A stretch of DNA of 64,000 bases from Enteroscipio rubneri (GTDB lineage: Bacteria > Actinomycetota > Coriobacteriia > Coriobacteriales > Eggerthellaceae): assembly GCF_002899715.1 (NCBI RefSeq), contig NZ_PPEK01000001.1, positions 1 to 64,000 of the forward strand. The letters are read 5' to 3'. Positions 1 through 64,000 of this stretch are shown here, piece by piece. How positions within the stretch are numbered: position 1 is the stretch's first letter; each line of letters starts with the position of its first letter. The translations under genes were made by a program, and so were the position numbers. The notes beneath the pieces were generated by a model. The model had not been told where the DNA came from. It made no database searches and worked only from the letters and a program-made list of their open reading frames with translations.

Positions 1-10
1 GGGGGGGGGG
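1..10. repeat. Poly-G run (G10 on +, C10 in the coding strand)
   Basis: Ten consecutive G residues open the window and lie in frame inside the surface-protein gene, where they would encode prolines. It may be a true homopolymer tract or the edge of an assembled contig. The run may be longer than what is shown. Confidence 0.6.
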
Positions 11-1428
11 TTACCCGCCGTCATCGAGGCGTTGAGCGCGCGGAAGGTGAGCGTCGGCTTGTCGATGGTGAAGTCGAACGCGGTCGAGCCCATGCATACG
101 TGGCCCGGCGAGATTGCTATCGTCACCTGGTAGGTGCCGGCGTTTGTGGGCGGCGTGGTGGAATCGTAGCGCGTGCCGTCGGTGGCCGTGCCGGTGTAGG
201 TGGTGTCGAACGTTTCGCCCGGCAAAGTGCCGTAGTCCACGCGTTTGCCATTGTAGAGGTAGTAGGCTGTCGGGGTTCCCTCGAAGCCCGCATGGGGTTG
301 GCCGTCGTATTCGACAGGCGAGGGTAGCGGGGTTACGCCTTCGATAGCCTTCACTGTCTCCCTAAAGTACTGCACGTGCAAGGTGACGTTGAAGTCCCCG
401 TGGTTTTCAAGCGCGCTCATCCGAACCGTCACGGCATCGTAGGCATCGTCGCCCTTGCCGTTGGCGTAGACCTTGAGATAGGCCTCGTTGTTTATGTTCT
501 CGATCTCGGCTTTATACAGACCCTGGGTTTCCGTCATGTCCGTGATGATCGTGTACGTGGCGGACGTGCTGCCCTTCGGTATGGAATACACGGGCATACT
601 ATAGGAGGCGCCGTACTCGTTCCATACCACGTGCTTGGTCGCTTCGTTGATATCCGGCATCGGCATTTTGACTATCATGACCTCACCTACTACGTTGTAT
701 GTGCCGGGAGAGGTCTGCAGATCGTAGTTGTAGCTGGTCGGGTTGTTGTAGGACACGCTTGTGGCCTTGAACGGCTTTCCTGTAGGCGTGCCGTTCTTGG
801 TTGCGACGTTGCCATCGGGGACGTGCCCGCCTGCGTCTAGCGCGTCGCCGGTTGTGGTTATGTCCACCTGGCCCTCGTCGGCGGGCACCAGACCCGTGAA
901 TGCTGTCAGCTTGATATCCGTGAACGTCGGCGTTTCTGAGTAGTCGTAGGGCCTTGTGGCGTTTTCATCGCTGGGAGAAACGGTGGCGGAGAGCGGGGCC
1001 CGCTCGATGGTGAAGCTCCTTGCGGAGGGAGCTGCCGTGCAGGGCGCGCTGTCGGGCAGCGAGAGCTCTACCTGGTAGCTGCCGGCTTGCGTGGGCGCCT
1101 CGGTGGTGGGGCCGTAGGGATGATCGTTGGGTGTGCTCTCATGGACAGTACCCGTGTAGGTCGCGATGAACGGCCCCGTGTACGTTTGCTCGACGCCGCT
1201 GCCGTCCGTGTACTTGCAGATGGGAGTCCCTTCGTATCCTCGCTGCGGTTTCCTGTCGTAGGTTGGGTTCGAACTAAGTTGCGACACGCCTTGAATCGTA
1301 CCCGTCGGCTTCACGTCAGCATGGGCGTGTTTGGCGGTATCGGGTGAGAACGTCGCCGCAAGCGCAAGCGCGCATACCAGCGCCATGCAGGCTGCGGCGA
1401 AGCGTTGAGTTTGAAACGTGCGAGGCAT
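1..1428 (-). CDS. Secreted Ig-like (MBG-type) repeat surface protein, 3' end outside window
   Basis: Partial gene read on the minus strand; 476 codons are visible and no stop is reached before the left edge. The start is an ATG preceded by a strong GGAGG site. Residues 1-38 form a signal peptide with a hydrophobic core and a probable AHA-D cleavage site. The mature part has Ig-like modules: residues about 50-165 and about 375-470 are copies of one unit, each with a Y-D-x-x-P start, an EGTP turn, a Y-T-G-T segment, an AG(S/T)YQV strand and a final F-T-I-(D/E) strand. The middle (about 165-340) is a different beta-rich stretch. This pattern is known from surface adhesins and S-layer-type proteins of Gram-positive bacteria. 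I infer export and surface display; no ligand or anchoring motif can be seen because the C-terminus is missing. Confidence 0.75.
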   Translation of the reverse strand, partial: MPRTFQTQRFAAACMALVCALALAATFSPDTAKHAHADVKPTGTIQGVSQLSSNPTYDRKPQRGYEGTPICKYTDGSGVEQTYTGPFIATYTGTVHESTPNDHPYGPTTEAPTQAGSYQVELSLPDSAPCTAAPSARSFTIERAPLSATVSPSDENATRPYDYSETPTFTDIKLTAFTGLVPADEGQVDITTTGDALDAGGHVPDGNVATKNGTPTGKPFKATSVSYNNPTSYNYDLQTSPGTYNVVGEVMIVKMPMPDINEATKHVVWNEYGASYSMPVYSIPKGSTSATYTIITDMTETQGLYKAEIENINNEAYLKVYANGKGDDAYDAVTVRMSALENHGDFNVTLHVQYFRETVKAIEGVTPLPSPVEYDGQPHAGFEGTPTAYYLYNGKRVDYGTLPGETFDTTYTGTATDGTRYDSTTPPTNAGTYQVTIAISPGHVCMGSTAFDFTIDKPTLTFRALNASMTAGNPPP

Positions 1429-1868
1429 AGCGCCTCCTTCTATCCGCGTTTGAAAGCAAGTCAACCAAGCGATGCATACGTCGTTGATGCCACCATATAC
1501 ATATCGAGAGCGAGAAAACATAGACCGGGATGAGGTTTCGGGTGTATTTCTCGCGTCCGCGAGAAAAAAGTGCGCGCGCTGCAGTGCGCGGGGTCACGAT
1601 AGGCTGGTCCATAGGCGTTCCGTGCTCGCGAACACGGGTCGCTTGGTGCCGAGGGACGCTCTATCCTTGTGCGGCGTTCGCAGCCGAGGCGGCGAAGCCG
1701 ATTCGGACATGTGCGGTCGCGATACCCGCGACGAGCCGTTCGGCGCCTAACCGAACCAGCTCCGGCAGCTGGCGGCGCATGCTGCACCGGCCAGGCGATG
1801 ACCAGGCAACGATTTCGTACAGTGTTCGTGGCATAGCCTATAATGGGGCCTTCGGGAGGAGGGGATAT
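1429..1868. other. Divergent intergenic region, surface protein / LuxR regulator
   Basis: No convincing gene lies here. Open frames continue upstream of the regulator start, but they have no ribosome site and the regulator promoter lies inside them. The region must hold the promoters of both divergent genes. Only the regulator side is clear (see 1816-1844). Confidence 0.5.
1816..1844 (+). promoter_or_regulatory. Promoter of the LuxR regulator
   Basis: A perfect TATAAT (1839-1844) lies 24 bases before the chosen start codon, with a weak -35 (CGTACA, 17-base spacer). Transcription would begin near 1851, leaving a short leader that contains the GGGAGGAGGGG ribosome site. This argues against any start codon upstream of 1869. 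Confidence 0.5.
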
Positions 1869-3314
1869 ATGGTAGATGCGCTACTGCGCCTGATTGCGCC
1901 AAGAGAGCTTGCGCTCTCCTTCGTACTCGTCCTCGTCGCTTTCTGCTGTCGCGTCGACAACGCGTTCATGATGATGCTCGATTTGCACGGTGTCGTGCCT
2001 GCGTTCCTGACGTCGCTTTCTGCGGGAGTTCTGGCTGGCTGCATCGTTACGGCTTGGAGGCCGACGCGATCGAATCGCGGCCAAATGGCCTGGATCAGCG
2101 CTTGCACTGCCAGCGGGGTTGCCGGCTTGACCGCTGCGGGTTTCGTGCATGCGCTGCCCTCCTTGTGGTGCGCGCTGGCCGCGGGCGCTCTGCTGGGCTT
2201 CGGACTCTCGTGTATGCTTTGCCGGTGGTGGGCGCAATATGCCGCGCTTTCTCCGGCGCGGCTGCTTGTGACGATGAGCGTGTCGGTTCTGCTCGCCTCC
2301 GTGCTGTGGTACCTTCTGAAGCAGGTGGGGACGTTTCCGGTCACGTGCTTCTGCCTGGTCGTGTGCGCGCTATGCGGGGGCTTGCTGCTGCTCGTCTCGC
2401 TTGCTGCGTCCGGCAAGTCCGACGAGGACGCATCCTGCGAGCAGGGTGCTGCGCCGTCGGACGAAGCGAGCCCGGTCGATGCGCGCGCCGCGTTCCGCAC
2501 GCCTGCGATTGCAGCGGCCGTCGGTCTGCTCTTCAACTTCTTCACGCTGGGGCTTACGTTCTGGCCGGCTGCTGCGGGGCTGTCTTCGTCGTCTGCGACA
2601 TGCAAGCCCGTCTCGTACCTGCTCGTGCTGGCTGCTGCGGTCGTCGCGGCGCTGCATATCCCGTCCCAGCGGCGCGCCGTGATCTCGTTCTCCCACATGG
2701 CGCTGCCCATAGCCGCCGCCATCGTCCTGGCGAGCCCGTTCGTGGACATCATCGTCGATACGAGCGCCATCCCGCTCTATTCGCCGATCACCTACGTGGG
2801 CATCGCGCTGTTCAACGTCCTTGGACTTGCGTTGCCCCTGTGCGCGGTTGCGCGTAGCTCCCGTTCGATCGCCCGCATGGCGGCGGTATACCTTGCGGCC
2901 TGCGCGCTGGCCCTGGGCGCAGGCATGGCGGTGTTTCGCGTGCTCGGCCAGGGAGCGCAGGTGGTGTCGCTGTGCATCATGGCGGGGTACTTGGCGGGCC
3001 TCGTGATCGTTTCCGTGCGTAGTGCCGCAGGTCGCATCGACCGCTTCGATGCGGAGCGGTCGAGGGAGGGCGGCTCGGACGAGCCGTCCGATCGACGCCA
3101 GACTGCCTGCGCGCGGATCGCCGAGCAGTACGCGCTCTCCCCGCGCGAGACGGAGATCCTGCGCTTCCTCGCGCGCGGGCACGGTGCGAAGTACATCGCC
3201 GAGCGTCTGTTCATATCGGCCGATACCGTGCGCACCCACTGCAAGCGCATCTACGAGAAGACCGGCGTCCATGCGAAGGACGAGCTGCTCGAACTTGTCG
3301 AGCGCGCCGAGTAG
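1869..3314 (+). CDS. LuxR-family regulator with MFS-like membrane domain
   Basis: 481 residues. Residues about 5-400 hold roughly 12 hydrophobic segments arranged like a shortened MFS transporter; residues about 415-480 are a LuxR/GerE helix-turn-helix (SPRETEIL, then a recognition helix around SADTVRTH). This two-part build is common in Eggerthellaceae, where such regulators stand beside reductase genes. I infer that the membrane part senses a small molecule and the C-terminal domain activates the Tat reductase gene that follows on the same strand. The ATG at 1869 is chosen because of the adjacent GGAGGAGGGG and the TATAAT 24 bases upstream. A terminator-like hairpin follows the stop, so the reductase probably has its own promoter. 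No receiver domain is present, so this is a one-component regulator. The ligand is unknown. Confidence 0.85.
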   Translation: MVDALLRLIAPRELALSFVLVLVAFCCRVDNAFMMMLDLHGVVPAFLTSLSAGVLAGCIVTAWRPTRSNRGQMAWISACTASGVAGLTAAGFVHALPSLWCALAAGALLGFGLSCMLCRWWAQYAALSPARLLVTMSVSVLLASVLWYLLKQVGTFPVTCFCLVVCALCGGLLLLVSLAASGKSDEDASCEQGAAPSDEASPVDARAAFRTPAIAAAVGLLFNFFTLGLTFWPAAAGLSSSSATCKPVSYLLVLAAAVVAALHIPSQRRAVISFSHMALPIAAAIVLASPFVDIIVDTSAIPLYSPITYVGIALFNVLGLALPLCAVARSSRSIARMAAVYLAACALALGAGMAVFRVLGQGAQVVSLCIMAGYLAGLVIVSVRSAAGRIDRFDAERSREGGSDEPSDRRQTACARIAEQYALSPRETEILRFLARGHGAKYIAERLFISADTVRTHCKRIYEKTGVHAKDELLELVERAE

Positions 3315-3357
3315 GAGCGCTACATAGGCCCGCCGCCCCATTAACATGGAGCAGGAG

Positions 3358-3378
3358 GCACGCTCCCCCCGAGCGTGC
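3358..3378 (+). terminator. Hairpin after LuxR gene
   Basis: Arms GCACGCTC and GAGCGTGC pair perfectly around a C5 loop, 44 bases after the stop codon. There is no U tract, as is common in GC-rich genomes. Confidence 0.5.
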
Positions 3379-3424
3379 GTATCGTGCCGTAGTACCCCGA
3401 ACCGGTGACAAGCTGAACGCGGAA

Positions 3425-3469
3425 TACCACGGTACGGGGACGGACGAAAGCCCCCTTCCTGCGTATACT
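3425..3469 (+). promoter_or_regulatory. Promoter and possible LuxR site of the reductase gene
   Basis: TATACT (3464-3469) is a good -10 with a weak -35 (CGGACG, 3441-3446). Just upstream lies the short dyad TACCACGGTA (3425-3434), centred about 46 bases before the expected transcript start. That is where LuxR-type activators usually bind. The dyad is short, so the operator call is tentative. Confidence 0.35.
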
Positions 3470-3535
3470 CCTCAGCATTCCCCTTCCGCCTGCGCGGAAA
3501 GGAGAAGGAAGCTACGAATAGAGGAGGGATACGGT

Positions 3536-5236
3536 ATGGAGGGCATCAGCAGAAGGTCCTTTTTGAAGGGCGTCGGCGTTGTCGGGGCGACGGCTGCCAT
3601 GGGGGCGGGGCTCGCCGCGTGCAGTCCGGCGGCCGAGCCGAGCACAGGCGGGTCGGACGCGGTCGAAACAGCTTCGGGTATCGGCGTCGTCGTGGACGCG
3701 GCCAGCACCGAGGAAGCCGACATCGTCGTGGTGGGCTCTGGTATCGGCGGGTTCATGGCGTCGATGATCGCCAAGGAGCAGGCGCCGGGAGCCACGGTGG
3801 TCATGCTCGAGAAAAACGCGAAGCTTGGCGGCAGCACGAACTACGCCGAATGCAACGGGCCGGCTACCAATGTCGACGAAGCCGAGGCGCGCTTGAAGGG
3901 CCTCGACGCCGCAGCTAAGACGGGCTACATCGCGAATTCCATCCTGCATGCCGAGCGTATGAGGGAACAGGGCGACAACGCCGACTGGCTATTCGCGAAG
4001 CACGGTGTGGGCTGGTACCGGGCCGGCGTGGTGTTCTACGAAGGCGGCAACGGATCTTCGTGCATCTCCACGCTCACTCCCATCGCCAAAGAAGAGGGCG
4101 TCGATATCCGCACCGAGGCGCGGGCCACGGCATTGCTCACCGACGACGAGTACACCGTCACGGGCGTGCAGTACGAGAACGCCGAGGGCGACGTCGTGCA
4201 CATCGCGGCGAAAGCCGTCATTTTGGCCACTGGTGGCATGAGCACGAACAAAAACCTGCTCGGCCAATACTCCAGTCAGGACATGGACAAGATCATCGGC
4301 TGGGGCGAGGGCCAGGACGGCGATGGGCACCTCTTGGCAGAGCAGACCGCGCATGGGCGTGCGAACCATCTTACGGTGGATTCGCTATTCAACAATGTCG
4401 GCAACGGCACCGACTCTCTCGCCTACGACTCGCCTCTTGGCGTATCGGCCGCCATGCAGTACAGCAACTGCTTCGTGAACGAGTACGGCATCCGCTTCTG
4501 CGACGAGTCGGGAGGCGGCGCGCTCGGCACGGCGGAGAGCGGTAAGCTCGTGGAGAGTCAGGGCTACGTGTTCTCCATCATGGATTCGGCCAACATCGCC
4601 GCCTACGAAGCCGGCGGCTGCGAGCGCCACTACTCGGGATTCGCCGATGCATGCGTGGGAGCAACGCTCGATTTGCAGAGCGAGCTTGCGCAGTACGAAG
4701 GCGTGGACTATATCTTCAAGGCCGACACCCTCGAAGAGCTGGGCAAGGCTATCGCTGCGAAGGCGGACACGTTCGCCGTTGAGGATTTCCTGGCGGAGAT
4801 TGCGGCATACAACGGGTACGCCGATGCGGGTGCCGATGCCGCCTATGGCAAAGACGCCAAGTACGTGTGGAAGATCGAGCAAGGCCCCTTCTACGCGTTC
4901 CAGATTTGCTCCGGCATGCTGAATACGTCCGGCGGCATCCGTATCAACCGCGATGCGCAGGTCACCGATGCGCGCGGCAAGGCGATCGACGGCCTCTACG
5001 CGGCTGGCGTGTGCACGAGCGGTTGGGATGGCGAGGTGTACGGCGGCGGCACCTGTCAGACCGTGGGCATGTGGGCCGGCAGCAGGGCCGCGCGCCACGC
5101 GGTAGAGCACAAGCTGGGCGGCACGGTGGCAGATGATTGGATGGGCACGGAACGCTCGCAGGATTCCTCCGAAGCGCAAGGGCCGCAAGGCGGCGACAGC
5201 GCCCAAGGCGGCGAGGCTGCGCTCGGCGACCTGTAG
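3536..5236 (+). CDS. Tat-exported FAD-dependent reductase (fumarate-reductase flavoprotein family)
   Basis: 566 residues. The N-terminus has a twin-arginine signal (SRRSFLK, residues 5-11) and a lipobox LAAC ending at Cys29, so the protein is probably folded in the cytoplasm, exported and lipid-anchored. Residues about 61-100 form the FAD-binding Rossmann motif (VVGSGIGG, then an acidic MLEKN and the LGGSTN loop). The C-terminal FAD segment (GGIRIN ... GLYAAG ... YGGG) is at about 465-515. The family (PF00890) reduces fumarate, urocanate, cinnamates and other enoates using external electrons. Unlike the second reductase in this window it has no C-terminal FMN-binding domain and no heme motifs, so its electron donor is not evident. 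The last 35 residues are a Gln/Gly/Ser-rich tail. A GAGGAGG site precedes the ATG. The LuxR gene upstream is its likely activator. The substrate cannot be read from the sequence. Confidence 0.87.
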   Translation: MEGISRRSFLKGVGVVGATAAMGAGLAACSPAAEPSTGGSDAVETASGIGVVVDAASTEEADIVVVGSGIGGFMASMIAKEQAPGATVVMLEKNAKLGGSTNYAECNGPATNVDEAEARLKGLDAAAKTGYIANSILHAERMREQGDNADWLFAKHGVGWYRAGVVFYEGGNGSSCISTLTPIAKEEGVDIRTEARATALLTDDEYTVTGVQYENAEGDVVHIAAKAVILATGGMSTNKNLLGQYSSQDMDKIIGWGEGQDGDGHLLAEQTAHGRANHLTVDSLFNNVGNGTDSLAYDSPLGVSAAMQYSNCFVNEYGIRFCDESGGGALGTAESGKLVESQGYVFSIMDSANIAAYEAGGCERHYSGFADACVGATLDLQSELAQYEGVDYIFKADTLEELGKAIAAKADTFAVEDFLAEIAAYNGYADAGADAAYGKDAKYVWKIEQGPFYAFQICSGMLNTSGGIRINRDAQVTDARGKAIDGLYAAGVCTSGWDGEVYGGGTCQTVGMWAGSRAARHAVEHKLGGTVADDWMGTERSQDSSEAQGPQGGDSAQGGEAALGDL

Positions 5237-5262
5237 TCCTTGACACAAAGCCCCGTTTTCCT

Positions 5263-5308
5263 GGGCGGCGCGGCGAATCGGCCTGCTGGGTCGGACGCGG
5301 CGCCGCCC
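5263..5308. terminator. Shared terminator-like inverted repeat
   Basis: GGGCGGCGC (5263-5271) pairs with GCGCCGCCC (5300-5308) between the convergent reductase and hybrid kinase genes. The 28-base loop is long, so this is a weak call. Confidence 0.3.
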
Positions 5309-5317
5309 TGCCTTCTA

Positions 5318-8110
5318 TCAGGATTCTTCCTGCAGCAGCTCGTGCAGCGTGCGGTACAGGCGGGCGACGTCAATCGGCTTGCTCAAAAAGCCGTTCATGC
5401 CGGCGGCGAGCGCCCCGTCGATGTCTTCCTGGAAGGAGTTCGCAGTCATGGCCACGATGGGCACGACTGCGGCGTCGGGACGGTCGAGCGCGCGGATGGA
5501 GCGCGCGGCTTCGAGCCCGTCCATGACGGGCATGCGGATATCCATGAGCACGGCTTGGAACGCGCCTTGCCCATGTTGGGAGAACAGCTCCACCGCCTCA
5601 AGCCCGTTGCTCGCTCGCGTCACCTGCGCGCCCTGCAGCTCCAAGAGGCTCGTTGCAATCTCGGCGTTCAGATCGTTGTCCTCCACAAGCAGCAGGTGCG
5701 CGCCGGACAGCGTTTCGTCGAGCTCGTTCGGGGCTTCTCCTTCTTGGGGGGTGCCGTACGGCAACGTGATCTCGAACCAGAACGTGCTGCCCTCGCCCGG
5801 TGCGCTTTCGAGCACCAGATCGCCGCCCATGAGCCTGACGATGCTCCTGCTGATGGGCAGGCCCAGACCCGTTCCCTCACTGCGCGACGAGCTGGTTCCC
5901 GACTGTTCGAAGGCTCCGAAAATGCGCTCGTGGTCTTCCGGGGAGATGCCCGCTCCGTCGTCCGTCACGCGGAACAGGAAGGTGGCTCCGTCGTGATCCG
6001 ACGCCTTCTCCTGTACCGCCAGCTCCACGGATCCGCCTTTTGGCGTGAACTTCAAGGCATTCGAAAGCAGGTTTGTGAGCACCTGCCGAAGCCGGACGAC
6101 GTCGCCGGTCAAGCCGCTATGGGTCACCGAGAACGCAAAGGTCAGGGCGATTCCCCGCCGTTCGGCCTCGTGATCCATCATGGTCTCAAGCTCGTTGAGC
6201 ATCTCGACGAGCGAGAACGGCTCGCTTGCGACGGCTAGCATGCCGTTGTCGATGCGGCTCATGTCCAGCACGTCGTTGATGAGGTTGAGCAGATAGCGCG
6301 AGGAGGTTCGCAGCTTGGCGAGATCCTCTTTCACATCGTCAGGCACGCCTTCGGCTGTTCCCGCCAGCTCAGCCAGTCCCACGATGGCGTTCATAGGCGT
6401 GCGCATTTCGTGGCTCATGCGCGACAGGAACTCGCTTTTCGATCTGCTGGCCGCTTCGGCTTCTTCGACCTTCGAGCTTGCGATGGCGGTGCGGACGCGC
6501 GAGTGCATCGTCGCGATGACGGTCGTCAGAATGAAGAGGAGGACAATGACGATCGCTCCCAGCGTCTGTACGGGATGGGTGTACAGCAGGTCGCGCAACG
6601 TCAACGGCACTGTGCCTGTCGATACCGTGTTCCTCCCGACGATGGCGTCAAGCTGCTCGTCGGAGAGATTGGTGACGGTCTTGTTGGCAATGGTCAGCAG
6701 ATTCGTGTCCGCCGGCTTTGCGAAAGCAAAGCTGACACTGATGTCGCCGAGCAGCGAGACTGCCACCACGTTATGGAACGCGTGCTGCTGCATCTCGTTC
6801 TCGATCCAGCTCGTCGCACCGTACAAACAGTCGATCTCCCCCCGATCCACCGCCTCCAGACCGTCGAATATGCTGCGGAAGTACTGGACGTCCGCAGCGT
6901 CGATGCTGTCGGGAAGATCCCTTCCTGCAACGACGCCGAACTTCAAGCCCTCGGATGGGTAGCTTACCGATTTGTTTCGGACCACCAGACTGTTCATGGT
7001 CATGTACGGTCGAGACAGCGAAAGGCCACTGGCGGATGCGTCGGTCTCGCCTCCCATGAAGAAGCCGGCCATGTCGGCTTCGCCGTTGCGGACTGCATCC
7101 AGCGCCTCCTCGTAGCTGTCGGCTTCGACCAGCTCGAACGTCAAACCCGAAAATGCGCTCATCTCCTTCAAGAGGTCCGGAACGATCCCGTCATGGACGC
7201 TGCTCTCGGTGTTGGCGCAGTAGAAGGGATGCAGATCGGTCGGCACGACGACTTTCACCGTCTTGCGATCTTCGATGAAAGCACGCTCCTCCTCGCTGAG
7301 CGACACCGGCACGCCGCGGTCCGCAAAGTATTTGTCGGCCAGCTCGTCGGCGAACTTCGGATCGCTTTCGTAAATCTTGCCCAAGGCCCAGTCGAGTTGC
7401 TCCAGCAGCTTGGTATTTCCGGGCGCTGTCACGATGTAGTGCGGCTGGGCGTCGAAATAGGCGACCGGGCGGTACGCGCCCACGTCGTCGCTGGCGCTGC
7501 CCAGCACAAGGTCTGCTTTGCCCTGATCCAGAATGCTCGCCATGCCTTCGTTTGCTATCTGCTCGGAAGGGAACGGCTCGATCGTGCATGTCAGCCCGTT
7601 CATCGAGAGGAAGTCTTTCAGGCGGCGCACGTTCTCGGTCGCGATCGCATTGACCCCGATGGTTTTTCCATTCAAGTCGCTCAGGTTGTATCCGGACAGG
7701 GTGTCGTCGTCCCAACGTGCCAGCAGCACGCTGCGGGAATGGCCCGTGCTGTAGCGCGGGTAGGAGAAGTACTGTTCCATGCTCTCGGCGTAGAAGACGC
7801 CTCCCAATAGGTCGAAGTCGCCGTTCGCCAATTCTGCTGGCAGGTTCGCGCCGTCGGTGTCGACGTACTCGTAGTCCCAGCCCGTGTACTTTGCGATCTC
7901 GTTGAGAAAATCAACGACCAGGCCGGTTCGGTTCCCCTGCTCGTCGACCATCATGAAGCCTTCGGCTTGCGGGAACCCGACACGCACGGTGCGCGGCTCG
8001 GGCTCGCCTGCTGCCGCCGGGGTGGCCGCGACCAAGGAGAGGGCAAGCGCGACGAGCACGATTGCCAGAGCCGCGCATGCGGGCAATGGGCGGTACGCGG
8101 TTCTATTCAT
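5318..8110 (-). CDS. Hybrid sensor kinase with two periplasmic solute-binding domains
   Basis: 930 residues from the ATG at 8110, which has GGAAGA upstream and begins a clear signal/membrane segment (residues about 8-30). Two SBP_bac_3 type ligand-binding modules follow (about 40-260 and 265-495), then a second membrane helix (about 505-530), a HisKA domain with phospho-acceptor His567 (SHEMRTP), an ATPase domain (NLLSNALKF; DDGAGI; GTGLGLP) and a receiver domain with phospho-acceptor Asp857 (MDIRMP). The build is that of BvgS/EvgS-type sensors without the final Hpt domain, so an outside Hpt protein or response regulator is needed; none is adjacent. Its gene is convergent with the Tat reductase gene. 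Amino-acid-like or organic-acid ligands are typical for SBP_bac_3 modules, but the ligand here is unknown. Confidence 0.88.
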   Translation of the reverse strand: MNRTAYRPLPACAALAIVLVALALSLVAATPAAAGEPEPRTVRVGFPQAEGFMMVDEQGNRTGLVVDFLNEIAKYTGWDYEYVDTDGANLPAELANGDFDLLGGVFYAESMEQYFSYPRYSTGHSRSVLLARWDDDTLSGYNLSDLNGKTIGVNAIATENVRRLKDFLSMNGLTCTIEPFPSEQIANEGMASILDQGKADLVLGSASDDVGAYRPVAYFDAQPHYIVTAPGNTKLLEQLDWALGKIYESDPKFADELADKYFADRGVPVSLSEEERAFIEDRKTVKVVVPTDLHPFYCANTESSVHDGIVPDLLKEMSAFSGLTFELVEADSYEEALDAVRNGEADMAGFFMGGETDASASGLSLSRPYMTMNSLVVRNKSVSYPSEGLKFGVVAGRDLPDSIDAADVQYFRSIFDGLEAVDRGEIDCLYGATSWIENEMQQHAFHNVVAVSLLGDISVSFAFAKPADTNLLTIANKTVTNLSDEQLDAIVGRNTVSTGTVPLTLRDLLYTHPVQTLGAIVIVLLFILTTVIATMHSRVRTAIASSKVEEAEAASRSKSEFLSRMSHEMRTPMNAIVGLAELAGTAEGVPDDVKEDLAKLRTSSRYLLNLINDVLDMSRIDNGMLAVASEPFSLVEMLNELETMMDHEAERRGIALTFAFSVTHSGLTGDVVRLRQVLTNLLSNALKFTPKGGSVELAVQEKASDHDGATFLFRVTDDGAGISPEDHERIFGAFEQSGTSSSRSEGTGLGLPISRSIVRLMGGDLVLESAPGEGSTFWFEITLPYGTPQEGEAPNELDETLSGAHLLLVEDNDLNAEIATSLLELQGAQVTRASNGLEAVELFSQHGQGAFQAVLMDIRMPVMDGLEAARSIRALDRPDAAVVPIVAMTANSFQEDIDGALAAGMNGFLSKPIDVARLYRTLHELLQEES

Positions 8111-8318
8111 GAATCTTCCGTTCTCGCAACCGACAATCCTGCGGGGCCGCTTGAGGCGGCTGTGCCTGGTCGTCAGTATAGCGCGCCTGGAGAGCCGCGA
8201 GCCCACCAGTGTGGTCGAAGGCGAAATGCGCAACAGCGAAGCGCCTGGCCGCGCGCATGCGGATGCGGCGGCCGGCGAGCTTCGTTTTCGAAAGGGAGTA
8301 TGCGCGACGGCTGTGCCC

Positions 8319-9098
8319 CTAGTCGGCTGTGCGCACCCCTTCCACGAGGGCGAGGAAGCGTTCGTAGACGACGTTCGAGTCTTCGAGCTCAGGATGGAAA
8401 GCGCATCCGATCTGGTTTCCGGCCTGCACGGCCACGGGAACGTCGTCCACGACGGCAAGCGTGCGGGTTCCATCGCGCACGGATTCGATACGCGGAGCCC
8501 GGATGAACGTCATAGCTACGACGCAGGGCGGTTCTCCTTCGTCTCCGAAGGGGGCGAGCGTGCGGAAGCTTCCGAGTTGCCGTCCGTAGGCGTTGCGCCT
8601 GACGGTGATTGGCATGGTGCCGAAGGCGCCGCGCGTCATGGAGCCTTCGGCTGCCGCCTCGGAAGCCGTTCCGTCCTGCATGCTGCCCGCAAGGGATGGG
8701 GTGGAGACATCGGCAGTCACGCGTTCAGCGAGAAGGATGAGTCCGGCGCAGGTGCCGAGGGTCGGCATGCCGGATGCGATGCGCGTTCGAAGAGGTTCGA
8801 GCATGCCCAGGTCGCGGAGGAGCTTCGCCTGAGCTGTGCTTTCCCCGCCTGGGAGCACGAGTCCGTCGAAGGGGCGTGCGAGGTCGGCCCCGTGCCGCAG
8901 TTCGGTGCAATCGCAGCCGAGCTGCTCCAAGCGGCGTTCGTGCTCGACAAACGCACCTTGCACGGCTAGGACGGCGACGTTCGGCTTTCTTTTCCGCACC
9001 GTTGCGCGCTGCCCGCATGCGGCTGCGATCGACGAGCGGTCGCTCCCGGCTTTCGCGCGGACGTTTTCAATCGCCGTCTGGCGGGCGGGCGTGTCCAC
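8319..9098 (-). CDS. pdxT: Pyridoxal 5'-phosphate synthase glutaminase subunit
   Basis: 259 residues from a GTG start five bases after the pdxS stop. PdxT takes ammonia from glutamine and hands it to PdxS for PLP synthesis in the cytoplasm. Visible class I glutaminase residues: the oxyanion motif LPGGES, nucleophile Cys117 (GTCAGL), and His235/Glu237 (FHPELE). The core matches the family from about residue 39 (VAVLAVQGAF). The first 37 residues are extra compared with the usual protein of about 190-200 residues; an internal GTG at 8999 (residue 34) would remove most of them but has a poorer ribosome site. There is also an Ala/Ser-rich insertion around 138-153. Translation is probably coupled to pdxS. 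Confidence 0.9.
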   Translation of the reverse strand: MDTPARQTAIENVRAKAGSDRSSIAAACGQRATVRKRKPNVAVLAVQGAFVEHERRLEQLGCDCTELRHGADLARPFDGLVLPGGESTAQAKLLRDLGMLEPLRTRIASGMPTLGTCAGLILLAERVTADVSTPSLAGSMQDGTASEAAAEGSMTRGAFGTMPITVRRNAYGRQLGSFRTLAPFGDEGEPPCVVAMTFIRAPRIESVRDGTRTLAVVDDVPVAVQAGNQIGCAFHPELEDSNVVYERFLALVEGVRTAD

Positions 9099-9103
9099 CG
9101 TCC

Positions 9104-10027
9104 CTACTTTCCGCGCTCGGCCATGAGCAGCGCGATCTCCTGCTCGTTGACGCCTACCATCGCTTCGCCGAGGTCTTCGGACAGATCGGCTATGAGCTGT
9201 GCGTCATCGTAGTTCGCCACGGCTTGCACGATGGCCGCCGCGCGCCTCGCGGGGTCGCCCGATTTGAAAATGCCCGACCCCACGAACACTCCCTCGGCGC
9301 CCAGCTGCATCATGAGCGCCGCATCGGCGGGGGTGGCCACACCGCCGGCGGCAAAGTTCACCACGGGCAGCGCTCCGTGCTCGTGGACGTGCCGTACCAG
9401 ATCGTATGGAACCTGCAGGCGCTTCGCCTCCTCGAAGAGCTCGTCGTCTCGCATCGAGGCAATGGCGCGCATCTCGGCCTGCATCCGCCGCATATGGCGC
9501 ACAGCCTGCACGACGTCGCCCGTGCCCGGTTCGCCTTTGGTGCGGATCATCGTGGCGCCTTCGGCGATGCGGCGCAGGGCTTCGCCCAGGTCGCGCGCGC
9601 CGCAAACGAACGGTACGGCGAAGCGGGTCTTGTCGATGTGGTAGACGTCGTCGGCGGGGGAGAGCACTTCGCTCTCGTCGATGTAGTCGATCTCGATGGC
9701 CTCGAGCACCTGGGCTTCCACGAAGTGCCCGATGCGGCACTTCGCCATGACGGGGATGCTCACGGCCTCTTGGATGCCCTTGATCATGCTCGGATCGCTC
9801 ATACGCGAGACTCCGCCGGCAGCACGGATGTCGGCCGGAATGCGTTCGAGCGCCATGACAGCGCACGCGCCGGCGGCTTCGGCGATACGTGCCTGCTCGG
9901 GGGTGGTCACGTCCATGATGACGCCGCCCTTGAGCATCTGGGCGAGCTGTCGGTTGAGCACCACGCGGTTCCCATGTGCTTTGTGTACGGGTGCGGCCGT
10001 GGCGGTTTCGTTGTCGGTGGAATGCAT
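9104..10027 (-). CDS. pdxS: Pyridoxal 5'-phosphate synthase lyase subunit
   Basis: 307 residues. PdxS builds PLP from ribose 5-phosphate, glyceraldehyde 3-phosphate and ammonia. Catalytic residues are intact: Asp39 (GGVIMDV), Lys96 (MAKCRIGH) and Lys164 ([10 protein letters not shown]), each about 15 positions later than in Bacillus PdxS because of a short Ser/Thr/Ala N-terminal extension. An AGGAGAC site precedes the ATG. pdxS is the first gene of a two-gene unit with pdxT, divergent from a PdxR-type regulator whose site should lie in the 140-base gap. Confidence 0.96.
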
Positions 10028-10078
10028 AACGTCTCCTGTCGTCGGTGCGGGTTACGTTCGGTCGACGAAGAACGCTAC

Positions 10079-10107
10079 TGCATATCTGGATATAATAAAA
10101 TGTTCAA
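10079..10107 (-). promoter_or_regulatory. Promoter of pdxST
   Basis: On the minus strand TTGAAC, a 17-base AT-rich spacer and TATGCA lie upstream of pdxS. On the plus strand a TATAAT at 10091-10096 within the same segment could serve pdxR, so the two promoters would overlap face to face. Confidence 0.5.
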
Positions 10108-10167
10108 AATGAATAAATTTGACCAGACCAGAAGAAGACCAGCTGCTCAAGGCCAGGAGGGTGCGCG

Positions 10168-11727
10168 ATGCTGACGTACGAGCTCGAACAGCGCGGCGAT
10201 GCGAACCGCTACGAATATTTGTACCGCTGCATCCGAAATGACATCGAGCAAGGGGCTATCAAAGCCGGTGAGAAACTGCCGTCCAAGCGCGCACTCGCAC
10301 GGCACCTTGGCGTGAGCCTGTCCACGGTGGAGGGCGCCTACGCGCAGCTCGCGGCAGAAGGCTACGTGCAGGCGGTGGAGCGCAAAGGATACTTCGCATG
10401 CGATCTCGCCATGCCTGCAGCAGCGCGCATGCCCGTGGGATTCGAGCACACGTCCGAGAGCGCAGGATCGGTTCGCGATCTGCGTTCCGCCGTCGGACTC
10501 GCACGGCCCGCCGGCAGTGCGCACTCGTCCGATGCGCGCGGCGGAATGGGGTGCCCGCCGGATGAGGGCCCTTCGTGCGACGCGCATCCCGGGCCGCCGC
10601 TTGCGGCCGGCTTCGCCGGCAGCGCCTGGCCCGAGGGCGTGTTCCCCTATCGGATGTGGGCGCGCACGGTGCGAGCCGTCCTGACCGAGGAGTCCGAGCG
10701 CTCGCTTGCAGCCGCTGCGTCGGACGCTGCCGGATCGCGTCGCTTGCGAGAGGCTATCGCTTCCTATCTGCTCGGGTTCAGAGGCATGCGCGTCGATCCC
10801 GAGCAGGTTGTCATCGGCGCAGGCGCCCAGACGCTCTATCACACCATCATCCAGCTCGTGGGTCGCAGCTGCCGCCTTGCCGTGGAGGATCCCGGTTATC
10901 CGCGCCTTGCAAGCATCTACCGGGCGAACGATGTTGATGTGGTGCCCGTTCAGCTCGATGGGCGGGGGGTGTCCATGCGCGCGTTGCGGAAAAGCGGCGC
11001 CGACGTGCTGCACTGCATGCCGTCGCATCAATTCCCCACGGGGGCCGCCGTGCCGGTGAGTCGTCGCTACGAGCTTCTGAGCTGGGCGTCTGATGCTCCC
11101 GGCCGCTATCTGGTGGAAGACGATTACGATTGCGAGTTCCGGCTGGCGGGCAGGCCCCTTCCTGCACTGCAAAGCATCGACGCATCCGAGCGGGTCATCT
11201 ACGTGAACACGTTCACGAAAAGCCTTGGAAGCGCCTTCCGTATCGGCTACCTCGTGCTGCCGTCGCATCTTGCCAGGGCGTTCCGCGAGCGGCTCGGGTT
11301 CTATGCGAGCACGGTGGGCGCCATCGATCAGCTCGCGCTTGCGCGGTTCATGGAGCGCGGCGACTACGAGCGCCATGTGAACCGTGCGCGGAACCGCTGC
11401 CGCACCGTACGGGCTGCGCTCGTGAGCGCGCTCAAAGCAAGTTCGCTTGGCGATCGGCTCGACGTGGAGGAGGCAGATGCGGGCCTGCATTTCGTCCTCG
11501 GCATCGCAACGGACGCACGCGACGAGGATGTTGCGGCCGCGGCGCGGGCCGAAGGCGTGGAGGTCGTCCCGCTCGCAGCGTACTGCGCGACCGAGGAGGC
11601 CCGCGTTTCGAGCTGCCATCGATTCGTCGTGAACGATGCGTCCTGCGATCCCTCTTGCGCCGATCAGGCGGCCGATGCGCTTGCACGCGCTGTCGAAGGG
11701 GCAGAACGGGCGGCTTCGCTATGTTAA
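10168..11727 (+). CDS. pdxR: MocR-type regulator of PLP synthesis
   Basis: 519 residues. Residues about 15-85 are a GntR winged helix (GEKLPSKRALARHLGVSLS), and residues about 150-500 are a class I aminotransferase-like domain with the PLP lysine Lys351 (TFTKSLG). In known MocR/PdxR proteins PLP bound to this domain controls DNA binding. The linker between the domains (about 95-150) is long and of low complexity. The gene is divergent from pdxST, the usual arrangement for PdxR. The intergenic region carries a TGACCAGACCAG-like direct repeat near 10129-10142 that could be an operator. An AGGAGGG site precedes the ATG. Confidence 0.88.
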   Translation: MLTYELEQRGDANRYEYLYRCIRNDIEQGAIKAGEKLPSKRALARHLGVSLSTVEGAYAQLAAEGYVQAVERKGYFACDLAMPAAARMPVGFEHTSESAGSVRDLRSAVGLARPAGSAHSSDARGGMGCPPDEGPSCDAHPGPPLAAGFAGSAWPEGVFPYRMWARTVRAVLTEESERSLAAAASDAAGSRRLREAIASYLLGFRGMRVDPEQVVIGAGAQTLYHTIIQLVGRSCRLAVEDPGYPRLASIYRANDVDVVPVQLDGRGVSMRALRKSGADVLHCMPSHQFPTGAAVPVSRRYELLSWASDAPGRYLVEDDYDCEFRLAGRPLPALQSIDASERVIYVNTFTKSLGSAFRIGYLVLPSHLARAFRERLGFYASTVGAIDQLALARFMERGDYERHVNRARNRCRTVRAALVSALKASSLGDRLDVEEADAGLHFVLGIATDARDEDVAAAARAEGVEVVPLAAYCATEEARVSSCHRFVVNDASCDPSCADQAADALARAVEGAERAASLC

Positions 11728-11735
11728 TTTTTCAC

Positions 11736-11759
11736 GCCCGGACCGCCGGTCGTCCGGGC
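11736..11759 (+). terminator. Terminator of pdxR
   Basis: GCCCGGAC and GTCCGGGC form a perfect 8-bp stem beginning 8 bases after the pdxR stop. A TATAGT at about 11775, probably the ferritin -10, follows it. Confidence 0.5.
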
Positions 11760-11844
11760 AAAGCCTGATCAGCGCTATAGTAGAAGGCGACAGAAGCGGG
11801 GCGCCGTCAGGCGCCTCAAGCCACACGAGAAGGAGGTTCCCGTT

Positions 11845-12363
11845 ATGGACGCACGTGTGTACGAACTGCTGAACGATCAGATCAACAAGGAGCTTTACTC
11901 GGCCTACCTGTACCTGTCGTTTGCCGACTACTACGAGGAGGAGGGACTCGAGGGTTTCGCCAACTGGTACGAGATTCAGGCGCAAGAGGAGCGTGATCAC
12001 GCCATCATCTTTCGCAACTACCTGCACGAGAACGGCTGCAAGGTGAAGCTTCTGGCCATCGACCAGCCCGACAAGGAGTTTTCCGACTTCCTCGCCCCGC
12101 TCGAAGCCGCCCTCGAGCATGAGAAGTACGTCACCGGCCTGATCAACGATATCTACGCCGCTGCGGCCGACGTGCGGGACTACCGCACCATGAAATTCCT
12201 CGACTGGTTCATCGAGGAGCAGCAGGAGGAAGAGGACAACGCCGACAAGATGATCACCCGCATGAAGCTGTTCGGCTCTGACGCCAAAGCTCTCTACGAC
12301 CTCGATCAGGAGAACGCCGCGCGCGTGTACTCCGTTCCGAGCCCTCTAGCGGCAGCCGAGTAG
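11845..12363 (+). CDS. ftnA: Bacterial non-heme ferritin
   Basis: 172 residues, the normal length for a prokaryotic ferritin. It stores iron as ferric mineral in a 24-subunit cytoplasmic cage. Ferroxidase ligands are visible: Glu16, Glu49, His52 (EERDH), Glu93 and Gln126, with Glu125 and Glu129 of the third-iron site nearby (EEQQEEEDN). The four-helix pattern is clear and the last residues are Ala-rich. An AGAAGGAGG site precedes the ATG. It stands alone between pdxR and a region with a possible small RNA. A metal transporter gene follows about 550 bases later. Confidence 0.95.
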   Translation: MDARVYELLNDQINKELYSAYLYLSFADYYEEEGLEGFANWYEIQAQEERDHAIIFRNYLHENGCKVKLLAIDQPDKEFSDFLAPLEAALEHEKYVTGLINDIYAAAADVRDYRTMKFLDWFIEEQQEEEDNADKMITRMKLFGSDAKALYDLDQENAARVYSVPSPLAAAE

Positions 12364-12918
12364 ATCTCGCAGCCGCGGGGCGACCAGTGCGCGCTCCGGC
12401 AGCGAGAGGGACTTAGGTGCCGCTTCCTTCAACGGCCCTGCCACGGGTGGGCAACAATTTGATTGTTCACCTGCACAAAAAGGGGTGGGAGGGGTTCTGT
12501 TCACTCGGGAAAGAGAGTACAATGCGCCTCGTCCGACAGTGTACGAACGCAATACAAGCGACTAAGACTATCTTCGCCAAGTAACAGTCTCGTGCGGTAT
12601 TATTGCGACATCGCGAACAGCGGTGGGCTCGCGGGCAATCAAGATAAGCCAAGCGATGCTGTCGGTATTCCTTTCGATGAGGCCGGGGACGAGTCCCCGG
12701 CCTCATTGCGTGCCGGTTGCGCACAGGGGAGCGCTGTGCAGGGTGCAGGGGATCGGAATAGGCCGGAGATGGAGCCAAGCGCGCGGTCGAGGACTTGGTA
12801 ACGCCTGGCGAAAGGCTGAACGCTCGCCGCGCAAAAGGCGTACACTGATGCTTTCTCACGTGCATCGGCACAAGGCGCGACGGCACTGTGCATCGCGCCG
12901 TGATATGAAAGGACGGCC
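12364..12918. other. Gene-free region after ferritin, possible small RNA
   Basis: 555 bases without a convincing coding frame. A TACAAT (12518-12523) and a perfect 11-bp hairpin at 12679-12704 could bound a transcript of about 170 bases with an internal AGACT/AGTCT pairing. I recognise no known RNA family here (not tmRNA, RNase P or SRP RNA). A TACACT near 12842 may be the promoter of the ZIP transporter. Confidence 0.3.
12679..12704 (+). terminator. Perfect 11-bp hairpin
   Basis: GAGGCCGGGGA and TCCCCGGCCTC pair completely around CGAG. There is no U run. It is 315 bases after ferritin, too far to be its obvious terminator, and could end a small RNA. Confidence 0.45.
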
Positions 12919-13713
12919 ATGCAACAGGCACTGCTCTGGGCCGCGTGCGGCACGGCGTTCACGTTCTCCATGACGACGCTGGGTGCGGCCTCGGTCTTTT
13001 TGTTTCGCAAGCGCAACAGCATGTTGCTCCAACGGATATTTTTGGGTTTTGCGGCCGGCGTTATGATCGCGGCATCCGTGTGGTCGCTGCTCATTCCCGC
13101 GATCGAGCAAGCCGAGGAAGCGGGCCAGGCGGGCTGGCTCCCCGCTGCGGGAGGATTCGCGCTGGGCGGGGCGTTTCTCATGGTGCTTCATCAGGTAATG
13201 CCGCATCTGCATCCGGGTGATGACAAGCCCGAAGGGCTTCCCAGCAAGTGGGATCGCCCGACGCTCTTGTTCACGGCGGTCACGTTGCACAACATACCCG
13301 AGGGCATGAGCGTGGGCCTGCTGTTCGCGATGGCCGCGAACAGCGGCGGAGATCCGGGCATGTTCGGCATGGCCGTGGCGTTGGCCATCGGCATCGGCAT
13401 CCAGAACGTGCCGGAAGGCGCTGCCGTGGCGTTGCCCATGCTCCAGGAGGGCATGAGCCCCGTGAAGTCGTTCGGCTTGGGTGCGCTTTCGGGTTTGGCC
13501 GAGCCTGTATTCGGCATCCTTGTCGTGCTGTTCGCTGGAATCATTGCGCCCTACATGCCGTGGATGCTGGCGTTCTCTGCCGGCGCCATGATGTATGTGG
13601 TGGTGGAGGAGCTTATTCCCGAAGCGCATCTGGGCGAGCATTCGAATGCGGGAACGCTTGGGGTTATGGCGGGCTTTCTTGTGATGATGATTCTCGACGT
13701 CGCTTTGGGGTGA
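12919..13713 (+). CDS. ZIP-family metal transporter
   Basis: 264 residues with about eight membrane segments. Metal-site motifs of bacterial ZIP proteins are present: HNIPEG in the fourth helix and NVPEGAAV in the fifth, with a His-containing loop (MPHLHPGDD) between helices 3 and 4. Members such as ZupT bring zinc, iron or manganese into the cytoplasm. An AAAGGA site precedes the ATG. It appears to be a single-gene unit ending at a bidirectional hairpin. Proximity to ferritin suggests, but does not prove, a role in iron or manganese supply. Confidence 0.88.
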   Translation: MQQALLWAACGTAFTFSMTTLGAASVFLFRKRNSMLLQRIFLGFAAGVMIAASVWSLLIPAIEQAEEAGQAGWLPAAGGFALGGAFLMVLHQVMPHLHPGDDKPEGLPSKWDRPTLLFTAVTLHNIPEGMSVGLLFAMAANSGGDPGMFGMAVALAIGIGIQNVPEGAAVALPMLQEGMSPVKSFGLGALSGLAEPVFGILVVLFAGIIAPYMPWMLAFSAGAMMYVVVEELIPEAHLGEHSNAGTLGVMAGFLVMMILDVALG

Positions 13714-13868
13714 TACTGCTCGGCTGGCGGGAAACGACCATCGAGGCGCGGGAAGCGTAGCTGAAATGCGTACGCGACGGGCGCAGAACGCGAGGCCAAG
13801 AGTGCATGTCGCTCCGGCTTTCACGATGGTCTTGTCGTCCATGTAGAATGCCGCACCGTCTTGACGAA

Positions 13869-13901
13869 CGACGCCGTCCGAGGAATCCCCGGACGGCGTC
13901 G
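13869..13901. terminator. Bidirectional terminator
   Basis: CGACGCCGTCCG and CGGACGGCGTCG form a perfect 12-bp stem with a 9-base loop between two convergent genes. It probably ends transcription from both sides. Confidence 0.6.
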
Positions 13902-13953
13902 TCGCGACTGTGCTCGAGCGTGCAGGCAAGCGCGCGGGGCGCGCCGACGCCAG

Positions 13954-14589
13954 CTACCGGACGGGGGGCTGCTGCTGGTCGGACGAATTCCGATGCTGGT
14001 CCGTTGTACCCTGCGGTGCGGCGTACGGCTGTGCGATAGGAGCCGGCTGCCCCGCGGGAGGCTGCGGTGCGGCGTACGGCTGCTGAGGTTGATACGGCTG
14101 TCCGTAGACCGGTTGGGGCTGCGCATACGCCGCCGGTAGGGGATTGCGCAGCTTGTGGGCGTAGACGGCAGCTATGACGAGCAGGATCGTGGTAATGATC
14201 CGTCCCGAGAGAAATGCGACCACGGCGCCGGCGATGGACCAACCGAACATCGCCCCCAATTTCTCGGGCTTATTGTAGTTGCGAATACCGAGGATGCCTG
14301 CAATGAGCGAAGTGGCTCCGCACAGCAGCCCCCACACCAAAAACGCCATGGCAATGCCAATCGAGAGCCCGACCAGGCTGGCTATGCCCTCAGGGCCCAG
14401 CGAATCGTACTGCCCGTGATCGTAGCCTTCAAGGGAGATGCCGTTTCCATACAAACTGGGATCGGCTGCAAAGGCGCCGAATACGCCGACTGCGACAGCG
14501 CCGATGAGGAACGCCGCAATGGCGAGTACGGACAGCACGACGACGGCGATACTGACCCCGCGGAGAGTACGAGCGTTTGATTCCTGCAT
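13954..14589 (-). CDS. DUF4190-like membrane protein with Pro/Gln-rich tail
   Basis: 211 residues. Hydrophobic segments lie at about 12-40, 68-100 and 110-140, with a short extracytoplasmic loop between the first two. The segment ending in AGILGIRNYNKPE resembles the DUF4190 domain found in many actinobacterial membrane proteins. The last 65 residues are low complexity, rich in Pro, Gln, Ala and Tyr with repeated QPYAAPQ-like units, and probably unfolded. An AAGGGA site precedes the ATG. Function unknown. It is divergent from the alcohol dehydrogenase and alone in its unit. Confidence 0.7.
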   Translation of the reverse strand: MQESNARTLRGVSIAVVVLSVLAIAAFLIGAVAVGVFGAFAADPSLYGNGISLEGYDHGQYDSLGPEGIASLVGLSIGIAMAFLVWGLLCGATSLIAGILGIRNYNKPEKLGAMFGWSIAGAVVAFLSGRIITTILLVIAAVYAHKLRNPLPAAYAQPQPVYGQPYQPQQPYAAPQPPAGQPAPIAQPYAAPQGTTDQHRNSSDQQQPPVR

Positions 14590-14648
14590 GACAAGTTCCC
14601 TTCAAAGGAGGATCGATTCGGCAACGTGAAGCAACGATGTCATTCTAC

Positions 14649-14674
14649 GGTATCATGCAAAGATACCCTGCATG
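14649..14674 (+). promoter_or_regulatory. Overlapping inverted repeats upstream of alcohol dehydrogenase
   Basis: GGTATC and GATACC (14649-14667, 7-base spacer) overlap CATGCA and TGCATG (14654-14674). The TATCAT inside could be a -10 box. This looks like a regulator site governing the dehydrogenase, but no protein can be named. Confidence 0.3.
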
Positions 14675-14708
14675 CTGTTACCAATTCGAAAGAAGGGCGG
14701 TCGAGGAG

Positions 14709-15881
14709 ATGGAGAACTTCGAGTTCGTGTCGCCGACGCAGTTCGTGTTCGGCGAGGGCGCGGAAGAGCAGGCAGGCACGAAGCTTGCCGAACGTGGTGC
14801 GCGCACGGTGCTCGTGCACTTCGGTGGGCAGAGTGCCATCAAGAGTGGTCTCGTCGATCGCGTGAAGGCATCGCTCGACGCGGTGGGAATCGAACATGTC
14901 GAGCTGGGTGGCGTGCGCCCGAATCCCGAGATAACGCTGGTGCGCGAGGGAGTGGCGCTTTGCAAGGAGCACGGCATCGATTGGGTGCTCGCCGTGGGCG
15001 GCGGATCGGTCATCGACTCGGCGAAGGCCATCGCCGTGGGAGCGCGTTACGACGGCGACGTGTGGGATTTCTTCGAGACGAAGCAGCAGACCGACGATGT
15101 GCTGCCCATCGCGGTTGTGCTCACCATTCCGGCCGCCGGAAGTGAGGCGTCGAAGAACACCGTTGTATCGAACGACGAGCTCCAGATGAAGTCGGGTTAT
15201 GCGAACAACGCGCAACGTCCGAAGCTCGCGTTCATGAACCCCGAGCTCACCTTCACGTTGCCGACGTTCCAGACGGCTGCCGGTCTCACCGATATGTTCT
15301 GCCACCTGCTCGAACGCTTCTTCGACGACGTGGGAGCCGTGCCCGTCACGGACAACCTCAACCTGTCGCTCATGAAGACCGTGCGCGCCGAGGCGCCTCG
15401 TGTGCTGGTGGAGCCGGAGAACTACGATGCGCGCGCGAACGTCATGTGGGCGGGCATGCTGTGTCATCAGGGTCTGGCCGGTGTCGGGCGCCACGAGGAT
15501 TGGGCCACGCATGGACTTGAGCACGAGCTGAGCGCGCTGTATCCCGAGATCACCCACGGCGCGGGATTGGCCGTCATGTTTCCCGCGTGGATGGAGTTCG
15601 TCTACGACGCGAATCCGGCGCGCTTCGCCTATTACGGCCGCGAGGTGTTCGGCCTGGCCCCCACCGGCGACCTGGAGGCCGATGCGCTCTCCGCTATCGA
15701 CGAGACGCGTGCGTTCTTCGCATCCCTTGGCATGCCGACAGCGTTGACCGAGTTGGGCGTGGACGAGGACGACATTGAGAAGCTCATTCCCACGCTCAAG
15801 GCCAACAAAGGCGAGCCCTTCGGCAGCTTTAAAAAGCTCACCATGGGCGACGCTCGCACGATATACAGGATTGCGCTATAG
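14709..15881 (+). CDS. Iron-containing alcohol dehydrogenase (butanol dehydrogenase-like)
   Basis: 390 residues from ATG 14709 (MENFEFVSPTQFVFG, the usual family N-terminus); a longer frame to 14637 would overlap the promoter-like repeats. The NAD(P)-binding loop GGGSVIDSAKA is at about 98-108. The C-terminal half carries the metal-binding His residues (LTDMFCHLLE near 195-205; HEDWATHGLEHE near 260-271; ITHGAGLAV near 277-285). The family reduces aldehydes to alcohols with NAD(P)H and is usually active as a cytoplasmic dimer. In an anaerobe it could act in fermentation or aldehyde detoxification. No pathway genes are adjacent, so the substrate is open. Confidence 0.9.
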   Translation: MENFEFVSPTQFVFGEGAEEQAGTKLAERGARTVLVHFGGQSAIKSGLVDRVKASLDAVGIEHVELGGVRPNPEITLVREGVALCKEHGIDWVLAVGGGSVIDSAKAIAVGARYDGDVWDFFETKQQTDDVLPIAVVLTIPAAGSEASKNTVVSNDELQMKSGYANNAQRPKLAFMNPELTFTLPTFQTAAGLTDMFCHLLERFFDDVGAVPVTDNLNLSLMKTVRAEAPRVLVEPENYDARANVMWAGMLCHQGLAGVGRHEDWATHGLEHELSALYPEITHGAGLAVMFPAWMEFVYDANPARFAYYGREVFGLAPTGDLEADALSAIDETRAFFASLGMPTALTELGVDEDDIEKLIPTLKANKGEPFGSFKKLTMGDARTIYRIAL

Positions 15882-16429
15882 GATTTCGGGGAACCGTTTG
15901 GAATTTTAGAAACCTATTGCGCTTGGGAGGCGGCTTCTTCTATAGGCAGCGATACCGTAGAAGGAGTCGCCGGTCGCCGAATCCGTTCGAAGCTGCGCAG
16001 CCGCGAAGCCCCGACGTTCCGATATGCAGATGCGGACCGTCGAAACGTAAAGATGGACCGTCGGTGCACAGAAATGGTCGCTCTGAAGTGTTTTGGAGCG
16101 GTCGGGTGAGTTTCTGGCTTGCGTTGAGTGGAGGCTGAAAGCATTAGGCCAGGTCGCGAAAGACGATCTGCGTGTCGAGGGCCCGGGCGAGCTTCAGAGC
16201 GGCCAAAAGGGTGACTCGAGAAGGCTGATTTCGCGAGATGGTGTCTTGGAATTGCGTTTGTGTGCGCTGTTGCCGGAGCCCGCTTTACCGCTGCGTCAAC
16301 CGAAGCGTACGCAACCAGGTGCGATGCAAGGGACGTGCGCAAAAAACGTAGTACCTGGGACTGACAACTCGCACAAACGCAAACCTCGTGCAACCGTCGG
16401 TCGAAGCCGTGGCGGCTTGCCGCGTGCAC
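15882..16429. other. Gene-poor region with decayed sequence
   Basis: 548 bases. Apart from the antitoxin remnant at 16144-16284 I find no gene. A minus-strand frame spans much of it but shows no family features, and it reads a different frame from the recognisable remnant. An AT-rich stretch occurs at 15895-15920. Confidence 0.5.
16144..16284 (-). pseudogene. Remnant of an XRE-type (HigA/HipB-like) antitoxin
   Basis: A 46-codon minus-strand frame with no start codon, bounded upstream by an in-frame stop. It begins GLRQQRTQTQFQDTISRNQ and ends RALDTQIVFRDLA, the way small XRE antitoxins and HipB-like regulators read from the first helix through the ISRNQ recognition helix to the typical C-terminal strand. 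The segment between recognition helix and C-terminal helix is too short. A possible continuation of the N-terminus (SVDAAVKR) lies in another frame just upstream. I therefore read it as a frameshifted and shortened gene. No toxin is visible beside it. Confidence 0.5.
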
Positions 16430-16798
16430 CTAGTCTTTTCCAACGATGGCGTTCATGATGCCGGACACGATGCTGATAACGATGGATGCCACGAAGGCGC
16501 TGCCAAACGTGGCGATGTCGACGCCCGCCTGGAAGATGCCGTTGGCCAGCCACGCTGCCACGTACAGCATGAGCGTGTTCACCACCAGGTAGAAAATGCC
16601 CAAGGTGATGACGGTGATGGGCAGGCTGAGCACCTGCATGATGGGTTTGATGCTGATGTTGATGAGCGACAGGATAAGCCCAAAGATGGCGATGGCTACC
16701 CACGCCTCGGTGCCGCCGATCACCTCGATGCCCGGCACCAGCCACACGGCCACGCCCACAGCGACGGCGGTCACAAGCCAGCGGATGATAAAGTTCAT
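16430..16798 (-). CDS. Phage holin family 4 (PF04020-like) membrane protein
   Basis: 122 residues, nearly all within four hydrophobic segments (about 3-22, 29-48, 54-82, 93-117). The pattern MNFIIRWLVTAVAV ... SLINISIKP ... LPITVITLGIFYLVVN is typical of PF04020 proteins, which are widespread single genes in bacterial chromosomes despite the holin name. The cellular role is unknown. The start is set by the AAAGGA site upstream and by the first residue of the family; a longer frame upstream is not needed. No phage genes are nearby, so a lytic role is unlikely. Confidence 0.8.
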   Translation of the reverse strand: MNFIIRWLVTAVAVGVAVWLVPGIEVIGGTEAWVAIAIFGLILSLINISIKPIMQVLSLPITVITLGIFYLVVNTLMLYVAAWLANGIFQAGVDIATFGSAFVASIVISIVSGIMNAIVGKD

Positions 16799-17033
16799 GC
16801 ACGATCCTTTCGCCCCCACGATTCTAGCCTCATCACTATAGGCAACGGAGAACAAGGCCGTGCGAAACGGTCGCGAAACTGTTACCGTCGCCTCTCGCGA
16901 AACTCGCGGCGGCGGGGACGCGCGCAATCGAATGCTTGTGCTCTTTTACGACCGTTACGCCTTTTGTGCTTTTGTTGGAGCGGGAGAAGCACGCAAAACA
17001 TTGCATGGGCGCGCCTGTGCACCGACCTCGACG

Positions 17034-17059
17034 CGCCGAAGCCTGCAGGGGTTTCGGCG
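17034..17059 (-). terminator. Terminator of dimethylargininase gene
   Basis: CGCCGAAGCC and GGTTTCGGCG form a 10-bp stem with one G-U pair and a 6-base loop, 32 bases beyond the ddaH stop. No U run. Confidence 0.45.
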
Positions 17060-17090
17060 TGTCGTAAACCGCGGTGTCGCGATGCGTTTG

Positions 17091-17867
17091 CTAAAAGCGC
17101 AGGCTCAGGCAGCTCAAGCCCCCGTCGAGCTTGCGGTACTCGCTCGTGTCCACGGTGATGGTCTCGTAGCCGGCGTCCTGCACGGCCTTCAGCACGGTGG
17201 GGTAGCCCTCGGGCACGATGACGGTGCCGTTCACCCAGATGCAGTTCGCGGCGTAGGCCTCGTCCTCGGGGATCTCGATGCGGTGGTACTGCTCGAAGTC
17301 GGGCTTCGTCACGAACTCGCCGGACACCAGCATGTTGCCATCTTCCAGGTAGTTCACGCCGGTCTTCAGGTGCAGCACCTTCTCCAGCTTCACCTCGGAG
17401 CCCTCGAGGCCCCAGCCCTCCAGGATCTCGAAAAACTGGCGGATGCCCTCCTCGTTCGTGCGGGCGGACTGACCCACGTAGAAGTGGTCGCCCACCATCA
17501 TCACGTCGCCACCGTCCAGCGTGCCGGGCGCCACGATGTGCTTCACGTGCTCGTTGTCGAAGAACTGGCGCACGGCCGGCTCGATCTCGTCCTTCTCGCC
17601 GTTGCGGCTGGCCGCGCCCGGGTTCGTGATGATGGCGCCGCAGCGCGTGATAACGGCCGGGTCCTCCACGAAGCAGGAATCGGGGTACTGCTCGAGCGCC
17701 GGCAGCACGGTCACTTCGACGCCGCATTCCTTGAGGGCCGCGATGTAGTCGTCATGCTGCTTGAGCGCCAGCTCGTAGTCGGGCTTGCCCAGTTCAGGAG
17801 CCGACGTGATGCCCTCGACCATACTCTTGGCTGGGCGGCGGACGATGACGTTCGTGAACTTGGTCAT
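17091..17867 (-). CDS. ddaH: Dimethylarginine dimethylaminohydrolase (dimethylargininase)
   Basis: 258 residues, the size of bacterial DDAH. The family hydrolyses N-omega-methylated arginines to citrulline and (di)methylamine, and belongs to the guanidino-modifying superfamily with arginine deiminase. The catalytic set is complete: Asp118 (GTLDGGDV), His166 (VLHLKTG) and nucleophile Cys253 (GGLSCLS). The substrate-binding acidic pair Glu68-Asp69 (FVEDPAV) is present, as is the Arg/Gly-rich RNGEKDE loop. An AAAGGA site precedes the ATG. It is transcribed alone. In a gut bacterium it could use host asymmetric dimethylarginine as a nitrogen or citrulline source; a related guanidine substrate cannot be excluded. 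Confidence 0.88.
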   Translation of the reverse strand: MTKFTNVIVRRPAKSMVEGITSAPELGKPDYELALKQHDDYIAALKECGVEVTVLPALEQYPDSCFVEDPAVITRCGAIITNPGAASRNGEKDEIEPAVRQFFDNEHVKHIVAPGTLDGGDVMMVGDHFYVGQSARTNEEGIRQFFEILEGWGLEGSEVKLEKVLHLKTGVNYLEDGNMLVSGEFVTKPDFEQYHRIEIPEDEAYAANCIWVNGTVIVPEGYPTVLKAVQDAGYETITVDTSEYRKLDGGLSCLSLRF

Positions 17868-18205
17868 GAAGCGGTCCTTTCATCGGAATGGTTTGCGCAG
17901 ATGCCGCTCATCGTATCCCTAATGCCGAAGCCGATCAAGAAAGCATGGCAATTTGCCCGCGACGTCAACGTATCGTCATCTGTCGCCTAGCGCGACGGCG
18001 CGCACTTCTGAGCAGCGGGCCTTCGGCGTTCGAAAAGAACCGGGAGGCTCGGGTTCGGCGGACGAGCGCGAGTACGTTCGCGCACGATCAACGCTCCGCT
18101 CGTCTGCGAATCCGCGGCGTGCCTCTGATGCCCGGCGCCTCAGAGGGGCCGACGGATCGATGTGCTATATTGGCACCACGGAAGCATCATGACGGGCGGG
18201 AGTCA
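17868..18205. other. Divergent intergenic region, ddaH / rlmD
   Basis: 338 bases without a supported gene. TATATT at 18166-18171 is a likely -10 for rlmD. The rest is unremarkable. Confidence 0.4.
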
Positions 18206-19597
18206 ATGACGAACGAGAAGCGGGCGCTCGAGCATCGCGAGCGTGGCAATACGAGGGTCGATCGCGTCGGCAAGGAGCAAGCGGAATACCGCGGAGCCGA
18301 CGCGTATAGCTGCCCGCATGCTCGAGCGTGTGGTGCCTGCCAGCACGTGAACGAGCCCTATGCCGAGCAGCTTGCCCGCAAAAACGCGTGCGTAGCCGAC
18401 TTATTCTCCCGCTTCGGCAACGTCGAAGTGCGGCCCCTGCTGGGGATGGATGAACCGTACCACTACCGCAACAAAGTGGTCTCTCCCTATGCGCCGGGCC
18501 GAAAGCTGCCAGGCATGGCGGGCGGCCCGCCTGCGAAAGGGAGAGCCGCACGCAGCGCACGCGCAGGCGGGGCTCGCGGACGCACTGCGCCGGGTTCCCC
18601 AACGCGCGAGATCCTGTGCGGCATGTACGCCGCAGGCACGCATCGGATCGTTGCCACCGACGAATGCCTCATCGAGCATGAGGAAGGAAAGCGCGCAATC
18701 CTCGCTATTCGCAACCTCATGCCGCGCTTCGGCATCGAACCGTACGACGAAGACAAGGGCACCGGTTTTCTGCGCCATGCCGTGGTGCGCGTGGGGCATG
18801 CGAGCGGGGAGGTGCTCGTCACGCTTGTGACGAACGGGCGCGACTTCCCAGGCTCGCGCGCGTTCTGTCGCGAGCTGGTCAAGCGCTGTCCCTCTATCAC
18901 CACGATCGTGCAGAACGTGAACGAGCGCCGGACGAATGTCATCCTGGGCGAGCGCGAGCAAACGCTGTACGGCCCGGGGTTCATCCTCGACCGGCTCTGC
19001 GGGTTGAGCTTCCGTGTCTCATCGCAGTCGTTCTACCAGGTAAACGCTGTGCAGACCGAGGTTTTATACCGCACGGCCATCGAGCTTGCGGGTTTCACCG
19101 GTGCGGAGTCGGCCATCGACGCCTACTGCGGCACGGGCACCATCGGCCTCGTGGCGGCCAAGCACGGCGCCGCCCGCGTGACGGGCGTGGATGCTGTGGC
19201 GTCGGCTATCCGCGACGCGCGCGAGAACGCCAAGCACAACGGCATCGAGAACGCTCGCTTTGTTGCGGGCGATGCCGGCGACTTCATGCGAGCGGCTGCG
19301 GCGTCGGGCCAGCGCTCCGATGTGCTGCTCATGGATCCTCCGCGCGCGGGAGCTAGCGAGGAGTTCCTTTCGGCGGCCGTGCAGCTGGCGCCGTCGCGCA
19401 TCGTCTACATCTCGTGCAATCCTGCCACACAGGTGCGCGATCTTGCGTTTTTGGCCAAGCACGGGTTTGCCGTGCGCGTTGTCCAGCCGGTCGACATGTT
19501 CCCTCATACCGACCATATAGAAACGGTCGCGCTCATCGAGTGCGGTGAAGGTCAGCTGCGGCCGCCCTGTGTCGCGAAGGAAGGAGCGCTCGTATGA
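18206..19597 (+). CDS. rlmD: 23S rRNA (uracil-5-)-methyltransferase, RlmD type
   Basis: 463 residues. The enzyme transfers a methyl group from SAM to a uridine of 23S rRNA. The iron-sulfur ligands are Cys36, Cys42, Cys45 (C-x5-CGAC) and probably Cys154 (TDECLIE). The SAM-binding segment (DAYCGTGTIGL) is near 308-318, the DPPRAG motif near 378-383, and nucleophile Cys404 lies in YISCNPAT. Only about 35 residues precede the first cysteine, so the N-terminal TRAM domain of E. coli RlmD is missing, as in many shorter relatives. The insertion at about 100-130 is rich in Gly, Ala and Arg. The start is set by GGGAG just before ATG 18206. The stop overlaps the start of the next gene by four bases. 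Confidence 0.85.
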   Translation: MTNEKRALEHRERGNTRVDRVGKEQAEYRGADAYSCPHARACGACQHVNEPYAEQLARKNACVADLFSRFGNVEVRPLLGMDEPYHYRNKVVSPYAPGRKLPGMAGGPPAKGRAARSARAGGARGRTAPGSPTREILCGMYAAGTHRIVATDECLIEHEEGKRAILAIRNLMPRFGIEPYDEDKGTGFLRHAVVRVGHASGEVLVTLVTNGRDFPGSRAFCRELVKRCPSITTIVQNVNERRTNVILGEREQTLYGPGFILDRLCGLSFRVSSQSFYQVNAVQTEVLYRTAIELAGFTGAESAIDAYCGTGTIGLVAAKHGAARVTGVDAVASAIRDARENAKHNGIENARFVAGDAGDFMRAAAASGQRSDVLLMDPPRAGASEEFLSAAVQLAPSRIVYISCNPATQVRDLAFLAKHGFAVRVVQPVDMFPHTDHIETVALIECGEGQLRPPCVAKEGALV

Positions 19598-22299
19598 ATG
19601 GGATGACCGAGGAGCCCCAAGGACGGGAAGAGGGGTTCCGTCCGCACGGCGCCCTCAACGAGCCGCGTCTTCGTTGCGGCGAGCCTTCCGATTCGCGTGA
19701 TGTCGAGGGTGCCGATCTGCGCAGCTTTGTGTTCGATACGGTGCTCGAGAGCATGCGGACGAGCATCTACGTGACGGATCTAGAAACCGATGAGATTCTG
19801 TACATGAATGGGTTCATGAAGCACGATTACGGCATCGAGGACCCCGAAGGCCAGGTGTGCTGGCGCGTGCTTCAAAGCGGCCTGAACGAGCGCTGCGAAT
19901 TCTGCCCGGTCGAAACTCTGCTGCGCTCGTCCGAGGAGACCCCGTTCGTGCAGTGGGACGAGGAGAGCTCTGTGACGGGTCGTACCTATCGTAACTACGA
20001 TAGCCTTGTGACCTGGATCGACGGCCGCCGTGTCCACTTGCAGCAATCGGTTGACGTCACGGCGCTCGTATCCGCCAATACCGATGAGCTGACGGGCCTG
20101 CTCTCGCGACGAGCCGGCAAGGAACAGCTCGGACTTGCGCTGGCGGCTGCAAGCGCAAGCAGCGCTCCTTTGAGCGTAGCGCTTTTCGATATCAATCGAC
20201 TCAAGGATGTGAACGATCGGCACGGCCATGCGGAGGGAGATCATCTTATTCGCACGATCGCGCAGACGGTACGGCGCGAGTTCGAGGAAGGCGATTTCGG
20301 TTTTCGTCTGAGCGGCGACGAGTTCGTTTGTGTGTTCGCGTGCGGATCGCGATCGGCGCGGACGAAGATGGAGCGCGCCCGCGCTACGCTGGCAGGGCTC
20401 GTTCCGAGCGTTGACCCTCCCTATGAATTCGGGTTCTGCTACGGCATCGCCGAGGCGGATCCCGAGGCTCCTCTCGAACTCTACGAGCTGTTGGCGCAAG
20501 CAGACCAACGCATGTATGTCGAGAAGCGCCGGTTCCATATCGACCACAACTTGGAGGCGCTTGAAGAGCAGACGGCGTTCCGGCAAGAATCGGCTTCCGA
20601 AGAGTTTGCCTATGAAAGCGACCGCCTCTACGATGCTCTCGTCGAAAGCACGGACGATTATTTATATGTGTGCAACATGAAGACGGGCGTATTCCGCTAT
20701 CCGCGCGCCATGGTGGATGAGTTCGGACTGCCTTCCGAAGTGGTGGAGAACGCCGCCGCCGTCTGGGGCGCGAAGGTGCACGAGGATGATCGCCAAGCGT
20801 TTCTTGAATCGAACCAGGAGATCGTGGACGGGCGCGCGACACGCCATTGGGTGGAGTATCGCGCACTGAACCGCAAAGGCGAGTGGGTTCGACTGCGTTG
20901 CCGCGGCCGGCTCATTCTGGACGAGAAAGGCAAGCCATCGCTGTTCGCGGGCTTTATCGCGAACCTCGGCAAGAAGAGCAAAGTCGACCCGTTGACCGGC
21001 CTGTTTAACAAGTTCGAGTTCGAAGACGTCGTGCGCCTTGGGCTGGAGGAGGCTCCCGGCGAGCCGGTAGGCCTCATGGTGGTGGGAATCGACGATCTTC
21101 GCCATATCAACGATCGGTACGATCGGGCGTTCGGCGACGAGGTTATCCGCATCGTCGCGCATCGCATTCAGAGCTCGGCGCCGGAGACGGCGCGCGTGTT
21201 CCGCCTTGATGGTGACGAGTTCGCCGTGGTCGCGCCCGGTGGCGCCGAGGAGCTGCGCAGCATGTACGCCGCTCTGAACGGGGCATTCGATAGGCAGCAC
21301 GAGCATGAGGGAAAGAAGTTCTACTGCACGCTCTCGGCGGGGTGCGCATGCTATCCGCGCGACGCGGCCACCTACGAAGACCTGGTGAAGCGTGCAAATT
21401 ATGCGCTTGAGTATGCGAAGGGCCATGGCAAGAAGCGCTGCACGAACTTCTCGTTCGACATCCTCAAGGAGCGCACGCGCACGCTTGAGCTCAACGAGCT
21501 GCTGCGGGAGAGCGTCGAGCATGGGTTCGACGGGTTCAGCGTGTGCTATCAACCGCAAGTCGACGCGAAGACCGGCAAGATCGTGGGGGCCGAAGCGCTT
21601 GCTCGCTGGCATTGCGATGCGTACGGCGATCTGTCTCCGATCGAGTTTATCCCCTTGCTTGAGCAGAGCGGGCTTATCGTGCCGGTGGGCCGATGGGTGT
21701 TGGGCGAAGCCGTGGCCATGTGCAAACGGTGGAGCGCCCTCGATCCTTCGTTCGTGATGAGCGTGAACCTGTCGTATCGCCAGCTTGACGAGGAGAGCCT
21801 CGTGCAGGATATCCACGATCTACTCGGCGACGTGGCGCTTCCGGCCGACAATCTGGTGGTGGAGATGACGGAAAGCTACTTCGCGCAGGAGGACGCCGCG
21901 GCGCAGCGGCTGTTCGACGAGATCAGACAGCTGGGCGTGCGGGTTGCCATGGACGATTTCGGCACGGGGTATTCGGCGCTCGGGGTGCTGAAGTCCTCTC
22001 CTGCCGATATCGTGAAAATCGATCGAACGTTTATCCGCGATATTCAGAAGAGTACCTTCGATGCCACGTTCATTCGCTTCGTCGTGGCGCTCTGCCACGA
22101 CGTGGGCATCCTCGTATGTCTCGAGGGCGTCGAAACCGACGACGAATATGAAATCGTCAACGGGATGGGCCTCGACTTCATTCAGGGGTTTTTGTTCGGT
22201 AGGCCCGTTCCGCCGGAGGAGTTCGAGCAAGCGTTCCTGGCTGAAGGGGAGCGGCGTTCCGGCGGCTGCGACTCAGAACCGGCCGAAGAACGCGCCTAA
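19594..22299 (+). CDS. PAS-GGDEF-PAS-GGDEF-EAL cyclic-di-GMP enzyme
   Basis: 901 residues, no membrane segments. The order is PAS (about 45-160), GGDEF (about 165-320, active-site loop S240-GDEF), PAS (about 345-460), GGDEF (about 465-620, loop D539-GDEF) and EAL (about 635-885; EAL at 667-669, VNLSYRQL, VEMTES, DDFGTGYS). EAL domains degrade c-di-GMP and GGDEF domains make it. Both GGDEF loops replace the first Gly (Ser, Asp), which can reduce or alter cyclase activity. The phosphodiesterase motifs look intact, so I expect net degradation or bifunctional activity. The first PAS has Cys89, Cys101 and Cys104, a spacing seen in many anaerobe PAS domains that may bind a metal or sense redox state. 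AAGGAAGGAG precedes the ATG, which overlaps the rlmD stop; the two genes are probably translated together. Confidence 0.9.
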   Translation: MNGMTEEPQGREEGFRPHGALNEPRLRCGEPSDSRDVEGADLRSFVFDTVLESMRTSIYVTDLETDEILYMNGFMKHDYGIEDPEGQVCWRVLQSGLNERCEFCPVETLLRSSEETPFVQWDEESSVTGRTYRNYDSLVTWIDGRRVHLQQSVDVTALVSANTDELTGLLSRRAGKEQLGLALAAASASSAPLSVALFDINRLKDVNDRHGHAEGDHLIRTIAQTVRREFEEGDFGFRLSGDEFVCVFACGSRSARTKMERARATLAGLVPSVDPPYEFGFCYGIAEADPEAPLELYELLAQADQRMYVEKRRFHIDHNLEALEEQTAFRQESASEEFAYESDRLYDALVESTDDYLYVCNMKTGVFRYPRAMVDEFGLPSEVVENAAAVWGAKVHEDDRQAFLESNQEIVDGRATRHWVEYRALNRKGEWVRLRCRGRLILDEKGKPSLFAGFIANLGKKSKVDPLTGLFNKFEFEDVVRLGLEEAPGEPVGLMVVGIDDLRHINDRYDRAFGDEVIRIVAHRIQSSAPETARVFRLDGDEFAVVAPGGAEELRSMYAALNGAFDRQHEHEGKKFYCTLSAGCACYPRDAATYEDLVKRANYALEYAKGHGKKRCTNFSFDILKERTRTLELNELLRESVEHGFDGFSVCYQPQVDAKTGKIVGAEALARWHCDAYGDLSPIEFIPLLEQSGLIVPVGRWVLGEAVAMCKRWSALDPSFVMSVNLSYRQLDEESLVQDIHDLLGDVALPADNLVVEMTESYFAQEDAAAQRLFDEIRQLGVRVAMDDFGTGYSALGVLKSSPADIVKIDRTFIRDIQKSTFDATFIRFVVALCHDVGILVCLEGVETDDEYEIVNGMGLDFIQGFLFGRPVPPEEFEQAFLAEGERRSGGCDSEPAEERA

Positions 22300-22314
22300 C
22301 GTAAGGAGACCGCC

Positions 22315-23256
22315 ATGACAGCAGACCTTCTATCCCAGGCAATCGGAGATACGCCCCTCATCGGGCTTGACGCACTTTCCAAGGAGGTGGGCGCCCAGGT
22401 ATTCGCCAAATACGAAGCAGCGAATCCCGGCGCGTCCATCAAGGATCGTGCAGCGCGGTCGATGATCGACCGCGCCGAGGAGCGGGGCGAGATCGAGCCC
22501 GGCAGAACGGTGCTCGTGGAACCGACGAGCGGCAACACCGGCATCGCCATCGCCATGATCGGGGCCGCACGCGGCTATGATGTGGTCATCGTCATGCCTG
22601 ACTCCATGAGCCGCGAGCGGCGCATGCTCATGGCTGCGTACGGCGCGCGCCTCGAGCTGACACCGGGTTCCGAGGGCATGGCGGGCTCAGTGGCGCGCGC
22701 CGAGGAGTTGAGCCGCAAGCTTCCGGGCGCGTGGATTGTCGGGCAGTTCGCGAATCCCGACAATCCGCGTGCCCATGAGGAGACCACCGGGCCAGAGATT
22801 GTCCGGCAGCTCGGCCGGTTCCCCGATTATGTGGTGGCGGGCGCAGGCACGGGCGGAACCATTTCAGGGATTGCCCACTATTTGCGCGCCCAGGGGGCTT
22901 CGACGCGCTTCTTCGCGGTTGAGCCCGCCGAGAGCCCTCTTGTATCCCAGGCGCTCGCGGGGGCCAAACTCGTGCCCGCACCTCACGGTATCCAAGGCAT
23001 CGGAGCGAACTTCATTCCAGCTACGCTCGATCTCGATGTGCTCGACGGCGCTCTTTCGGTGAGTACCGAAGAAGCACGTGAGGCCGGGCGCATGCTGGCC
23101 GCGCGCGAAGGCGTGCTGGCGGGCATCTCGTCCGGCGCGAATGCGGCAGCGGTGCGCCGCCTTGTGGAAGATCATCCCGAGGCGCGCGGCACCGTCATCG
23201 TCACGTTCGCTGTCGATACCGGGGAGCGCTACCTGTCCACCTCGCTGTTCGAGTGA
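22315..23256 (+). CDS. cysK: Cysteine synthase A
   Basis: 313 residues. It makes cysteine from O-acetylserine and sulfide with PLP bound to Lys43 (ASIKDRAA). The phosphate- and substrate-binding loops TSGNTG (67-72) and GTGGTISG (about 179-186) and the C-terminal SSGAN are present. Length and motifs match CysK rather than a cystathionine beta-synthase. It starts 15 bases after the c-di-GMP enzyme with an AAGGAG site, so it may be co-transcribed with it. Confidence 0.93.
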   Translation: MTADLLSQAIGDTPLIGLDALSKEVGAQVFAKYEAANPGASIKDRAARSMIDRAEERGEIEPGRTVLVEPTSGNTGIAIAMIGAARGYDVVIVMPDSMSRERRMLMAAYGARLELTPGSEGMAGSVARAEELSRKLPGAWIVGQFANPDNPRAHEETTGPEIVRQLGRFPDYVVAGAGTGGTISGIAHYLRAQGASTRFFAVEPAESPLVSQALAGAKLVPAPHGIQGIGANFIPATLDLDVLDGALSVSTEEAREAGRMLAAREGVLAGISSGANAAAVRRLVEDHPEARGTVIVTFAVDTGERYLSTSLFE

Positions 23257-23290
23257 CGAACGTTGCGTCCGACCGTGCCAGGCTATTCGT

Positions 23291-23322
23291 TTGCGCGGTC
23301 GGGCGCCGCGCCGGCGTATAAT
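23291..23322 (+). promoter_or_regulatory. Promoter of tilS
   Basis: TATAAT at 23317-23322 with TTGCGC 20 bases upstream, beyond a CCGACCG/CGGTCGG inverted repeat that may end the cysK transcript. Confidence 0.4.
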
Positions 23323-23359
23323 CGGGCGAAGAAGGACCGCTTGCGAAAGGATGGCTGCC

Positions 23360-24484
23360 ATGGCCGCATCAGCTCCCTCCGTCATCGAGCGAATGAAGGC
23401 GACTATCGCCGAACGGGAGCTGTGCGCTCCCGATGCGCCTGTTCTGCTCATGGTGTCGGGCGGTTCGGATTCGACGGCGCTTGCGTATGCGGCGCGTTCG
23501 CTGCACGATGCAGGCCAGGTTGGCGATCTGGCCATGCTGCATGTCAACCACTGCCTGCGCGGCGAGGAGGCCGAGGCCGACGCCCGGTTCGCGGCGCAGC
23601 TCGCCGAGCTTTTGGATATCCCGCTGTTCTCCTGCACGATCGACATCGCGCGCGAGGCCGAGCGCACGGGGGAGAACGTGGAGGCCCTCGGCCGCCGCGA
23701 GCGCTACCTTGCGGCAAACGAGGCGCTGGAAAGCCTTTGCCTTCACGCTGCTGCACCGCTGGCCGAGGGCCGTATTTTTACGGCGCACACGGCCGACGAT
23801 CGCGTTGAGAGCTTCTATATGCGCTCTATCGTGGGCACCGGGCCGGGCGGTTTTCGCTCCATGCGCTACCGCAACGGGCCGGTGGTGCGCCCTTTGCTCG
23901 ATACGAGCCGCGAGGAGCTGCGCTCTTTTATCGAGCAGCGTGAGCGGGAGGGCCGGCCGACGGCATGCGACGAGCAGGGAGCGCTGTGGCGCGAGGATGC
24001 CACGAATGCGCATACCGATCGGTTCCGCGCATACGTGCGCCACGAGATCGTGCCACGCGCCAAAGAGCGCAATCCGCAGCTGCTCGATGTGCTGTGCCGC
24101 ACTATGAATCTCATCGCCGATGAGGATGATATGCTCGATGCGCAGGCGGACGAGCTTGCGGTGCGGCTTGCGTCGTGGATCGAGCAGGTCGAGGGCGCCG
24201 ACGCCGACTGCGCCGCGGGCTGCACGCTTGCGCCGGAGCTGGGCGGATTCGCCCGACCACTGCAGCGTCGGGTGGTCGCGCGCGTCCTCGGGCTCATGTT
24301 GGGATCCGAGGCTCGTGTGGAGACGGCATCGATCGAGGCGCTGCTCGATGCGTTCGACGAAGGAGGCGCCCCGCGCGGCGGGTACGTGGTGAACATTCAA
24401 GGCGACCTGGCCGTCAGTGCGAACAAGCGCGGGGTGCGCATCGAGCCGATGGCCGCCTTCCGCTCCCGCCGGAAGCGGCGGTGA
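23360..24484 (+). CDS. tilS: tRNA(Ile)-lysidine synthase
   Basis: 374 residues. TilS joins lysine to the wobble C34 of tRNA-Ile(CAU), using ATP, so that it reads AUA. The PP-loop SGGSDS is at residues 33-38. The NHCLRGEEAEAD and HTADDRVES motifs, typical of the N-terminal catalytic domain, follow. The C-terminal region (about 250-374) is shorter than in E. coli TilS and divergent. Two start codons are possible: ATG 23351 lies directly on the AAAGG site, whereas ATG 23360 has proper spacing, so I prefer the latter; the difference is three residues. tilS upstream of hpt and ftsH is a widely conserved order, here with maf inserted. Confidence 0.9.
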   Translation: MAASAPSVIERMKATIAERELCAPDAPVLLMVSGGSDSTALAYAARSLHDAGQVGDLAMLHVNHCLRGEEAEADARFAAQLAELLDIPLFSCTIDIAREAERTGENVEALGRRERYLAANEALESLCLHAAAPLAEGRIFTAHTADDRVESFYMRSIVGTGPGGFRSMRYRNGPVVRPLLDTSREELRSFIEQREREGRPTACDEQGALWREDATNAHTDRFRAYVRHEIVPRAKERNPQLLDVLCRTMNLIADEDDMLDAQADELAVRLASWIEQVEGADADCAAGCTLAPELGGFARPLQRRVVARVLGLMLGSEARVETASIEALLDAFDEGGAPRGGYVVNIQGDLAVSANKRGVRIEPMAAFRSRRKRR

Positions 24485-24556
24485 GGCGCAGGGCGGCAGG
24501 AAGCGCGGTTCCAGTCGCAGTTCGCTCTTCTTCCGTATCGCCCGTCCGAAGATGCT

Positions 24557-24562
24557 ACAATA
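24557..24562 (+). promoter_or_regulatory. -10 box suggesting a leaderless maf transcript
   Basis: TACAAT ends six bases before the maf ATG and no ribosome site lies between. Transcription would start at or next to the A of the start codon. Confidence 0.4.
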
Positions 24563-24568
24563 CCGCGC

Positions 24569-25228
24569 ATGGAAAACGAACAGAACACCCCATCCCAAGA
24601 AGCCCCCGCTTTCGACGTGATTCTGGCCAGCGGCTCGCCGCGCCGTCGGGAGTTGCTCGAGCAGGCGGGCGTCAAATTCATCGTCAGGGCGTCGGAGGTT
24701 GACGAAAGCCTTGAGCCCGATCTGCTGGACGACCCGCCTGAAGCCGCCAAAAAGCTGGCCGAACGCAAGGCCGGCGCCGTCGTGCAGGAAGTGCTCGCAG
24801 AGGAATACACGGGTGTGGCTATGGTCCTTGGCGCCGACACGATGGTGGTGTGCGACGGCGAGATATTCGGCAAGCCCACGAGCCTCTCCGATGCCAAACG
24901 CATGCTGCGCCGACTGTCGGGGCGCACGCACGAGGTGGTGACGGCCGTTTCGGTCTGGATGGTCGCCGCTCCGGAGGCCGAGAGCCTTTCGATCGGCTTT
25001 CGCACGTTCGCCGACGCTTCGGCCGTGACGTTTCGCGAACTTGACGACGACGAGATAGCCGATTACCTGCGCAAAGGGGAATCGTTCGACAAGGCGGGCG
25101 CCTATGCCGTGCAGGGCGAAGGGGCGAAGCTCGTCGAGCGCGTGGACGGCGCGCTCGATACGGTCATCGGCCTGCCGGTCGAGCGTTTGCTGGACGAATT
25201 TCCCGACCTGCGCCCGTCGTTGGAGTAA
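24569..25228 (+). CDS. maf: Maf nucleotide pyrophosphatase
   Basis: 219 residues. Maf proteins hydrolyse non-canonical or surplus nucleoside triphosphates in the cytoplasm and have been linked to septum control. The N-terminal substrate loop LASGSPRRRELL (about 19-30), the GADTMVV segment with the catalytic Asp (about 88-94), the FGKP loop and the DKAGAYAVQGEGA motif near 181-193 all fit. The first 15 residues are an acidic extension. There is no Shine-Dalgarno sequence; see the adjacent -10 box. It could be part of the tilS unit as well as being transcribed alone. Confidence 0.92.
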   Translation: MENEQNTPSQEAPAFDVILASGSPRRRELLEQAGVKFIVRASEVDESLEPDLLDDPPEAAKKLAERKAGAVVQEVLAEEYTGVAMVLGADTMVVCDGEIFGKPTSLSDAKRMLRRLSGRTHEVVTAVSVWMVAAPEAESLSIGFRTFADASAVTFRELDDDEIADYLRKGESFDKAGAYAVQGEGAKLVERVDGALDTVIGLPVERLLDEFPDLRPSLE

Positions 25229-25542
25229 GCGTCCTCGTGGCATGCGGCGGCCTGTCTCCGCGCGATGCGCGGGCTTCGGCACGACGGCTTGTCGGTGGAG
25301 CGCGTCGCGCTCTCCACGCGCTTGCGCCGTCGGGCGAACAACATAAACGCCCAGCTTATTCGGCGAAATGTAAAAATCATGGCATGTCGGGCGGCGTTAC
25401 CGTATCGTCTCCTTTTCCCGAAGCCACAATGGTACACTTACCGGGTTCAAGGTAAGCGTGAGGCCTTCGCTCACTGATCGCGCAGATCGCATGCGGTTTT
25501 TGAGCGTTGGTGCTGCGGAGTGCGACGAAAAGGCCAGGCACG
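25229..25542. other. Intergenic region maf / hpt
   Basis: 314 bases, no supported gene. An inverted repeat near 25294-25318 (GTGGAG.../...CTCCAC, one mismatch) may end maf transcription. TACACT near 25434 may be an hpt promoter element. Confidence 0.35.
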
Positions 25543-26085
25543 GTGCATAACGATATCGCTGAGGTTTTGTTCACGGAAGACGAGATCGCTCGGCGCGTGG
25601 ACGAAATCGGAGCCCAGATTACGCGCGATTACGCAGAGGCTACCGACGAAGGCATCGTCTTGGTCTCGGTTTTGCGCGGCGCGGCCATCTTCATGGCTGA
25701 TCTAGCGCGGCGGATCGAGCTGCCGGTCGAAATGGACTATATGGCCGTGTCGTCGTATGGCGACGGAGCGAAGAGTTCCGGCGTCGTGCGAATCCTCAAG
25801 GATCTCGCCTCCGAGATCGAGGGCCGTCACGTTGTCGTGGCCGAGGATATTCTCGACTCCGGCCTTACCCTGAAGTACCTGTTGAAAAACCTGGCGTCGC
25901 GCCATCCCGCATCTCTCGAGGTGGCCACGCTCCTTCGCAAGAAGACGCTGGCGCAGGCGAAGATCGAATGCAAATATATCGGCTTCGAATGCCCCGATCG
26001 GTTCATCGTGGGCTATGGGCTTGATTACGCTGAGCGGTACCGCAATCTGCCCTATATCGGCGTATTGAAGCCGGAGATGTACTAG
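25543..26085 (+). CDS. hpt: Hypoxanthine phosphoribosyltransferase
   Basis: 180 residues from GTG 25543. It salvages hypoxanthine and guanine to IMP and GMP with PRPP. The PRPP-binding loop VVVAEDILDSGLT (about 97-109), the flexible loop SSYGDGAKSSG (about 69-79) and the C-terminal VGYGLDYAERYRNLPYIG are those of type I Hpt. The family usually begins HNDI, which fits the GTG start with AAAAGG upstream; a TTG at 25507 would add 12 residues and has no better site. The order tilS, hpt, ftsH is common in Gram-positive bacteria. Confidence 0.93.
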   Translation: MHNDIAEVLFTEDEIARRVDEIGAQITRDYAEATDEGIVLVSVLRGAAIFMADLARRIELPVEMDYMAVSSYGDGAKSSGVVRILKDLASEIEGRHVVVAEDILDSGLTLKYLLKNLASRHPASLEVATLLRKKTLAQAKIECKYIGFECPDRFIVGYGLDYAERYRNLPYIGVLKPEMY

Positions 26086-26222
26086 CACGGCGGCCTTGGC
26101 GGGCCTCGGCTCCGATCGATAGAGGGCCGGACGCGCCGAGCACGGCGAGCGGATGGGGACGGCGACGGGCCGGTCCGGCCGCCCGCGCGCAGCGAGCCGC
26201 TTGAGGCAGAAAGTAAGGATGT

Positions 26223-28553
26223 ATGGCACAGCAAAACAAACAATCCCAATTCCAGCAGCCGAATCCTCGGACCACCATCATATCGGTCCTCCTGTTCACG
26301 CTTGTCGCGTTTTTCGTGGGCCAGCAGTTCATGAACATGTCGTCGTCGGGTGCGACCCCCACCGATAATCTCATCACGTCAGACTTCGTGCAGGCGGTCG
26401 AGCAGGATCGCGTGACCAGCGTCAAGTACAGCGCCGGGGACTACTCCGTTTCCGGTTCCTACTATCCCGCCATCACGGCGGGCGCGACGGGAGCCGAGGC
26501 GTTCAACGAAGCCCTCCAGGCCATGAACGCGCGCGTGGCCACCATCAAGAATCCCGAAACGGGCAAGGGTCTCGCCGGAGTGGGGACCACCACCATTGCG
26601 GTGACCGAACTGGGCACGGAGCGCAACTTCACCTCAACCTATTACGGTTCGCTGAGCGAGCTTATGGCCGCGCATCCGAACGTATCCTACGAGGTGCAGC
26701 TGCCGTCGCCGTGGATGGACATCCTGAGCATGCTTTTGCCCATCGCCTTGATCGGCCTCATCCTGTTCTTCTTCTTCAATTCGATGCAGAAGGCGAACAA
26801 TTCGCAAATGTCGTTCGGCAAGGCGAAGGCCAAGAAATCGACCGAGGAGCGCCCCGATGTGAAGTTCTCGGACGTCGCCGGTGTCGACGAGGCCGTCGAG
26901 GAGATGCAGGAGATCAAGGACTTCCTGGCGAACCCGGCTAAGTACCAGTCCATGGGTGCGAAGATTCCACGCGGCTGCTTGCTGGTGGGTCCTCCGGGTA
27001 CTGGCAAGACACTGCTCGCGAAGGCTGTAGCCGGCGAGGCAGGCGTGCCCTTCTTCAGCATCTCGGGTTCCGACTTCGTCGAGATGTTCGTGGGCGTGGG
27101 CGCGTCTCGCGTGCGCGACCTGTTCCAGCAGGCCAAAGAGGCATCGCCCGCCATCATCTTCATCGACGAGATCGACGCCGTGGGCCGCCAGCGCGGAACG
27201 GGTCTCGGCGGCGGCCACGATGAGCGCGAGCAGACGCTCAACCAGCTACTCGTGGAGATGGACGGCTTCGAAGCCAACGACTCCGTCGTGCTCATCGCTG
27301 CGACGAACCGTGCTGACGTACTCGACCCGGCGCTCCTGCGCCCCGGCCGCTTCGACCGCCAGATCGTGGTGGATGCGCCCGACGTGAAGGGCCGCGAGAA
27401 GATTCTGCAGGTGCACGCGAAAGACAAGCCGCTTGGCAGCGATGTGGATCTCTCGAAGGTGGCCAAGCTCACGCCGGGCTTCACAGGCGCCGACCTGGCG
27501 AACCTTATGAACGAGTCCGCGCTGCTCACCGCTCGCCGCGGCAAGAAGATCATCACGCAGCAGGAAGTGTCGGAGTCCATGGAGCGTGTCATTGCCGGCC
27601 CGGAGCGCAAGGGCCGCGTGCTCGACGAGCAGACGAAGCACACCATCGCCTACCACGAAAGCGGTCATGCTCTCGTTGGGCATCTGCTGCCGCACGCTGA
27701 CCCCGTGCACAAGATCAGCATCATCTCGCGCGGTCGGGCGCTCGGCTACACGCTGTCCATCCCCAAGGAGGACAAGGTGCTCAACTCGCTCGGCGAGATG
27801 CGCGACGAGCTGGCCGTGTTCATGGGCGGCCGTGTGGCGGAGGAGATCTTCTGCGACGATATCACCACGGGCGCCTCGAACGATCTGGAGCGCGCCACGA
27901 AGATGGCCCGCGCCATCGTGACGCAGTACGGCATGAGTGCCGAACTGGGCACGCAGGTGTTCGGCCAGCCAAACCACGAGGTGTTCCTCGGCCGCGACTA
28001 CGGCAACACGCAGGACTACTCGGAGGAGACGGCCAAGCGCATCGACGACGAGGTCGCCCGCATCATGAGGGACGCGCACGACCGCGCCTACGAGATCTTG
28101 GTAAGCCATCGCGAGCAGATGGACCTCATGGCCAGCGTGCTGCTGGAGCGCGAGACCGTGGAAGGCGAGGCGTGCCTGGCGCTGCTCGACAATACGTGGG
28201 ACGAATACCTCAAGCACGAGGACGAGATCATCGCCCGCAAAGAGCGCGAAGAGGCCGAGGCTCGCGCCCGGGATGCGCAGCTAGCCGATCCCGACTGGAA
28301 AGAGGAGCCGGTGGAACCGGGCGATCAGGACCCGAATCCGCCGTTCCGCGAGCCGGCTCCTGGCGACGGCGAGCAGGATGTCCCACACGAAGAAGGTGCG
28401 CCCATGTCGCAAGGTCGGCAAGATGCCGTTGCGAGTGAGGAGCCGTCGCGCATGGAGTCGAAGGACTCCGAGCACCGCCAGCCGGAAGCCCAGCGCCGCA
28501 GCGAGCCTCCTGCAGCTCAAGACGACGCGAAAGGCGACGATACCGAACGATGA
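26223..28553 (+). CDS. ftsH: ATP-dependent zinc metalloprotease FtsH
   Basis: 776 residues. FtsH is a membrane-bound hexamer that unfolds and degrades membrane and regulatory proteins. Membrane helices lie at about 18-38 and 162-185 around an extracytoplasmic domain. The AAA+ module has Walker A GPPGTGKT (256-263), Walker B IIFIDEID and the second-region-of-homology arginines. The zinc site HESGH is at 478-482. The last 115 residues are an acidic, Pro/Glu-rich, probably disordered tail, longer than in E. coli FtsH. An AAGGATG site precedes the ATG. The stop overlaps the folP-folK start by four bases. Confidence 0.96.
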
Positions 28554-29857
28554 TCTGGCGCTGTTCAACCTACGAATTCGACACGAGAATGCCCATTTTG
28601 ATGGGCATTCTCAACGTGACCCCCGACTCCTTTTCCGACGGGGGAGCGCACGACTCGCTCGATGCGGCGATCGCGCACGCCGAGCGCATGCTCGACGAAG
28701 GGGCGCATATCATCGACGTGGGTGGCGAGTCGACGCGTCCGGGTGCCGCGCCCGTGACCGAAGCCGATGAGCTTGCGCGCGTGGTGCCGGCGGTGCGCGA
28801 GCTGGCGCAGCGTGGCGTATGCGTGAGCATCGATACGCGGCATGCGGCCGTGGCAGAGGCGTGCCTCGACGCGGGCGCAGCCGTCGTCAACGACGTGTCG
28901 GGCTTTCGCGACCCGGCTATGGTGGGGCTCGTGCGCGATCGGGCTTGCGGTCTCGTGGTCATGCATATGCAAGGGGAACCCGCGACCATGCAGGATGCTC
29001 CCGCTTACGACGACGTGGTGGCCGACGTGCGCAATTGGCTGCGCGACCGGGCCGCTTCCCTTGAGGAGGCGGGCATCGCGCGCGACCGCATCTGCATCGA
29101 TCCGGGTCCTGGCTTCGGCAAGACGCCGCAGCAGACGCTCGACCTCGTGCGCAACTTCCAGGAGTTCGCCCGTCTTGGCTATCCGGTGATGGCGGCGCTG
29201 TCACGCAAGAGCTACCTGGGTTTCGCCCATGGCATTGAGAGCCCTGCGGATCGCGACCAGGTGTCGGCTGCTGAGGCGCTCATGGCGTGCGAGTTGGGCG
29301 CGAGCATAGTGCGCACGCACAACGTAGCCGAGACGGTAAAGGCGCTCGGCGACCTGCGGCCGTACGTGTTTTTGAGCCTGGGCTGCAACGTCGCCCTTGT
29401 AGCCGAGCCGGGCGAAGAGCGCGAGGGCAAGAAGGCCATGCTCAACCAAGCCATTACCGAGCTTTGCGCGCTGCCCGACACGCAGATCGTGGACATATCT
29501 GGTTTCTATGAAAGCGAGCCCGCGTACTACGAGGATCAGGACACGTTCGTGAATGCGGCCGTTCTGCTGCGCACGGGCATCGCGCCCAAGGAGCTCTTGG
29601 GCTATCTGCATGCGATCGAAAACAGCCTGGGCCGTGTGCGCGAAATTGAAAACGGGCCCCGCACCTGCGACATCGATATCGTCGACTACCAGCTGTACGT
29701 GTCGGATGCCGACGTGCTCACGCTGCCGCATCCGCGTGCCCTCGAGCGCGATTTCGTGGTCAAGCCGATCGTCGAATTACGTCCCGGACATGTGCTGGCC
29801 GACGGGAATACGGTGACTGCGGATGCCGTGAAGGTGGGGAAGGCCGAGCGCCTGTGA
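28550..29857 (+). CDS. folP-folK: Dihydropteroate synthase / HPPK fusion
   Basis: 435 residues joining two consecutive folate enzymes. Residues 1-265 are DHPS (MGILNVTPDSFSDGG near 18-32, GGESTRPGA near 63-71, DPGPGFGKT near 184-192). Residues about 272-430 are HPPK (LSLGCN at about 275-280, GFYESEPAYY, RTCDIDIVDY, PHPRALERDFV). HPPK makes the pterin pyrophosphate that DHPS joins to p-aminobenzoate. Here the order is DHPS then HPPK; the well-known eukaryotic fusions have HPPK first. No folB or folE lies beside it. ATG 28550 is chosen because the family normally has about 15 residues before MGILN. Both neighbours overlap it by four bases, so ftsH, folP-folK and birA form one tightly coupled unit. 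Confidence 0.93.
   Translation: MIWRCSTYEFDTRMPILMGILNVTPDSFSDGGAHDSLDAAIAHAERMLDEGAHIIDVGGESTRPGAAPVTEADELARVVPAVRELAQRGVCVSIDTRHAAVAEACLDAGAAVVNDVSGFRDPAMVGLVRDRACGLVVMHMQGEPATMQDAPAYDDVVADVRNWLRDRAASLEEAGIARDRICIDPGPGFGKTPQQTLDLVRNFQEFARLGYPVMAALSRKSYLGFAHGIESPADRDQVSAAEALMACELGASIVRTHNVAETVKALGDLRPYVFLSLGCNVALVAEPGEEREGKKAMLNQAITELCALPDTQIVDISGFYESEPAYYEDQDTFVNAAVLLRTGIAPKELLGYLHAIENSLGRVREIENGPRTCDIDIVDYQLYVSDADVLTLPHPRALERDFVVKPIVELRPGHVLADGNTVTADAVKVGKAERL
28585..28612. repeat. Perfect 12-bp hairpin inside the folP start region
   Basis: GAGAATGCCCAT and ATGGGCATTCTC pair completely around TTTG, 35 bases inside the folP-folK reading frame. The stem covers codons 13-21, including two in-frame ATG codons. 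Confidence 0.6.
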
Positions 29858-30651
29858 GCCGCGATACCATGCTGCCGGCGTCCGTCGCACAGGGGGACGG
29901 AGGCGTTTCTCTGCCGTTTCGCGTGCGCTCCTTCGAGGAGGTCACGTCGACGAATGAGATGGTGAAGCGCGCTCTCGATGACGGCGAGACAGAGGGTCTT
30001 GTGGTTCGCGCAAGGCGGCAGACGGCCGGGTACGGCCGCCAAGGCCGCAGGTGGACGAGCCCGGAAGGCGGCCTGTACTGTTCGCTGTTGCTGCGTCCGC
30101 AGGTTGCGCCGACGCTGCTGCCCACGTTGAGCCTGGTCGTGGGATTGGCTGTGCGCCGTGCACTCGCAGGGCTCGCTTCTCAGGCGGAACTCGCACGTAT
30201 CCTCGTCAAATGGCCTAACGACGTGGTGGCCGAAGCGGGCAAGCTCTGCGGCATTTCGCTTGAGGGACATGGGGGCGGGGTGTGCGCGGGCGTCGGCGTG
30301 AACGTCCGGCCGCCAGCCGAGCGTCCCGAGGTGGGCGGCAAGAATCGCGCCGCCTACGTGGCCGACTTTGCCGATGTATCCGTCGACGAGGTGCTTGATG
30401 CGTTTCTAGCAGCCTTCGCGCCGCTGTACGAAGCGTGGACGCACGCCGGGTTCGCATCGTTGGCTGCCGAGTTCGACGAGCATTCGAGTCTGACGGGCCG
30501 TGCCGTCGTCGTCGTCGATCGAGGGGGAGCGACCCTCGCCGCTGGCTGTGTTGTGCGGGTCGACGAGCAGGGTCGTCTTGTACTGCGCGATGCGTCCGGC
30601 GACGAGACCGCCGTGGCTTCCGGCGAAGCCCACCTTGCATCTTTGGCGTAG
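29854..30651 (+). CDS. birA: Biotin-protein ligase, short form
   Basis: 265 residues from GTG 29854. It activates biotin with ATP and attaches it to biotin-dependent carboxylases. The nucleotide/biotin motif GYGRQGRRW (about 60-68), the KWPNDVV segment with the catalytic Lys (about 119-125) and the C-terminal SH3-like domain (about 215-265) are visible. The N-terminal helix-turn-helix of dual-function BirA is absent; only a 25-residue unstructured lead precedes the catalytic domain. It therefore should not act as a DNA-binding repressor. The start overlaps the folP-folK stop by four bases. Confidence 0.92.
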   Translation: MSRDTMLPASVAQGDGGVSLPFRVRSFEEVTSTNEMVKRALDDGETEGLVVRARRQTAGYGRQGRRWTSPEGGLYCSLLLRPQVAPTLLPTLSLVVGLAVRRALAGLASQAELARILVKWPNDVVAEAGKLCGISLEGHGGGVCAGVGVNVRPPAERPEVGGKNRAAYVADFADVSVDEVLDAFLAAFAPLYEAWTHAGFASLAAEFDEHSSLTGRAVVVVDRGGATLAAGCVVRVDEQGRLVLRDASGDETAVASGEAHLASLA

Positions 30652-30804
30652 CCTGTCTATTTTGAGGCCTTCCTTTTCCGGGCGCCGAGCGCTGGAACCG
30701 TCCACTTTATGGTGTATGCGCTGGCGGCTGGGATGACTCCTATCTTGGGGGTACAATATGTCGTTCCCGCAAAAGGCATCGACGCGAAAGGCAACCCCGA
30801 AGCT

Positions 30805-32283
30805 ATGGTAGCGACGAAGAACCCCGTATCCGACGAGAACGAGCAGCCCGCCCAGCCCGCCCGCGAGGACAAAGTCACGCGCATGGGCACGGCTTCCATT
30901 CCGCGCCTGATCGTGGAGTTTGCCATACCCTCTATCCTCGGCATGCTCGTGAACGGCGCCTACAACCTTATCGATTCCATCTTTCTCGGCCAGGCCATGG
31001 GCGAGATCGGCCTGGCCACGGCCACGGTCGCGATGCCTGTCATGACGGTGTTCATGGCTATCTCCATGCTCGTAGGAAACGGCGGCAATGCGCTTGCGGC
31101 ATTGCGGATGGGCGAGGGCAATCGTGAAGAGGCGGAGCGAAGCCTAGGCAACACGGTGTGCCTGAGCATCATCTTGGCTGCCGTCGTGGCCGTGGTAGCG
31201 CATGTGCCGGCGTGCATCGACGGCGTGCTGGGCATCTCGGGCGCCACGGCGGAGGACTGGTACTATGCCCGCTCGTTTATCCAGATCATCTCGCTCGGCT
31301 TCGTGTTCCAGTGCATCGGCATGGGCGTGAACAACTTCATCAGGACGGCCGGTGCGCCGAATCGCGCGCTTTCGACCATGATCGTGGGCGCTGTGGCGTG
31401 CACGATCTTCAACTTTCTGTTCGTCATGGTGTTGGGGTGGGGCGTGCAGGGCAGTGCGCTCGCTACGCTTTTCGGCCAGGCTATCTCGTGCGCCTGCGTG
31501 CTGTGGTACTTCCTGTTCACGAAGAACGTGCCCATGCGCCTGCGCCTGCGCCACTTACCGCTCCATGCGCGCACGGTCGGACTCATCCTCTCGCTCGGCT
31601 TGGCTAGCTTTGCCGTGCAGGCGGGCATGGCCGTGGTGAACTTCGTGCTCAACAATCTGTTGAATCTCTACGGGTCAATGAACCCCATCGGAGCGGAGGG
31701 GGCGCTCGCCTCCATCGGCGTCGTGCAGCGGGTGGCGATGTTCACGGTACTGCCGCTTATCGGCGTGGCGATCGCCATTCAGCCGTTGCTCGGGTTCAAC
31801 TACGGTGCGCACTTGTTCGAGCGCGTGAAGAAAACGTTACTGTGCGGCATCATCGGAGCGACCGGCATCGGCGTCGTGCTATGGGGCCTTGTCCACCTGT
31901 TCCCGGAGCAGATCGTCGGGTTCTTCGGCATCGAGGATGATAGCTTGCTCGGCTTCACGGTGTTTGCCCTCAAAGTGCAGCTGGCCATGCTGCCGTTCGT
32001 CGGATTCCAGATTGTGGGATCGAACTACTTTCAGGCGACAGGCCAGCCGGCGAAATCCATCTTTCTGTCGCTCACGCGCCAGATCCTGTTCCTCATCCCG
32101 TTGTTCCTGGTGCTGCCGCTCGTATTGCCGGGATGGTTTCCGCAGTTCACGAGTTTGGATGCGCTGTATTTCGCCACGCCTTTGGCGGACTTCCTGGCCA
32201 TCTTCACCACGGCGGTGTTCATCCTTCTTGAAATGGGCCGACTGCGAAAGCTTGAGCGGGGCGAGATTCAGGCGAAGTTCTAA
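30805..32283 (+). CDS. MATE-family efflux transporter
   Basis: 492 residues with twelve hydrophobic segments in two six-helix halves, as in MatE (PF01554) proteins, which export cationic compounds using Na+ or H+. The first half begins TASIPRLIVEFAIPSILGML near residue 32 and the second near 270. The closest style is the bacterial DinF/NorM-like branch. ATG 30805 is preferred because TACAAT at 30752-30757 places the transcript start between it and an earlier in-frame ATG at 30709; the ribosome site is weak. The first 30 residues are polar and Pro/Glu-rich. Substrate unknown. It stands as a separate unit after birA. Confidence 0.88.
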   Translation: MVATKNPVSDENEQPAQPAREDKVTRMGTASIPRLIVEFAIPSILGMLVNGAYNLIDSIFLGQAMGEIGLATATVAMPVMTVFMAISMLVGNGGNALAALRMGEGNREEAERSLGNTVCLSIILAAVVAVVAHVPACIDGVLGISGATAEDWYYARSFIQIISLGFVFQCIGMGVNNFIRTAGAPNRALSTMIVGAVACTIFNFLFVMVLGWGVQGSALATLFGQAISCACVLWYFLFTKNVPMRLRLRHLPLHARTVGLILSLGLASFAVQAGMAVVNFVLNNLLNLYGSMNPIGAEGALASIGVVQRVAMFTVLPLIGVAIAIQPLLGFNYGAHLFERVKKTLLCGIIGATGIGVVLWGLVHLFPEQIVGFFGIEDDSLLGFTVFALKVQLAMLPFVGFQIVGSNYFQATGQPAKSIFLSLTRQILFLIPLFLVLPLVLPGWFPQFTSLDALYFATPLADFLAIFTTAVFILLEMGRLRKLERGEIQAKF

Positions 32284-32509
32284 TGTCCGCGCGTGCGCCG
32301 GGAGCGTCGACCGCGCTTGGGGGAGGATCGCGCCGACGTGATGCATGATTCCGAATCCAAGCGTTTTCTGCGAAGTCTTCGATCTGGTATCATATAGCAT
32401 ATATCCAGTTCAAGGCTTCGTTTGAAAATGACAAGAACGACGCGATTTCGGAAGATTTGCCGACATCGGACGTTCGTTGATCATCGACATGAGGAAGAAG
32501 GAGCGCGGT

Positions 32510-33094
32510 ATGGAAGATGCGAGCACGAAAGCGGGAAGCGCTTCAAGAGCGCGACCGATCGCGTTTGTAGGGTTGTCGATAGCGCTCATGGGCGTGTCCG
32601 CCTGGGTGGCTATCCCATTCGGGCCTATTCTACTGACGCTGCAGATGTTCGCCGTGTCGTTCGCCATTCTCGTGCTCAAGCCGCGCGAATGTATGGCCGC
32701 AATCACAGGCTATCTTGTGCTTGGCGCCATCGGGCTGCCTCTGTTTTCGGGGATGCGCGGGGGTATCGGCATGCTCCTCGGTCCAACGGGCGGGTATTTG
32801 TGGGGGTATCTGCTGGGCGTGGGCGCGGCGCTTCTCGTTCGAAAAGGGCTTGGGCATGCGATGGGGGAAGGCAGGACGAACGCCCGCGCGTTCGCAGTCG
32901 ATTTTCTCGCCTGCCTCACATTCATCGCCGTCTCGTATGTGTGCGGATGCATTCAGTATGCCGCGGTGGTCGGGGTGGATCTCGCAGCATCCATCGCCGT
33001 AACCGTGGTCCCCTTCGCTATTCCCGATGTGCTGAAGGCTGTCGCGGCTGTCGTATGCGCGCGTGCCGTTGCGCGTGCGGTGCCGAGGAGGTAA
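32510..33094 (+). CDS. bioY: Biotin transporter substrate-binding subunit BioY
   Basis: 194 residues with about six membrane helices. BioY is the S-component of an ECF transporter and binds biotin within the membrane. The stretches ITGYLVLGAIGLPLFSG (near 65-81) and GPTGGYLWGYLLG (near 91-103) are characteristic. ATG 32510 has AAGGAG at good spacing. The energising EcfT/EcfA genes are not in the window; BioY can share them or act alone. Together with birA about 2 kb upstream it points to a biotin-scavenging organism. It is convergent with fabH, with only 37 bases between the stops. Confidence 0.93.
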   Translation: MEDASTKAGSASRARPIAFVGLSIALMGVSAWVAIPFGPILLTLQMFAVSFAILVLKPRECMAAITGYLVLGAIGLPLFSGMRGGIGMLLGPTGGYLWGYLLGVGAALLVRKGLGHAMGEGRTNARAFAVDFLACLTFIAVSYVCGCIQYAAVVGVDLAASIAVTVVPFAIPDVLKAVAAVVCARAVARAVPRR

Positions 33095-33131
33095 AGCCTC
33101 GCGCAGCCCCGTCGCTTTGCAGCCTCGGGTC

Positions 33132-34244
33132 TTACGCTTCGAACAGAACGGCGCCTGAAGTGAACCCGCCTCCGAAGGCGGTGAGGATCACCTTGTCGCC
33201 CTGCTTGATACGACCCGATGCATAGGCGTCGGCAAGCGCCATCGGCACGCTTGCGGCCGACGAATTGCCGGTATCGCCGATAGACACCTGGAAGAAGTCG
33301 AGCGGTCGGTTGAGTTTTTTGGCCGCGTACTTGATGATGCGCTCGTTGGCCTGGTGCGGCACGATGCACTTCACGTCGTCGAGCGTAAGGTTCGAGCGAT
33401 CGAGCACGCGGTGGACGGCCTCGGTCATAGCGGCCGTCGCGAACTTGAACACGCGCGGACCGTCCATGCGCAAAACCTGGCGCGGTTCTCCGGCCTGCAC
33501 GGATTCGAGTGTGGCAAGTTCCTCATCGATACGATCCTGGGCTCGATCGACGGGAATCGGCTCGGCAAGCGAAACGCCGGACCGATCGAACGGCTGCGGG
33601 GCGTCGAACGCGGAGGGGCACGTCAGGGCGTTCGTCACGTCGTCCTCGTTCACCAGATAGCTGCCGATGATACCCGCGCGCTCCTCGTCCCATTCGAGGA
33701 CGACCGCGCCCGCGCCGTCTCCGAACAGCACGCAGGTGTTGCGATCGAACCAGTTCGTAAGGCGCGTGAGGCGCTCGACGCCTACGACGAGCGCGCGGCG
33801 CACGGGGTTGCGACCTACTGCTCCGACCGTTCCTGCTGCGCTGGCGGCCATCATGGTCTCGGCGACCGTCATGCCGTACACGAAGCCGGAGCAGGCGGCG
33901 TTCACATCGAACGCGATGGCGTTCCCAAGCCCGAGCCGCCGCTTCAACATACCGGCTGCCGAGGGCACCACGACGTCGGAGGTGACGGTTGCGCAGATGA
34001 GCAGATCGATCTCGTCAGCTTCGATCGCTCGCTGCGTCCAGCCGCTCGGCTCCCAGCCGAGGGCGCGCCGCGCGGCCGCCTCGCCGAGGTCGGCGTTGCT
34101 CTCCGTCAGGGCGATATGGCGGCTTCTGATGCCGGTGCGCGTGGCGATCCACTCGTCGTTCGTGTCGACGAGCGCCTGCAACTCGTCGTTCTCAACCTCC
34201 AGTGCCGGGAGGGACTTTCCGCAGCCGATGATCGTGCTACCCAT
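33132..34244 (-). CDS. fabH: 3-oxoacyl-ACP synthase III
   Basis: 370 residues. FabH condenses an acyl-CoA primer with malonyl-ACP to start fatty acid synthesis. The catalytic triad is complete: Cys118 (NAACSGF), His297 (VPHQAN) and Asn327 (DTGNSSAAS). It is about 45 residues longer than E. coli FabH; extra residues lie at about 130-150 and 205-250. It is alone here, away from any other fab gene. Its promoter region contains a perfect palindrome that matches the FabT operator (34294-34306) just downstream of a TATAAT (minus strand, 34315-34320), so it is probably repressed by a MarR-type lipid regulator. Confidence 0.92.
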   Translation of the reverse strand: MGSTIIGCGKSLPALEVENDELQALVDTNDEWIATRTGIRSRHIALTESNADLGEAAARRALGWEPSGWTQRAIEADEIDLLICATVTSDVVVPSAAGMLKRRLGLGNAIAFDVNAACSGFVYGMTVAETMMAASAAGTVGAVGRNPVRRALVVGVERLTRLTNWFDRNTCVLFGDGAGAVVLEWDEERAGIIGSYLVNEDDVTNALTCPSAFDAPQPFDRSGVSLAEPIPVDRAQDRIDEELATLESVQAGEPRQVLRMDGPRVFKFATAAMTEAVHRVLDRSNLTLDDVKCIVPHQANERIIKYAAKKLNRPLDFFQVSIGDTGNSSAASVPMALADAYASGRIKQGDKVILTAFGGGFTSGAVLFEA

Positions 34245-34293
34245 ATCGCTCCATCCTCGATCGTCGCGCCGCAGCGCGCTGCGATCCTAATAC

Positions 34294-34306
34294 TTTGATA
34301 ATCAAA
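34294..34306 (-). promoter_or_regulatory. FabT-like operator at fabH
   Basis: TTTGATAATCAAA is a perfect 13-bp palindrome; on the minus strand it reads TTTGATTATCAAA, the core of the FabT site known from streptococci. It starts nine bases downstream of a minus-strand TATAAT, at the expected transcript start, a repressor position. Confidence 0.6.
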
Positions 34307-34387
34307 CTAAAAGGATTATAGCACCTGCGTGTCAGCGCGTGGCGCAGTGCTCGATCCTACGCGAATGCTCCACGGGCGGTCTCGCTT

Positions 34388-35170
34388 TCAGGAGCGCGCG
34401 GCGGCCACGAGCGCTTCGAACAGAGGCGCGTCCCTTCGAAGGTACTCGGGATGCCACTGCACGCCCAAGAAAAAGCTCCGCGTCGGATCCTCCACGGCTT
34501 CCACGATGCCGTCGTCGCTGACGGCGGACACGCGCAGCACGGGTGCGAGGGAGGCGAGGGCCTGGTGGTGCATCGTGTTGATCCGAATCGTGCAGGGGCC
34601 TGTGCCCGCTCTTCCCGTTTCGAGATCCGCAGGCCAGCCAGCCTGGCAGCCGGGAGCCATGCCCGTTTCGGGACGTCCGCATAAAAGCCGCGCCAGAAGG
34701 CTGCCGGAGGCGACGTCTGCGCGTTGCTCGGTCGCATCGTACGGGGGTTGCTGCTGGTGGTCGACCGCAGTGAGGCCGCAGGCGTTCATATCCTGATAGA
34801 GGGTACCCCCCAAAGCGACGTTCATCACCTGCATACCGCGGCAGATGCCAAGGACGGGCAGGTCGAGCTCGTGCGCGTATCGCGCCAGCGCCATCTCGTA
34901 AATATCGCGCGTATGCACGACGTTGACGGTTTCGGGCAGGCGTGCTTCCTCGTAGAGCGCGGGGTCGATGTCGCCTCCTCCGGAGAGCACCAATCCATCG
35001 ATGCGCGTCGCCACCTCGCGGGCTGCGGCGATGGCGGCCTCGTCGCCGCCGGGCGCGGGAGGCAGCAACACGGGTGTGCCGCCGGCCTGCGCTATGCGCT
35101 CGAGGTATTCCACATTCGCTCGCTCGTAGCCGTGGTCCTCTTCATAGGTTGTAGTGATGCCGATGATCAT
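34388..35170 (-). CDS. Peptidase C26 family gamma-glutamyl hydrolase (PuuD-like)
   Basis: 260 residues. The family, which includes gamma-glutamyl-GABA hydrolase PuuD, cleaves gamma-glutamyl amides with a class I glutaminase triad. Visible here: nucleophile Cys110 (GICRGMQ), His240 and Glu242 (QWHPEYL), and the oxyanion loop SGGGDIDP (63-70). An insertion at about 163-192 is rich in Gly and Pro. An AAGGA site precedes the ATG. No putrescine-pathway genes are nearby, so PuuD function itself is not shown. It could also trim gamma-glutamyl peptides. Confidence 0.85.
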   Translation of the reverse strand: MIIGITTTYEEDHGYERANVEYLERIAQAGGTPVLLPPAPGGDEAAIAAAREVATRIDGLVLSGGGDIDPALYEEARLPETVNVVHTRDIYEMALARYAHELDLPVLGICRGMQVMNVALGGTLYQDMNACGLTAVDHQQQPPYDATEQRADVASGSLLARLLCGRPETGMAPGCQAGWPADLETGRAGTGPCTIRINTMHHQALASLAPVLRVSAVSDDGIVEAVEDPTRSFFLGVQWHPEYLRRDAPLFEALVAAARS

Positions 35171-35656
35171 GGTCGTTCCTTCGTTTGCGCGGCGGCATGC
35201 GGATCGCGGATTTCAGGCGGCTGGCATGCTTGCTGCTCGTCGCTGCCCTTCTCGGTCGGGCCGCGGGGGCTTCGGCGGCTCACGGGTCAGCGCGCGGGGA
35301 ACGCGGGCGGTTTAGTGCAGCGTGCCGCAGGTGCGGATTTCGGGGGTAGCGCACATGCCATCGTGCCAGTCTACCGCTCCTGTCAAGCGGCTGCTGCCGA
35401 AGCGGTTGCGGAAAGGCGCCGATTTGATCCTGCGAGATACTGCGGAGATCGCGCCGCATGTTCGCGGGCCTTTCGCAAGCTGTCACAGTCGTCGAAGAAG
35501 CCGCACATTTCCGCGCGCTCGGCTGGGAGAGCGGCGCGACAGCCGCTTCGCGATCCGCTTGCATGCAAAGAAGCGCTTCCCGAAGGATGCGGCCTTCGGG
35601 AAGCGCTTGGGGGAACTCGGTTTGCGCTGGCCGTTCGTGCTGCGCGATCCGTGTGT
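35171..35656. other. Intergenic region with reductase terminator
   Basis: 486 bases between two minus-strand genes. It holds the strong hairpin at 35571-35608 and must hold the promoter of the C26 hydrolase. I see no gene; the open frames crossing it lack ribosome sites and family features. Confidence 0.5.
35571..35608 (-). terminator. Strong terminator of the second reductase
   Basis: AAGCGCTTCCCGAAGG and CCTTCGGGAAGCGCTT form a perfect 16-bp stem with a 6-base loop, 48 bases after the reductase stop. On the minus strand it is followed by CTTTGC, a poor U tract. Confidence 0.75.
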
Positions 35657-37624
35657 TTACGAGACAGCTTGCTCGCAGCACGTCTGCACGGCGGTGCGGA
35701 AGGCGTCGGAGGTGCGCGTGGCGCCCGACACCGTGTCGACGGCCGGAGTTTGCTGTTCGATGACCGCCGGGATGAGCGTATTTTCCATGGCGGCCTGACC
35801 CACATAGGTGGTTTCCAGTTCGTTCTCCTGGCTGATCTCGGCTATCTTGCCGCCTTCGACGGTTACAGTCACCGTGATGTCGCTGAACATACCGAACTGG
35901 GTATCGGTATAGACGCCGTCCTTGAGCGCGCCCTCGGGCATGCTCCATGAGACATCGGGCACCGATTCGCTCGTGTCGCCTTCGGACGAAACCGATCCCG
36001 CCTTGCTCGATCCGATATACTCGGCGGCGGATTTGCTCGCGAAGCGACCTGAGTTGATGTTGTTAGCGTTTGTGCCGCCCGGCACGTTGATGGTGTAGAT
36101 GTTGGGCCACAGATCCGCCGAGTCCACGCCGGCGGAGTACAGGCCGGGCACGGGCTGCCCGTTCTTGTCCACGACCTCCATCTTGCGGTTTGTGCGAATG
36201 CCGCCGAATGTCACCATGCAGGATTGGGGCATGTAGCAGAAGTAGAACGGCGGGTTCTCAAGCTTCTGCAGGTACTCGGCGGGCTTGCCGAAGTACGCGT
36301 CGCGCTTCGCATCGCACATCTCATTGTAGGTGGTGATAGACGCTATGACCGTGTCGTAGTCGAGATCGAGGGCGCTGCTGGCCTTCTGCGCCAGCTCCTC
36401 AAGTGTGTCGGCGCTGAAGAAGTCGTCATGCGGGTTTTCCTCGATGCGCTGCTTAAGCTCTTCTTGGGTGGCCGCCCAATCGAGGCGCGGGGCTATCATG
36501 CCGTCGTAGGCGTCCTTGAAGATCTTGGCGTCGTAGATCGAGAAGAGCTTCTGGTGCATGAGCGAGGGGATCATGTCGCTCATCCAGTTCTCCACGCCCG
36601 CCGATTCGGCGCAGAAGCGCTCGCCGTCCTCGTTGATCCACAGGGAGCACGCGTTGTGGCCGGCCACCACGAGCCCGTCCCCGCGCCCGTACGTGCCGTA
36701 TTCGCCGCCCGGAGCGCCCGACACGGTGAGCTGCATGAGGCCCGACATGCGCGGGATGTTGCTTGCGCCGCCGGCCTCGATGGCCATGCGCACACCGTCG
36801 CCATCGTAGCCATACAAAAAGCGCTTCACGTTGGTGGTGTCGGAGAAGCCGCCTTCCTGCAGGTATTCGTCATTGTTGGCGAAACCGCCGGTTGCCAGCA
36901 CCACTGCTTTTGCGTTCACCTGCACATAGTCGCCGTTAAGCTTCTGCGCGTACACGCCAGCGACGGCGCCGTCCTCGCCAAGGACGAGGTCGGTGGCCGG
37001 ACAATTCAGGAGGAATTGCACGCCCAGCTCTTGCGCCGTGGCGGTCATGGCGGGCGAGAAGTCGTCGTGCGCGCGGTTCTCGCCGAACCAGTGGAACGTT
37101 TCGAACAGGCCGCCGTGATAGTCGTCCACCACGCCGGTGAAGTTCACGCCGCAGTCCTGCAGCCAGCTGATGTTCTCGCCTGAGGCTTCGATCAGATCAA
37201 GCCACTTGAGGCCGTTCGCGCGGTTGTGGGAGTAGCTCATCTCCGTGGCGATGACTTCGGCCGGCTCGATCGCGATGCCTGCATCCTGCTGCATTTTCGA
37301 ATTGACGGCGAACACGCCCTCGGTGCCGATACCGCCTCCGCCCGTGCCGCCGTGCTTCTCCAACACGACGACGCCGAGCCCTTGCTGGGCGGCTTCGACG
37401 GCGGCCGAAAGGCCCGAGTTGCCCGCGCCGCAGATGCAGACGTCGCAGGTGTAGGTGGCCACGGCCTGACGCGTGACGCCGCCTTTGGCGCCGTCGCCGT
37501 CGTTCGAGGCGTCCTGCGCCGATGTGCCCGTCGAAGCAGGCGCGCATCCCGCGAGTCCCGCTCCCGCCGCCGCGACGCCCGCCATGCCCGCGATGCCCAG
37601 GAAGCTCCTTCTGGTCAGTTCCAT
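35657..37624 (-). CDS. Tat-exported flavoprotein reductase with FMN-binding domain
   Basis: 655 residues. A twin-arginine signal (TRRSFLG, residues 4-10) and lipobox LAGC (Cys27) indicate export and lipid anchoring. The FAD domain starts at about residue 60 (CICGAGNSGLSA, then LEKHGGTGGG); the C-terminal FAD segment (GGIRTNRK ... GLYSAG ... NVPGGTNANN) is at about 475-530. Residues about 560-655 are an FMN_bind domain ending in SGAT (633-636); in this family ApbE links FMN to the Thr. It thus resembles fumarate/urocanate-type reductases that take electrons through a bound FMN, without hemes. ApbE is not in the window. GGGAGAGG precedes ATG 37624. The divergent LuxR gene and the palindrome between them are the likely control. 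Substrate unknown, probably an enoate. Confidence 0.9.
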   Translation of the reverse strand: MELTRRSFLGIAGMAGVAAAGAGLAGCAPASTGTSAQDASNDGDGAKGGVTRQAVATYTCDVCICGAGNSGLSAAVEAAQQGLGVVVLEKHGGTGGGGIGTEGVFAVNSKMQQDAGIAIEPAEVIATEMSYSHNRANGLKWLDLIEASGENISWLQDCGVNFTGVVDDYHGGLFETFHWFGENRAHDDFSPAMTATAQELGVQFLLNCPATDLVLGEDGAVAGVYAQKLNGDYVQVNAKAVVLATGGFANNDEYLQEGGFSDTTNVKRFLYGYDGDGVRMAIEAGGASNIPRMSGLMQLTVSGAPGGEYGTYGRGDGLVVAGHNACSLWINEDGERFCAESAGVENWMSDMIPSLMHQKLFSIYDAKIFKDAYDGMIAPRLDWAATQEELKQRIEENPHDDFFSADTLEELAQKASSALDLDYDTVIASITTYNEMCDAKRDAYFGKPAEYLQKLENPPFYFCYMPQSCMVTFGGIRTNRKMEVVDKNGQPVPGLYSAGVDSADLWPNIYTINVPGGTNANNINSGRFASKSAAEYIGSSKAGSVSSEGDTSESVPDVSWSMPEGALKDGVYTDTQFGMFSDITVTVTVEGGKIAEISQENELETTYVGQAAMENTLIPAVIEQQTPAVDTVSGATRTSDAFRTAVQTCCEQAVS

Positions 37625-37734
37625 TTCCCTCTCCCTTTCTTCCGAATGTCGCGATGAGGCCGCCCAGGTGCTCGCCCGTCGGCCCGGCAAGCGATTCTCC
37701 CAGCGGGCAGTGGCGTGTGCAAGTACCCGTTCGA

Positions 37735-37763
37735 GGTAGAATCGTCCATGCAGGCGTGAGCAA
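37735..37763 (-). promoter_or_regulatory. Promoter of the second reductase
   Basis: On the minus strand TTGCTC, an exact 17-base spacer and TCTACC. The palindrome 37764-37780 abuts the -35 box, the classical position for a LuxR-type activator. The poor -10 fits an activated promoter. Confidence 0.55.
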
Positions 37764-37780
37764 TTACCCGTAACGGGTAA
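37764..37780. promoter_or_regulatory. Perfect 17-bp palindrome, probable LuxR operator
   Basis: TTACCCGTAACGGGTAA is TTACCCGT and ACGGGTAA around one A. The 7-base half resembles NarL-type heptamers. A further half-site, TACCCGT, occurs at 37724-37730. It lies in the 325-base gap between the divergent reductase and LuxR genes, centred about 44 bases upstream of the predicted reductase transcript start. I see nothing else of note in that gap. Confidence 0.6.
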
Positions 37781-37949
37781 GGTGGAGACCGAGCAGAGGG
37801 TGGTATCGTCGAGCATGGCCGATCTGGATCCGTGTGGACGGTGGCAGAGGCCGCTGCGGGCGCGGCGCTGAAGCCGCGGAGGGGGTGCGCAGGCGCGCGA
37901 TCGGTCGAGCATGTTCGCCGCGTACGCGGAACGAGGGGATGTGATCAGT

Positions 37950-39524
37950 ATGGCGAAGGGATCCACCGAGGTATCCGACATGCGCTGCCTGTCGGATACC
38001 GCCCCGCGCACCGGCGGTGCTGCGACCATCTACAGCACGCAGCGTGCTGCAGGCATCTTGCTTGCCCTTGCCGGCATGGCGTTGCAGTGGGCGTCGCTGC
38101 ACTCCATCACGTTCTTCGGCACGGTGGTGCGCGCAGGCGGCGATGCAGGGTCGAGCGTTGCTTGGGTGGCCAACTCGGTATGCACGTTCGCCGTGTTCCT
38201 AGCATTGTTCGTCGTATCGCGGCGCATATCCTCGCTGCTGGATGACCGGCGCACCGTGCCGTTTGCGGCGGCGTGCCTGGGGGCGGGTGCGGCGTGCTTC
38301 GCGGCGGGCGGTTTGCTGGGAGCATCGAGTCCGCTCATATTCGCAGGAAGCGTGTTCATAGCTTTCGGCACGACTCCACTCATCGTCGCATGGGGCGAGA
38401 TGTACAAGTACCTCAATCCCAAGGGCGAGCAGCTGCTCGTCACGCTCGTGGCCATCGTGTGCTCGGTGGTGACGTACTTCGTCGAGACCCATCTGCCGCT
38501 GGCCTTGGCCATGGTCGTATTCGTTGCGCTGCCAATTGGCTCGCTCGCGTGTCTGGCGCGCTCCCGCACGTTGCTCGCCGATTCATCGAGTGCGTGGGGC
38601 GCCAAAGAGAAGCTGCCGATGGAGAAGTCGCCGGCGTTGTTCTTCGTGTGCATCGCGGTGTTCTCCATCCCGTACAACTGTCTGCGCGGCAGCGAAGACA
38701 TGCAGGCGGTTCTTGCCGATGCCGCGGCGTGGTCGTGCGTGCTGGCTGTCGTTATCGTGGCGATGGTCGCGGTTGCGCTGGCCGAGTACGCTGCCGAGCG
38801 CCGGGGCGTGTTGCTGGTGCCAAGCGCCGTGCTATTTCTGCTGAGCGCTGCCATGGTGCTGCATCTGATGGGGAACGTCTCGCCATCGTTTATCGTGCCC
38901 AGCTTTCTGTATGCGGGCTATTATCTTTTTCTGGCTATGGTGTATTTGGCTCTCGGGCCGCTTGTGGCCACAACCGACGCGAACCCGGTCAGGTTGTTCT
39001 CGGGCGCAATGCTGGCCAACGTCGGCGGGCTGCTTCTGGGATCGCTGTTGGGAGGGCTCGGCGCGTGGTTGGGCGAGCAGGCGGCGGCTTTGGTGGCAAT
39101 GGGCGCCACCTACGTGATATTCTTCGCAGGATGCACGCTGCTCTACAATCGGTCGTACAGTATCTTTCGGGTGAACTCCTATGACGAGAAGAAATACTCA
39201 TTCGAGTATCTTGCGCCCGACTCCTCTGGGCTGTTGCCCGCATGCGCCGTCGATGCGATCGCGGTTGACAATGCGCAGCCGCTGCTCGATGCCATCAAAA
39301 CGCAATGCGATGTCGCACGCGACAGGTTCGGTCTGAGCTCGCGCGAGCACGAGGTGCTGGTGCTTCTGACGCGCGGGCGCACCATTGCTTCCATAGCTGA
39401 GAAACTGTACGTGTCGGAAAATACCGTGAAGGCCCACACGAAGGCCATCTATCGCAAGCTTCAGGTGCAAACGCGCGAAGAGCTTCTCATGCGGGTCCAG
39501 AATCTGCTGCGCGAGGAATCGTAA
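37950..39524 (+). CDS. LuxR-family regulator with MFS-like membrane domain
   Basis: 524 residues. After a polar 30-residue start come about twelve membrane segments (about 32-415), a linker, and a LuxR/GerE helix-turn-helix at about 455-520 (SSREHEVLVLL, then recognition helix SENTVKAH). It has the same build as the regulator at 1869-3314 and, like it, stands beside a Tat reductase, here divergent. I infer that it senses the reductase substrate or a related compound and activates that gene through the 17-bp palindrome. ATG 37950 is my choice; the in-frame GTG at 37941 directly after GAGGGG is an alternative adding three residues. Confidence 0.86.
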   Translation: MAKGSTEVSDMRCLSDTAPRTGGAATIYSTQRAAGILLALAGMALQWASLHSITFFGTVVRAGGDAGSSVAWVANSVCTFAVFLALFVVSRRISSLLDDRRTVPFAAACLGAGAACFAAGGLLGASSPLIFAGSVFIAFGTTPLIVAWGEMYKYLNPKGEQLLVTLVAIVCSVVTYFVETHLPLALAMVVFVALPIGSLACLARSRTLLADSSSAWGAKEKLPMEKSPALFFVCIAVFSIPYNCLRGSEDMQAVLADAAAWSCVLAVVIVAMVAVALAEYAAERRGVLLVPSAVLFLLSAAMVLHLMGNVSPSFIVPSFLYAGYYLFLAMVYLALGPLVATTDANPVRLFSGAMLANVGGLLLGSLLGGLGAWLGEQAAALVAMGATYVIFFAGCTLLYNRSYSIFRVNSYDEKKYSFEYLAPDSSGLLPACAVDAIAVDNAQPLLDAIKTQCDVARDRFGLSSREHEVLVLLTRGRTIASIAEKLYVSENTVKAHTKAIYRKLQVQTREELLMRVQNLLREES

Positions 39525-39720
39525 CGCGGTTCGAGGAGCCTGGAAGGCGAGCGGCCGGCTTGCCATGGGTGTGGGAGCGACGGGCAACGAGGCCGAAATC
39601 CTGTCCCGCGCGACTCCGGCACGCACGCCCATGGTTGCGCGGTGCCGCATCTGCGACGACCCGTCGCTTGGCCTGCTTCGGCAGCGTGCCGCCGTTGCTT
39701 GCCCGCCGCCTGGCGCGTTC

Positions 39721-40716
39721 CTACGCTGCGGCTTCGGGCGGAATGGAGGGCAGGGCGATGATGAAGCACGCTCCTCCTTCGGGCATGTTCAGAGCTTCGA
39801 CGGTGCCGTCGTGCGCGTCGACAACCGACTTCACGATGGCCAGTCCCAAGCCGGTTCCGCCCGTGCCGCGACTGCGCGAGGCGTCGGTGCGGTAAAAGCG
39901 ATCGAACAGCAGGTGCGGATCGACATCGCCGAAGCCGCTGCCGTCGTCCTTCACGGCGAGGATGGAGTTTCCGCGCAAACCGAACAACTCGATGGTAATA
40001 TGGCCGCCCGGCTCGATGAAGCGGCTCGCGTTCTCGACGAGGTTTGTAACAGCCTGCTTGAGGCGGTCGAGATTGCCCAGCACGTCGGGAGCTTCGCCCA
40101 CGATCTCGGTGTGCGCCTGCCGATCGCGGAGGATGGGCTCGAGCGCGTCGAGCACTCCTGAGGCGAGTTCTCGCAAGTTCACCCGTGCAAGCTCAAGGGG
40201 CGCCGTGTCGTCCTCGATGCGCTGGAGCGCGAGCAGGTCATGCGTGAGCCTGCTCAAGCGCTCGCTTTCGTTGATGATGATGGAGCAGAACTTTTCGTGC
40301 AGCTCGGGGGGCAGATCGGGATCGGCCAGCATCTCGGCGTTCCCGCGGATCGCTGTGAGCGGCGTACGGAGCTCATGCGCCACATCGCTGATGAAAGCGG
40401 CTTGGCGGCTTTCTTTGAGGGCGAGGTCGTGCTGCTGGATCTTCGCCGTCTGGGCGAGCACCTTGAAATCGGCTGCAAGCTCATCGGCTTCAAGCAGACG
40501 GCCGTCAGGCTCAAACGGCATGTCGATCCCGGAGCGGTATGCCGCCGCCTTTTTTGCGAGATGATGCAGCGGTTCGGATATAAAATGACCAATGATCAGG
40601 CTTAATGGAAATACGACACAGCCGATAGGCAAGAGAAGCAGAAACGCCTTCGGCGTAAGGTCGAAGGCGAGGAAGCTGATAAGTACGATAATCGCGCCGG
40701 CGAGCAACGAGAGCAA
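39721..40716 (-). CDS. Sensor histidine kinase
   Basis: 331 residues as drawn from TTG 40716. Two membrane helices (about 1-17 and 23-45) with almost no outer loop lead into a HAMP-like linker, a HisKA domain with His114 (AHELRTPL), and an ATPase domain (NLVENASRF, DDGSGFG, GTGGTGLGLAI). With no real periplasmic domain it probably senses within the membrane or through a partner. It follows its response regulator. The true start is uncertain: the frame stays open across the regulator stop at 40752 without an ATG; TTG 40716 trims the first helix, while a CTG at 40746 or an ATA at 40755 would restore it. Confidence 0.82.
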   Translation of the reverse strand: MLSLLAGAIIVLISFLAFDLTPKAFLLLLPIGCVVFPLSLIIGHFISEPLHHLAKKAAAYRSGIDMPFEPDGRLLEADELAADFKVLAQTAKIQQHDLALKESRQAAFISDVAHELRTPLTAIRGNAEMLADPDLPPELHEKFCSIIINESERLSRLTHDLLALQRIEDDTAPLELARVNLRELASGVLDALEPILRDRQAHTEIVGEAPDVLGNLDRLKQAVTNLVENASRFIEPGGHITIELFGLRGNSILAVKDDGSGFGDVDPHLLFDRFYRTDASRSRGTGGTGLGLAIVKSVVDAHDGTVEALNMPEGGACFIIALPSIPPEAAA

Positions 40717-40751
40717 CGTAGCCAGCAGCGAAAAGTATGTTTGCAGTCTCT

Positions 40752-41447
40752 TTATTGTCTGAACCTGTACCCGTACCCGCGGACCGTCTCCACCAAGCCG
40801 GGATCGTACCCGGCGGACTCAATCTTATCACGGAGACGTTTGATGTGGGTGTCGACGGTCTTTGTTTCCGTCAAGTATTCCCAACCCCAGGCATCGCGCA
40901 GCAGATCTTCGCGCGAGACCACCTTGCCGGCATTCTTCATGAGGCTGGCGAGCAGCTCGAACTCGCGCGGCGTCAGGTCGATCTCTCCGTTCTGGCCGGA
41001 GGCGGTGTGCGCGTCCTCATCCAACGTGATGCCGCTCGCCGTCACCGCGTGATTCGCGCCGGGGAAGTCGCCGCCGGAACCGCGGCGCAGCAGTGCCCGC
41101 ACACGCGCAATGAGCTCGCGGACGCCGAAGGGCTTCGCCAGATAGTCGTCGCCGCCGATTTCCAGGCCGACAACTTTGTCGAGTTCGGTATCGCGTGCCG
41201 ACAGAAACAGGACGGGCACGGCGGTTTTCGAGCGAAGGCGGCGGCACAGCTCGTAGCCGTCCATACCGGGAAGCATGATGTCGAGCACGAACAGATCGTA
41301 CGGGTTCTTCGTGGCAAGCGCAAGCGCGTCTTCGCCATTGTCCACCACGTCGGTGTAGAAGCCCTCTTTTTTGAGCGCGTAGCTGACGAATTCGGTTATG
41401 GAGGGCTCGTCGTCGACGACGAGGATGCGATGAGGCGTGTCGTTCAT
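40752..41447 (-). CDS. OmpR/PhoB-family response regulator
   Basis: 231 residues. Receiver domain with phospho-acceptor Asp56 (FVLDIMLP) and acidic pair Asp12-Asp13, then a winged-helix DNA-binding domain (LTPREFELLASLMKN, YLTETKTVDTHIKRLRDKI). It is the first gene of a two-gene unit with the histidine kinase. GAAAGG precedes ATG 41447. It is divergent from coaX with a 125-base gap. The regulon cannot be inferred. Confidence 0.9.
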   Translation of the reverse strand: MNDTPHRILVVDDEPSITEFVSYALKKEGFYTDVVDNGEDALALATKNPYDLFVLDIMLPGMDGYELCRRLRSKTAVPVLFLSARDTELDKVVGLEIGGDDYLAKPFGVRELIARVRALLRRGSGGDFPGANHAVTASGITLDEDAHTASGQNGEIDLTPREFELLASLMKNAGKVVSREDLLRDAWGWEYLTETKTVDTHIKRLRDKIESAGYDPGLVETVRGYGYRFRQ

Positions 41448-41572
41448 ATGTGGCCTTTCTATCAGATGAAGTCCCGTGACCGTTGCCTGACAGATGCATA
41501 AGGGGCGGGTTGGTATAATGACGAAAGCAACTATAAGCACTCGGTTCGTGCCTAAAGGAGACTGTCAAGAAT

Positions 41573-42343
41573 ATGTTACTTGCCATCGATGTGGGAAACA
41601 CCCAGACAGTAGTGGGGGTTTACCGGAACGAAGACCTGCTGTACCGCTGGCGCATCGGCACGAACAAGCACCATACGTCGGACGAGCTGCGTATCCGGCT
41701 GCGTCAGCTGCTTGATTGCGAGAACATTCCGGTCGAGGGGCTGCGCGGCGTGGCGCTTGCATCGGTGGTGCCCCAGCTCACGCTGGCGTGGAGCGCGGCG
41801 GTCCACTACCTGCTCGGCAAGGAGGCGCTTGTGTGCACGGCCGAGACGGCTGGCGCGCTGTTCGAGGCCGATTACCCCAACCCGCGCGAGATCGGGGCCG
41901 ACCGCGTGGCCGACGCCGTGGCCGCCAAGGAGCTGTACGGCGCCCCGGTGATCGTGGTGGATTTCGGCACGGCTACCAACATCGAGGTTGTCGACAAAGA
42001 TGGGCGTTTCGTCGGCGGTATCATCGCGCCGGGTGTGGAGACGTCGGCCACGGCGCTGTTCTCGCACGCCACCAAGTTGGGGGCCATCGACCTCGTCGAC
42101 CCGAAAACGGCCATCGGGCACAACACCGAGCAGGCCATGCAATCGGGGATCGTATACGGCGAGGCCGACCGCGTGGATGGGCTCGTGCGCCGCATCTTCG
42201 ATCAGCTGGGGTATGAAACGCCGGTCGTGGCCACCGGCGGCCTCGCCTCGCGCGTGGCGGCGCTGTCGCGGACGATCACCGCAACCAATCCTGAGTTGAC
42301 GCTCGAGGGCCTGCGGCTTGTCTACGATGCGCGCGAGGGCTGA
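41573..42343 (+). CDS. coaX: Type III pantothenate kinase
   Basis: 256 residues. CoaX phosphorylates pantothenate, the first step of coenzyme A synthesis, and needs a monovalent cation. The ASKHA-fold phosphate loops are present: DVGNT (6-10), [11 protein letters not shown] (near 104-114) and DFGTATN (near 125-131). AAAGGAG precedes the ATG at a rather long 12-base distance; TATAAT at 41514-41519 gives a plausible promoter. It is not clearly part of the fhs unit downstream, as 160 bases separate them. Confidence 0.94.
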
Positions 42344-42504
42344 TGCCGCGACCCGGTCGACCTCCTGGCTTGTCGATGTCCCGCGCCCTCTGCGGAAAAC
42401 TTCTGCCCTTGGCGCTCGTGCGCCGATTCCCCTCATGCGCGCCGAGTAGAATGGTCGCGTCGATAAGACTCAGTCGCAAAACGACCAGAAAGAGAGGGCC
42501 CGAC

Positions 42505-44193
42505 GTGTTGACCGACATTGAAATTGCCCAAGCTACCACTCCGCAGCACATCAGCGAAATCGCCGAGAAGGCGGGTGTGCCGGAGTCGTACTTGGAGATG
42601 TACGGCACCAACAAGGCGAAGGTGGACTATAACCTGCTCAAGGACGAGGAGCACACGCCGGGCAAACTGATCCTAGTCACGGCTATCAACCCCACGCCGG
42701 CTGGCGAGGGCAAGACCACCACGACCGTGGGCCTGGCCGACGCGCTGGCCAAGCAGGGCAAGAACGTGGTCGTGGCGCTGCGTGAGCCGTCGCTCGGCCC
42801 CGTGTTCGGCATCAAGGGCGGCGCTGCCGGAGGCGGGTACGCCCAGGTCGTTCCCATGGAGGACATCAACCTGCACTTCACGGGCGATTTCCATGCTATC
42901 AGCGCGGCCAACAACCTGCTGGCGGCCCTGCTTGACGCGCACATCCACAACGGCAACGAGCTGGGCATCGACGTGCGCAAGATCACGTGGAAGCGCGTGG
43001 TGGACATGAACGACCGCCAGCTGCGCAACATCGTGGACGGCCTGGGCGGCAAGGCCCATGGCGTGCCGCGCGAGGACGGCTTCGACATCACGGTGGCTTC
43101 CGAGGTCATGGCCATCTTCTGCCTGGCCACATCCATCACCGACCTCAAGGAGCGCCTGGGCCGCATCGTGGTTGGCTACACCTACGATGACAAGCCGGTC
43201 ACGGCGCACGACCTGCACGCAGAAGGTGCCATGACGGCCCTGCTCAAGGACGCGCTCAAGCCCAACCTCGTGCAGACGCTCGAGGGCACGCCGGCGTTCG
43301 TGCACGGCGGCCCCTTCGCCAACATCGCGCACGGCTGCAACTCCATCATGGCCACGCGCATGGCCATGGCGCTGGGCGACTACTGCGTGACGGAGGCCGG
43401 CTTCGGCGCCGACCTGGGAGCGGAGAAGTTCCTGGACATCAAGTGCCGCCTCGCAGGGCTCAAGCCCGACGCCGTGGTCGTGGTTGCCACGGTGCGCGCC
43501 TTGAAGAATCACGGCGGCGTCGCGAAGGCGGATCTCAACGAGGAGAACCTCGAGGCCCTGGAGGCGGGGCTGCCGAACCTGCTGCAGCACGTGGAGAACA
43601 TCACGCAGGTGTACAAGCTGCCGTGCGTGGTGGCCATCAACGCGTTCCCCACCGACACGAAGGCCGAGCTGGACCTCGTGGAGGCCAAGTGCCGCGAGCT
43701 GGGCGTGAACGTTGCGCTGTCCGAGGTGTGGGCCAAGGGCGGCGAAGGCGGCCAGGCGCTCGCGACCGAGGTGGTGCGCCTGTGCGCCGAGGGCGATGCC
43801 GAGGGCCGCAGCGCCGAGACGTTCGAGTTCTCCTACGGCGACGACCTGACGCTGGCCGAGAAGATCGAGGCCATCGCGAAGCGCATCTACCACGCAGACG
43901 GCGTCGTGTTCGAGCCGGCCGCGAAGAAGGAGCTGGCCCAGTTGGAGGCGCTCGGCTTCGGCGGCATGCCTGTGTGCATGGCCAAGACGCAGTACTCCTT
44001 CAGCGACGATGCGGCCAAGCTCGGCGCGCCGCGCGGCTTCACCGTGACGGTGCGCCAGGTGAAGGTGTCGGCCGGTGCCGGCTTCGTGGTGGCGCTCACC
44101 GGCTCCATCATGACGATGCCGGGCCTGGGCAAGTCACCCGCCGCCTTCAAGATCGACGTGGACGAGAACGGCAAGATTTCGGGATTGTTCTAG
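42505..44193 (+). CDS. fhs: Formate-tetrahydrofolate ligase
   Basis: 562 residues from GTG 42505. It joins formate and THF at the cost of ATP to give 10-formyl-THF, the entry to the methyl branch of the Wood-Ljungdahl pathway and to purine synthesis. The nucleotide loop [10 protein letters not shown] is at about 64-73, and the [19 protein letters not shown] and [11 protein letters not shown] stretches are those of the family. An upstream in-frame extension to 42343 has no family similarity. It is first in a unit with fchA and folD. Confidence 0.96.
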
Positions 44194-44230
44194 TTCCGAT
44201 CGACTCGATGCTTGCGCGAAGGGAGGCGCC

Positions 44231-44845
44231 ATGTACGATACCTCATTTATCGACGAACTTGCCAGCGCCGCGCCAACACCGGGCGGCGGCGGGGCGTCCG
44301 CGTACGCGGGGGCGCTCGCAGCAGCGCTCGCCGCGATGGTGGGCAACCTCACGGTGGGCAAGAAGAGCTACGCCGACGTGGAAGACGAGGTGCGCTCCTC
44401 CCTCGTGCGCCTCGATGCGCTGCGCGCCCGCCTGGTTGCGTACGTCGACGAGGACGCCCGCGCGTTCGAGCCGTTGGCGGCATGTTACCGGATGCCAAAG
44501 GAGACGTCGGAGGAGCAGGCCGCCAAAAACGCTGCGCTGCAGCAAGCGCTCGTGGCTGCATGCGAGGTGCCTCTCGCCATCATGCGGACGGTCGAGGCTG
44601 TTGTCGACGAGATCGATTTTCTCGCGCGCAACGGCAGCAAACTAGCACGATCGGATGCCGGCGTAGCGGCGACGTTCGCGCGCGCTGCCATCGAAGGGGC
44701 CAGCCTCAATATCTTCATCAATGCGGCGTCGATGGATGACGAGGAGCGGGCAGCGAATCTTCGCGACGAGGCGCTCGCTCTGGTAGAAGCCGCGCGGGTC
44801 CGGTGTTGCAGCCTGTTCGACTTCGTCATGCACGAGATTGCGTAA
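44231..44845 (+). CDS. fchA: Methenyl-THF cyclohydrolase, FchA (FTCD_C) family
   Basis: 204 residues, mainly helical. The N-terminal PTPGGGGASAYAGALAAAL loop (about 16-34) is diagnostic for the formiminotransferase-cyclodeaminase C-domain family; stand-alone members such as FchA of acetogens interconvert 10-formyl- and 5,10-methenyl-THF. GGGAGG precedes the ATG. It sits between fhs and folD, exactly where that step belongs, and the neighbouring FolD appears to lack cyclohydrolase residues. It could in principle act on formimino-THF, but no histidine-degradation genes are near. Confidence 0.9.
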   Translation: MYDTSFIDELASAAPTPGGGGASAYAGALAAALAAMVGNLTVGKKSYADVEDEVRSSLVRLDALRARLVAYVDEDARAFEPLAACYRMPKETSEEQAAKNAALQQALVAACEVPLAIMRTVEAVVDEIDFLARNGSKLARSDAGVAATFARAAIEGASLNIFINAASMDDEERAANLRDEALALVEAARVRCCSLFDFVMHEIA

Positions 44846-44859
44846 GGAGCCAGTATCCT

Positions 44860-45723
44860 ATGGCCACACTGCTTGCTGGAAAGCCGGTCGTCGAACGTCT
44901 GGCGCGCAATCTCGCACCAAGGGTTGAGCGGCTCAAGGCCGCGGATATCGTGCCCACCCTCGCTATCGTGCGCATGGGGGAGCGCCCCGACGACCTGTCC
45001 TACGAGCGCACTGCTATGAAGCGCGCGGAATCGCTCGGCATCGCCGTGCGTTCCGTCGCGCTCGACGAATTCACGCCCCAATCGGTCGTTGAAGCTGCGA
45101 TGCACGACATCACCCACGACGCCGGCGTCCACGGCTGCCTTCTGTTCCGCCCGCTGCCGTCGTTCGTGAGCGAGTCTCGCGTCTGCGAACTGCTCGTGCC
45201 GGAAAAGGACATCGACGGCATCACCCTCGCTTCGCTCGGCTCCGTGTTCACCGACGGGCGCACGGGGTTTCCGCCCTGCACTGCTGCCGCCTGCATCGAA
45301 ATCCTCGATCATTACAGCGTGCCGCTCGTCGGCAAGCACGTGGTGGTGGTAGGGCGAAGCCTTGTGGTGGGAAAGCCCGTGTCCATGATGCTGCTGCGTC
45401 GCAACGCGAGCGTGACCATCTGCCATAGTAGAACCGAGCATCTTGAGGAGATCTGCCGCGAAGCCGATATCGTCATCTGCGCGACGGGGCGCGCCCGTGC
45501 GTTCGACGCTGAATTCTTCAGCCCCGGCCAGACGGTGCTCGACGTAGGCATCAACTTCGATACGCATGGAAGGCTGTGCGGAGATGTCGACTTCGATAAG
45601 GTCGAGCCTCTCGTCGGGGCCATCACGCCGGTGCCGGGCGGCATCGGCACGGTGACGACGTCGATGACCATGGCGCACACCGTAGAGGCAGCGGAGAGGG
45701 CCCAGGCCGAGCGGTCGGAGTAA
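44860..45723 (+). CDS. folD: Methylene-THF dehydrogenase (FolD) with altered cyclohydrolase site
   Basis: 287 residues. The standard FolD both oxidises methylene-THF with NAD(P) and hydrolyses methenyl-THF. The fold is clear (EKDIDG 115-120; VVVGRSLVVGKP in the Rossmann part; ITPVPGGIGTVTTSM near the end). Tyr48 and Asp119 correspond to E. coli Tyr50 and Asp121. However the position of catalytic Lys54 is Ala52, and the position of Gln98 is Phe96. These two residues are needed for cyclohydrolase activity, so I infer a dehydrogenase-only enzyme, with FchA next door supplying the hydrolase. TAAGGAG precedes ATG 44860. Last gene of the fhs unit. Confidence 0.88.
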   Translation: MATLLAGKPVVERLARNLAPRVERLKAADIVPTLAIVRMGERPDDLSYERTAMKRAESLGIAVRSVALDEFTPQSVVEAAMHDITHDAGVHGCLLFRPLPSFVSESRVCELLVPEKDIDGITLASLGSVFTDGRTGFPPCTAAACIEILDHYSVPLVGKHVVVVGRSLVVGKPVSMMLLRRNASVTICHSRTEHLEEICREADIVICATGRARAFDAEFFSPGQTVLDVGINFDTHGRLCGDVDFDKVEPLVGAITPVPGGIGTVTTSMTMAHTVEAAERAQAERSE

Positions 45724-45852
45724 GAAGTCGCTTCCGAAGGCGTTTCGCCTGCTGTATGCTTCGTTGGCCAGTTTGTCGTCCGCTGCATCAGGTTCGCGTC
45801 GTCGCGAATGCGATGATATTTGGGAGGGCTGGTTCGCCTGGTCACGATGGCG

Positions 45853-45858
45853 TAGAAT
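45853..45858 (+). promoter_or_regulatory. -10 box suggesting a leaderless tsaE transcript
   Basis: TAGAAT ends six bases before the tsaE ATG, with no ribosome site between. The layout matches that of maf. Confidence 0.35.
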
Positions 45859-45864
45859 ACGGTC

Positions 45865-46365
45865 ATGGCAGCAGGACTGACATATCTGCGCAAGACTACG
45901 TCGCCCGAGGCGACCAAGCAGCTTGCGCTTACACTTGCTCCTTACCTGCGGCCAGGAGACGTCGTCGTGCTGTCGGGAGACCTTGGTGCGGGCAAGACGC
46001 AGTTCGTACAGGGCGTGGCGGCAGGTCTCGGCGTGAGCGCTTCGGTTACGAGTCCTACGTTCAATATCCTGCTCTCCTATCCTGAGGGCGCATTGCCGTT
46101 GTACCATTTTGATTTGTACCGACTCGAACATTCCGACGAGCTGGAGGACACGGGGTTTTACGAGACGGTCGACGGGGACGGCGCGACGTTCATCGAGTGG
46201 GGCGAGAAGTTTCCCGAAGCCCTTCCGTACGGCTACCTTGAGGTTTCCATCGGCGTCGATGTCGATGGAAACCGTCTTGTGCAGGCGCACGCCTTGGGTG
46301 ATCGCTCTCGGCAGCTGCTGTTTGTCTGGGCGAAGGACTCAAAATCCCGCCTCATGAAGAAGTAG
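45865..46365 (+). CDS. tsaE: tRNA t6A biosynthesis ATPase TsaE
   Basis: 166 residues. TsaE binds the TsaB-TsaD complex and uses ATP to reset it during N6-threonylcarbamoyladenosine synthesis at A37 of ANN-decoding tRNAs. Walker A GDLGAGKT is at 38-45, then the SPTFNIL switch and the YHFDLYRL Walker B-like segment (about 80-87). Length is typical. The gene ends 10 bases before the TsaB-RimI-TsaD fusion, so the two form one unit. Confidence 0.94.
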
Positions 46366-46375
46366 GAACGAACCT

Positions 46376-48946
46376 GTGAACAAAATGTACGTGTTGGCGT
46401 TCGATACCGCCAACGAAGTCATCGCCATCGGCGTCGGCATCATGAACCCCGAAAGCCGCTCGATCGCGCTTGTCGCCTCCTCCGAGGTCGCGGCGCGACG
46501 CGCCTCCAACACGCAGCTGCTCCCGCGCATCGATGCCGTGCTCGCAGAGCACGAGATAAGGCGTGAGGATATCGCATGTGTGGCGGTGGGTCGCGGACCG
46601 GGATCGTTCACGGGTGTGCGCATCGCCATGGCTACGGCGAAGGGTAGCGCGTCCGCGCTTGGCGTGGGGCTCATCGGCGTATCGTCGCTCGATGCGGTGG
46701 CGTGGAATGTGCAGGCCGCCGGCGGGCGCGGCCCGCTCGTTGTCGTGGCGGATGCCATGCGCAAGGAGGTGTATCCGGTGCGCTACGCGCTCGACGAGGA
46801 GGGCGTCGAACGTTTGGATTCCGATCGCGTAGTAAAGGCCGAGGATGCCGCACGGGAACTGGCGAGAGGTGGCGACTCCTTGCACGGCTACGCACGGCAG
46901 CAGAATGCCGCGCGGCTTCTTTGCGGCGATGCTCTTAAGAAATACGGGGAGTTGTTTGCCGGGTGCGGCGCTGCGCTGAATCCCGAGCTTTGGACGCCGA
47001 CGGGACGCGGGCTGCTTCTGGCGTTGCAAGCGGCCTGGCGCGTGGGCGAGGTCGATCCGCTCGACGCGCAGCGCCATGACCCGGCGTTTGCGCTACCCGT
47101 GTACACCCGCTTGTCGGACGCGGAGGAGAACGAGCGCATTCGCCTGGCGAAGAACGATCCGAAGAATCTCGTAGCGGGGGTGCAAGATGCAGCACCACGC
47201 CGGGATCAACGCGCGAGCATGCACGATACGGCCATCCTGAACGCTCGACCCGATACGCAGGGCATTACGTACAAGCCGCTCGACGCCGCGCACGTCGCCG
47301 ACGTGGCTGCTCTCGAAGCACGCGTGATGGGTTCCGATGCGTGGAGCGCCGCGCTCGTGGCCGACGAGCTGCCGCGCGGAGATCGTGCGTGGTGGGCGGC
47401 TTATGGGGTTCCAACGACGTGCCGACCGCTGGAAGCGTCCGGCAACGAGGAGATCGTCGAAGGGAGCCCTCTGTCGGGGAGCTCGGATGAGATCCTGCTC
47501 GGTTACGCTGGGGGATGGATCGTCGACGGGCAGGTGCAGATCCTCAAGGTGGGGGTCGATCCGTCGGCTCGTCGTCGCGGTATCGCGCGCGGTCTGCTGG
47601 CCCGCGTTGCGGCCGACGCGCGCGATTTGGGCGCGCAGACGTGCTCGCTCGAAGTGCGCGTGCGCAATACCGGTGCGCAGGCGCTGTACGAGGCTCTCGG
47701 TTTGCACGTACTTGGCACGCGCCCGCACTACTACTCCGATGGTGAGGATGCGCTCATCCTGGAAGGCCCGCTTCCGCTCGCGCAGCACGACGTGGCCGGT
47801 ATGGAGCTCAAAGTGGGTGAGACAAGCGAGGATGCCCGGGCGGTGCGCGAGAAGCAGGCGGATGCTCCACGCGAAGCGTCCGGCGAAACGCAGGCATCCG
47901 GGATACGCCGTCCGCTCATCCTGGCCATCGAGTCGTCCTGCGACGAGACGGCCGCGGCTCTCGTGGACGGCAACGGCGCTCTCCTGGCCGACGTGGTGGC
48001 TTCGCAGGTGGATTTTCACGCGCGTTTCGGCGGCGTGGTGCCCGAGATAGCCAGCCGCAAGCACATCGAGGCTATCTGCGGCGTGTGCGACGAGTGCTTT
48101 GACGTGGCTGCCACCACGCTCGCCGTGCCGAAATTGACTTGGGAAGACCTCGACGCCGTTGCGGTCACATATGCGCCGGGCCTCGTGGGAGCGCTCGTGG
48201 TGGGCGTCGCATTTGCCAAGGGCGCTGCGTGGGCGGCGGACAAGCCGTTCATCGGCGTGCATCACCTTGAAGGGCACCTATACGCCAACAAGATCGGCGC
48301 GCCTGACTTCGCGCCGCCGGCAGTGGTGTCGCTCGTGTCGGGGGGCAACACCCTGCTCGTGCATGTGAAGGACTGGGGCGATTACGAGACGCTCGGAGCC
48401 ACCATCGACGATGCGGTGGGCGAGGCGTTCGACAAGGTGGCGAAGGCGCTGGGGTTAGGCTACCCCGGTGGTCCGGCCATCTCGCGCCACGCCAAGGAGG
48501 GCGACCCGGATGCCATCGCGTTTCCGCGGGCGATGATGCACTCGGGCGATCTGCGCTTCTCGCTCTCAGGATTGAAAACCGCCGTGGTCACCTATCTCAA
48601 CAACGAGCGTGCCGCCGGCCGCGAGGTGGATGTGGCGGACGTATGTGCAAGCTTCCAGCAGGCTGTTGTGGACGTGCAGGTGAAGAAGGCCCGCATGGCG
48701 CTCGAGCAGACGGGCGCGCCCACGTTCTGCCTAGGCGGCGGCGTGGCGGCGAATCCCGCGTTGCGCGACGCGTACCAGGCGCTCTGCGAGCAGATGGGCG
48801 TGCGGCTTGTGCTGCCTCCCTTCAGCGCGTGTGGCGATAACGCCGGCATGATTGCGCTTGTGGCCCTCGATCGCTATCGCCAAGGCCGCTTCTTCGGCCT
48901 CGATGCCGATGCTCAGGCCCACGCCAACCTCGACGAGCCCTACTGA
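46376..48946 (+). CDS. tsaB-rimI-tsaD: TsaB-RimI-TsaD fusion protein
   Basis: 856 residues in one frame from GTG 46376 (AGGA seven bases before). Residues 1-265 are TsaB (LAFDTANEV; VGRGPGSFTGVRIAMATAKG near 71-90). Residues about 295-460 are a RimI-like GNAT acetyltransferase (acetyl-CoA loop VDPSARRRGIARGLL near 393-407), with an insertion of about 20 residues around 345-365. Residues about 510-856 are TsaD (IESSCDETAAAL; metal-binding HHLEGH near 628-633; SGGNT; GGGVAANP; CGDNAG). TsaB and TsaD normally form a complex that transfers threonylcarbamoyl to tRNA A37; RimI acetylates ribosomal protein S18. A flexible, charged linker (465-508) joins RimI to TsaD. The genes are often neighbours in bacteria, and here all three are joined. 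Confidence 0.94.
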   Translation: MNKMYVLAFDTANEVIAIGVGIMNPESRSIALVASSEVAARRASNTQLLPRIDAVLAEHEIRREDIACVAVGRGPGSFTGVRIAMATAKGSASALGVGLIGVSSLDAVAWNVQAAGGRGPLVVVADAMRKEVYPVRYALDEEGVERLDSDRVVKAEDAARELARGGDSLHGYARQQNAARLLCGDALKKYGELFAGCGAALNPELWTPTGRGLLLALQAAWRVGEVDPLDAQRHDPAFALPVYTRLSDAEENERIRLAKNDPKNLVAGVQDAAPRRDQRASMHDTAILNARPDTQGITYKPLDAAHVADVAALEARVMGSDAWSAALVADELPRGDRAWWAAYGVPTTCRPLEASGNEEIVEGSPLSGSSDEILLGYAGGWIVDGQVQILKVGVDPSARRRGIARGLLARVAADARDLGAQTCSLEVRVRNTGAQALYEALGLHVLGTRPHYYSDGEDALILEGPLPLAQHDVAGMELKVGETSEDARAVREKQADAPREASGETQASGIRRPLILAIESSCDETAAALVDGNGALLADVVASQVDFHARFGGVVPEIASRKHIEAICGVCDECFDVAATTLAVPKLTWEDLDAVAVTYAPGLVGALVVGVAFAKGAAWAADKPFIGVHHLEGHLYANKIGAPDFAPPAVVSLVSGGNTLLVHVKDWGDYETLGATIDDAVGEAFDKVAKALGLGYPGGPAISRHAKEGDPDAIAFPRAMMHSGDLRFSLSGLKTAVVTYLNNERAAGREVDVADVCASFQQAVVDVQVKKARMALEQTGAPTFCLGGGVAANPALRDAYQALCEQMGVRLVLPPFSACGDNAGMIALVALDRYRQGRFFGLDADAQAHANLDEPY

Positions 48947-49359
48947 TTGGCGGCAGGGGGCATCTTGGCCGGACGGCGTTGTTCGCAGGGTCGGCATCGT
49001 AGAAGAGGCCCCTTCCGCTGGCGGTCATCACGAGTCAACGCTCACCCTCTGCGCGCCCTCGGGCGAATCCCAGGGCGAGCGCAACCCCCAGGTCGTGGAT
49101 AGCTGGCCAAAGCTCTTTTCGTTCAACGAGCATTCCCTGCCATAACCCCTGACAAGCGGGGAAGCATCCTATCTTAATCCCATCTTAACGCCAGCGCGGC
49201 CGTCTTAACGTCGCGCTCATGCACTTCTTCCTATTCTGAGCACGTGGCGGTGTCCGCATCGCGCCACGGCGTTCGATGCGGACGGCAACGACGGCCGAGG
49301 CCGCGCCGCCGCGCAAGGAACGCCCCGCACCGAGGCGACGTTGAGAAGAAAGGAAACCG
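48947..49359. other. Regulatory region upstream of kdpFABC
   Basis: 413 bases. The first 220 bases show nothing I recognise. The last part holds three TCTTAA repeats, a possible -10 (TATTCT, 49232-49237) and a GC-rich leader of about 120 bases. I find no known riboswitch. Confidence 0.5.
49172..49208 (+). promoter_or_regulatory. Three TCTTAA direct repeats, probable KdpE site
   Basis: TCTTAA occurs at 49172-49177, 49183-49188 and 49203-49208. The steps of 11 and 20 bases keep all three on about the same helix face, as OmpR-family regulators such as KdpE require. The last repeat is just upstream of the -35 position of a TATTCT promoter. Confidence 0.5.
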
Positions 49360-49452
49360 ATGGGAATCGTAACCGGCATCGTCGGAGGATTGAGCGTGAT
49401 CGTCGCGCTCTACTTGTTCTCCGTGCTCCTCAAAGGAGGCGATGAGCGATGA
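49360..49452 (+). CDS. kdpF: Potassium-transporting ATPase small subunit KdpF
   Basis: 30 residues forming a single membrane helix (VTGIVGGLSVIVALYLFSVLL) and ending KGGDER. KdpF stabilises the KdpFABC complex; its length and position before kdpA are typical. AAAGGAAACC precedes the ATG, and the stop overlaps the kdpA start by four bases (ATGA). Confidence 0.88.
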   Translation: MGIVTGIVGGLSVIVALYLFSVLLKGGDER

Positions 49453-51227
49453 TGGACGAGCTTTTGGAATACGGCATCTACCTGGCGTTGCTCGTGGCAC
49501 TCGCCGTCCCTCTGTCCGCGTATATGAACAGGGTGATGGCTGGCGAGAAGGTGGCCGTGCTTTCGCGCGTGCTCGTGCCAGTGGAAAACGCCGTCTACCG
49601 CGTCATCCGTGTGGACAAAAACGAGAGCATGGGTTGGAAGAAGTACCTCGTGAGCGCCTTCGCGTTCTCCGCGCTCTGCCTTGTAGGGTTGTTCGCCCTC
49701 CTCATGCTGCAGGGTGTGCTGCCGCTTAATCCCGAGGGCTTGCCCGGCCTCAGCTGGGATCTCGCCTTCAACACGGCTGTCAGTTTCGTTACCAACACGA
49801 ACTGGCAGGCCTATAGCGGCGAAGCGTCGCTCAGTTACTTCTCGCAGGCTATCGGTCTGACCGTGCAGAACTTCGTGACGCCTGCCGTGGGCTTAGCCGT
49901 TCTCTTTGCCCTGTTCCGCGGCCTTGTGAGTACGGGAGACCGGGGCTTGGGCAACTTTTTCGTGGACGTGACGCGCGCCGTGCTGTTCGTGCTGCTGCCC
50001 CTGTCGCTCGTGGTGGCCATCGTCGACGTGCAGCAGGGTTCGCCGCAAAACTTCAACGAGTATGAAACTGTGCAGCTGCTCGAGCCGGTGGGCGTGGACG
50101 CCGACGGGAACATCGTGGAGGCTGATGACCCGGCTGCCGTGAAGACGATCGACCAGGCCACGGTGCCGATGGGCCCGCAGGCCAGCCAGGTAGCCATCAA
50201 GCAGTTGGGCACGAACGGCGGCGGCTTCAACGGCGTAAACTCGGCAAGCGCGCTGGAGAATCCCACGCCACTCACGAACCTTGTTCAGTGCCTGTCGCTC
50301 CTGCTCATTCCAGTGGCATGCGTATTCAGCTTCGGGCGCTTCGTCGCCGATCGGAGGCAGGGGCGGGCCGTGTTCGCGGCCATGTTCATCCTGCTTCTGG
50401 TTGCGCTCGTGGCCATCGCGGCGTTCGAGCAGACGGGAACGCCGCAGCTTGCGGCTGATGGACAGGTGTGCATGGGCACGCTCGATCAATCCGGCGGCAA
50501 CATGGAGGGCAAGGAGACGCGCTTCGGCGTGACCGACTCGTCGCTGTGGGCCGCGTTTACCACGGCCGCTTCGAACGGCTCAGTCAACGCCATGCATGAC
50601 AGTTTCACTCCTCTTGGCGGCATGGTGCCCATGGTGCTCATGGCGCTCGGCGAAGTAGTGTTCGGCGGCGTGGGCAGCGGCCTGTACGGCATGCTCGGAT
50701 TCGTGATCCTTACCGTGTTCATCGCGGGCCTTATGGTGGGTCGCACGCCTGAGTACCTGGGCAAGAAGATCGGCCCCAAGGAAATGCGCATGGCGGTGAT
50801 CCTCTGCATCACCACGCCGCTGCTCATTCTGGTGAGCGCGACCGTTCTCGCGCTCGATCCGGCAACCGCAGCGAGCCTCAACAACTCCGGTGCGCACGGG
50901 TTCTCCGAGGTGCTCTATGCGACCGTGTCCGCCGGAGGCAACAACGGATCTGCCTTTGCTGGTTTCAACGCGAACACGCAGATGATCAATGTGGTGTTGG
51001 GTCTGGAGATGCTGGCGAACCGCTTCATTCCCATTGCAGCCGCGCTCGTGCTGGCCGGCAGCATGTGCACCCGTCAGAAGGTGGCGGTAGGTGCCGGTAC
51101 CTTGTCCACCTCGAACGCCCTGTTCGTGTTCCTGCTGATTCTGATGGTGCTGCTGGTGGGGGCGCTCACGATGTTTCCGGCGCTTGCGCTGGGTCCGGTG
51201 GCCGAGCACCTCATGATGATGCTGTAG
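49449..51227 (+). CDS. kdpA: Potassium-transporting ATPase subunit KdpA
   Basis: 592 residues, about ten membrane helices. KdpA is the K+-selective channel-like subunit that takes up potassium from outside and passes it to KdpB. The four selectivity-filter stretches of the superfamily can be placed, e.g. TNTNWQAYSG near 116-125, NGGGFNG near 257-263 and SAGGNNGSAF near 497-506. AAAGGAGG lies within the end of kdpF. Part of kdpFABC, expected to be induced by low K+ through KdpD/KdpE. Confidence 0.96.
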   Translation: MMDELLEYGIYLALLVALAVPLSAYMNRVMAGEKVAVLSRVLVPVENAVYRVIRVDKNESMGWKKYLVSAFAFSALCLVGLFALLMLQGVLPLNPEGLPGLSWDLAFNTAVSFVTNTNWQAYSGEASLSYFSQAIGLTVQNFVTPAVGLAVLFALFRGLVSTGDRGLGNFFVDVTRAVLFVLLPLSLVVAIVDVQQGSPQNFNEYETVQLLEPVGVDADGNIVEADDPAAVKTIDQATVPMGPQASQVAIKQLGTNGGGFNGVNSASALENPTPLTNLVQCLSLLLIPVACVFSFGRFVADRRQGRAVFAAMFILLLVALVAIAAFEQTGTPQLAADGQVCMGTLDQSGGNMEGKETRFGVTDSSLWAAFTTAASNGSVNAMHDSFTPLGGMVPMVLMALGEVVFGGVGSGLYGMLGFVILTVFIAGLMVGRTPEYLGKKIGPKEMRMAVILCITTPLLILVSATVLALDPATAASLNNSGAHGFSEVLYATVSAGGNNGSAFAGFNANTQMINVVLGLEMLANRFIPIAAALVLAGSMCTRQKVAVGAGTLSTSNALFVFLLILMVLLVGALTMFPALALGPVAEHLMMML

Positions 51228-51243
51228 AAAGGTGTGAAAAACG

Positions 51244-53352
51244 ATGACGACGATTGCGATGAAGGATTCCGCGATGGGCGCGCTTGCGCGGCGTGCGGTG
51301 CGCGACGCCTTCGCAAAGCTCAGCCCCCGCGAGCAGGCGAAGAACCCGGTCATGCTCATGGTGTATCTTTCGGCCGTGCTCACGCTCGCCCTGTTCTTGC
51401 TGTCGCTGTTCGGTATCGCCGACGCGGCTCCGGGGTTCATCTTGTCCGTTTCGGCGGTGTTGTGGCTCACCGTTCTGTTCGCGAACTTCGCGGAGGCGCT
51501 CGCCGAAGGCCGCGGCAAGGCTCAAGCCGATGCATTGCGCGAGGCCAAGCGCGATGTCGAGGCGCACAAGCTCAACGAGGGCCTGCTGGCGAAGGGCCAC
51601 CATGTGGACGACCCGGCGGAGTTCTTCCGCATCCAATCGGAAGAGGTGGATTCCGCAATCCTTAAAAAGAAGGATCTGTTCTTCGTGATGGCCGGAGAGC
51701 AGATTCCGGCCGACGGAGAGATCGAGATGGGCGCGGCCTCCGTGGACGAGAGCGCCATCACGGGTGAGTCGGCCCCGGTCATTCGGGAAGCGGGCGGTGA
51801 CCGCTCGGCCGTCACGGGCGGCACGACGGTGCTGTCAGACTGGCTGGTCGTGCGCGTAACGGCCGAGAGGGGCAACAGCTTCCTTGACCAGATGATCGCC
51901 ATGGTGGAATCGGCCGCGCGCAAAAAAACACCGAACGAAATCGCGCTCCAGATCCTGCTCGTGGCGCTCACTATCGTGTTCCTTATCGTGGCGGTGTCGC
52001 TGTATGCGTTCAGCGGGTTCGGTGCAAGCCAGGAAGGCGTGGCGAACCCCACCTCCCTCACGTCGCTCGTCGCGCTGTTCGTGTGCCTGGCGCCCACCAC
52101 TATCGGAGCGCTGCTTTCAGCCATCGGCATCGCCGGCATGAGCCGCCTCAACCGGGCGAATGTGCTGGCCATGAGCGGCCGTGCCGTGGAGGCAGCGGGC
52201 GATGTGGACGTGCTCTTGCTGGACAAGACGGGTACCATCACGCTGGGAAACCGTCAGGCTGCCGAATTCATCCCGGTGGACGGTGCAAGCGAGCGTGAGC
52301 TGGCCGACGCGGCCCAGTTGGCCAGCCTCACCGACGAGACGCCCGAAGGGCGCAGCATCGTGGTGCTGGCGAAGGAGCGCTTCGGAATTCGAGCCCGTGA
52401 GCTTGCGGGCGCCGGCATGGCGAGCATTCCGTTTACGGCGCAGACGCGCATGAGCGGCGTCGATTTCGAAGGCCATGAGATTCGGAAGGGGGCGGCCGAC
52501 GCCGTCAAAGACTATGTGGAGTCGTGTGGCGGTGTGTACAGCGACGAGTGCGCCGGTGTCGTCGAGCGGGTTTCTCGCGCGGGCGGAACCCCGCTGATCG
52601 TTGCTCGCGATCATCGTATTTTGGGCATCGTGCATCTCAAGGATATCGTCAAACAGGGCATTAGAGAAAATTTCGCCGACCTGCGCACCATGGGCATCAA
52701 GACGGTCATGATCACGGGTGATAATCCTATGACTGCGGCGGCCATAGCTGCAGAGGCGGGCGTGGACGACTTCATGGCCGAGGCCACCCCCGAGTCGAAA
52801 CTTGCAGCCATCAGGCGCTACCAGGCCGAAGGCCATTTGGTGGCCATGACGGGCGACGGCACGAATGACGCGCCGGCGCTTGCGCAGGCCGACGTGGCCG
52901 TGGCTATGAACAGCGGCACGCAGGCGGCCAAGGAGGCCGGCAACATGGTGGATCTCGATTCATCGCCGACGAAGCTCATCGATATCGTGCGCATCGGCAA
53001 GCAGCTCCTCATGACGCGCGGAAGTTTGACTACGTTCTCTATTGCGAACGACCTGGCGAAGTACTTCGCCATCGTGCCTGCGTTGTTCGTGCCGCTGTAT
53101 CCGCAGCTCGAAGCGCTGAACATCATGCATCTCACGAGTCCAGCCACGGCTATCTTGGCGGCGGTTGTCTACAACGCCGTGGTCATTGTGGCTCTCATCC
53201 CGCTGGCGCTTCGGGGCGTGAAGTACCGCGAGGCCACCTCGCAGAGCCTGCTCGCGCGCAACCTGCTCGTGTACGGTCTGGGTGGCATCGTGTTGCCGTT
53301 CGTCGCCATCAAGCTGCTTGACATGGGCTTGACGGCGCTCGGCGTGGCATAA
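51244..53352 (+). CDS. kdpB: Potassium-transporting ATPase subunit KdpB
   Basis: 702 residues. P-type ATPase subunit that powers K+ uptake. The phosphorylated Asp327 is in DKTGT; the actuator loop TGES (about 175-178), [12 protein letters not shown] hinge (near 535-546) and membrane helices at about 35-90, 225-290 and 590-700 are present. It starts 16 bases after kdpA with GAAAGG upstream. Confidence 0.97.
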
Positions 53353-53447
53353 GCCGCATGTGCCATCCTGCGTGCAGCGAATCGAAGTCTCAAAACGTGC
53401 GAGGCTGCTGGTCGGCGGTCGCATACGAAGAAAGGAAGCGAGATCAT

Positions 53448-54047
53448 ATGAAGCAAGCGAAGACGTGGGCGAGCGCAGGGCTGTTCTTCCTCGTGACCAC
53501 GGTGCTCTGCGGTGCCGTGTACACCGTCGTCGTCACGGGTATCGCGCAAGCGATCTTTCCCTACCAGGCCAATGCGTCGATCATCGAGGTTGACGGCACG
53601 AAATACGGCAGCGAGCTCGTAGCCCAGCAGTTCACCGACGACGACCATATGTGGGGCCGTCTCATGAGCCCGAGCACGGGCACGTTCACGAACGACGAGG
53701 GCGAGGACGTGCTGTGGTACGGTCCGTCGAATTTGAGTCCCGCCAGCGACGACTTCGCGCAGTCGGTGCAGGCCCGCGTCGACGAGATCCGTGCCGCCCA
53801 TCCCGAGAAGGGCGACGAGCCCATCCCCAGTGACCTCGTGACGAACTCCGGCAGCGGCTTTGATCCCCACATCTCCCCGGCTGCCGCCGAATACCAAGTG
53901 GAGCGCTTGGCGAAGAACACCGGCAAGACCCCTTCCGAGATCCGTGCCATCATCGAGCAGTGCACCGAGCAGCCCCAGTTCGGCATTCTCGGCGATGCCC
54001 GCGTGAACGTCCTCAAGGTGAACCTCATGCTCGACGGAATTCTCTAG
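53448..54047 (+). CDS. kdpC: Potassium-transporting ATPase subunit KdpC
   Basis: 199 residues: one membrane helix (about 8-32) and an extracytoplasmic domain with the conserved WGRLMSPS (near 69), YGPSNLSPAS, SGSGFDPHISPAAA (near 142-155) and LNVLKVNLML-like end. KdpC assists K+ binding or complex stability. AAGGAAG precedes ATG 53448. A frame extending 90 bases upstream has no support. The 95-base gap from kdpB holds nothing recognisable. Confidence 0.96.
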   Translation: MKQAKTWASAGLFFLVTTVLCGAVYTVVVTGIAQAIFPYQANASIIEVDGTKYGSELVAQQFTDDDHMWGRLMSPSTGTFTNDEGEDVLWYGPSNLSPASDDFAQSVQARVDEIRAAHPEKGDEPIPSDLVTNSGSGFDPHISPAAAEYQVERLAKNTGKTPSEIRAIIEQCTEQPQFGILGDARVNVLKVNLMLDGIL

Positions 54048-54150
54048 TGCCTCGTGCCCGCGGCCGGCGGATCGCGCCGCAGCCGCGGGCGATGCGATAT
54101 CGGCCTGCAAGCTCCCATGCTATGATGGCCGCAGTATTGAAGGGACAGAT

Positions 54151-56934
54151 ATGACCGACTCTGCGTACAACTGCGAGCTGCGGCGCGATCCCGACGCTAT
54201 CCTCCGGCAGATCGAGGAGGCCGAGGGTGCGGAGGGCAATGCGCGCGGCAAGCTCAAGATATTCTTCGGCTATGCCGCGGGGGTCGGCAAGACGTACGCG
54301 ATGCTCGAAGAAGCCCATGCCGTGCAGGAGAAGGGCTTCGATGTGGCGGTGGGCTACGTCGAGCCGCACACGCGTGCCGACACCATGGCGCTTGTGGAGG
54401 GTCTCGAGCAGATCCCACCGCTCGCCGTGCGCCATCGCGGCATTTCGCTCAACGAGCTAGATCTCGACGCCGTGCTCGCACGCCGTCCTCAGATCGTGCT
54501 GGTGGACGAACTCGCGCACACGAACGCTGCCGGCAGTCGCCATCGCAAGCGCTACCAGGACGTGGAGGAGCTGTTGCGTGCCGGCATCAACGTGTTTACC
54601 ACGGTGAACGTGCAACACCTCGAGAGCCTCAACGACAAGATTGCCGCGATCACGCATGTCACCGTGGGCGAGCGCATCCCCGATCGCGTATTCGACGAGG
54701 CGACGTCGGTCGAACTTGTGGACATCGAGCCAGACGATTTGATCGAACGGCTCGAGTCAGGAAAGGTCTATCTGCCCGATCGAGCGCAGACGGCGCTCGC
54801 CAACTTCTTCTCGCGATCGAACCTTGCCGCGTTGCGCGAGATTGCGCTGCGCCGCATGGCCGAGCGGCTCTCGCGCAAAGCCGAGTGCGTTGCAACCGGT
54901 CAGCGGGTGGAAGCCGGCGAGGACGTACTTGTGTACGTGACGCCCGACGCTGGCAACGTGAAGGCGGTCCGTGCAGCGGCGACCATGGCGGAGTCCTACC
55001 ATGGTGAGTTCACGGCTGTCGTGGTGGAGTCGTCTCAAAGCAAACGGCTTGACGCCGAGCAGCGCAAAAAGCTGCAAGCCAACATCGACGTGGCCGAGGA
55101 GCTGGGAGCCCATGTGGTCACGCTGTTCGGCGATGACATCGCGCAGCAGATTGCGCAGTACGCCGAGGCGGCCGGCGTCACCCATATCGTGGTCGGGAAC
55201 GCGACCGGTTTGCGTACGCTCGCGCTCGGGCGCGAAGGGTTGGCGAATCGGCTCATGCGGCTCGTGCACGGCGCCGTGGTCGACGTGGTCCCCATTAAGG
55301 ACCTTCCGGCACAGTACGGGCGCCTGCGCGAGGCGAAGGGCCTGCATCCCACGATGGCCGACGTTTGGAGGGCGCTCGCGGCCGTGGCTGTCGCCACGGC
55401 GGTCGGCATGGCCGTGTACGAACTCGGGCTTTCCAGTTCGGTCATCCTCGTGCTGTACCTGATTGTCGCCCTGCTCGTCGCCACGCGCGCCGACGGGTTC
55501 TTCTACGCGGTTGTCGTCGCGCTGGCCAGCACGTTCGCGTACAACTTCTTCTTCACTGTGCCGCGGTTCACCTTCAACGCCTACGGCTTCAACTACCCGT
55601 TTATCTTCGGGTTTTTGCTGGTGGGGACACTCGTGGCTTCTTCGCTGGCCGTGCGCATGAAGCGCCAGGCCGAGGCCACGGCTCGGCGTGCTTATCGCAT
55701 GGAAGTGCTGCTGGAATCCAGCCGCAAGCTGCAGGGGGCGCAGGATGCCGACGCGTGCTTCCGTACGACCGCCGAGCAGATCATTAAGCTGCTGAACCGG
55801 CCTGTGGCCATGTACCGTTTGGGCGCCGACGGGCGCCTTGCCGATCCGGAGGTGCACGACGAGCCTGGAACTGCCGGAGACGCCTCGGCATCGGACTGCG
55901 TTTCTCCCGAGGAGGCCGCGGTGGCCGCGTGGGCGGCGTCGAACAACGAGCGCGCGGGGGCGACCACCGACACGCTCGCCGATGCGCGCTGCCTCTACCT
56001 GCCTATCCGATCCAAAGGGGTGGTGTTCGGTGTGGCGGGCATTGCGATGGATGGCGCAGACGAGGATGATTTCGGGGTCTTCGAAAAGAATCTGCTGCTC
56101 ATGATTCTGGACGAATGTGGTCATGCGGTCGAGCAAATCTCCTTTGCTGAGGAACGCCGCCGCATGGAGCTGCGCGTCGAGAAGGAGACGCTGCGCTCAA
56201 ACCTGCTGCGCAGCATATCGCACGACCTGCGCACGCCGCTCACCAGCATTTCCGGAGATGCTGAGATGCTGCTGGAAAGCGAAGACGTGCTCGATCACGA
56301 CCTGCGGCGGCACATGTACCGCGACATCCGCGACGATGCTCGCTGGCTGATAGCGCTCGTTGAAAACCTGCTTTCCATCACGCGCATCGACAACGGCACC
56401 ATGCGCATGTCCTTCCAGCCAGAGCTTGTGGGCGACATCGTGCACGAGGCGCTGCAGCACGCCGATCGCCGCATCGAGGATCGTCAGGTCGACGTGGAAT
56501 TGGAGGACGAGCTGCTCATGATCGATGCGGATGCGCGGCTGATCGTGCAGGTCGTGGTCAACCTCGTGAACAACGCGGTGTCCTACACGCCGGCGGCAGG
56601 ACGCATACGCGTCACGGCGCGAAGGGAAGGATCGTTGCGCGAGTTCGTGCGCATCGCCGTGGCCGACGAGGGTCCCGGCGTTTCCGAGGAAGATAAGAGC
56701 CATCTGTTCGACATGTTCTACAATGGGTCCACCGGTGAAGGCGGCGAGAAGAGTGGCGACTTCAAACGTGGCATGGGCCTTGGCCTTTCGCTGTGCCGCT
56801 CCATCGTGGAGGTGCACGGCGGGAGGATCGGCGTGCGGGACGCGTTGCCGCAGGGCAGCGAGTTCTGGTTCACGCTTCCCGCCGTTGAGGTGAAGGACGT
56901 GGTCGGAGATTTGGCGAAGGAGACCAGTGGCTAA
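54151..56934 (+). CDS. kdpD: Osmosensitive K+ sensor kinase KdpD
   Basis: 927 residues. Order: KdpD N-domain with Walker A GVGKT (about 43-47), a universal-stress-like domain (about 255-380), four close-set membrane helices (about 405-505), GAF domain (about 525-660), HisKA with His691 (SISHDLRTP) and ATPase domain (about 790-910; NLVNNAVSY, DEGPGV, GLGLSL). It senses low K+ or ionic stress and phosphorylates KdpE. TGAAGGGAC precedes the ATG. A TATGAT at 54121 may add a separate promoter. Confidence 0.95.
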   Translation: MTDSAYNCELRRDPDAILRQIEEAEGAEGNARGKLKIFFGYAAGVGKTYAMLEEAHAVQEKGFDVAVGYVEPHTRADTMALVEGLEQIPPLAVRHRGISLNELDLDAVLARRPQIVLVDELAHTNAAGSRHRKRYQDVEELLRAGINVFTTVNVQHLESLNDKIAAITHVTVGERIPDRVFDEATSVELVDIEPDDLIERLESGKVYLPDRAQTALANFFSRSNLAALREIALRRMAERLSRKAECVATGQRVEAGEDVLVYVTPDAGNVKAVRAAATMAESYHGEFTAVVVESSQSKRLDAEQRKKLQANIDVAEELGAHVVTLFGDDIAQQIAQYAEAAGVTHIVVGNATGLRTLALGREGLANRLMRLVHGAVVDVVPIKDLPAQYGRLREAKGLHPTMADVWRALAAVAVATAVGMAVYELGLSSSVILVLYLIVALLVATRADGFFYAVVVALASTFAYNFFFTVPRFTFNAYGFNYPFIFGFLLVGTLVASSLAVRMKRQAEATARRAYRMEVLLESSRKLQGAQDADACFRTTAEQIIKLLNRPVAMYRLGADGRLADPEVHDEPGTAGDASASDCVSPEEAAVAAWAASNNERAGATTDTLADARCLYLPIRSKGVVFGVAGIAMDGADEDDFGVFEKNLLLMILDECGHAVEQISFAEERRRMELRVEKETLRSNLLRSISHDLRTPLTSISGDAEMLLESEDVLDHDLRRHMYRDIRDDARWLIALVENLLSITRIDNGTMRMSFQPELVGDIVHEALQHADRRIEDRQVDVELEDELLMIDADARLIVQVVVNLVNNAVSYTPAAGRIRVTARREGSLREFVRIAVADEGPGVSEEDKSHLFDMFYNGSTGEGGEKSGDFKRGMGLGLSLCRSIVEVHGGRIGVRDALPQGSEFWFTLPAVEVKDVVGDLAKETSG

Positions 56935-57634
56935 AGGCTATCGAATACTGGTTGTGGAGGACGATGCGGCTGTGCGTCGCCTTGTGGCGACGACGCTCGG
57001 TTTGCACAGGTATGCGGTGCGCGAGGCGAAAACAGCCGCGCAGGCGCTGATCGAGCTGTCGTCGCAACCGCCCGATCTGGTCGTGCTCGACCTCGGCCTG
57101 CCCGACGGCGACGGCGTGGACGTCATCCGCACGCTGCGCGGATGGTCGTCTCTGCCGGTGATCGTGCTGTCTGCGCGACTGGAAGACGCCGACAAGGTGG
57201 CGGCCCTTGATGCAGGTGCCGACGGCTATCTGGTAAAGCCGTTTTCCGTGGAGGAGTTGCTCGCGCGCGTGCGCGTAGCGCTGCGTAGGCTCGAGCGTGA
57301 GCGCGCGCTGCAGGGCGGTGCCGAAGAGGCCGTCTACGAGAACGGCGCACTGCGCATTGACTTCGCAGCAGGCTGCGTGACGCGCGACGGCGAGGAAGTG
57401 CACCTCACGCCGTCGGAATACAAGCTGCTCTGCCTGCTGGCGCGCAATACCGGCAAGGTACTCACGCACAATTACCTGCTGAAAGAAGTGTGGGGCAGCG
57501 CGCTTGCGTCCGACCGCTCATCGTTGCGCGTGTTCATGGCGACGCTCCGCAAGAAGATCGAGCCCGATCCCGCCAATCCCGTCTACATCCAAACACACGT
57601 CGGTATCGGCTATCGTATGATGCGGGTGGAGTGA
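56927..57634 (+). CDS. kdpE: KDP operon response regulator KdpE
   Basis: 235 residues from GTG 56927, overlapping the kdpD end by eight bases. Receiver domain with Asp55 (VVLDLGLPDG), then an OmpR-type winged helix (LTPSEYKLLCLLARN; SSLRVFMATLRKKIEPDP). It should bind the repeats upstream of kdpF. Last gene of the kdp cluster; a short CGCTCCA/TGGAGCG repeat follows. Confidence 0.95.
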   Translation: MAKGYRILVVEDDAAVRRLVATTLGLHRYAVREAKTAAQALIELSSQPPDLVVLDLGLPDGDGVDVIRTLRGWSSLPVIVLSARLEDADKVAALDAGADGYLVKPFSVEELLARVRVALRRLERERALQGGAEEAVYENGALRIDFAAGCVTRDGEEVHLTPSEYKLLCLLARNTGKVLTHNYLLKEVWGSALASDRSSLRVFMATLRKKIEPDPANPVYIQTHVGIGYRMMRVE

Positions 57635-57722
57635 GGATTCCGCTCCACCTGGAGCGCGCTTGTACGTCCGGCCCAATCGCGTCCTATGCTCGCGAAGAGG
57701 CGTTGTAAACGATCCGGTCGGC

Positions 57723-58628
57723 TCAGGCGCGTTTCGGCGAGACGACGGGGAAGGTGTACGAACCGATGAAGTCGATGAACCGGTCGACGATCTTGAGACG
57801 GTTCTTGTCGTTGCGGTAGATCAGGTACACTTTGTGGAAGTCTTTCGGAAGGCCGTCAATAGTGAGGATGGCTACGTCGTCGAACGACTTGACCAGGAAT
57901 GAGTAGCAGATCAGCGCCATGCGCGAGGGATCGGACGAGACGAGGCTGCACAGCGTGATCTCGTCGTTGTAGCTCTGGTCGATCGTGAGGCCTTGCTCGA
58001 CGAGCGGACGCATCTCCTCTCCGGCGGGATTGATGCCGGCGACGTAACCGGCAAGATCGTAGCCGCGCAACTCGTCGAGGCCGATGCTCGTTCGCTTCGC
58101 CAACGGGTGGTCGCGATGGACGCCTAGCACGAGCTCCTGCGACCAGCAGTGCAGGTAGCACAGGTCGGGATCCTCGCGTATCTTGCCGCCGAATACCACA
58201 TCGAGCTTCCCCTTCTTCAACTCGTCGACGAGGTTGTAGGTGAAGCCCTGCTCGATGTCGATGAGCAGATCTACTCCAAGCTCGCGCTTGAACTCCTGCA
58301 CGGCTTGCGACCATTGCTTTCCCTGCATGGCGAATGTGGTGCCCAACTTGAGCACGCCGTATTGGCGCTCAACGCGCTCGTGCACGAGCGAGATCCCCTT
58401 CTCCAGGTTGATGAGCGCAAGGCACACGTATTCGTAGAAATCGCGCCCCGCGTCGGTGAGTTCGACCTGATGCGAGCTCTTGACGAACAGGGGCGTGCCC
58501 AGCTCCTTCTCGAGTTGCGCGACCGCCCCGGAGAGTGTGGGCTGTGCGATGTAGAGCTCGCGTGCCGCCCGGGTGAAGTGCTTGACTTCGGCGAGCTTCT
58601 GGAAGTAGTACAGATGGGACAGGTTCAT
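57723..58628 (-). CDS. LysR-family transcriptional regulator
   Basis: 301 residues from ATG 58628, which has GGGAG upstream. Residues 1-60 are the LysR helix-turn-helix (MNLSHLYYFQKLAEVKHF; ARELYIAQPTLSGAVAQLE), and residues about 90-295 the two-lobed ligand-binding domain. A minus-strand TATAAT (58713-58718) is its likely promoter, just after the strong terminator of the preceding gene. The adjacent minus-strand genes encode a Gfo/Idh oxidoreductase and a shikimate/quinate dehydrogenase; I infer that it controls these in response to a cyclic polyol acid or similar ligand. Confidence 0.88.
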   Translation of the reverse strand: MNLSHLYYFQKLAEVKHFTRAARELYIAQPTLSGAVAQLEKELGTPLFVKSSHQVELTDAGRDFYEYVCLALINLEKGISLVHERVERQYGVLKLGTTFAMQGKQWSQAVQEFKRELGVDLLIDIEQGFTYNLVDELKKGKLDVVFGGKIREDPDLCYLHCWSQELVLGVHRDHPLAKRTSIGLDELRGYDLAGYVAGINPAGEEMRPLVEQGLTIDQSYNDEITLCSLVSSDPSRMALICYSFLVKSFDDVAILTIDGLPKDFHKVYLIYRNDKNRLKIVDRFIDFIGSYTFPVVSPKRA

Positions 58629-58743
58629 GGGCGCTCCCACGTATCGAACGGTTGTCGGCATGGTCCCGTGGATCGGAGCGGCGTGCGCGTCGGCGATCCG
58701 GCGGCTGCCCTGATTATAGGGGAAACCGGGAAAAGGGAAAACC

Positions 58744-58773
58744 GACAAAAGCCCCCGGAAGGGGGCTTTTGTC
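58744..58773 (-). terminator. Strong terminator between oxidoreductase and LysR gene
   Basis: GACAAAAGCCCCC and GGGGGCTTTTGTC form a perfect 13-bp stem with a GGAA loop. The A and T runs within the stem make it work in both directions; it ends the oxidoreductase transcript before the LysR promoter. Confidence 0.85.
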
Positions 58774-58859
58774 CGAGCGCCGAAAGGGTTGGCGACGGTG
58801 CGAGGGTCGCCTGAGGTCGGAAGCGCTCGGGGAACGGCGGTTAAAGAGACATGCGACTG

Positions 58860-59903
58860 CTAGTCGATGTCGACGATTTGCTTCCTCTCTGCCGATTCGA
58901 GAATCGCGTTGATCACCTTGAGTGTGGCCAGGCCGTCCTCGCCGGTGCACCGCGGGGTTTTCTCCCGGCCGGTGCACAAATCGACGAAGTGCTCGAGCTC
59001 GGCGGTCATCGGGTCGTTCTTTTCAAGTTCGAAGTGCTCCTTGACCAACGGCTCTCCCCATCCGAAATGGCCTTCCTCGTAGGAGTAGAAGTCCATGTTC
59101 GGAAAGCCCAGCGAGCCCTTCGTGCCGAAGAAGTGCAGGCTGTTCTCGCCCGGACTCCACTTGAAAAAGTGGTTCTCGCAGGCGGAGAGGTCGTAGTTCC
59201 ACGGGCCGGGCGTGCCGTCGGAGATGAAGTAGGTAGCCGTCGGGCCCTCGGCAAACTCGTAGAGCACCGACACCGAGTCCTCGATCTCGTTGCCGCGAAT
59301 GGAGTTGCGGCTGGCGGCGTAGACGCGCTTGACGGTCAAGCCCGTGGTGTAATTGAGGTCGTCCACGTCGTGGATGGCGTTGATAAGCAGCGGGCCGCCG
59401 CCTTTCTTGGTGTGCCACTCCACGTCGTAGTACGCATGGGGCTTCGCGATGGCGTAGGTGCCCTGCACGCCTACAAGGTCTCCCAAGCGGCCCGACTCAA
59501 TGAATTCGCGCAGGAACAGATACTTGGTCGACGAACGGCGATGGTGGCCGATGAGCAGGGTGGCCCCTTCCTCCTCGCACATGGCGATGATTTTCTCGGC
59601 ATCTTCCACCGTGTTCGCGATGGGCTTCTCCAACAGGATATTGCGGATGCCCGCATCGAGGCAGGCGCGCGTGGACTGCACGTGCAGCCCGTTCGGGAGT
59701 GCGATGGCTACGGCGTCCAGGGGAACTTCTTTCAGCAGCACGTTGTAATCCTCGAACAGCGGCACGTCAAGCTCGGCGGCCACATCTTCGGCCTGCTGGC
59801 CGAAGCCGGCGACGGCGACAAGGTCGAGCTCGGGGTTCGCCACCGCGTCGCGGGCGATCTTGGATCCTTGGTTCAATCCGAATACGGCGAAGCGAATAGA
59901 CAT
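58860..59903 (-). CDS. Gfo/Idh/MocA-family oxidoreductase
   Basis: 347 residues. N-terminal NAD(P)-binding domain (MSIRFAVFGLNQGSKIA; EKPIANT near 92-98) and C-terminal alpha/beta substrate domain (about 125-340). The family oxidises or reduces sugars, inositols and related cyclic polyols. The glycine motif is unusual (GLNQGS rather than GxGxxG), though the EKP lysine is kept. AAAGAGG precedes ATG 59903. It lies downstream of the aroE-like gene but is separated from it by a terminator, so it may have its own promoter. Substrate unknown; the neighbours suggest a quinate- or inositol-like compound. Confidence 0.87.
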   Translation of the reverse strand: MSIRFAVFGLNQGSKIARDAVANPELDLVAVAGFGQQAEDVAAELDVPLFEDYNVLLKEVPLDAVAIALPNGLHVQSTRACLDAGIRNILLEKPIANTVEDAEKIIAMCEEEGATLLIGHHRRSSTKYLFLREFIESGRLGDLVGVQGTYAIAKPHAYYDVEWHTKKGGGPLLINAIHDVDDLNYTTGLTVKRVYAASRNSIRGNEIEDSVSVLYEFAEGPTATYFISDGTPGPWNYDLSACENHFFKWSPGENSLHFFGTKGSLGFPNMDFYSYEEGHFGWGEPLVKEHFELEKNDPMTAELEHFVDLCTGREKTPRCTGEDGLATLKVINAILESAERKQIVDID

Positions 59904-60014
59904 GATGGTACCTCTTTCTCGTATTGACAGGCGATCGGAAGGTTGCAGGGTGCACGCAATCAGACCTGCGCAGCGGGCCTCTTCAGAAACGGTTGAAGCG
60001 GAGAAGGGGTAGGA

Positions 60015-60068
60015 GGATCGCGGACGGGTCGGTTCGATGCTTCGGACCAAACGGCCCGCCCGCGATCC
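60015..60068 (-). terminator. Terminator of aroE-like gene
   Basis: GGATCGCGGACGGG (60015-60028) pairs with CCCGCCCGCGATCC (60055-60068), one mismatch in 14, beginning 6 bases after the stop. Confidence 0.55.
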
Positions 60069-60074
60069 GCGATG

Positions 60075-60947
60075 CTAGTCGGTGTAGAATTTCTCCTCGA
60101 TATAGCTCACCGGCATCTCCTGGCCGGTCCAGATCTTCTCGCCCAGGGCAGCCTGCCATAGCAGCATGCCCAGGCCGTTCACGGCCTTGTTGCCGTGGGC
60201 TTCCGCCATGGCGAGGAGCTTCGTCTTGCGAGGATTGTAGACGGTGTCGGCCACGGCCAGGCCGTCGTGCAGCATGTCCTCGTCCAGAGTGCAGCCGTCC
60301 TCCATCGGAGCCATGCCGACGCGGGTGGCGTTCACGAACAGCTGCGAGGAGGCCACCGAAGCGCGCAGGTCGTCCTTGTCGTCGAGGTCGTGCAGCGTGA
60401 CGTTGCAGCCCGTCTTCGCTGCCAGCTCGCCGATGCGCTTCTCGGTGGCCTCGTAGAAGCTGTCGCGGATGTTGTAGACGTCGATCTCCTTGACGCCGTC
60501 AAGCGCGGCCTGCGTGAACACGGCCGATCCCGCGCCGCCTGCACCGACGATGGTCATCTTCTTGCCGACGATGTCGACGCCGTTCTCCTTCAGGTTGCGC
60601 ATGAAGCCGGCGCCGTCGGTGTTATGCCCGATGGCCTTGCCGTCCTTGACGACCACCGTGTTCACGGCCCCCATGAGGGCGGCGGCATCGGAGAGCTCGT
60701 CAAGATAGGGAAGCACGAGGGTTTTAAGCGGCATGGTGACGTTGTACCCGGCGAAGCCCATGGCCTTCATCCCCTTGACCACCGCTTCGACATCGTCGGG
60801 CTGCACATCGAACACCACGTAGGCGTAATCGAGCCCCATCTTGTCGAACGCGGCGTTGTGCATAGCCGGCGACATGGAATGTTCGACCGGGCTGCCGATG
60901 AGCGCGATCGTTTTAGTGTGACCAGAGATGCTCAGTTTTTCTGCCAT
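60075..60947 (-). CDS. aroE: Shikimate/quinate dehydrogenase
   Basis: 290 residues. Substrate residues are intact: SMSPAMHN (24-31), Lys75 (TMPLKT), Asn96 and Asp111 (GHNTDGAGF); the Rossmann loop is VGAGGAGSAV (near 133-142). AroE reduces 3-dehydroshikimate in aromatic synthesis, while YdiB-like homologues act on both quinate and shikimate with NAD(H). Position beside a LysR regulator and an oxidoreductase, and away from other aro genes, favours a catabolic quinate/shikimate role, but the sequence alone does not settle it. AAGGAGAC precedes ATG 60947. Confidence 0.9.
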   Translation of the reverse strand: MAEKLSISGHTKTIALIGSPVEHSMSPAMHNAAFDKMGLDYAYVVFDVQPDDVEAVVKGMKAMGFAGYNVTMPLKTLVLPYLDELSDAAALMGAVNTVVVKDGKAIGHNTDGAGFMRNLKENGVDIVGKKMTIVGAGGAGSAVFTQAALDGVKEIDVYNIRDSFYEATEKRIGELAAKTGCNVTLHDLDDKDDLRASVASSQLFVNATRVGMAPMEDGCTLDEDMLHDGLAVADTVYNPRKTKLLAMAEAHGNKAVNGLGMLLWQAALGEKIWTGQEMPVSYIEEKFYTD

Positions 60948-61013
60948 GGTTGTCTCCTTCGGTTGCCGTCGATCGGTTGCCACGGCCTCATTATCCACCA
61001 CATGCGTTAAGTA

Positions 61014-61028
61014 AATCCAATAGGATTA
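61014..61028. promoter_or_regulatory. LysR-box-like dyad upstream of aroE
   Basis: AATCC and GGATT (61014-61027) flank AATA, and T-N11-A (61016-61028) fits the generic LysR box. It lies 67 bases upstream of the aroE start, a plausible activation site for the LysR protein encoded nearby. Confidence 0.35.
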
Positions 61029-61106
61029 TTGCCCGTATGAGCTTCAGCGATAGAAGAAGTCTATCGATCCTGATGGTAAGGCGAATAGATGGATGCAGCT
61101 TGCGGT

Positions 61107-61850
61107 TTAGCGCGGTTTTTCCGCCACGTGCACGGCGGCGATGCCGCCTGTGTAGTTCTTCCACGTCACATCGCAAAATCCTGCTTCGCGCATCATCTGG
61201 GCGAGGTTTTCCTGGTTCGGGAACGCGCGGATGGAATTTCCCAGATAGACGAATCCCTCACGATCGCCCGTGATGAGCCCACCCCAGAACGGGATGAGAT
61301 GCTTGAGGTAGAATCCGTACAGCGCCCGCCATGCGCGGTTCGGCGGTGTGGAGAACTCCAGGCACACGAGCGCGCCGCCGGGCTTGAGCACGCGGAACAT
61401 CTCGGCGAGCGCGCGTGGGCGGTCGGGCATGTTGCGGATGCCGTAGGCCATGGTGATCACGTCGTAGGACGCGTCGTCGTAGGGGATGTTCTGGGCGTCC
61501 ACCTCGTCGAAGTCCACCGGTACGCCGCAGCTTGCTCCTTCGCTGTAATGGGCGCGCGCCACATCCAGCATCTCGGGCACGAAATCTGTGAGCTGGATGT
61601 GGGCGGGTCGTTTCGTGCGAGCTACTGCGAATGCCACATCTCCCGTGCCGCCGGCGATGTCCAGCACGTCGCTCGTATGGTCGATGGGGGCTTGGCGCAT
61701 CATGCCTGCAAGCCACAGTTTGTATGCGCCGAAGCTCGAGACGGCGTTGAAGCGCTCGTACTTCTTCGCGATGTTCGAGAATATCTCGTAGACGCGCTCG
61801 GAGGAGAGTTCGGCGGGTGCTTCTTTCCCGGTGGCGGTGTCGATGCTCAC
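61107..61850 (-). CDS. menG: Demethylmenaquinone methyltransferase
   Basis: 247 residues from GTG 61850, which has AGGAG at eight bases; a longer frame to 61922 adds only a low-quality lead. MenG/UbiE adds the last methyl group of menaquinone from SAM. Motifs: FSNIAKKYERFNAVSSFG (near 23-40), SAM loop DIAGGTGD (near 65-72), the YGIRNMPDR segment (near 138-146), and NSIRAFPNQENLAQMM near the C-terminus. A single gene here. It indicates a menaquinone-based electron transport chain, which fits the exported reductases elsewhere in the window. Confidence 0.92.
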   Translation of the reverse strand: MSIDTATGKEAPAELSSERVYEIFSNIAKKYERFNAVSSFGAYKLWLAGMMRQAPIDHTSDVLDIAGGTGDVAFAVARTKRPAHIQLTDFVPEMLDVARAHYSEGASCGVPVDFDEVDAQNIPYDDASYDVITMAYGIRNMPDRPRALAEMFRVLKPGGALVCLEFSTPPNRAWRALYGFYLKHLIPFWGGLITGDREGFVYLGNSIRAFPNQENLAQMMREAGFCDVTWKNYTGGIAAVHVAEKPR

Positions 61851-62154
61851 AGGCGGTGCTCCTGGTCGGTCGTGGGACGCTCGTAGGACGAGCGCGTCGG
61901 CGGAAGCCCCAGTATACGCCAATGGACGCGTCGGTCGAGCTGCGCGTCGGCGGCAGGCGTGTTCCCTTCCTGCGACTTACTGCGACTGCGCGGCGGTTTC
62001 CGGTGCCTCGCCTCGCCGGCCCCCTGGTTCCTCGCGTTGTGCTTCGGAGCTGCCACAGCGCCGGGCGGTTGCGCCGGATGGACGCCATGCGCTACAGTAA
62101 GCGCGTGCGCGAAGCGCGCACGTCCGTCGACTGCATACCGGGGGGGGGTATTCA
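61851..62154 (+). promoter_or_regulatory. Divergent region menG / LytTR regulator with G9 tract
   Basis: 304 bases, no supported gene. On the plus strand TTGCGC (62069-62074), an 18-base spacer and TACAGT (62093-62098) form a promoter. The leader then has a perfect 8-bp hairpin (CGTGCGCG/CGCGCACG, 62104-62122) and a run of nine G (62140-62148) ending six bases before the regulator ATG. The G run is the only candidate ribosome site. Confidence 0.5.
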
Positions 62155-62871
62155 ATGTATCGTGCGCTTATACTCGATGACGAGCCTGCGCACGCGCAGC
62201 GGCTCGCTCGGATGATCGGCTCTTCGCGGTTCGGCGTGCGGTTCGAGCTTGCATGCGCGCAGGACGTCTCCATGCTGTGCGCCGATACGGTTGAGCGGCC
62301 TGATGCGCTGTTCGCGGACATCCGGCTCGACGGCGCGTCGGATGTGGCAGGCGGCATCGAGCTTGTGCGCTCCCGGTTCCCGCGCGGGTGCGGCACGCAG
62401 GTGGTGTACGTGACCGGGTATGCGGAATACTGCACGCCAGTGTACGAGACCGAGCACGTGTACTTTCTGACGAAGCCCGTGCGGCAGGCCGAGCTAGACA
62501 ACGCTCTGCGCGCTGTGCTGGCCAACCTCGATGAGCGGCGCACGGCGGCGACTCCCGTGCAAACCGGCGGTCGGTTGATCGGCCTCGTCCCGGGTCGCGT
62601 GCGCTACCTGGAGAGCGACCGGCGCAAGGTGCTCGTGCACGGCGAGGGACCTTGCATCGAGACGTATGCGACACTGTCGGGGCTCAAGGCCCAGTTCCCA
62701 TCCTCGTTCATCCAGTGCCACAAGAGCTTCCTCGTGAATATGGCTGCCATCGAGGAGATTGGCGCGCGCACGGTGAAACTGCGCACGGGCGAGTCGGTGC
62801 CCCTCAGCCGCCATCGGCGTGCGGATGTGAAAGAGGCGTACATCGCATTTTTGCGCGAGCAGCTTGCGTGA
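62155..62871 (+). CDS. LytTR-family response regulator
   Basis: 238 residues. Receiver domain with acidic Asp8-Asp9 and phospho-acceptor Asp55 (FADIRLDG), then a LytTR DNA-binding domain (about 135-235; VRYLESDRRKVLVH, FIQCHKSFLVNM, VPLSRHRRADVKEAY). Such regulators (AgrA, VirR, LytR types) pair with HPK10 membrane kinases, and one follows 15 bases downstream. The ribosome site is the G9 tract; a change of tract length would alter spacing to the start. Confidence 0.92.
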   Translation: MYRALILDDEPAHAQRLARMIGSSRFGVRFELACAQDVSMLCADTVERPDALFADIRLDGASDVAGGIELVRSRFPRGCGTQVVYVTGYAEYCTPVYETEHVYFLTKPVRQAELDNALRAVLANLDERRTAATPVQTGGRLIGLVPGRVRYLESDRRKVLVHGEGPCIETYATLSGLKAQFPSSFIQCHKSFLVNMAAIEEIGARTVKLRTGESVPLSRHRRADVKEAYIAFLREQLA

Positions 62872-62886
62872 AGGGAGGCGCGCATC

Positions 62887-63798
62887 ATGCCGACGGAGCT
62901 CCTTCTTTCCAACGCCGCGCTTGAGATGGTTTCGTTTCTCATCGTGGGAATCGCCGCAGCGTGGGGCATGGTCAAGCTGCTCTCTGTGCGCCATGCCGGT
63001 CTGTTCGCGGTCGTCTACGCCGGGGTGCCGGCGCTCGTGAACGCGTTTGGGTACGGGATTCTGAGCGGCGAGGTTGGTTTCATCCTCCTTCTACTCTCGT
63101 ATATCGCGCTGCCGGTTGCGCTGTCCGAGGGCGGTCTCGCGCTCAGAATCGTCGTCGCGGTAGCGGCTTTGATCTGCGTCACGGCGACCGAAGCAGTCGA
63201 GTGGGCGCTCTGGGGCGTCGTCCTCGCTGGGCCGGTGCCGGAAGGGTTCGAACAGTATTTCGATACGGTGCGCCGGAACGTGCCCGTGTGGATGGCCGTG
63301 CAGCTCGTGCGCGCCGCCATCGTGCTGCTCCTGCTGCGCGCGCTGCGGGCGGCGGTGCGGCGGTGCGGCTCGTGGGGTTCTGCGGAGGCCTGGCCGTTCG
63401 TCGTGCTGGCGGCAAGCCAGCTGGGGCTTTTTCTCCTGGCCGCCATACCCGGCTGTCTGGTTGATCTCGATGCCTGGTGGTATGGAGCGGTCGTCGTCCT
63501 CGCTCTCGCATGCGTGGCGGTCGACGCGATCGTACTCGTCCTTCTGGGCCATCAGGAGCGGGCACTCGTCGAGGGACGTCGGGCCGCATTGCTGCAGAAG
63601 CGGCTCGATGAGCAGCGCGCCTGCTACGCTGCGACCATGGATGAGCTGGAGAAGATCGCGTGCATCCGTCACGACGCGCGCAATCAGCTGCAGACCATCG
63701 AGGAGCTGACGGAGCGGGGCGAATTCGGGCGGGCGCGCATGCTCGCGGCGGATCTGCGCGCGGCGTGCGAGTCGGGGGAAGGGGAGGCGCGGCGATGA
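62887..63798 (+). CDS. HPK10/AgrC-like membrane sensor without ATPase domain
   Basis: 303 residues. Six to seven membrane segments (about 10-230) resemble the sensor half of AgrC-type kinases. A coiled coil leads to His262 in IRHDARNQL, the HPK10 phospho-acceptor box. The protein stops 41 residues later, before the GHKL ATPase domain that normally follows. GGGAGG precedes the ATG. The stop overlaps the next gene's start by four bases (ATGA), which suggests a true gene boundary rather than an obvious frameshift. It may form a complex with the next protein, which could bring the ATPase. Confidence 0.8.
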   Translation: MPTELLLSNAALEMVSFLIVGIAAAWGMVKLLSVRHAGLFAVVYAGVPALVNAFGYGILSGEVGFILLLLSYIALPVALSEGGLALRIVVAVAALICVTATEAVEWALWGVVLAGPVPEGFEQYFDTVRRNVPVWMAVQLVRAAIVLLLLRALRAAVRRCGSWGSAEAWPFVVLAASQLGLFLLAAIPGCLVDLDAWWYGAVVVLALACVAVDAIVLVLLGHQERALVEGRRAALLQKRLDEQRACYAATMDELEKIACIRHDARNQLQTIEELTERGEFGRARMLAADLRAACESGEGEARR

Positions 63799-64000
63799 GC
63801 GCGGTCTTCATGGCGCTTCCGCTTGCGGCGCTGGCGGGCGTGTTTGTATTCTACGCGCTTCGTCCGGGGCTGCCGTCGGCGGAAAGCCGCGTTGCCGCGA
63901 TCCTGATTCCGGCGAGCCAACTGGCCATCGTGGCGTTTCTGGCCGCGGCGGTCCTGTTCTACAGCCTTCCCGTGCCCCTCGCGGCCGCTGTTGCCTGTGC
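63795..64000 (+). CDS. Membrane protein, probable second sensor kinase, cut by window edge
   Basis: 68 codons are visible. They encode two hydrophobic segments (about 3-20 and 33-55) joined by a short polar loop. Translation is coupled to the preceding gene by an ATGA overlap. From position in a LytTR regulator unit I expect a second HPK10-type kinase carrying the ATPase domain, but nothing in the visible part proves it. Confidence 0.6.
   Translation, partial: MSAVFMALPLAALAGVFVFYALRPGLPSAESRVAAILIPASQLAIVAFLAAAVLFYSLPVPLAAAVAC

Follow-up and report, generated by a model that had tools for sequence, protein, structure and literature searches.

The intergenic region between a Tat-signal flavin reductase gene and the divergent gene of a membrane LuxR regulator was found to hold two related inverted-repeat sites, which likely serve as operators for the adjacent LuxR; the latter would then activate both divergent promoters and thereby provide induction as well as positive feedback (Table 1). 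In each site two YACCC half-sites stand in inverted orientation (YACCY-N5-RGGTR, 15-17 bp), the two sites being 41 bp, i.e., about four helical turns, apart. The centres of operators 1 and 2 would lie some 44 bp upstream of the predicted starts of luxR and the reductase, respectively. The two sites occur together, at this spacing, and exclusively with this gene pair. As judged from the comparison of orthologous loci, the operator hypothesis is well supported.

Table 1. Genes, putative operators and predicted promoter elements of the reductase/luxR locus (positions within the window).
Feature	Position	Strand	Description
Tat-signal flavin reductase	35657-37624	minus	655 aa; FAD_binding_2 and C-terminal FMN_bind
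Predicted reductase -10	37699-37694	minus	GAGAAT, +32 from operator 2 centre; predicted start ~37687
Operator 2 (putative)	37723-37739, centre 37731	none	Degenerate copy GTACCCG-TTC-GAGGTAG = GTACCCGTTCGAGGTAG; assigned to reductase promoter
Operator 1 (putative)	37764-37780, centre 37772	none	Perfect palindrome TTACCCG-TAA-CGGGTAA = TTACCCGTAACGGGTAA; assigned to luxR promoter
Predicted luxR -10	37804-37809	plus	TATCGT, +32 from operator 1 centre; predicted start ~37816
Membrane LuxR regulator	37950-39524	plus	524 aa; hydrophobic multi-helix N-terminal part, C-terminal LuxR/GerE HTH

The locus lies within the window, i.e., the whole analysed stretch of 64,000 nucleotides from Enteroscipio rubneri. 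For both genes the likeliest start is not that of the longest ORF: position 37624 is preferred for the reductase, where MELTRRSFLG, a Tat-type signal common to the orthologs, is accompanied by a purine-rich ribosome site, and position 37950 for luxR. The nearest solved relatives of the reductase are flavocytochrome c fumarate reductases, and none of the NCBIfam equivalogs reached its cutoff when compared with the enzyme, the best being vinyl phenol reductase with 295 bits versus a cutoff of 600 bits. The regulator matches GerE (PF00196; E 1.1e-13, residues 475-527 of the longest ORF), possesses no receiver domain and was modelled by AlphaFold with about 12 long N-terminal helices, the model being of low confidence (mean pLDDT 57). 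Its recognition helix, SENTxKAHTK, is invariant among the LuxR orthologs. Orthologs of reductase and LuxR were found in exactly identical 5 of 138 family genomes, representing five genera, namely the genome under study and those of Raoultibacter timonensis, Slackia equolifaciens, Adlercreutzia mucosicola and Gordonibacter sp. An230, and the divergent arrangement, already described by an earlier sequence-only reading of this DNA, is present in all five. This co-occurrence, which involves single species of multi-species genera, suggests that the reductase/luxR cassette moved horizontally. With identities of 81-87% among the reductases and 51-70% among the LuxRs, the enzyme is far better conserved than its regulator. 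Furthermore, luxR carries at the beginning of its coding region an inverted repeat with 11-bp arms (GGTATCCGACATGCGCTGCCTGTCGGATACC, 37970-38000), which might form an mRNA hairpin; an identical repeat scan of the orthologs did not return such a repeat.

Operator 1 had been reported by the sequence-only reading as a perfect 17-bp palindrome, and its letters and coordinates proved correct: TTACCCGTAACGGGTAA comprises two 8-bp arms around a single central base. Palindromicity alone is unremarkable and proves little, as in this GC-rich DNA three perfect 8-1-8 palindromes were seen in the 64-kb window versus 2.5 expected from dinucleotide shuffles; the chance of finding one inside the reductase/luxR intergenic stretch was estimated at P ~0.009. 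What is decisive in raising TTACCCGTAACGGGTAA above chance is its conservation. Searching the 138 family genomes for TTACCCGnnnCGGGTAA returned three copies, every one at the orthologous reductase/luxR locus, and with at most one mismatch allowed, one copy per genome was obtained in all five locus carriers, in each case at the locus. The palindrome is found at the matching position in every one of the orthologous intergenic regions, the search that the earlier reading had proposed as a check, being exact in three and differing by a single mismatch in two (TTACCCGTAACGGGTAA, TTACCCGTTACGGGTAA, TTACCCGCTGCGGGTAA, TTACCCGTAACGGGTGA and CTACCCGCAACGGGTAA), whereby the variable positions fall in the spacer (TAA, TTA, CTG, CAA). 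This conservation supports an operator-like role for the palindrome in the membrane LuxR/reductase pair. When the intergenic regions of the five genera are aligned, the clustered invariant columns fall mostly in the two operators (TACCCG, CGGGT and AGG in operator 1; TACCCG and AGGT in operator 2), the -10 boxes are kept too, and the remaining intergenic sequence has almost wholly diverged.

Operator 2 follows the form [GT]TACCCGnnn[AG]AGGTrr, which is kept in 5/5 loci, 40-41 bp from operator 1 on the reductase side, its distal half being imperfect. When the 64-kb window was searched for YACCY-N5-RGGTR, two matches only were obtained, which are operators 1 and 2. At this place an extra half-site, TACCCGT at 37724-37730, had been recorded previously; the letters are indeed there, yet they do not constitute a stand-alone half-site, being part of the full operator 2. 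In four of five genera conservation extends past the 17-mer into the flank GGTAGAAT (37740-37745 region), which resembles a -10 box (TAGAAT) facing luxR. A luxR-facing promoter using this TAGAAT beside operator 2 was considered and rejected: its -10 score is good, but it has no -35, and the box is explained by the conserved flank.

For the assignment of promoters, -10 boxes were scored at every distance from each operator centre, and start positions were derived with the -10 box placed at -12 to -7. For the reductase, the best box within +10 to +100 of the operator 2 centre lies at exactly +32 in all five genomes (GAGAAT in the genome under study; CAGAAT, TAAAAT, TACGAT and TACGAT in the others). 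For luxR, four genomes have their best box +31 or +32 from operator 1 (TATCGT; TATCAT, TATGAT and TATGAT in the orthologs at +31, +31 and +32), and in Slackia it is the second-best box, AAGAAT, that lies at +32. As operator 1 stands at +31/+32 from a luxR-facing TATnnT box, the luxR promoter is its most likely own target, and the boxes point to one operator per gene, each centred about -44, with the perfect palindrome belonging to luxR. The exact phasing is not fixed, the operator spacing being 40 or 41 bp and the -10 distance +31 or +32. The two -10 boxes in the genome under study, GAGAAT and TATCGT, are weak and lack a recognisable -35, and a consensus promoter scan of the region found no promoter, an outcome to be anticipated where promoters with poor -35s depend on an activator, and equally compatible with wrongly chosen boxes.

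Regarding binding, activation, inducer and autoregulation, we infer the following course of events. Initially, an inducer, probably the substrate of the reductase, would act on the membrane domain of LuxR, upon which a dimer of the C-terminal HTH would bind to both operators, occupying the stronger operator 1 first. Positioned beside poor -35 elements, the dimer may then recruit RNA polymerase at both divergent promoters, whereby the reductase would be switched on and the level of the regulator raised, i.e., positive feedback would result. A mixed control, with operator 2 activating the reductase and operator 1 either repressing luxR (negative autoregulation) or holding a silent dimer, is rather unlikely. 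Of the two palindromes, that of operator 1 is the stronger, and it adjoins the -35 region of luxR, so that a protein bound there can also exclude polymerase; moreover, position by itself cannot separate activation from repression. The equal distance from operator centre to -10 box on both sides, however, argues for one mode, and FLAG-tagged DadR, a membrane LuxR of Eggerthella lenta, increases with its inducer dopamine (PMC9734109).

The sequence-only reading had assigned the palindrome alone to the reductase, as a class II activator site abutting a promoter formed by TTGCTC, 17 bases and TCTACC, with the transcript starting at 37728. The letters are present on the minus strand as described (37763-37758 and 37740-37735), the distance from the centre at 37772 to 37728 does amount to 44 bases, and the palindrome is conserved, but the arrangement as such is very unlikely. 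As a -10 box, TCTACC matches TATAAT at three of six positions and is devoid of the key A2 and T6; most of it is overlapped by operator 2, to whose conserved distal half-site (AAGGTAG) it belongs. It does not keep its frame with the palindrome where the operators are spaced by 40 instead of 41 bp, and its register moves in Slackia and Adlercreutzia. In place of TTGCTC the orthologs have TTACGA, TTTTCG, TTATTG and TTTTCT, and each of the five genomes offers a better -10 box at +32 from operator 2. The reductase transcript is predicted to start near 37687 and hence probably far from 37728, an outcome which that reading itself had named as speaking against it; the abutment of the palindrome on a reductase -35 is not supported, and the promoter assignment was probably wrong.

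That a different regulator owns the sites and merely controls the gene pair is given very little credence. The DNA binding of the adjacent LuxR is a prediction, and LuxR paralogs whose HTH domains are similar number in the dozens in these genomes, but the site is exclusive to genomes carrying the adjacent LuxR and adjoins its gene, and other membrane LuxRs have related but different inverted repeats by their own genes. Chance or residual homology of closely related loci as the reason for the kept palindrome is negligible, for although the cassette with its patchy distribution may have moved horizontally and about 2.5 such palindromes per 64 kb arise by chance, this is contradicted by the near-complete divergence of the remaining intergenic DNA with both sites kept and by the variable positions changing in the spacer.

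Matches to LuxR number 45 in the genome under study and 68 in its congener. In a first set of 81 other loci from both genomes, YACCY-N5-RGGTR was seen five times versus 0.1 expected from dinucleotide shuffles, and gaps of N7 and N8 were likewise raised (three each versus 0.2 and 0.1). An independent test set of 64 further loci from Raoultibacter replicated the N5 form with five seen versus 0.08 expected, and none occurred in coding controls. Gap 6 between YACCY and RGGTR, equivalent to 7-2-7, was present at one of the 81 and one of the 64 loci, gap 5 being preferred. The TACC core at a 7-bp gap was not enriched across all paralogs, and as tested, the YACCY grammar covers a minority of them. 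A -10 box at +31 recurs at loci L043, L082, L069, L084, L115, L125, L142 and L149; for N5 sites only, this holds for 3 of 12 (P ~0.01), so that the distance rule outside the five orthologs is only suggestive. An early -10 spacing test on generic high-scoring palindromes gave but a weak signal. Inverted repeats with arms of at least 7 near paralog luxR genes are about threefold as frequent as in shuffles; since this count includes intrinsic terminators and coding repeats, more weight was given to conservation and to the YACCY test. Comparing by eye the recognition-helix residues with the operator letters across paralogs revealed no simple rule.

Several membrane LuxR genes are preceded by paralog-specific inverted repeats that are kept in both species of the genus and represent candidate operators with different letters. 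The ortholog pair L061/L099 keeps CTACCCCCGGAAGGGGTAG, L064/L114 has the half-site GGATGAT three times, L047/L090 keep AACCTATCAAAA..TGrTAGGTTG, and L043/L082 keep CACCCAGCCTrGGTG. Between the congener and Raoultibacter, near-identical sites by membrane LuxRs were noted for L115/L149 (CACCTAkAATAGGTG) and L084/L126 (CACCTGAAACGGGTG). Another membrane LuxR lies in the window at 200-3500 (L057), with an upstream inverted repeat, TTTCTCGCGTCCGCGAGAAA, and a third copy of GCGAGAA. Tentatively, and with some doubt, it might be proposed that the membrane LuxRs of Coriobacteriia, of which there are dozens per genome, share an operator grammar: YACCY half-sites in inverted orientation, separated by 5 bp (sometimes 7 or 8 bp) and with paralog-specific inner bases, would lie at a fixed distance of about 44 bp ahead of the start of the enzyme and/or regulator gene. 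If this were true, inducer-responsive promoters could be paired with their regulators from sequence alone.

In architecture, the regulator resembles the LuxRs with 10-12 transmembrane segments (Dong et al. 2022; PMC9734109), which likewise combine a C-terminal LuxR/GerE HTH with a long hydrophobic multi-helix N-terminal domain, occur as dozens of paralogs per genome and are encoded next to metabolic oxidoreductases. Their enzyme neighbours are flavin- or molybdenum-dependent, as is the case here with a divergent FAD/FMN reductase in 5/5 genomes. Within this group, DadR, HcdR and CadR of Eggerthella lenta respond to substrate by activating the enzyme genes beside them (PMC9734109); the text of that report, which presents genetics and induction, was found to give no DNA site for the three. 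DNA sites are not known to be described for the membrane LuxR/reductase pairs of Eggerthellaceae, as the sequence-only reading had noted, and a published site for the membrane LuxRs was not found in the open-access literature searched either. As membrane LuxRs switch on gut enzymes that alter drugs, dietary compounds and neurotransmitters, the conserved, locus-exclusive operator pair with its predicted starts offers exact DNA to test and hence a first testable target for a large and little-understood family of gut regulators. The YACCY-N5-RGGTR signal, in turn, offers a way to predict promoters under such regulators and could, by way of reporter strains, help to find the substrates of uncharacterised reductases.

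The type of system, an activator site near -44, is a familiar one, and the surprise is moderate. The inverted heptamers through which NarL activates napF and yeaR lie at -40/-49 and -38/-47, and an engineered narG site, TACCCCTAAAGGGGTA, exemplifies its 7-2-7 arrangement (PMC4549865). Like NarL, the present system pairs an HTH of the LuxR/NarL type with inverted TACCC heptamers (TACCCGT/ACGGGTA here versus TACCCCT/AGGGGTA for NarL), and the predicted position near -43/-44 is that of an activating site. Unlike the 7-2-7 sites of NarL, however, one base separates the heptamers here (7-1-7, TACCCGT-A-ACGGGTA), and the resemblance of the proteins is confined to the HTH, a membrane domain taking the place of the phosphorylated receiver domain. 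Owing to the one-base spacer and the missing receiver domain, operator 1 was not classed as a NarL site, and a further difference from NarL lies in the provision of two operators for divergent promoters.
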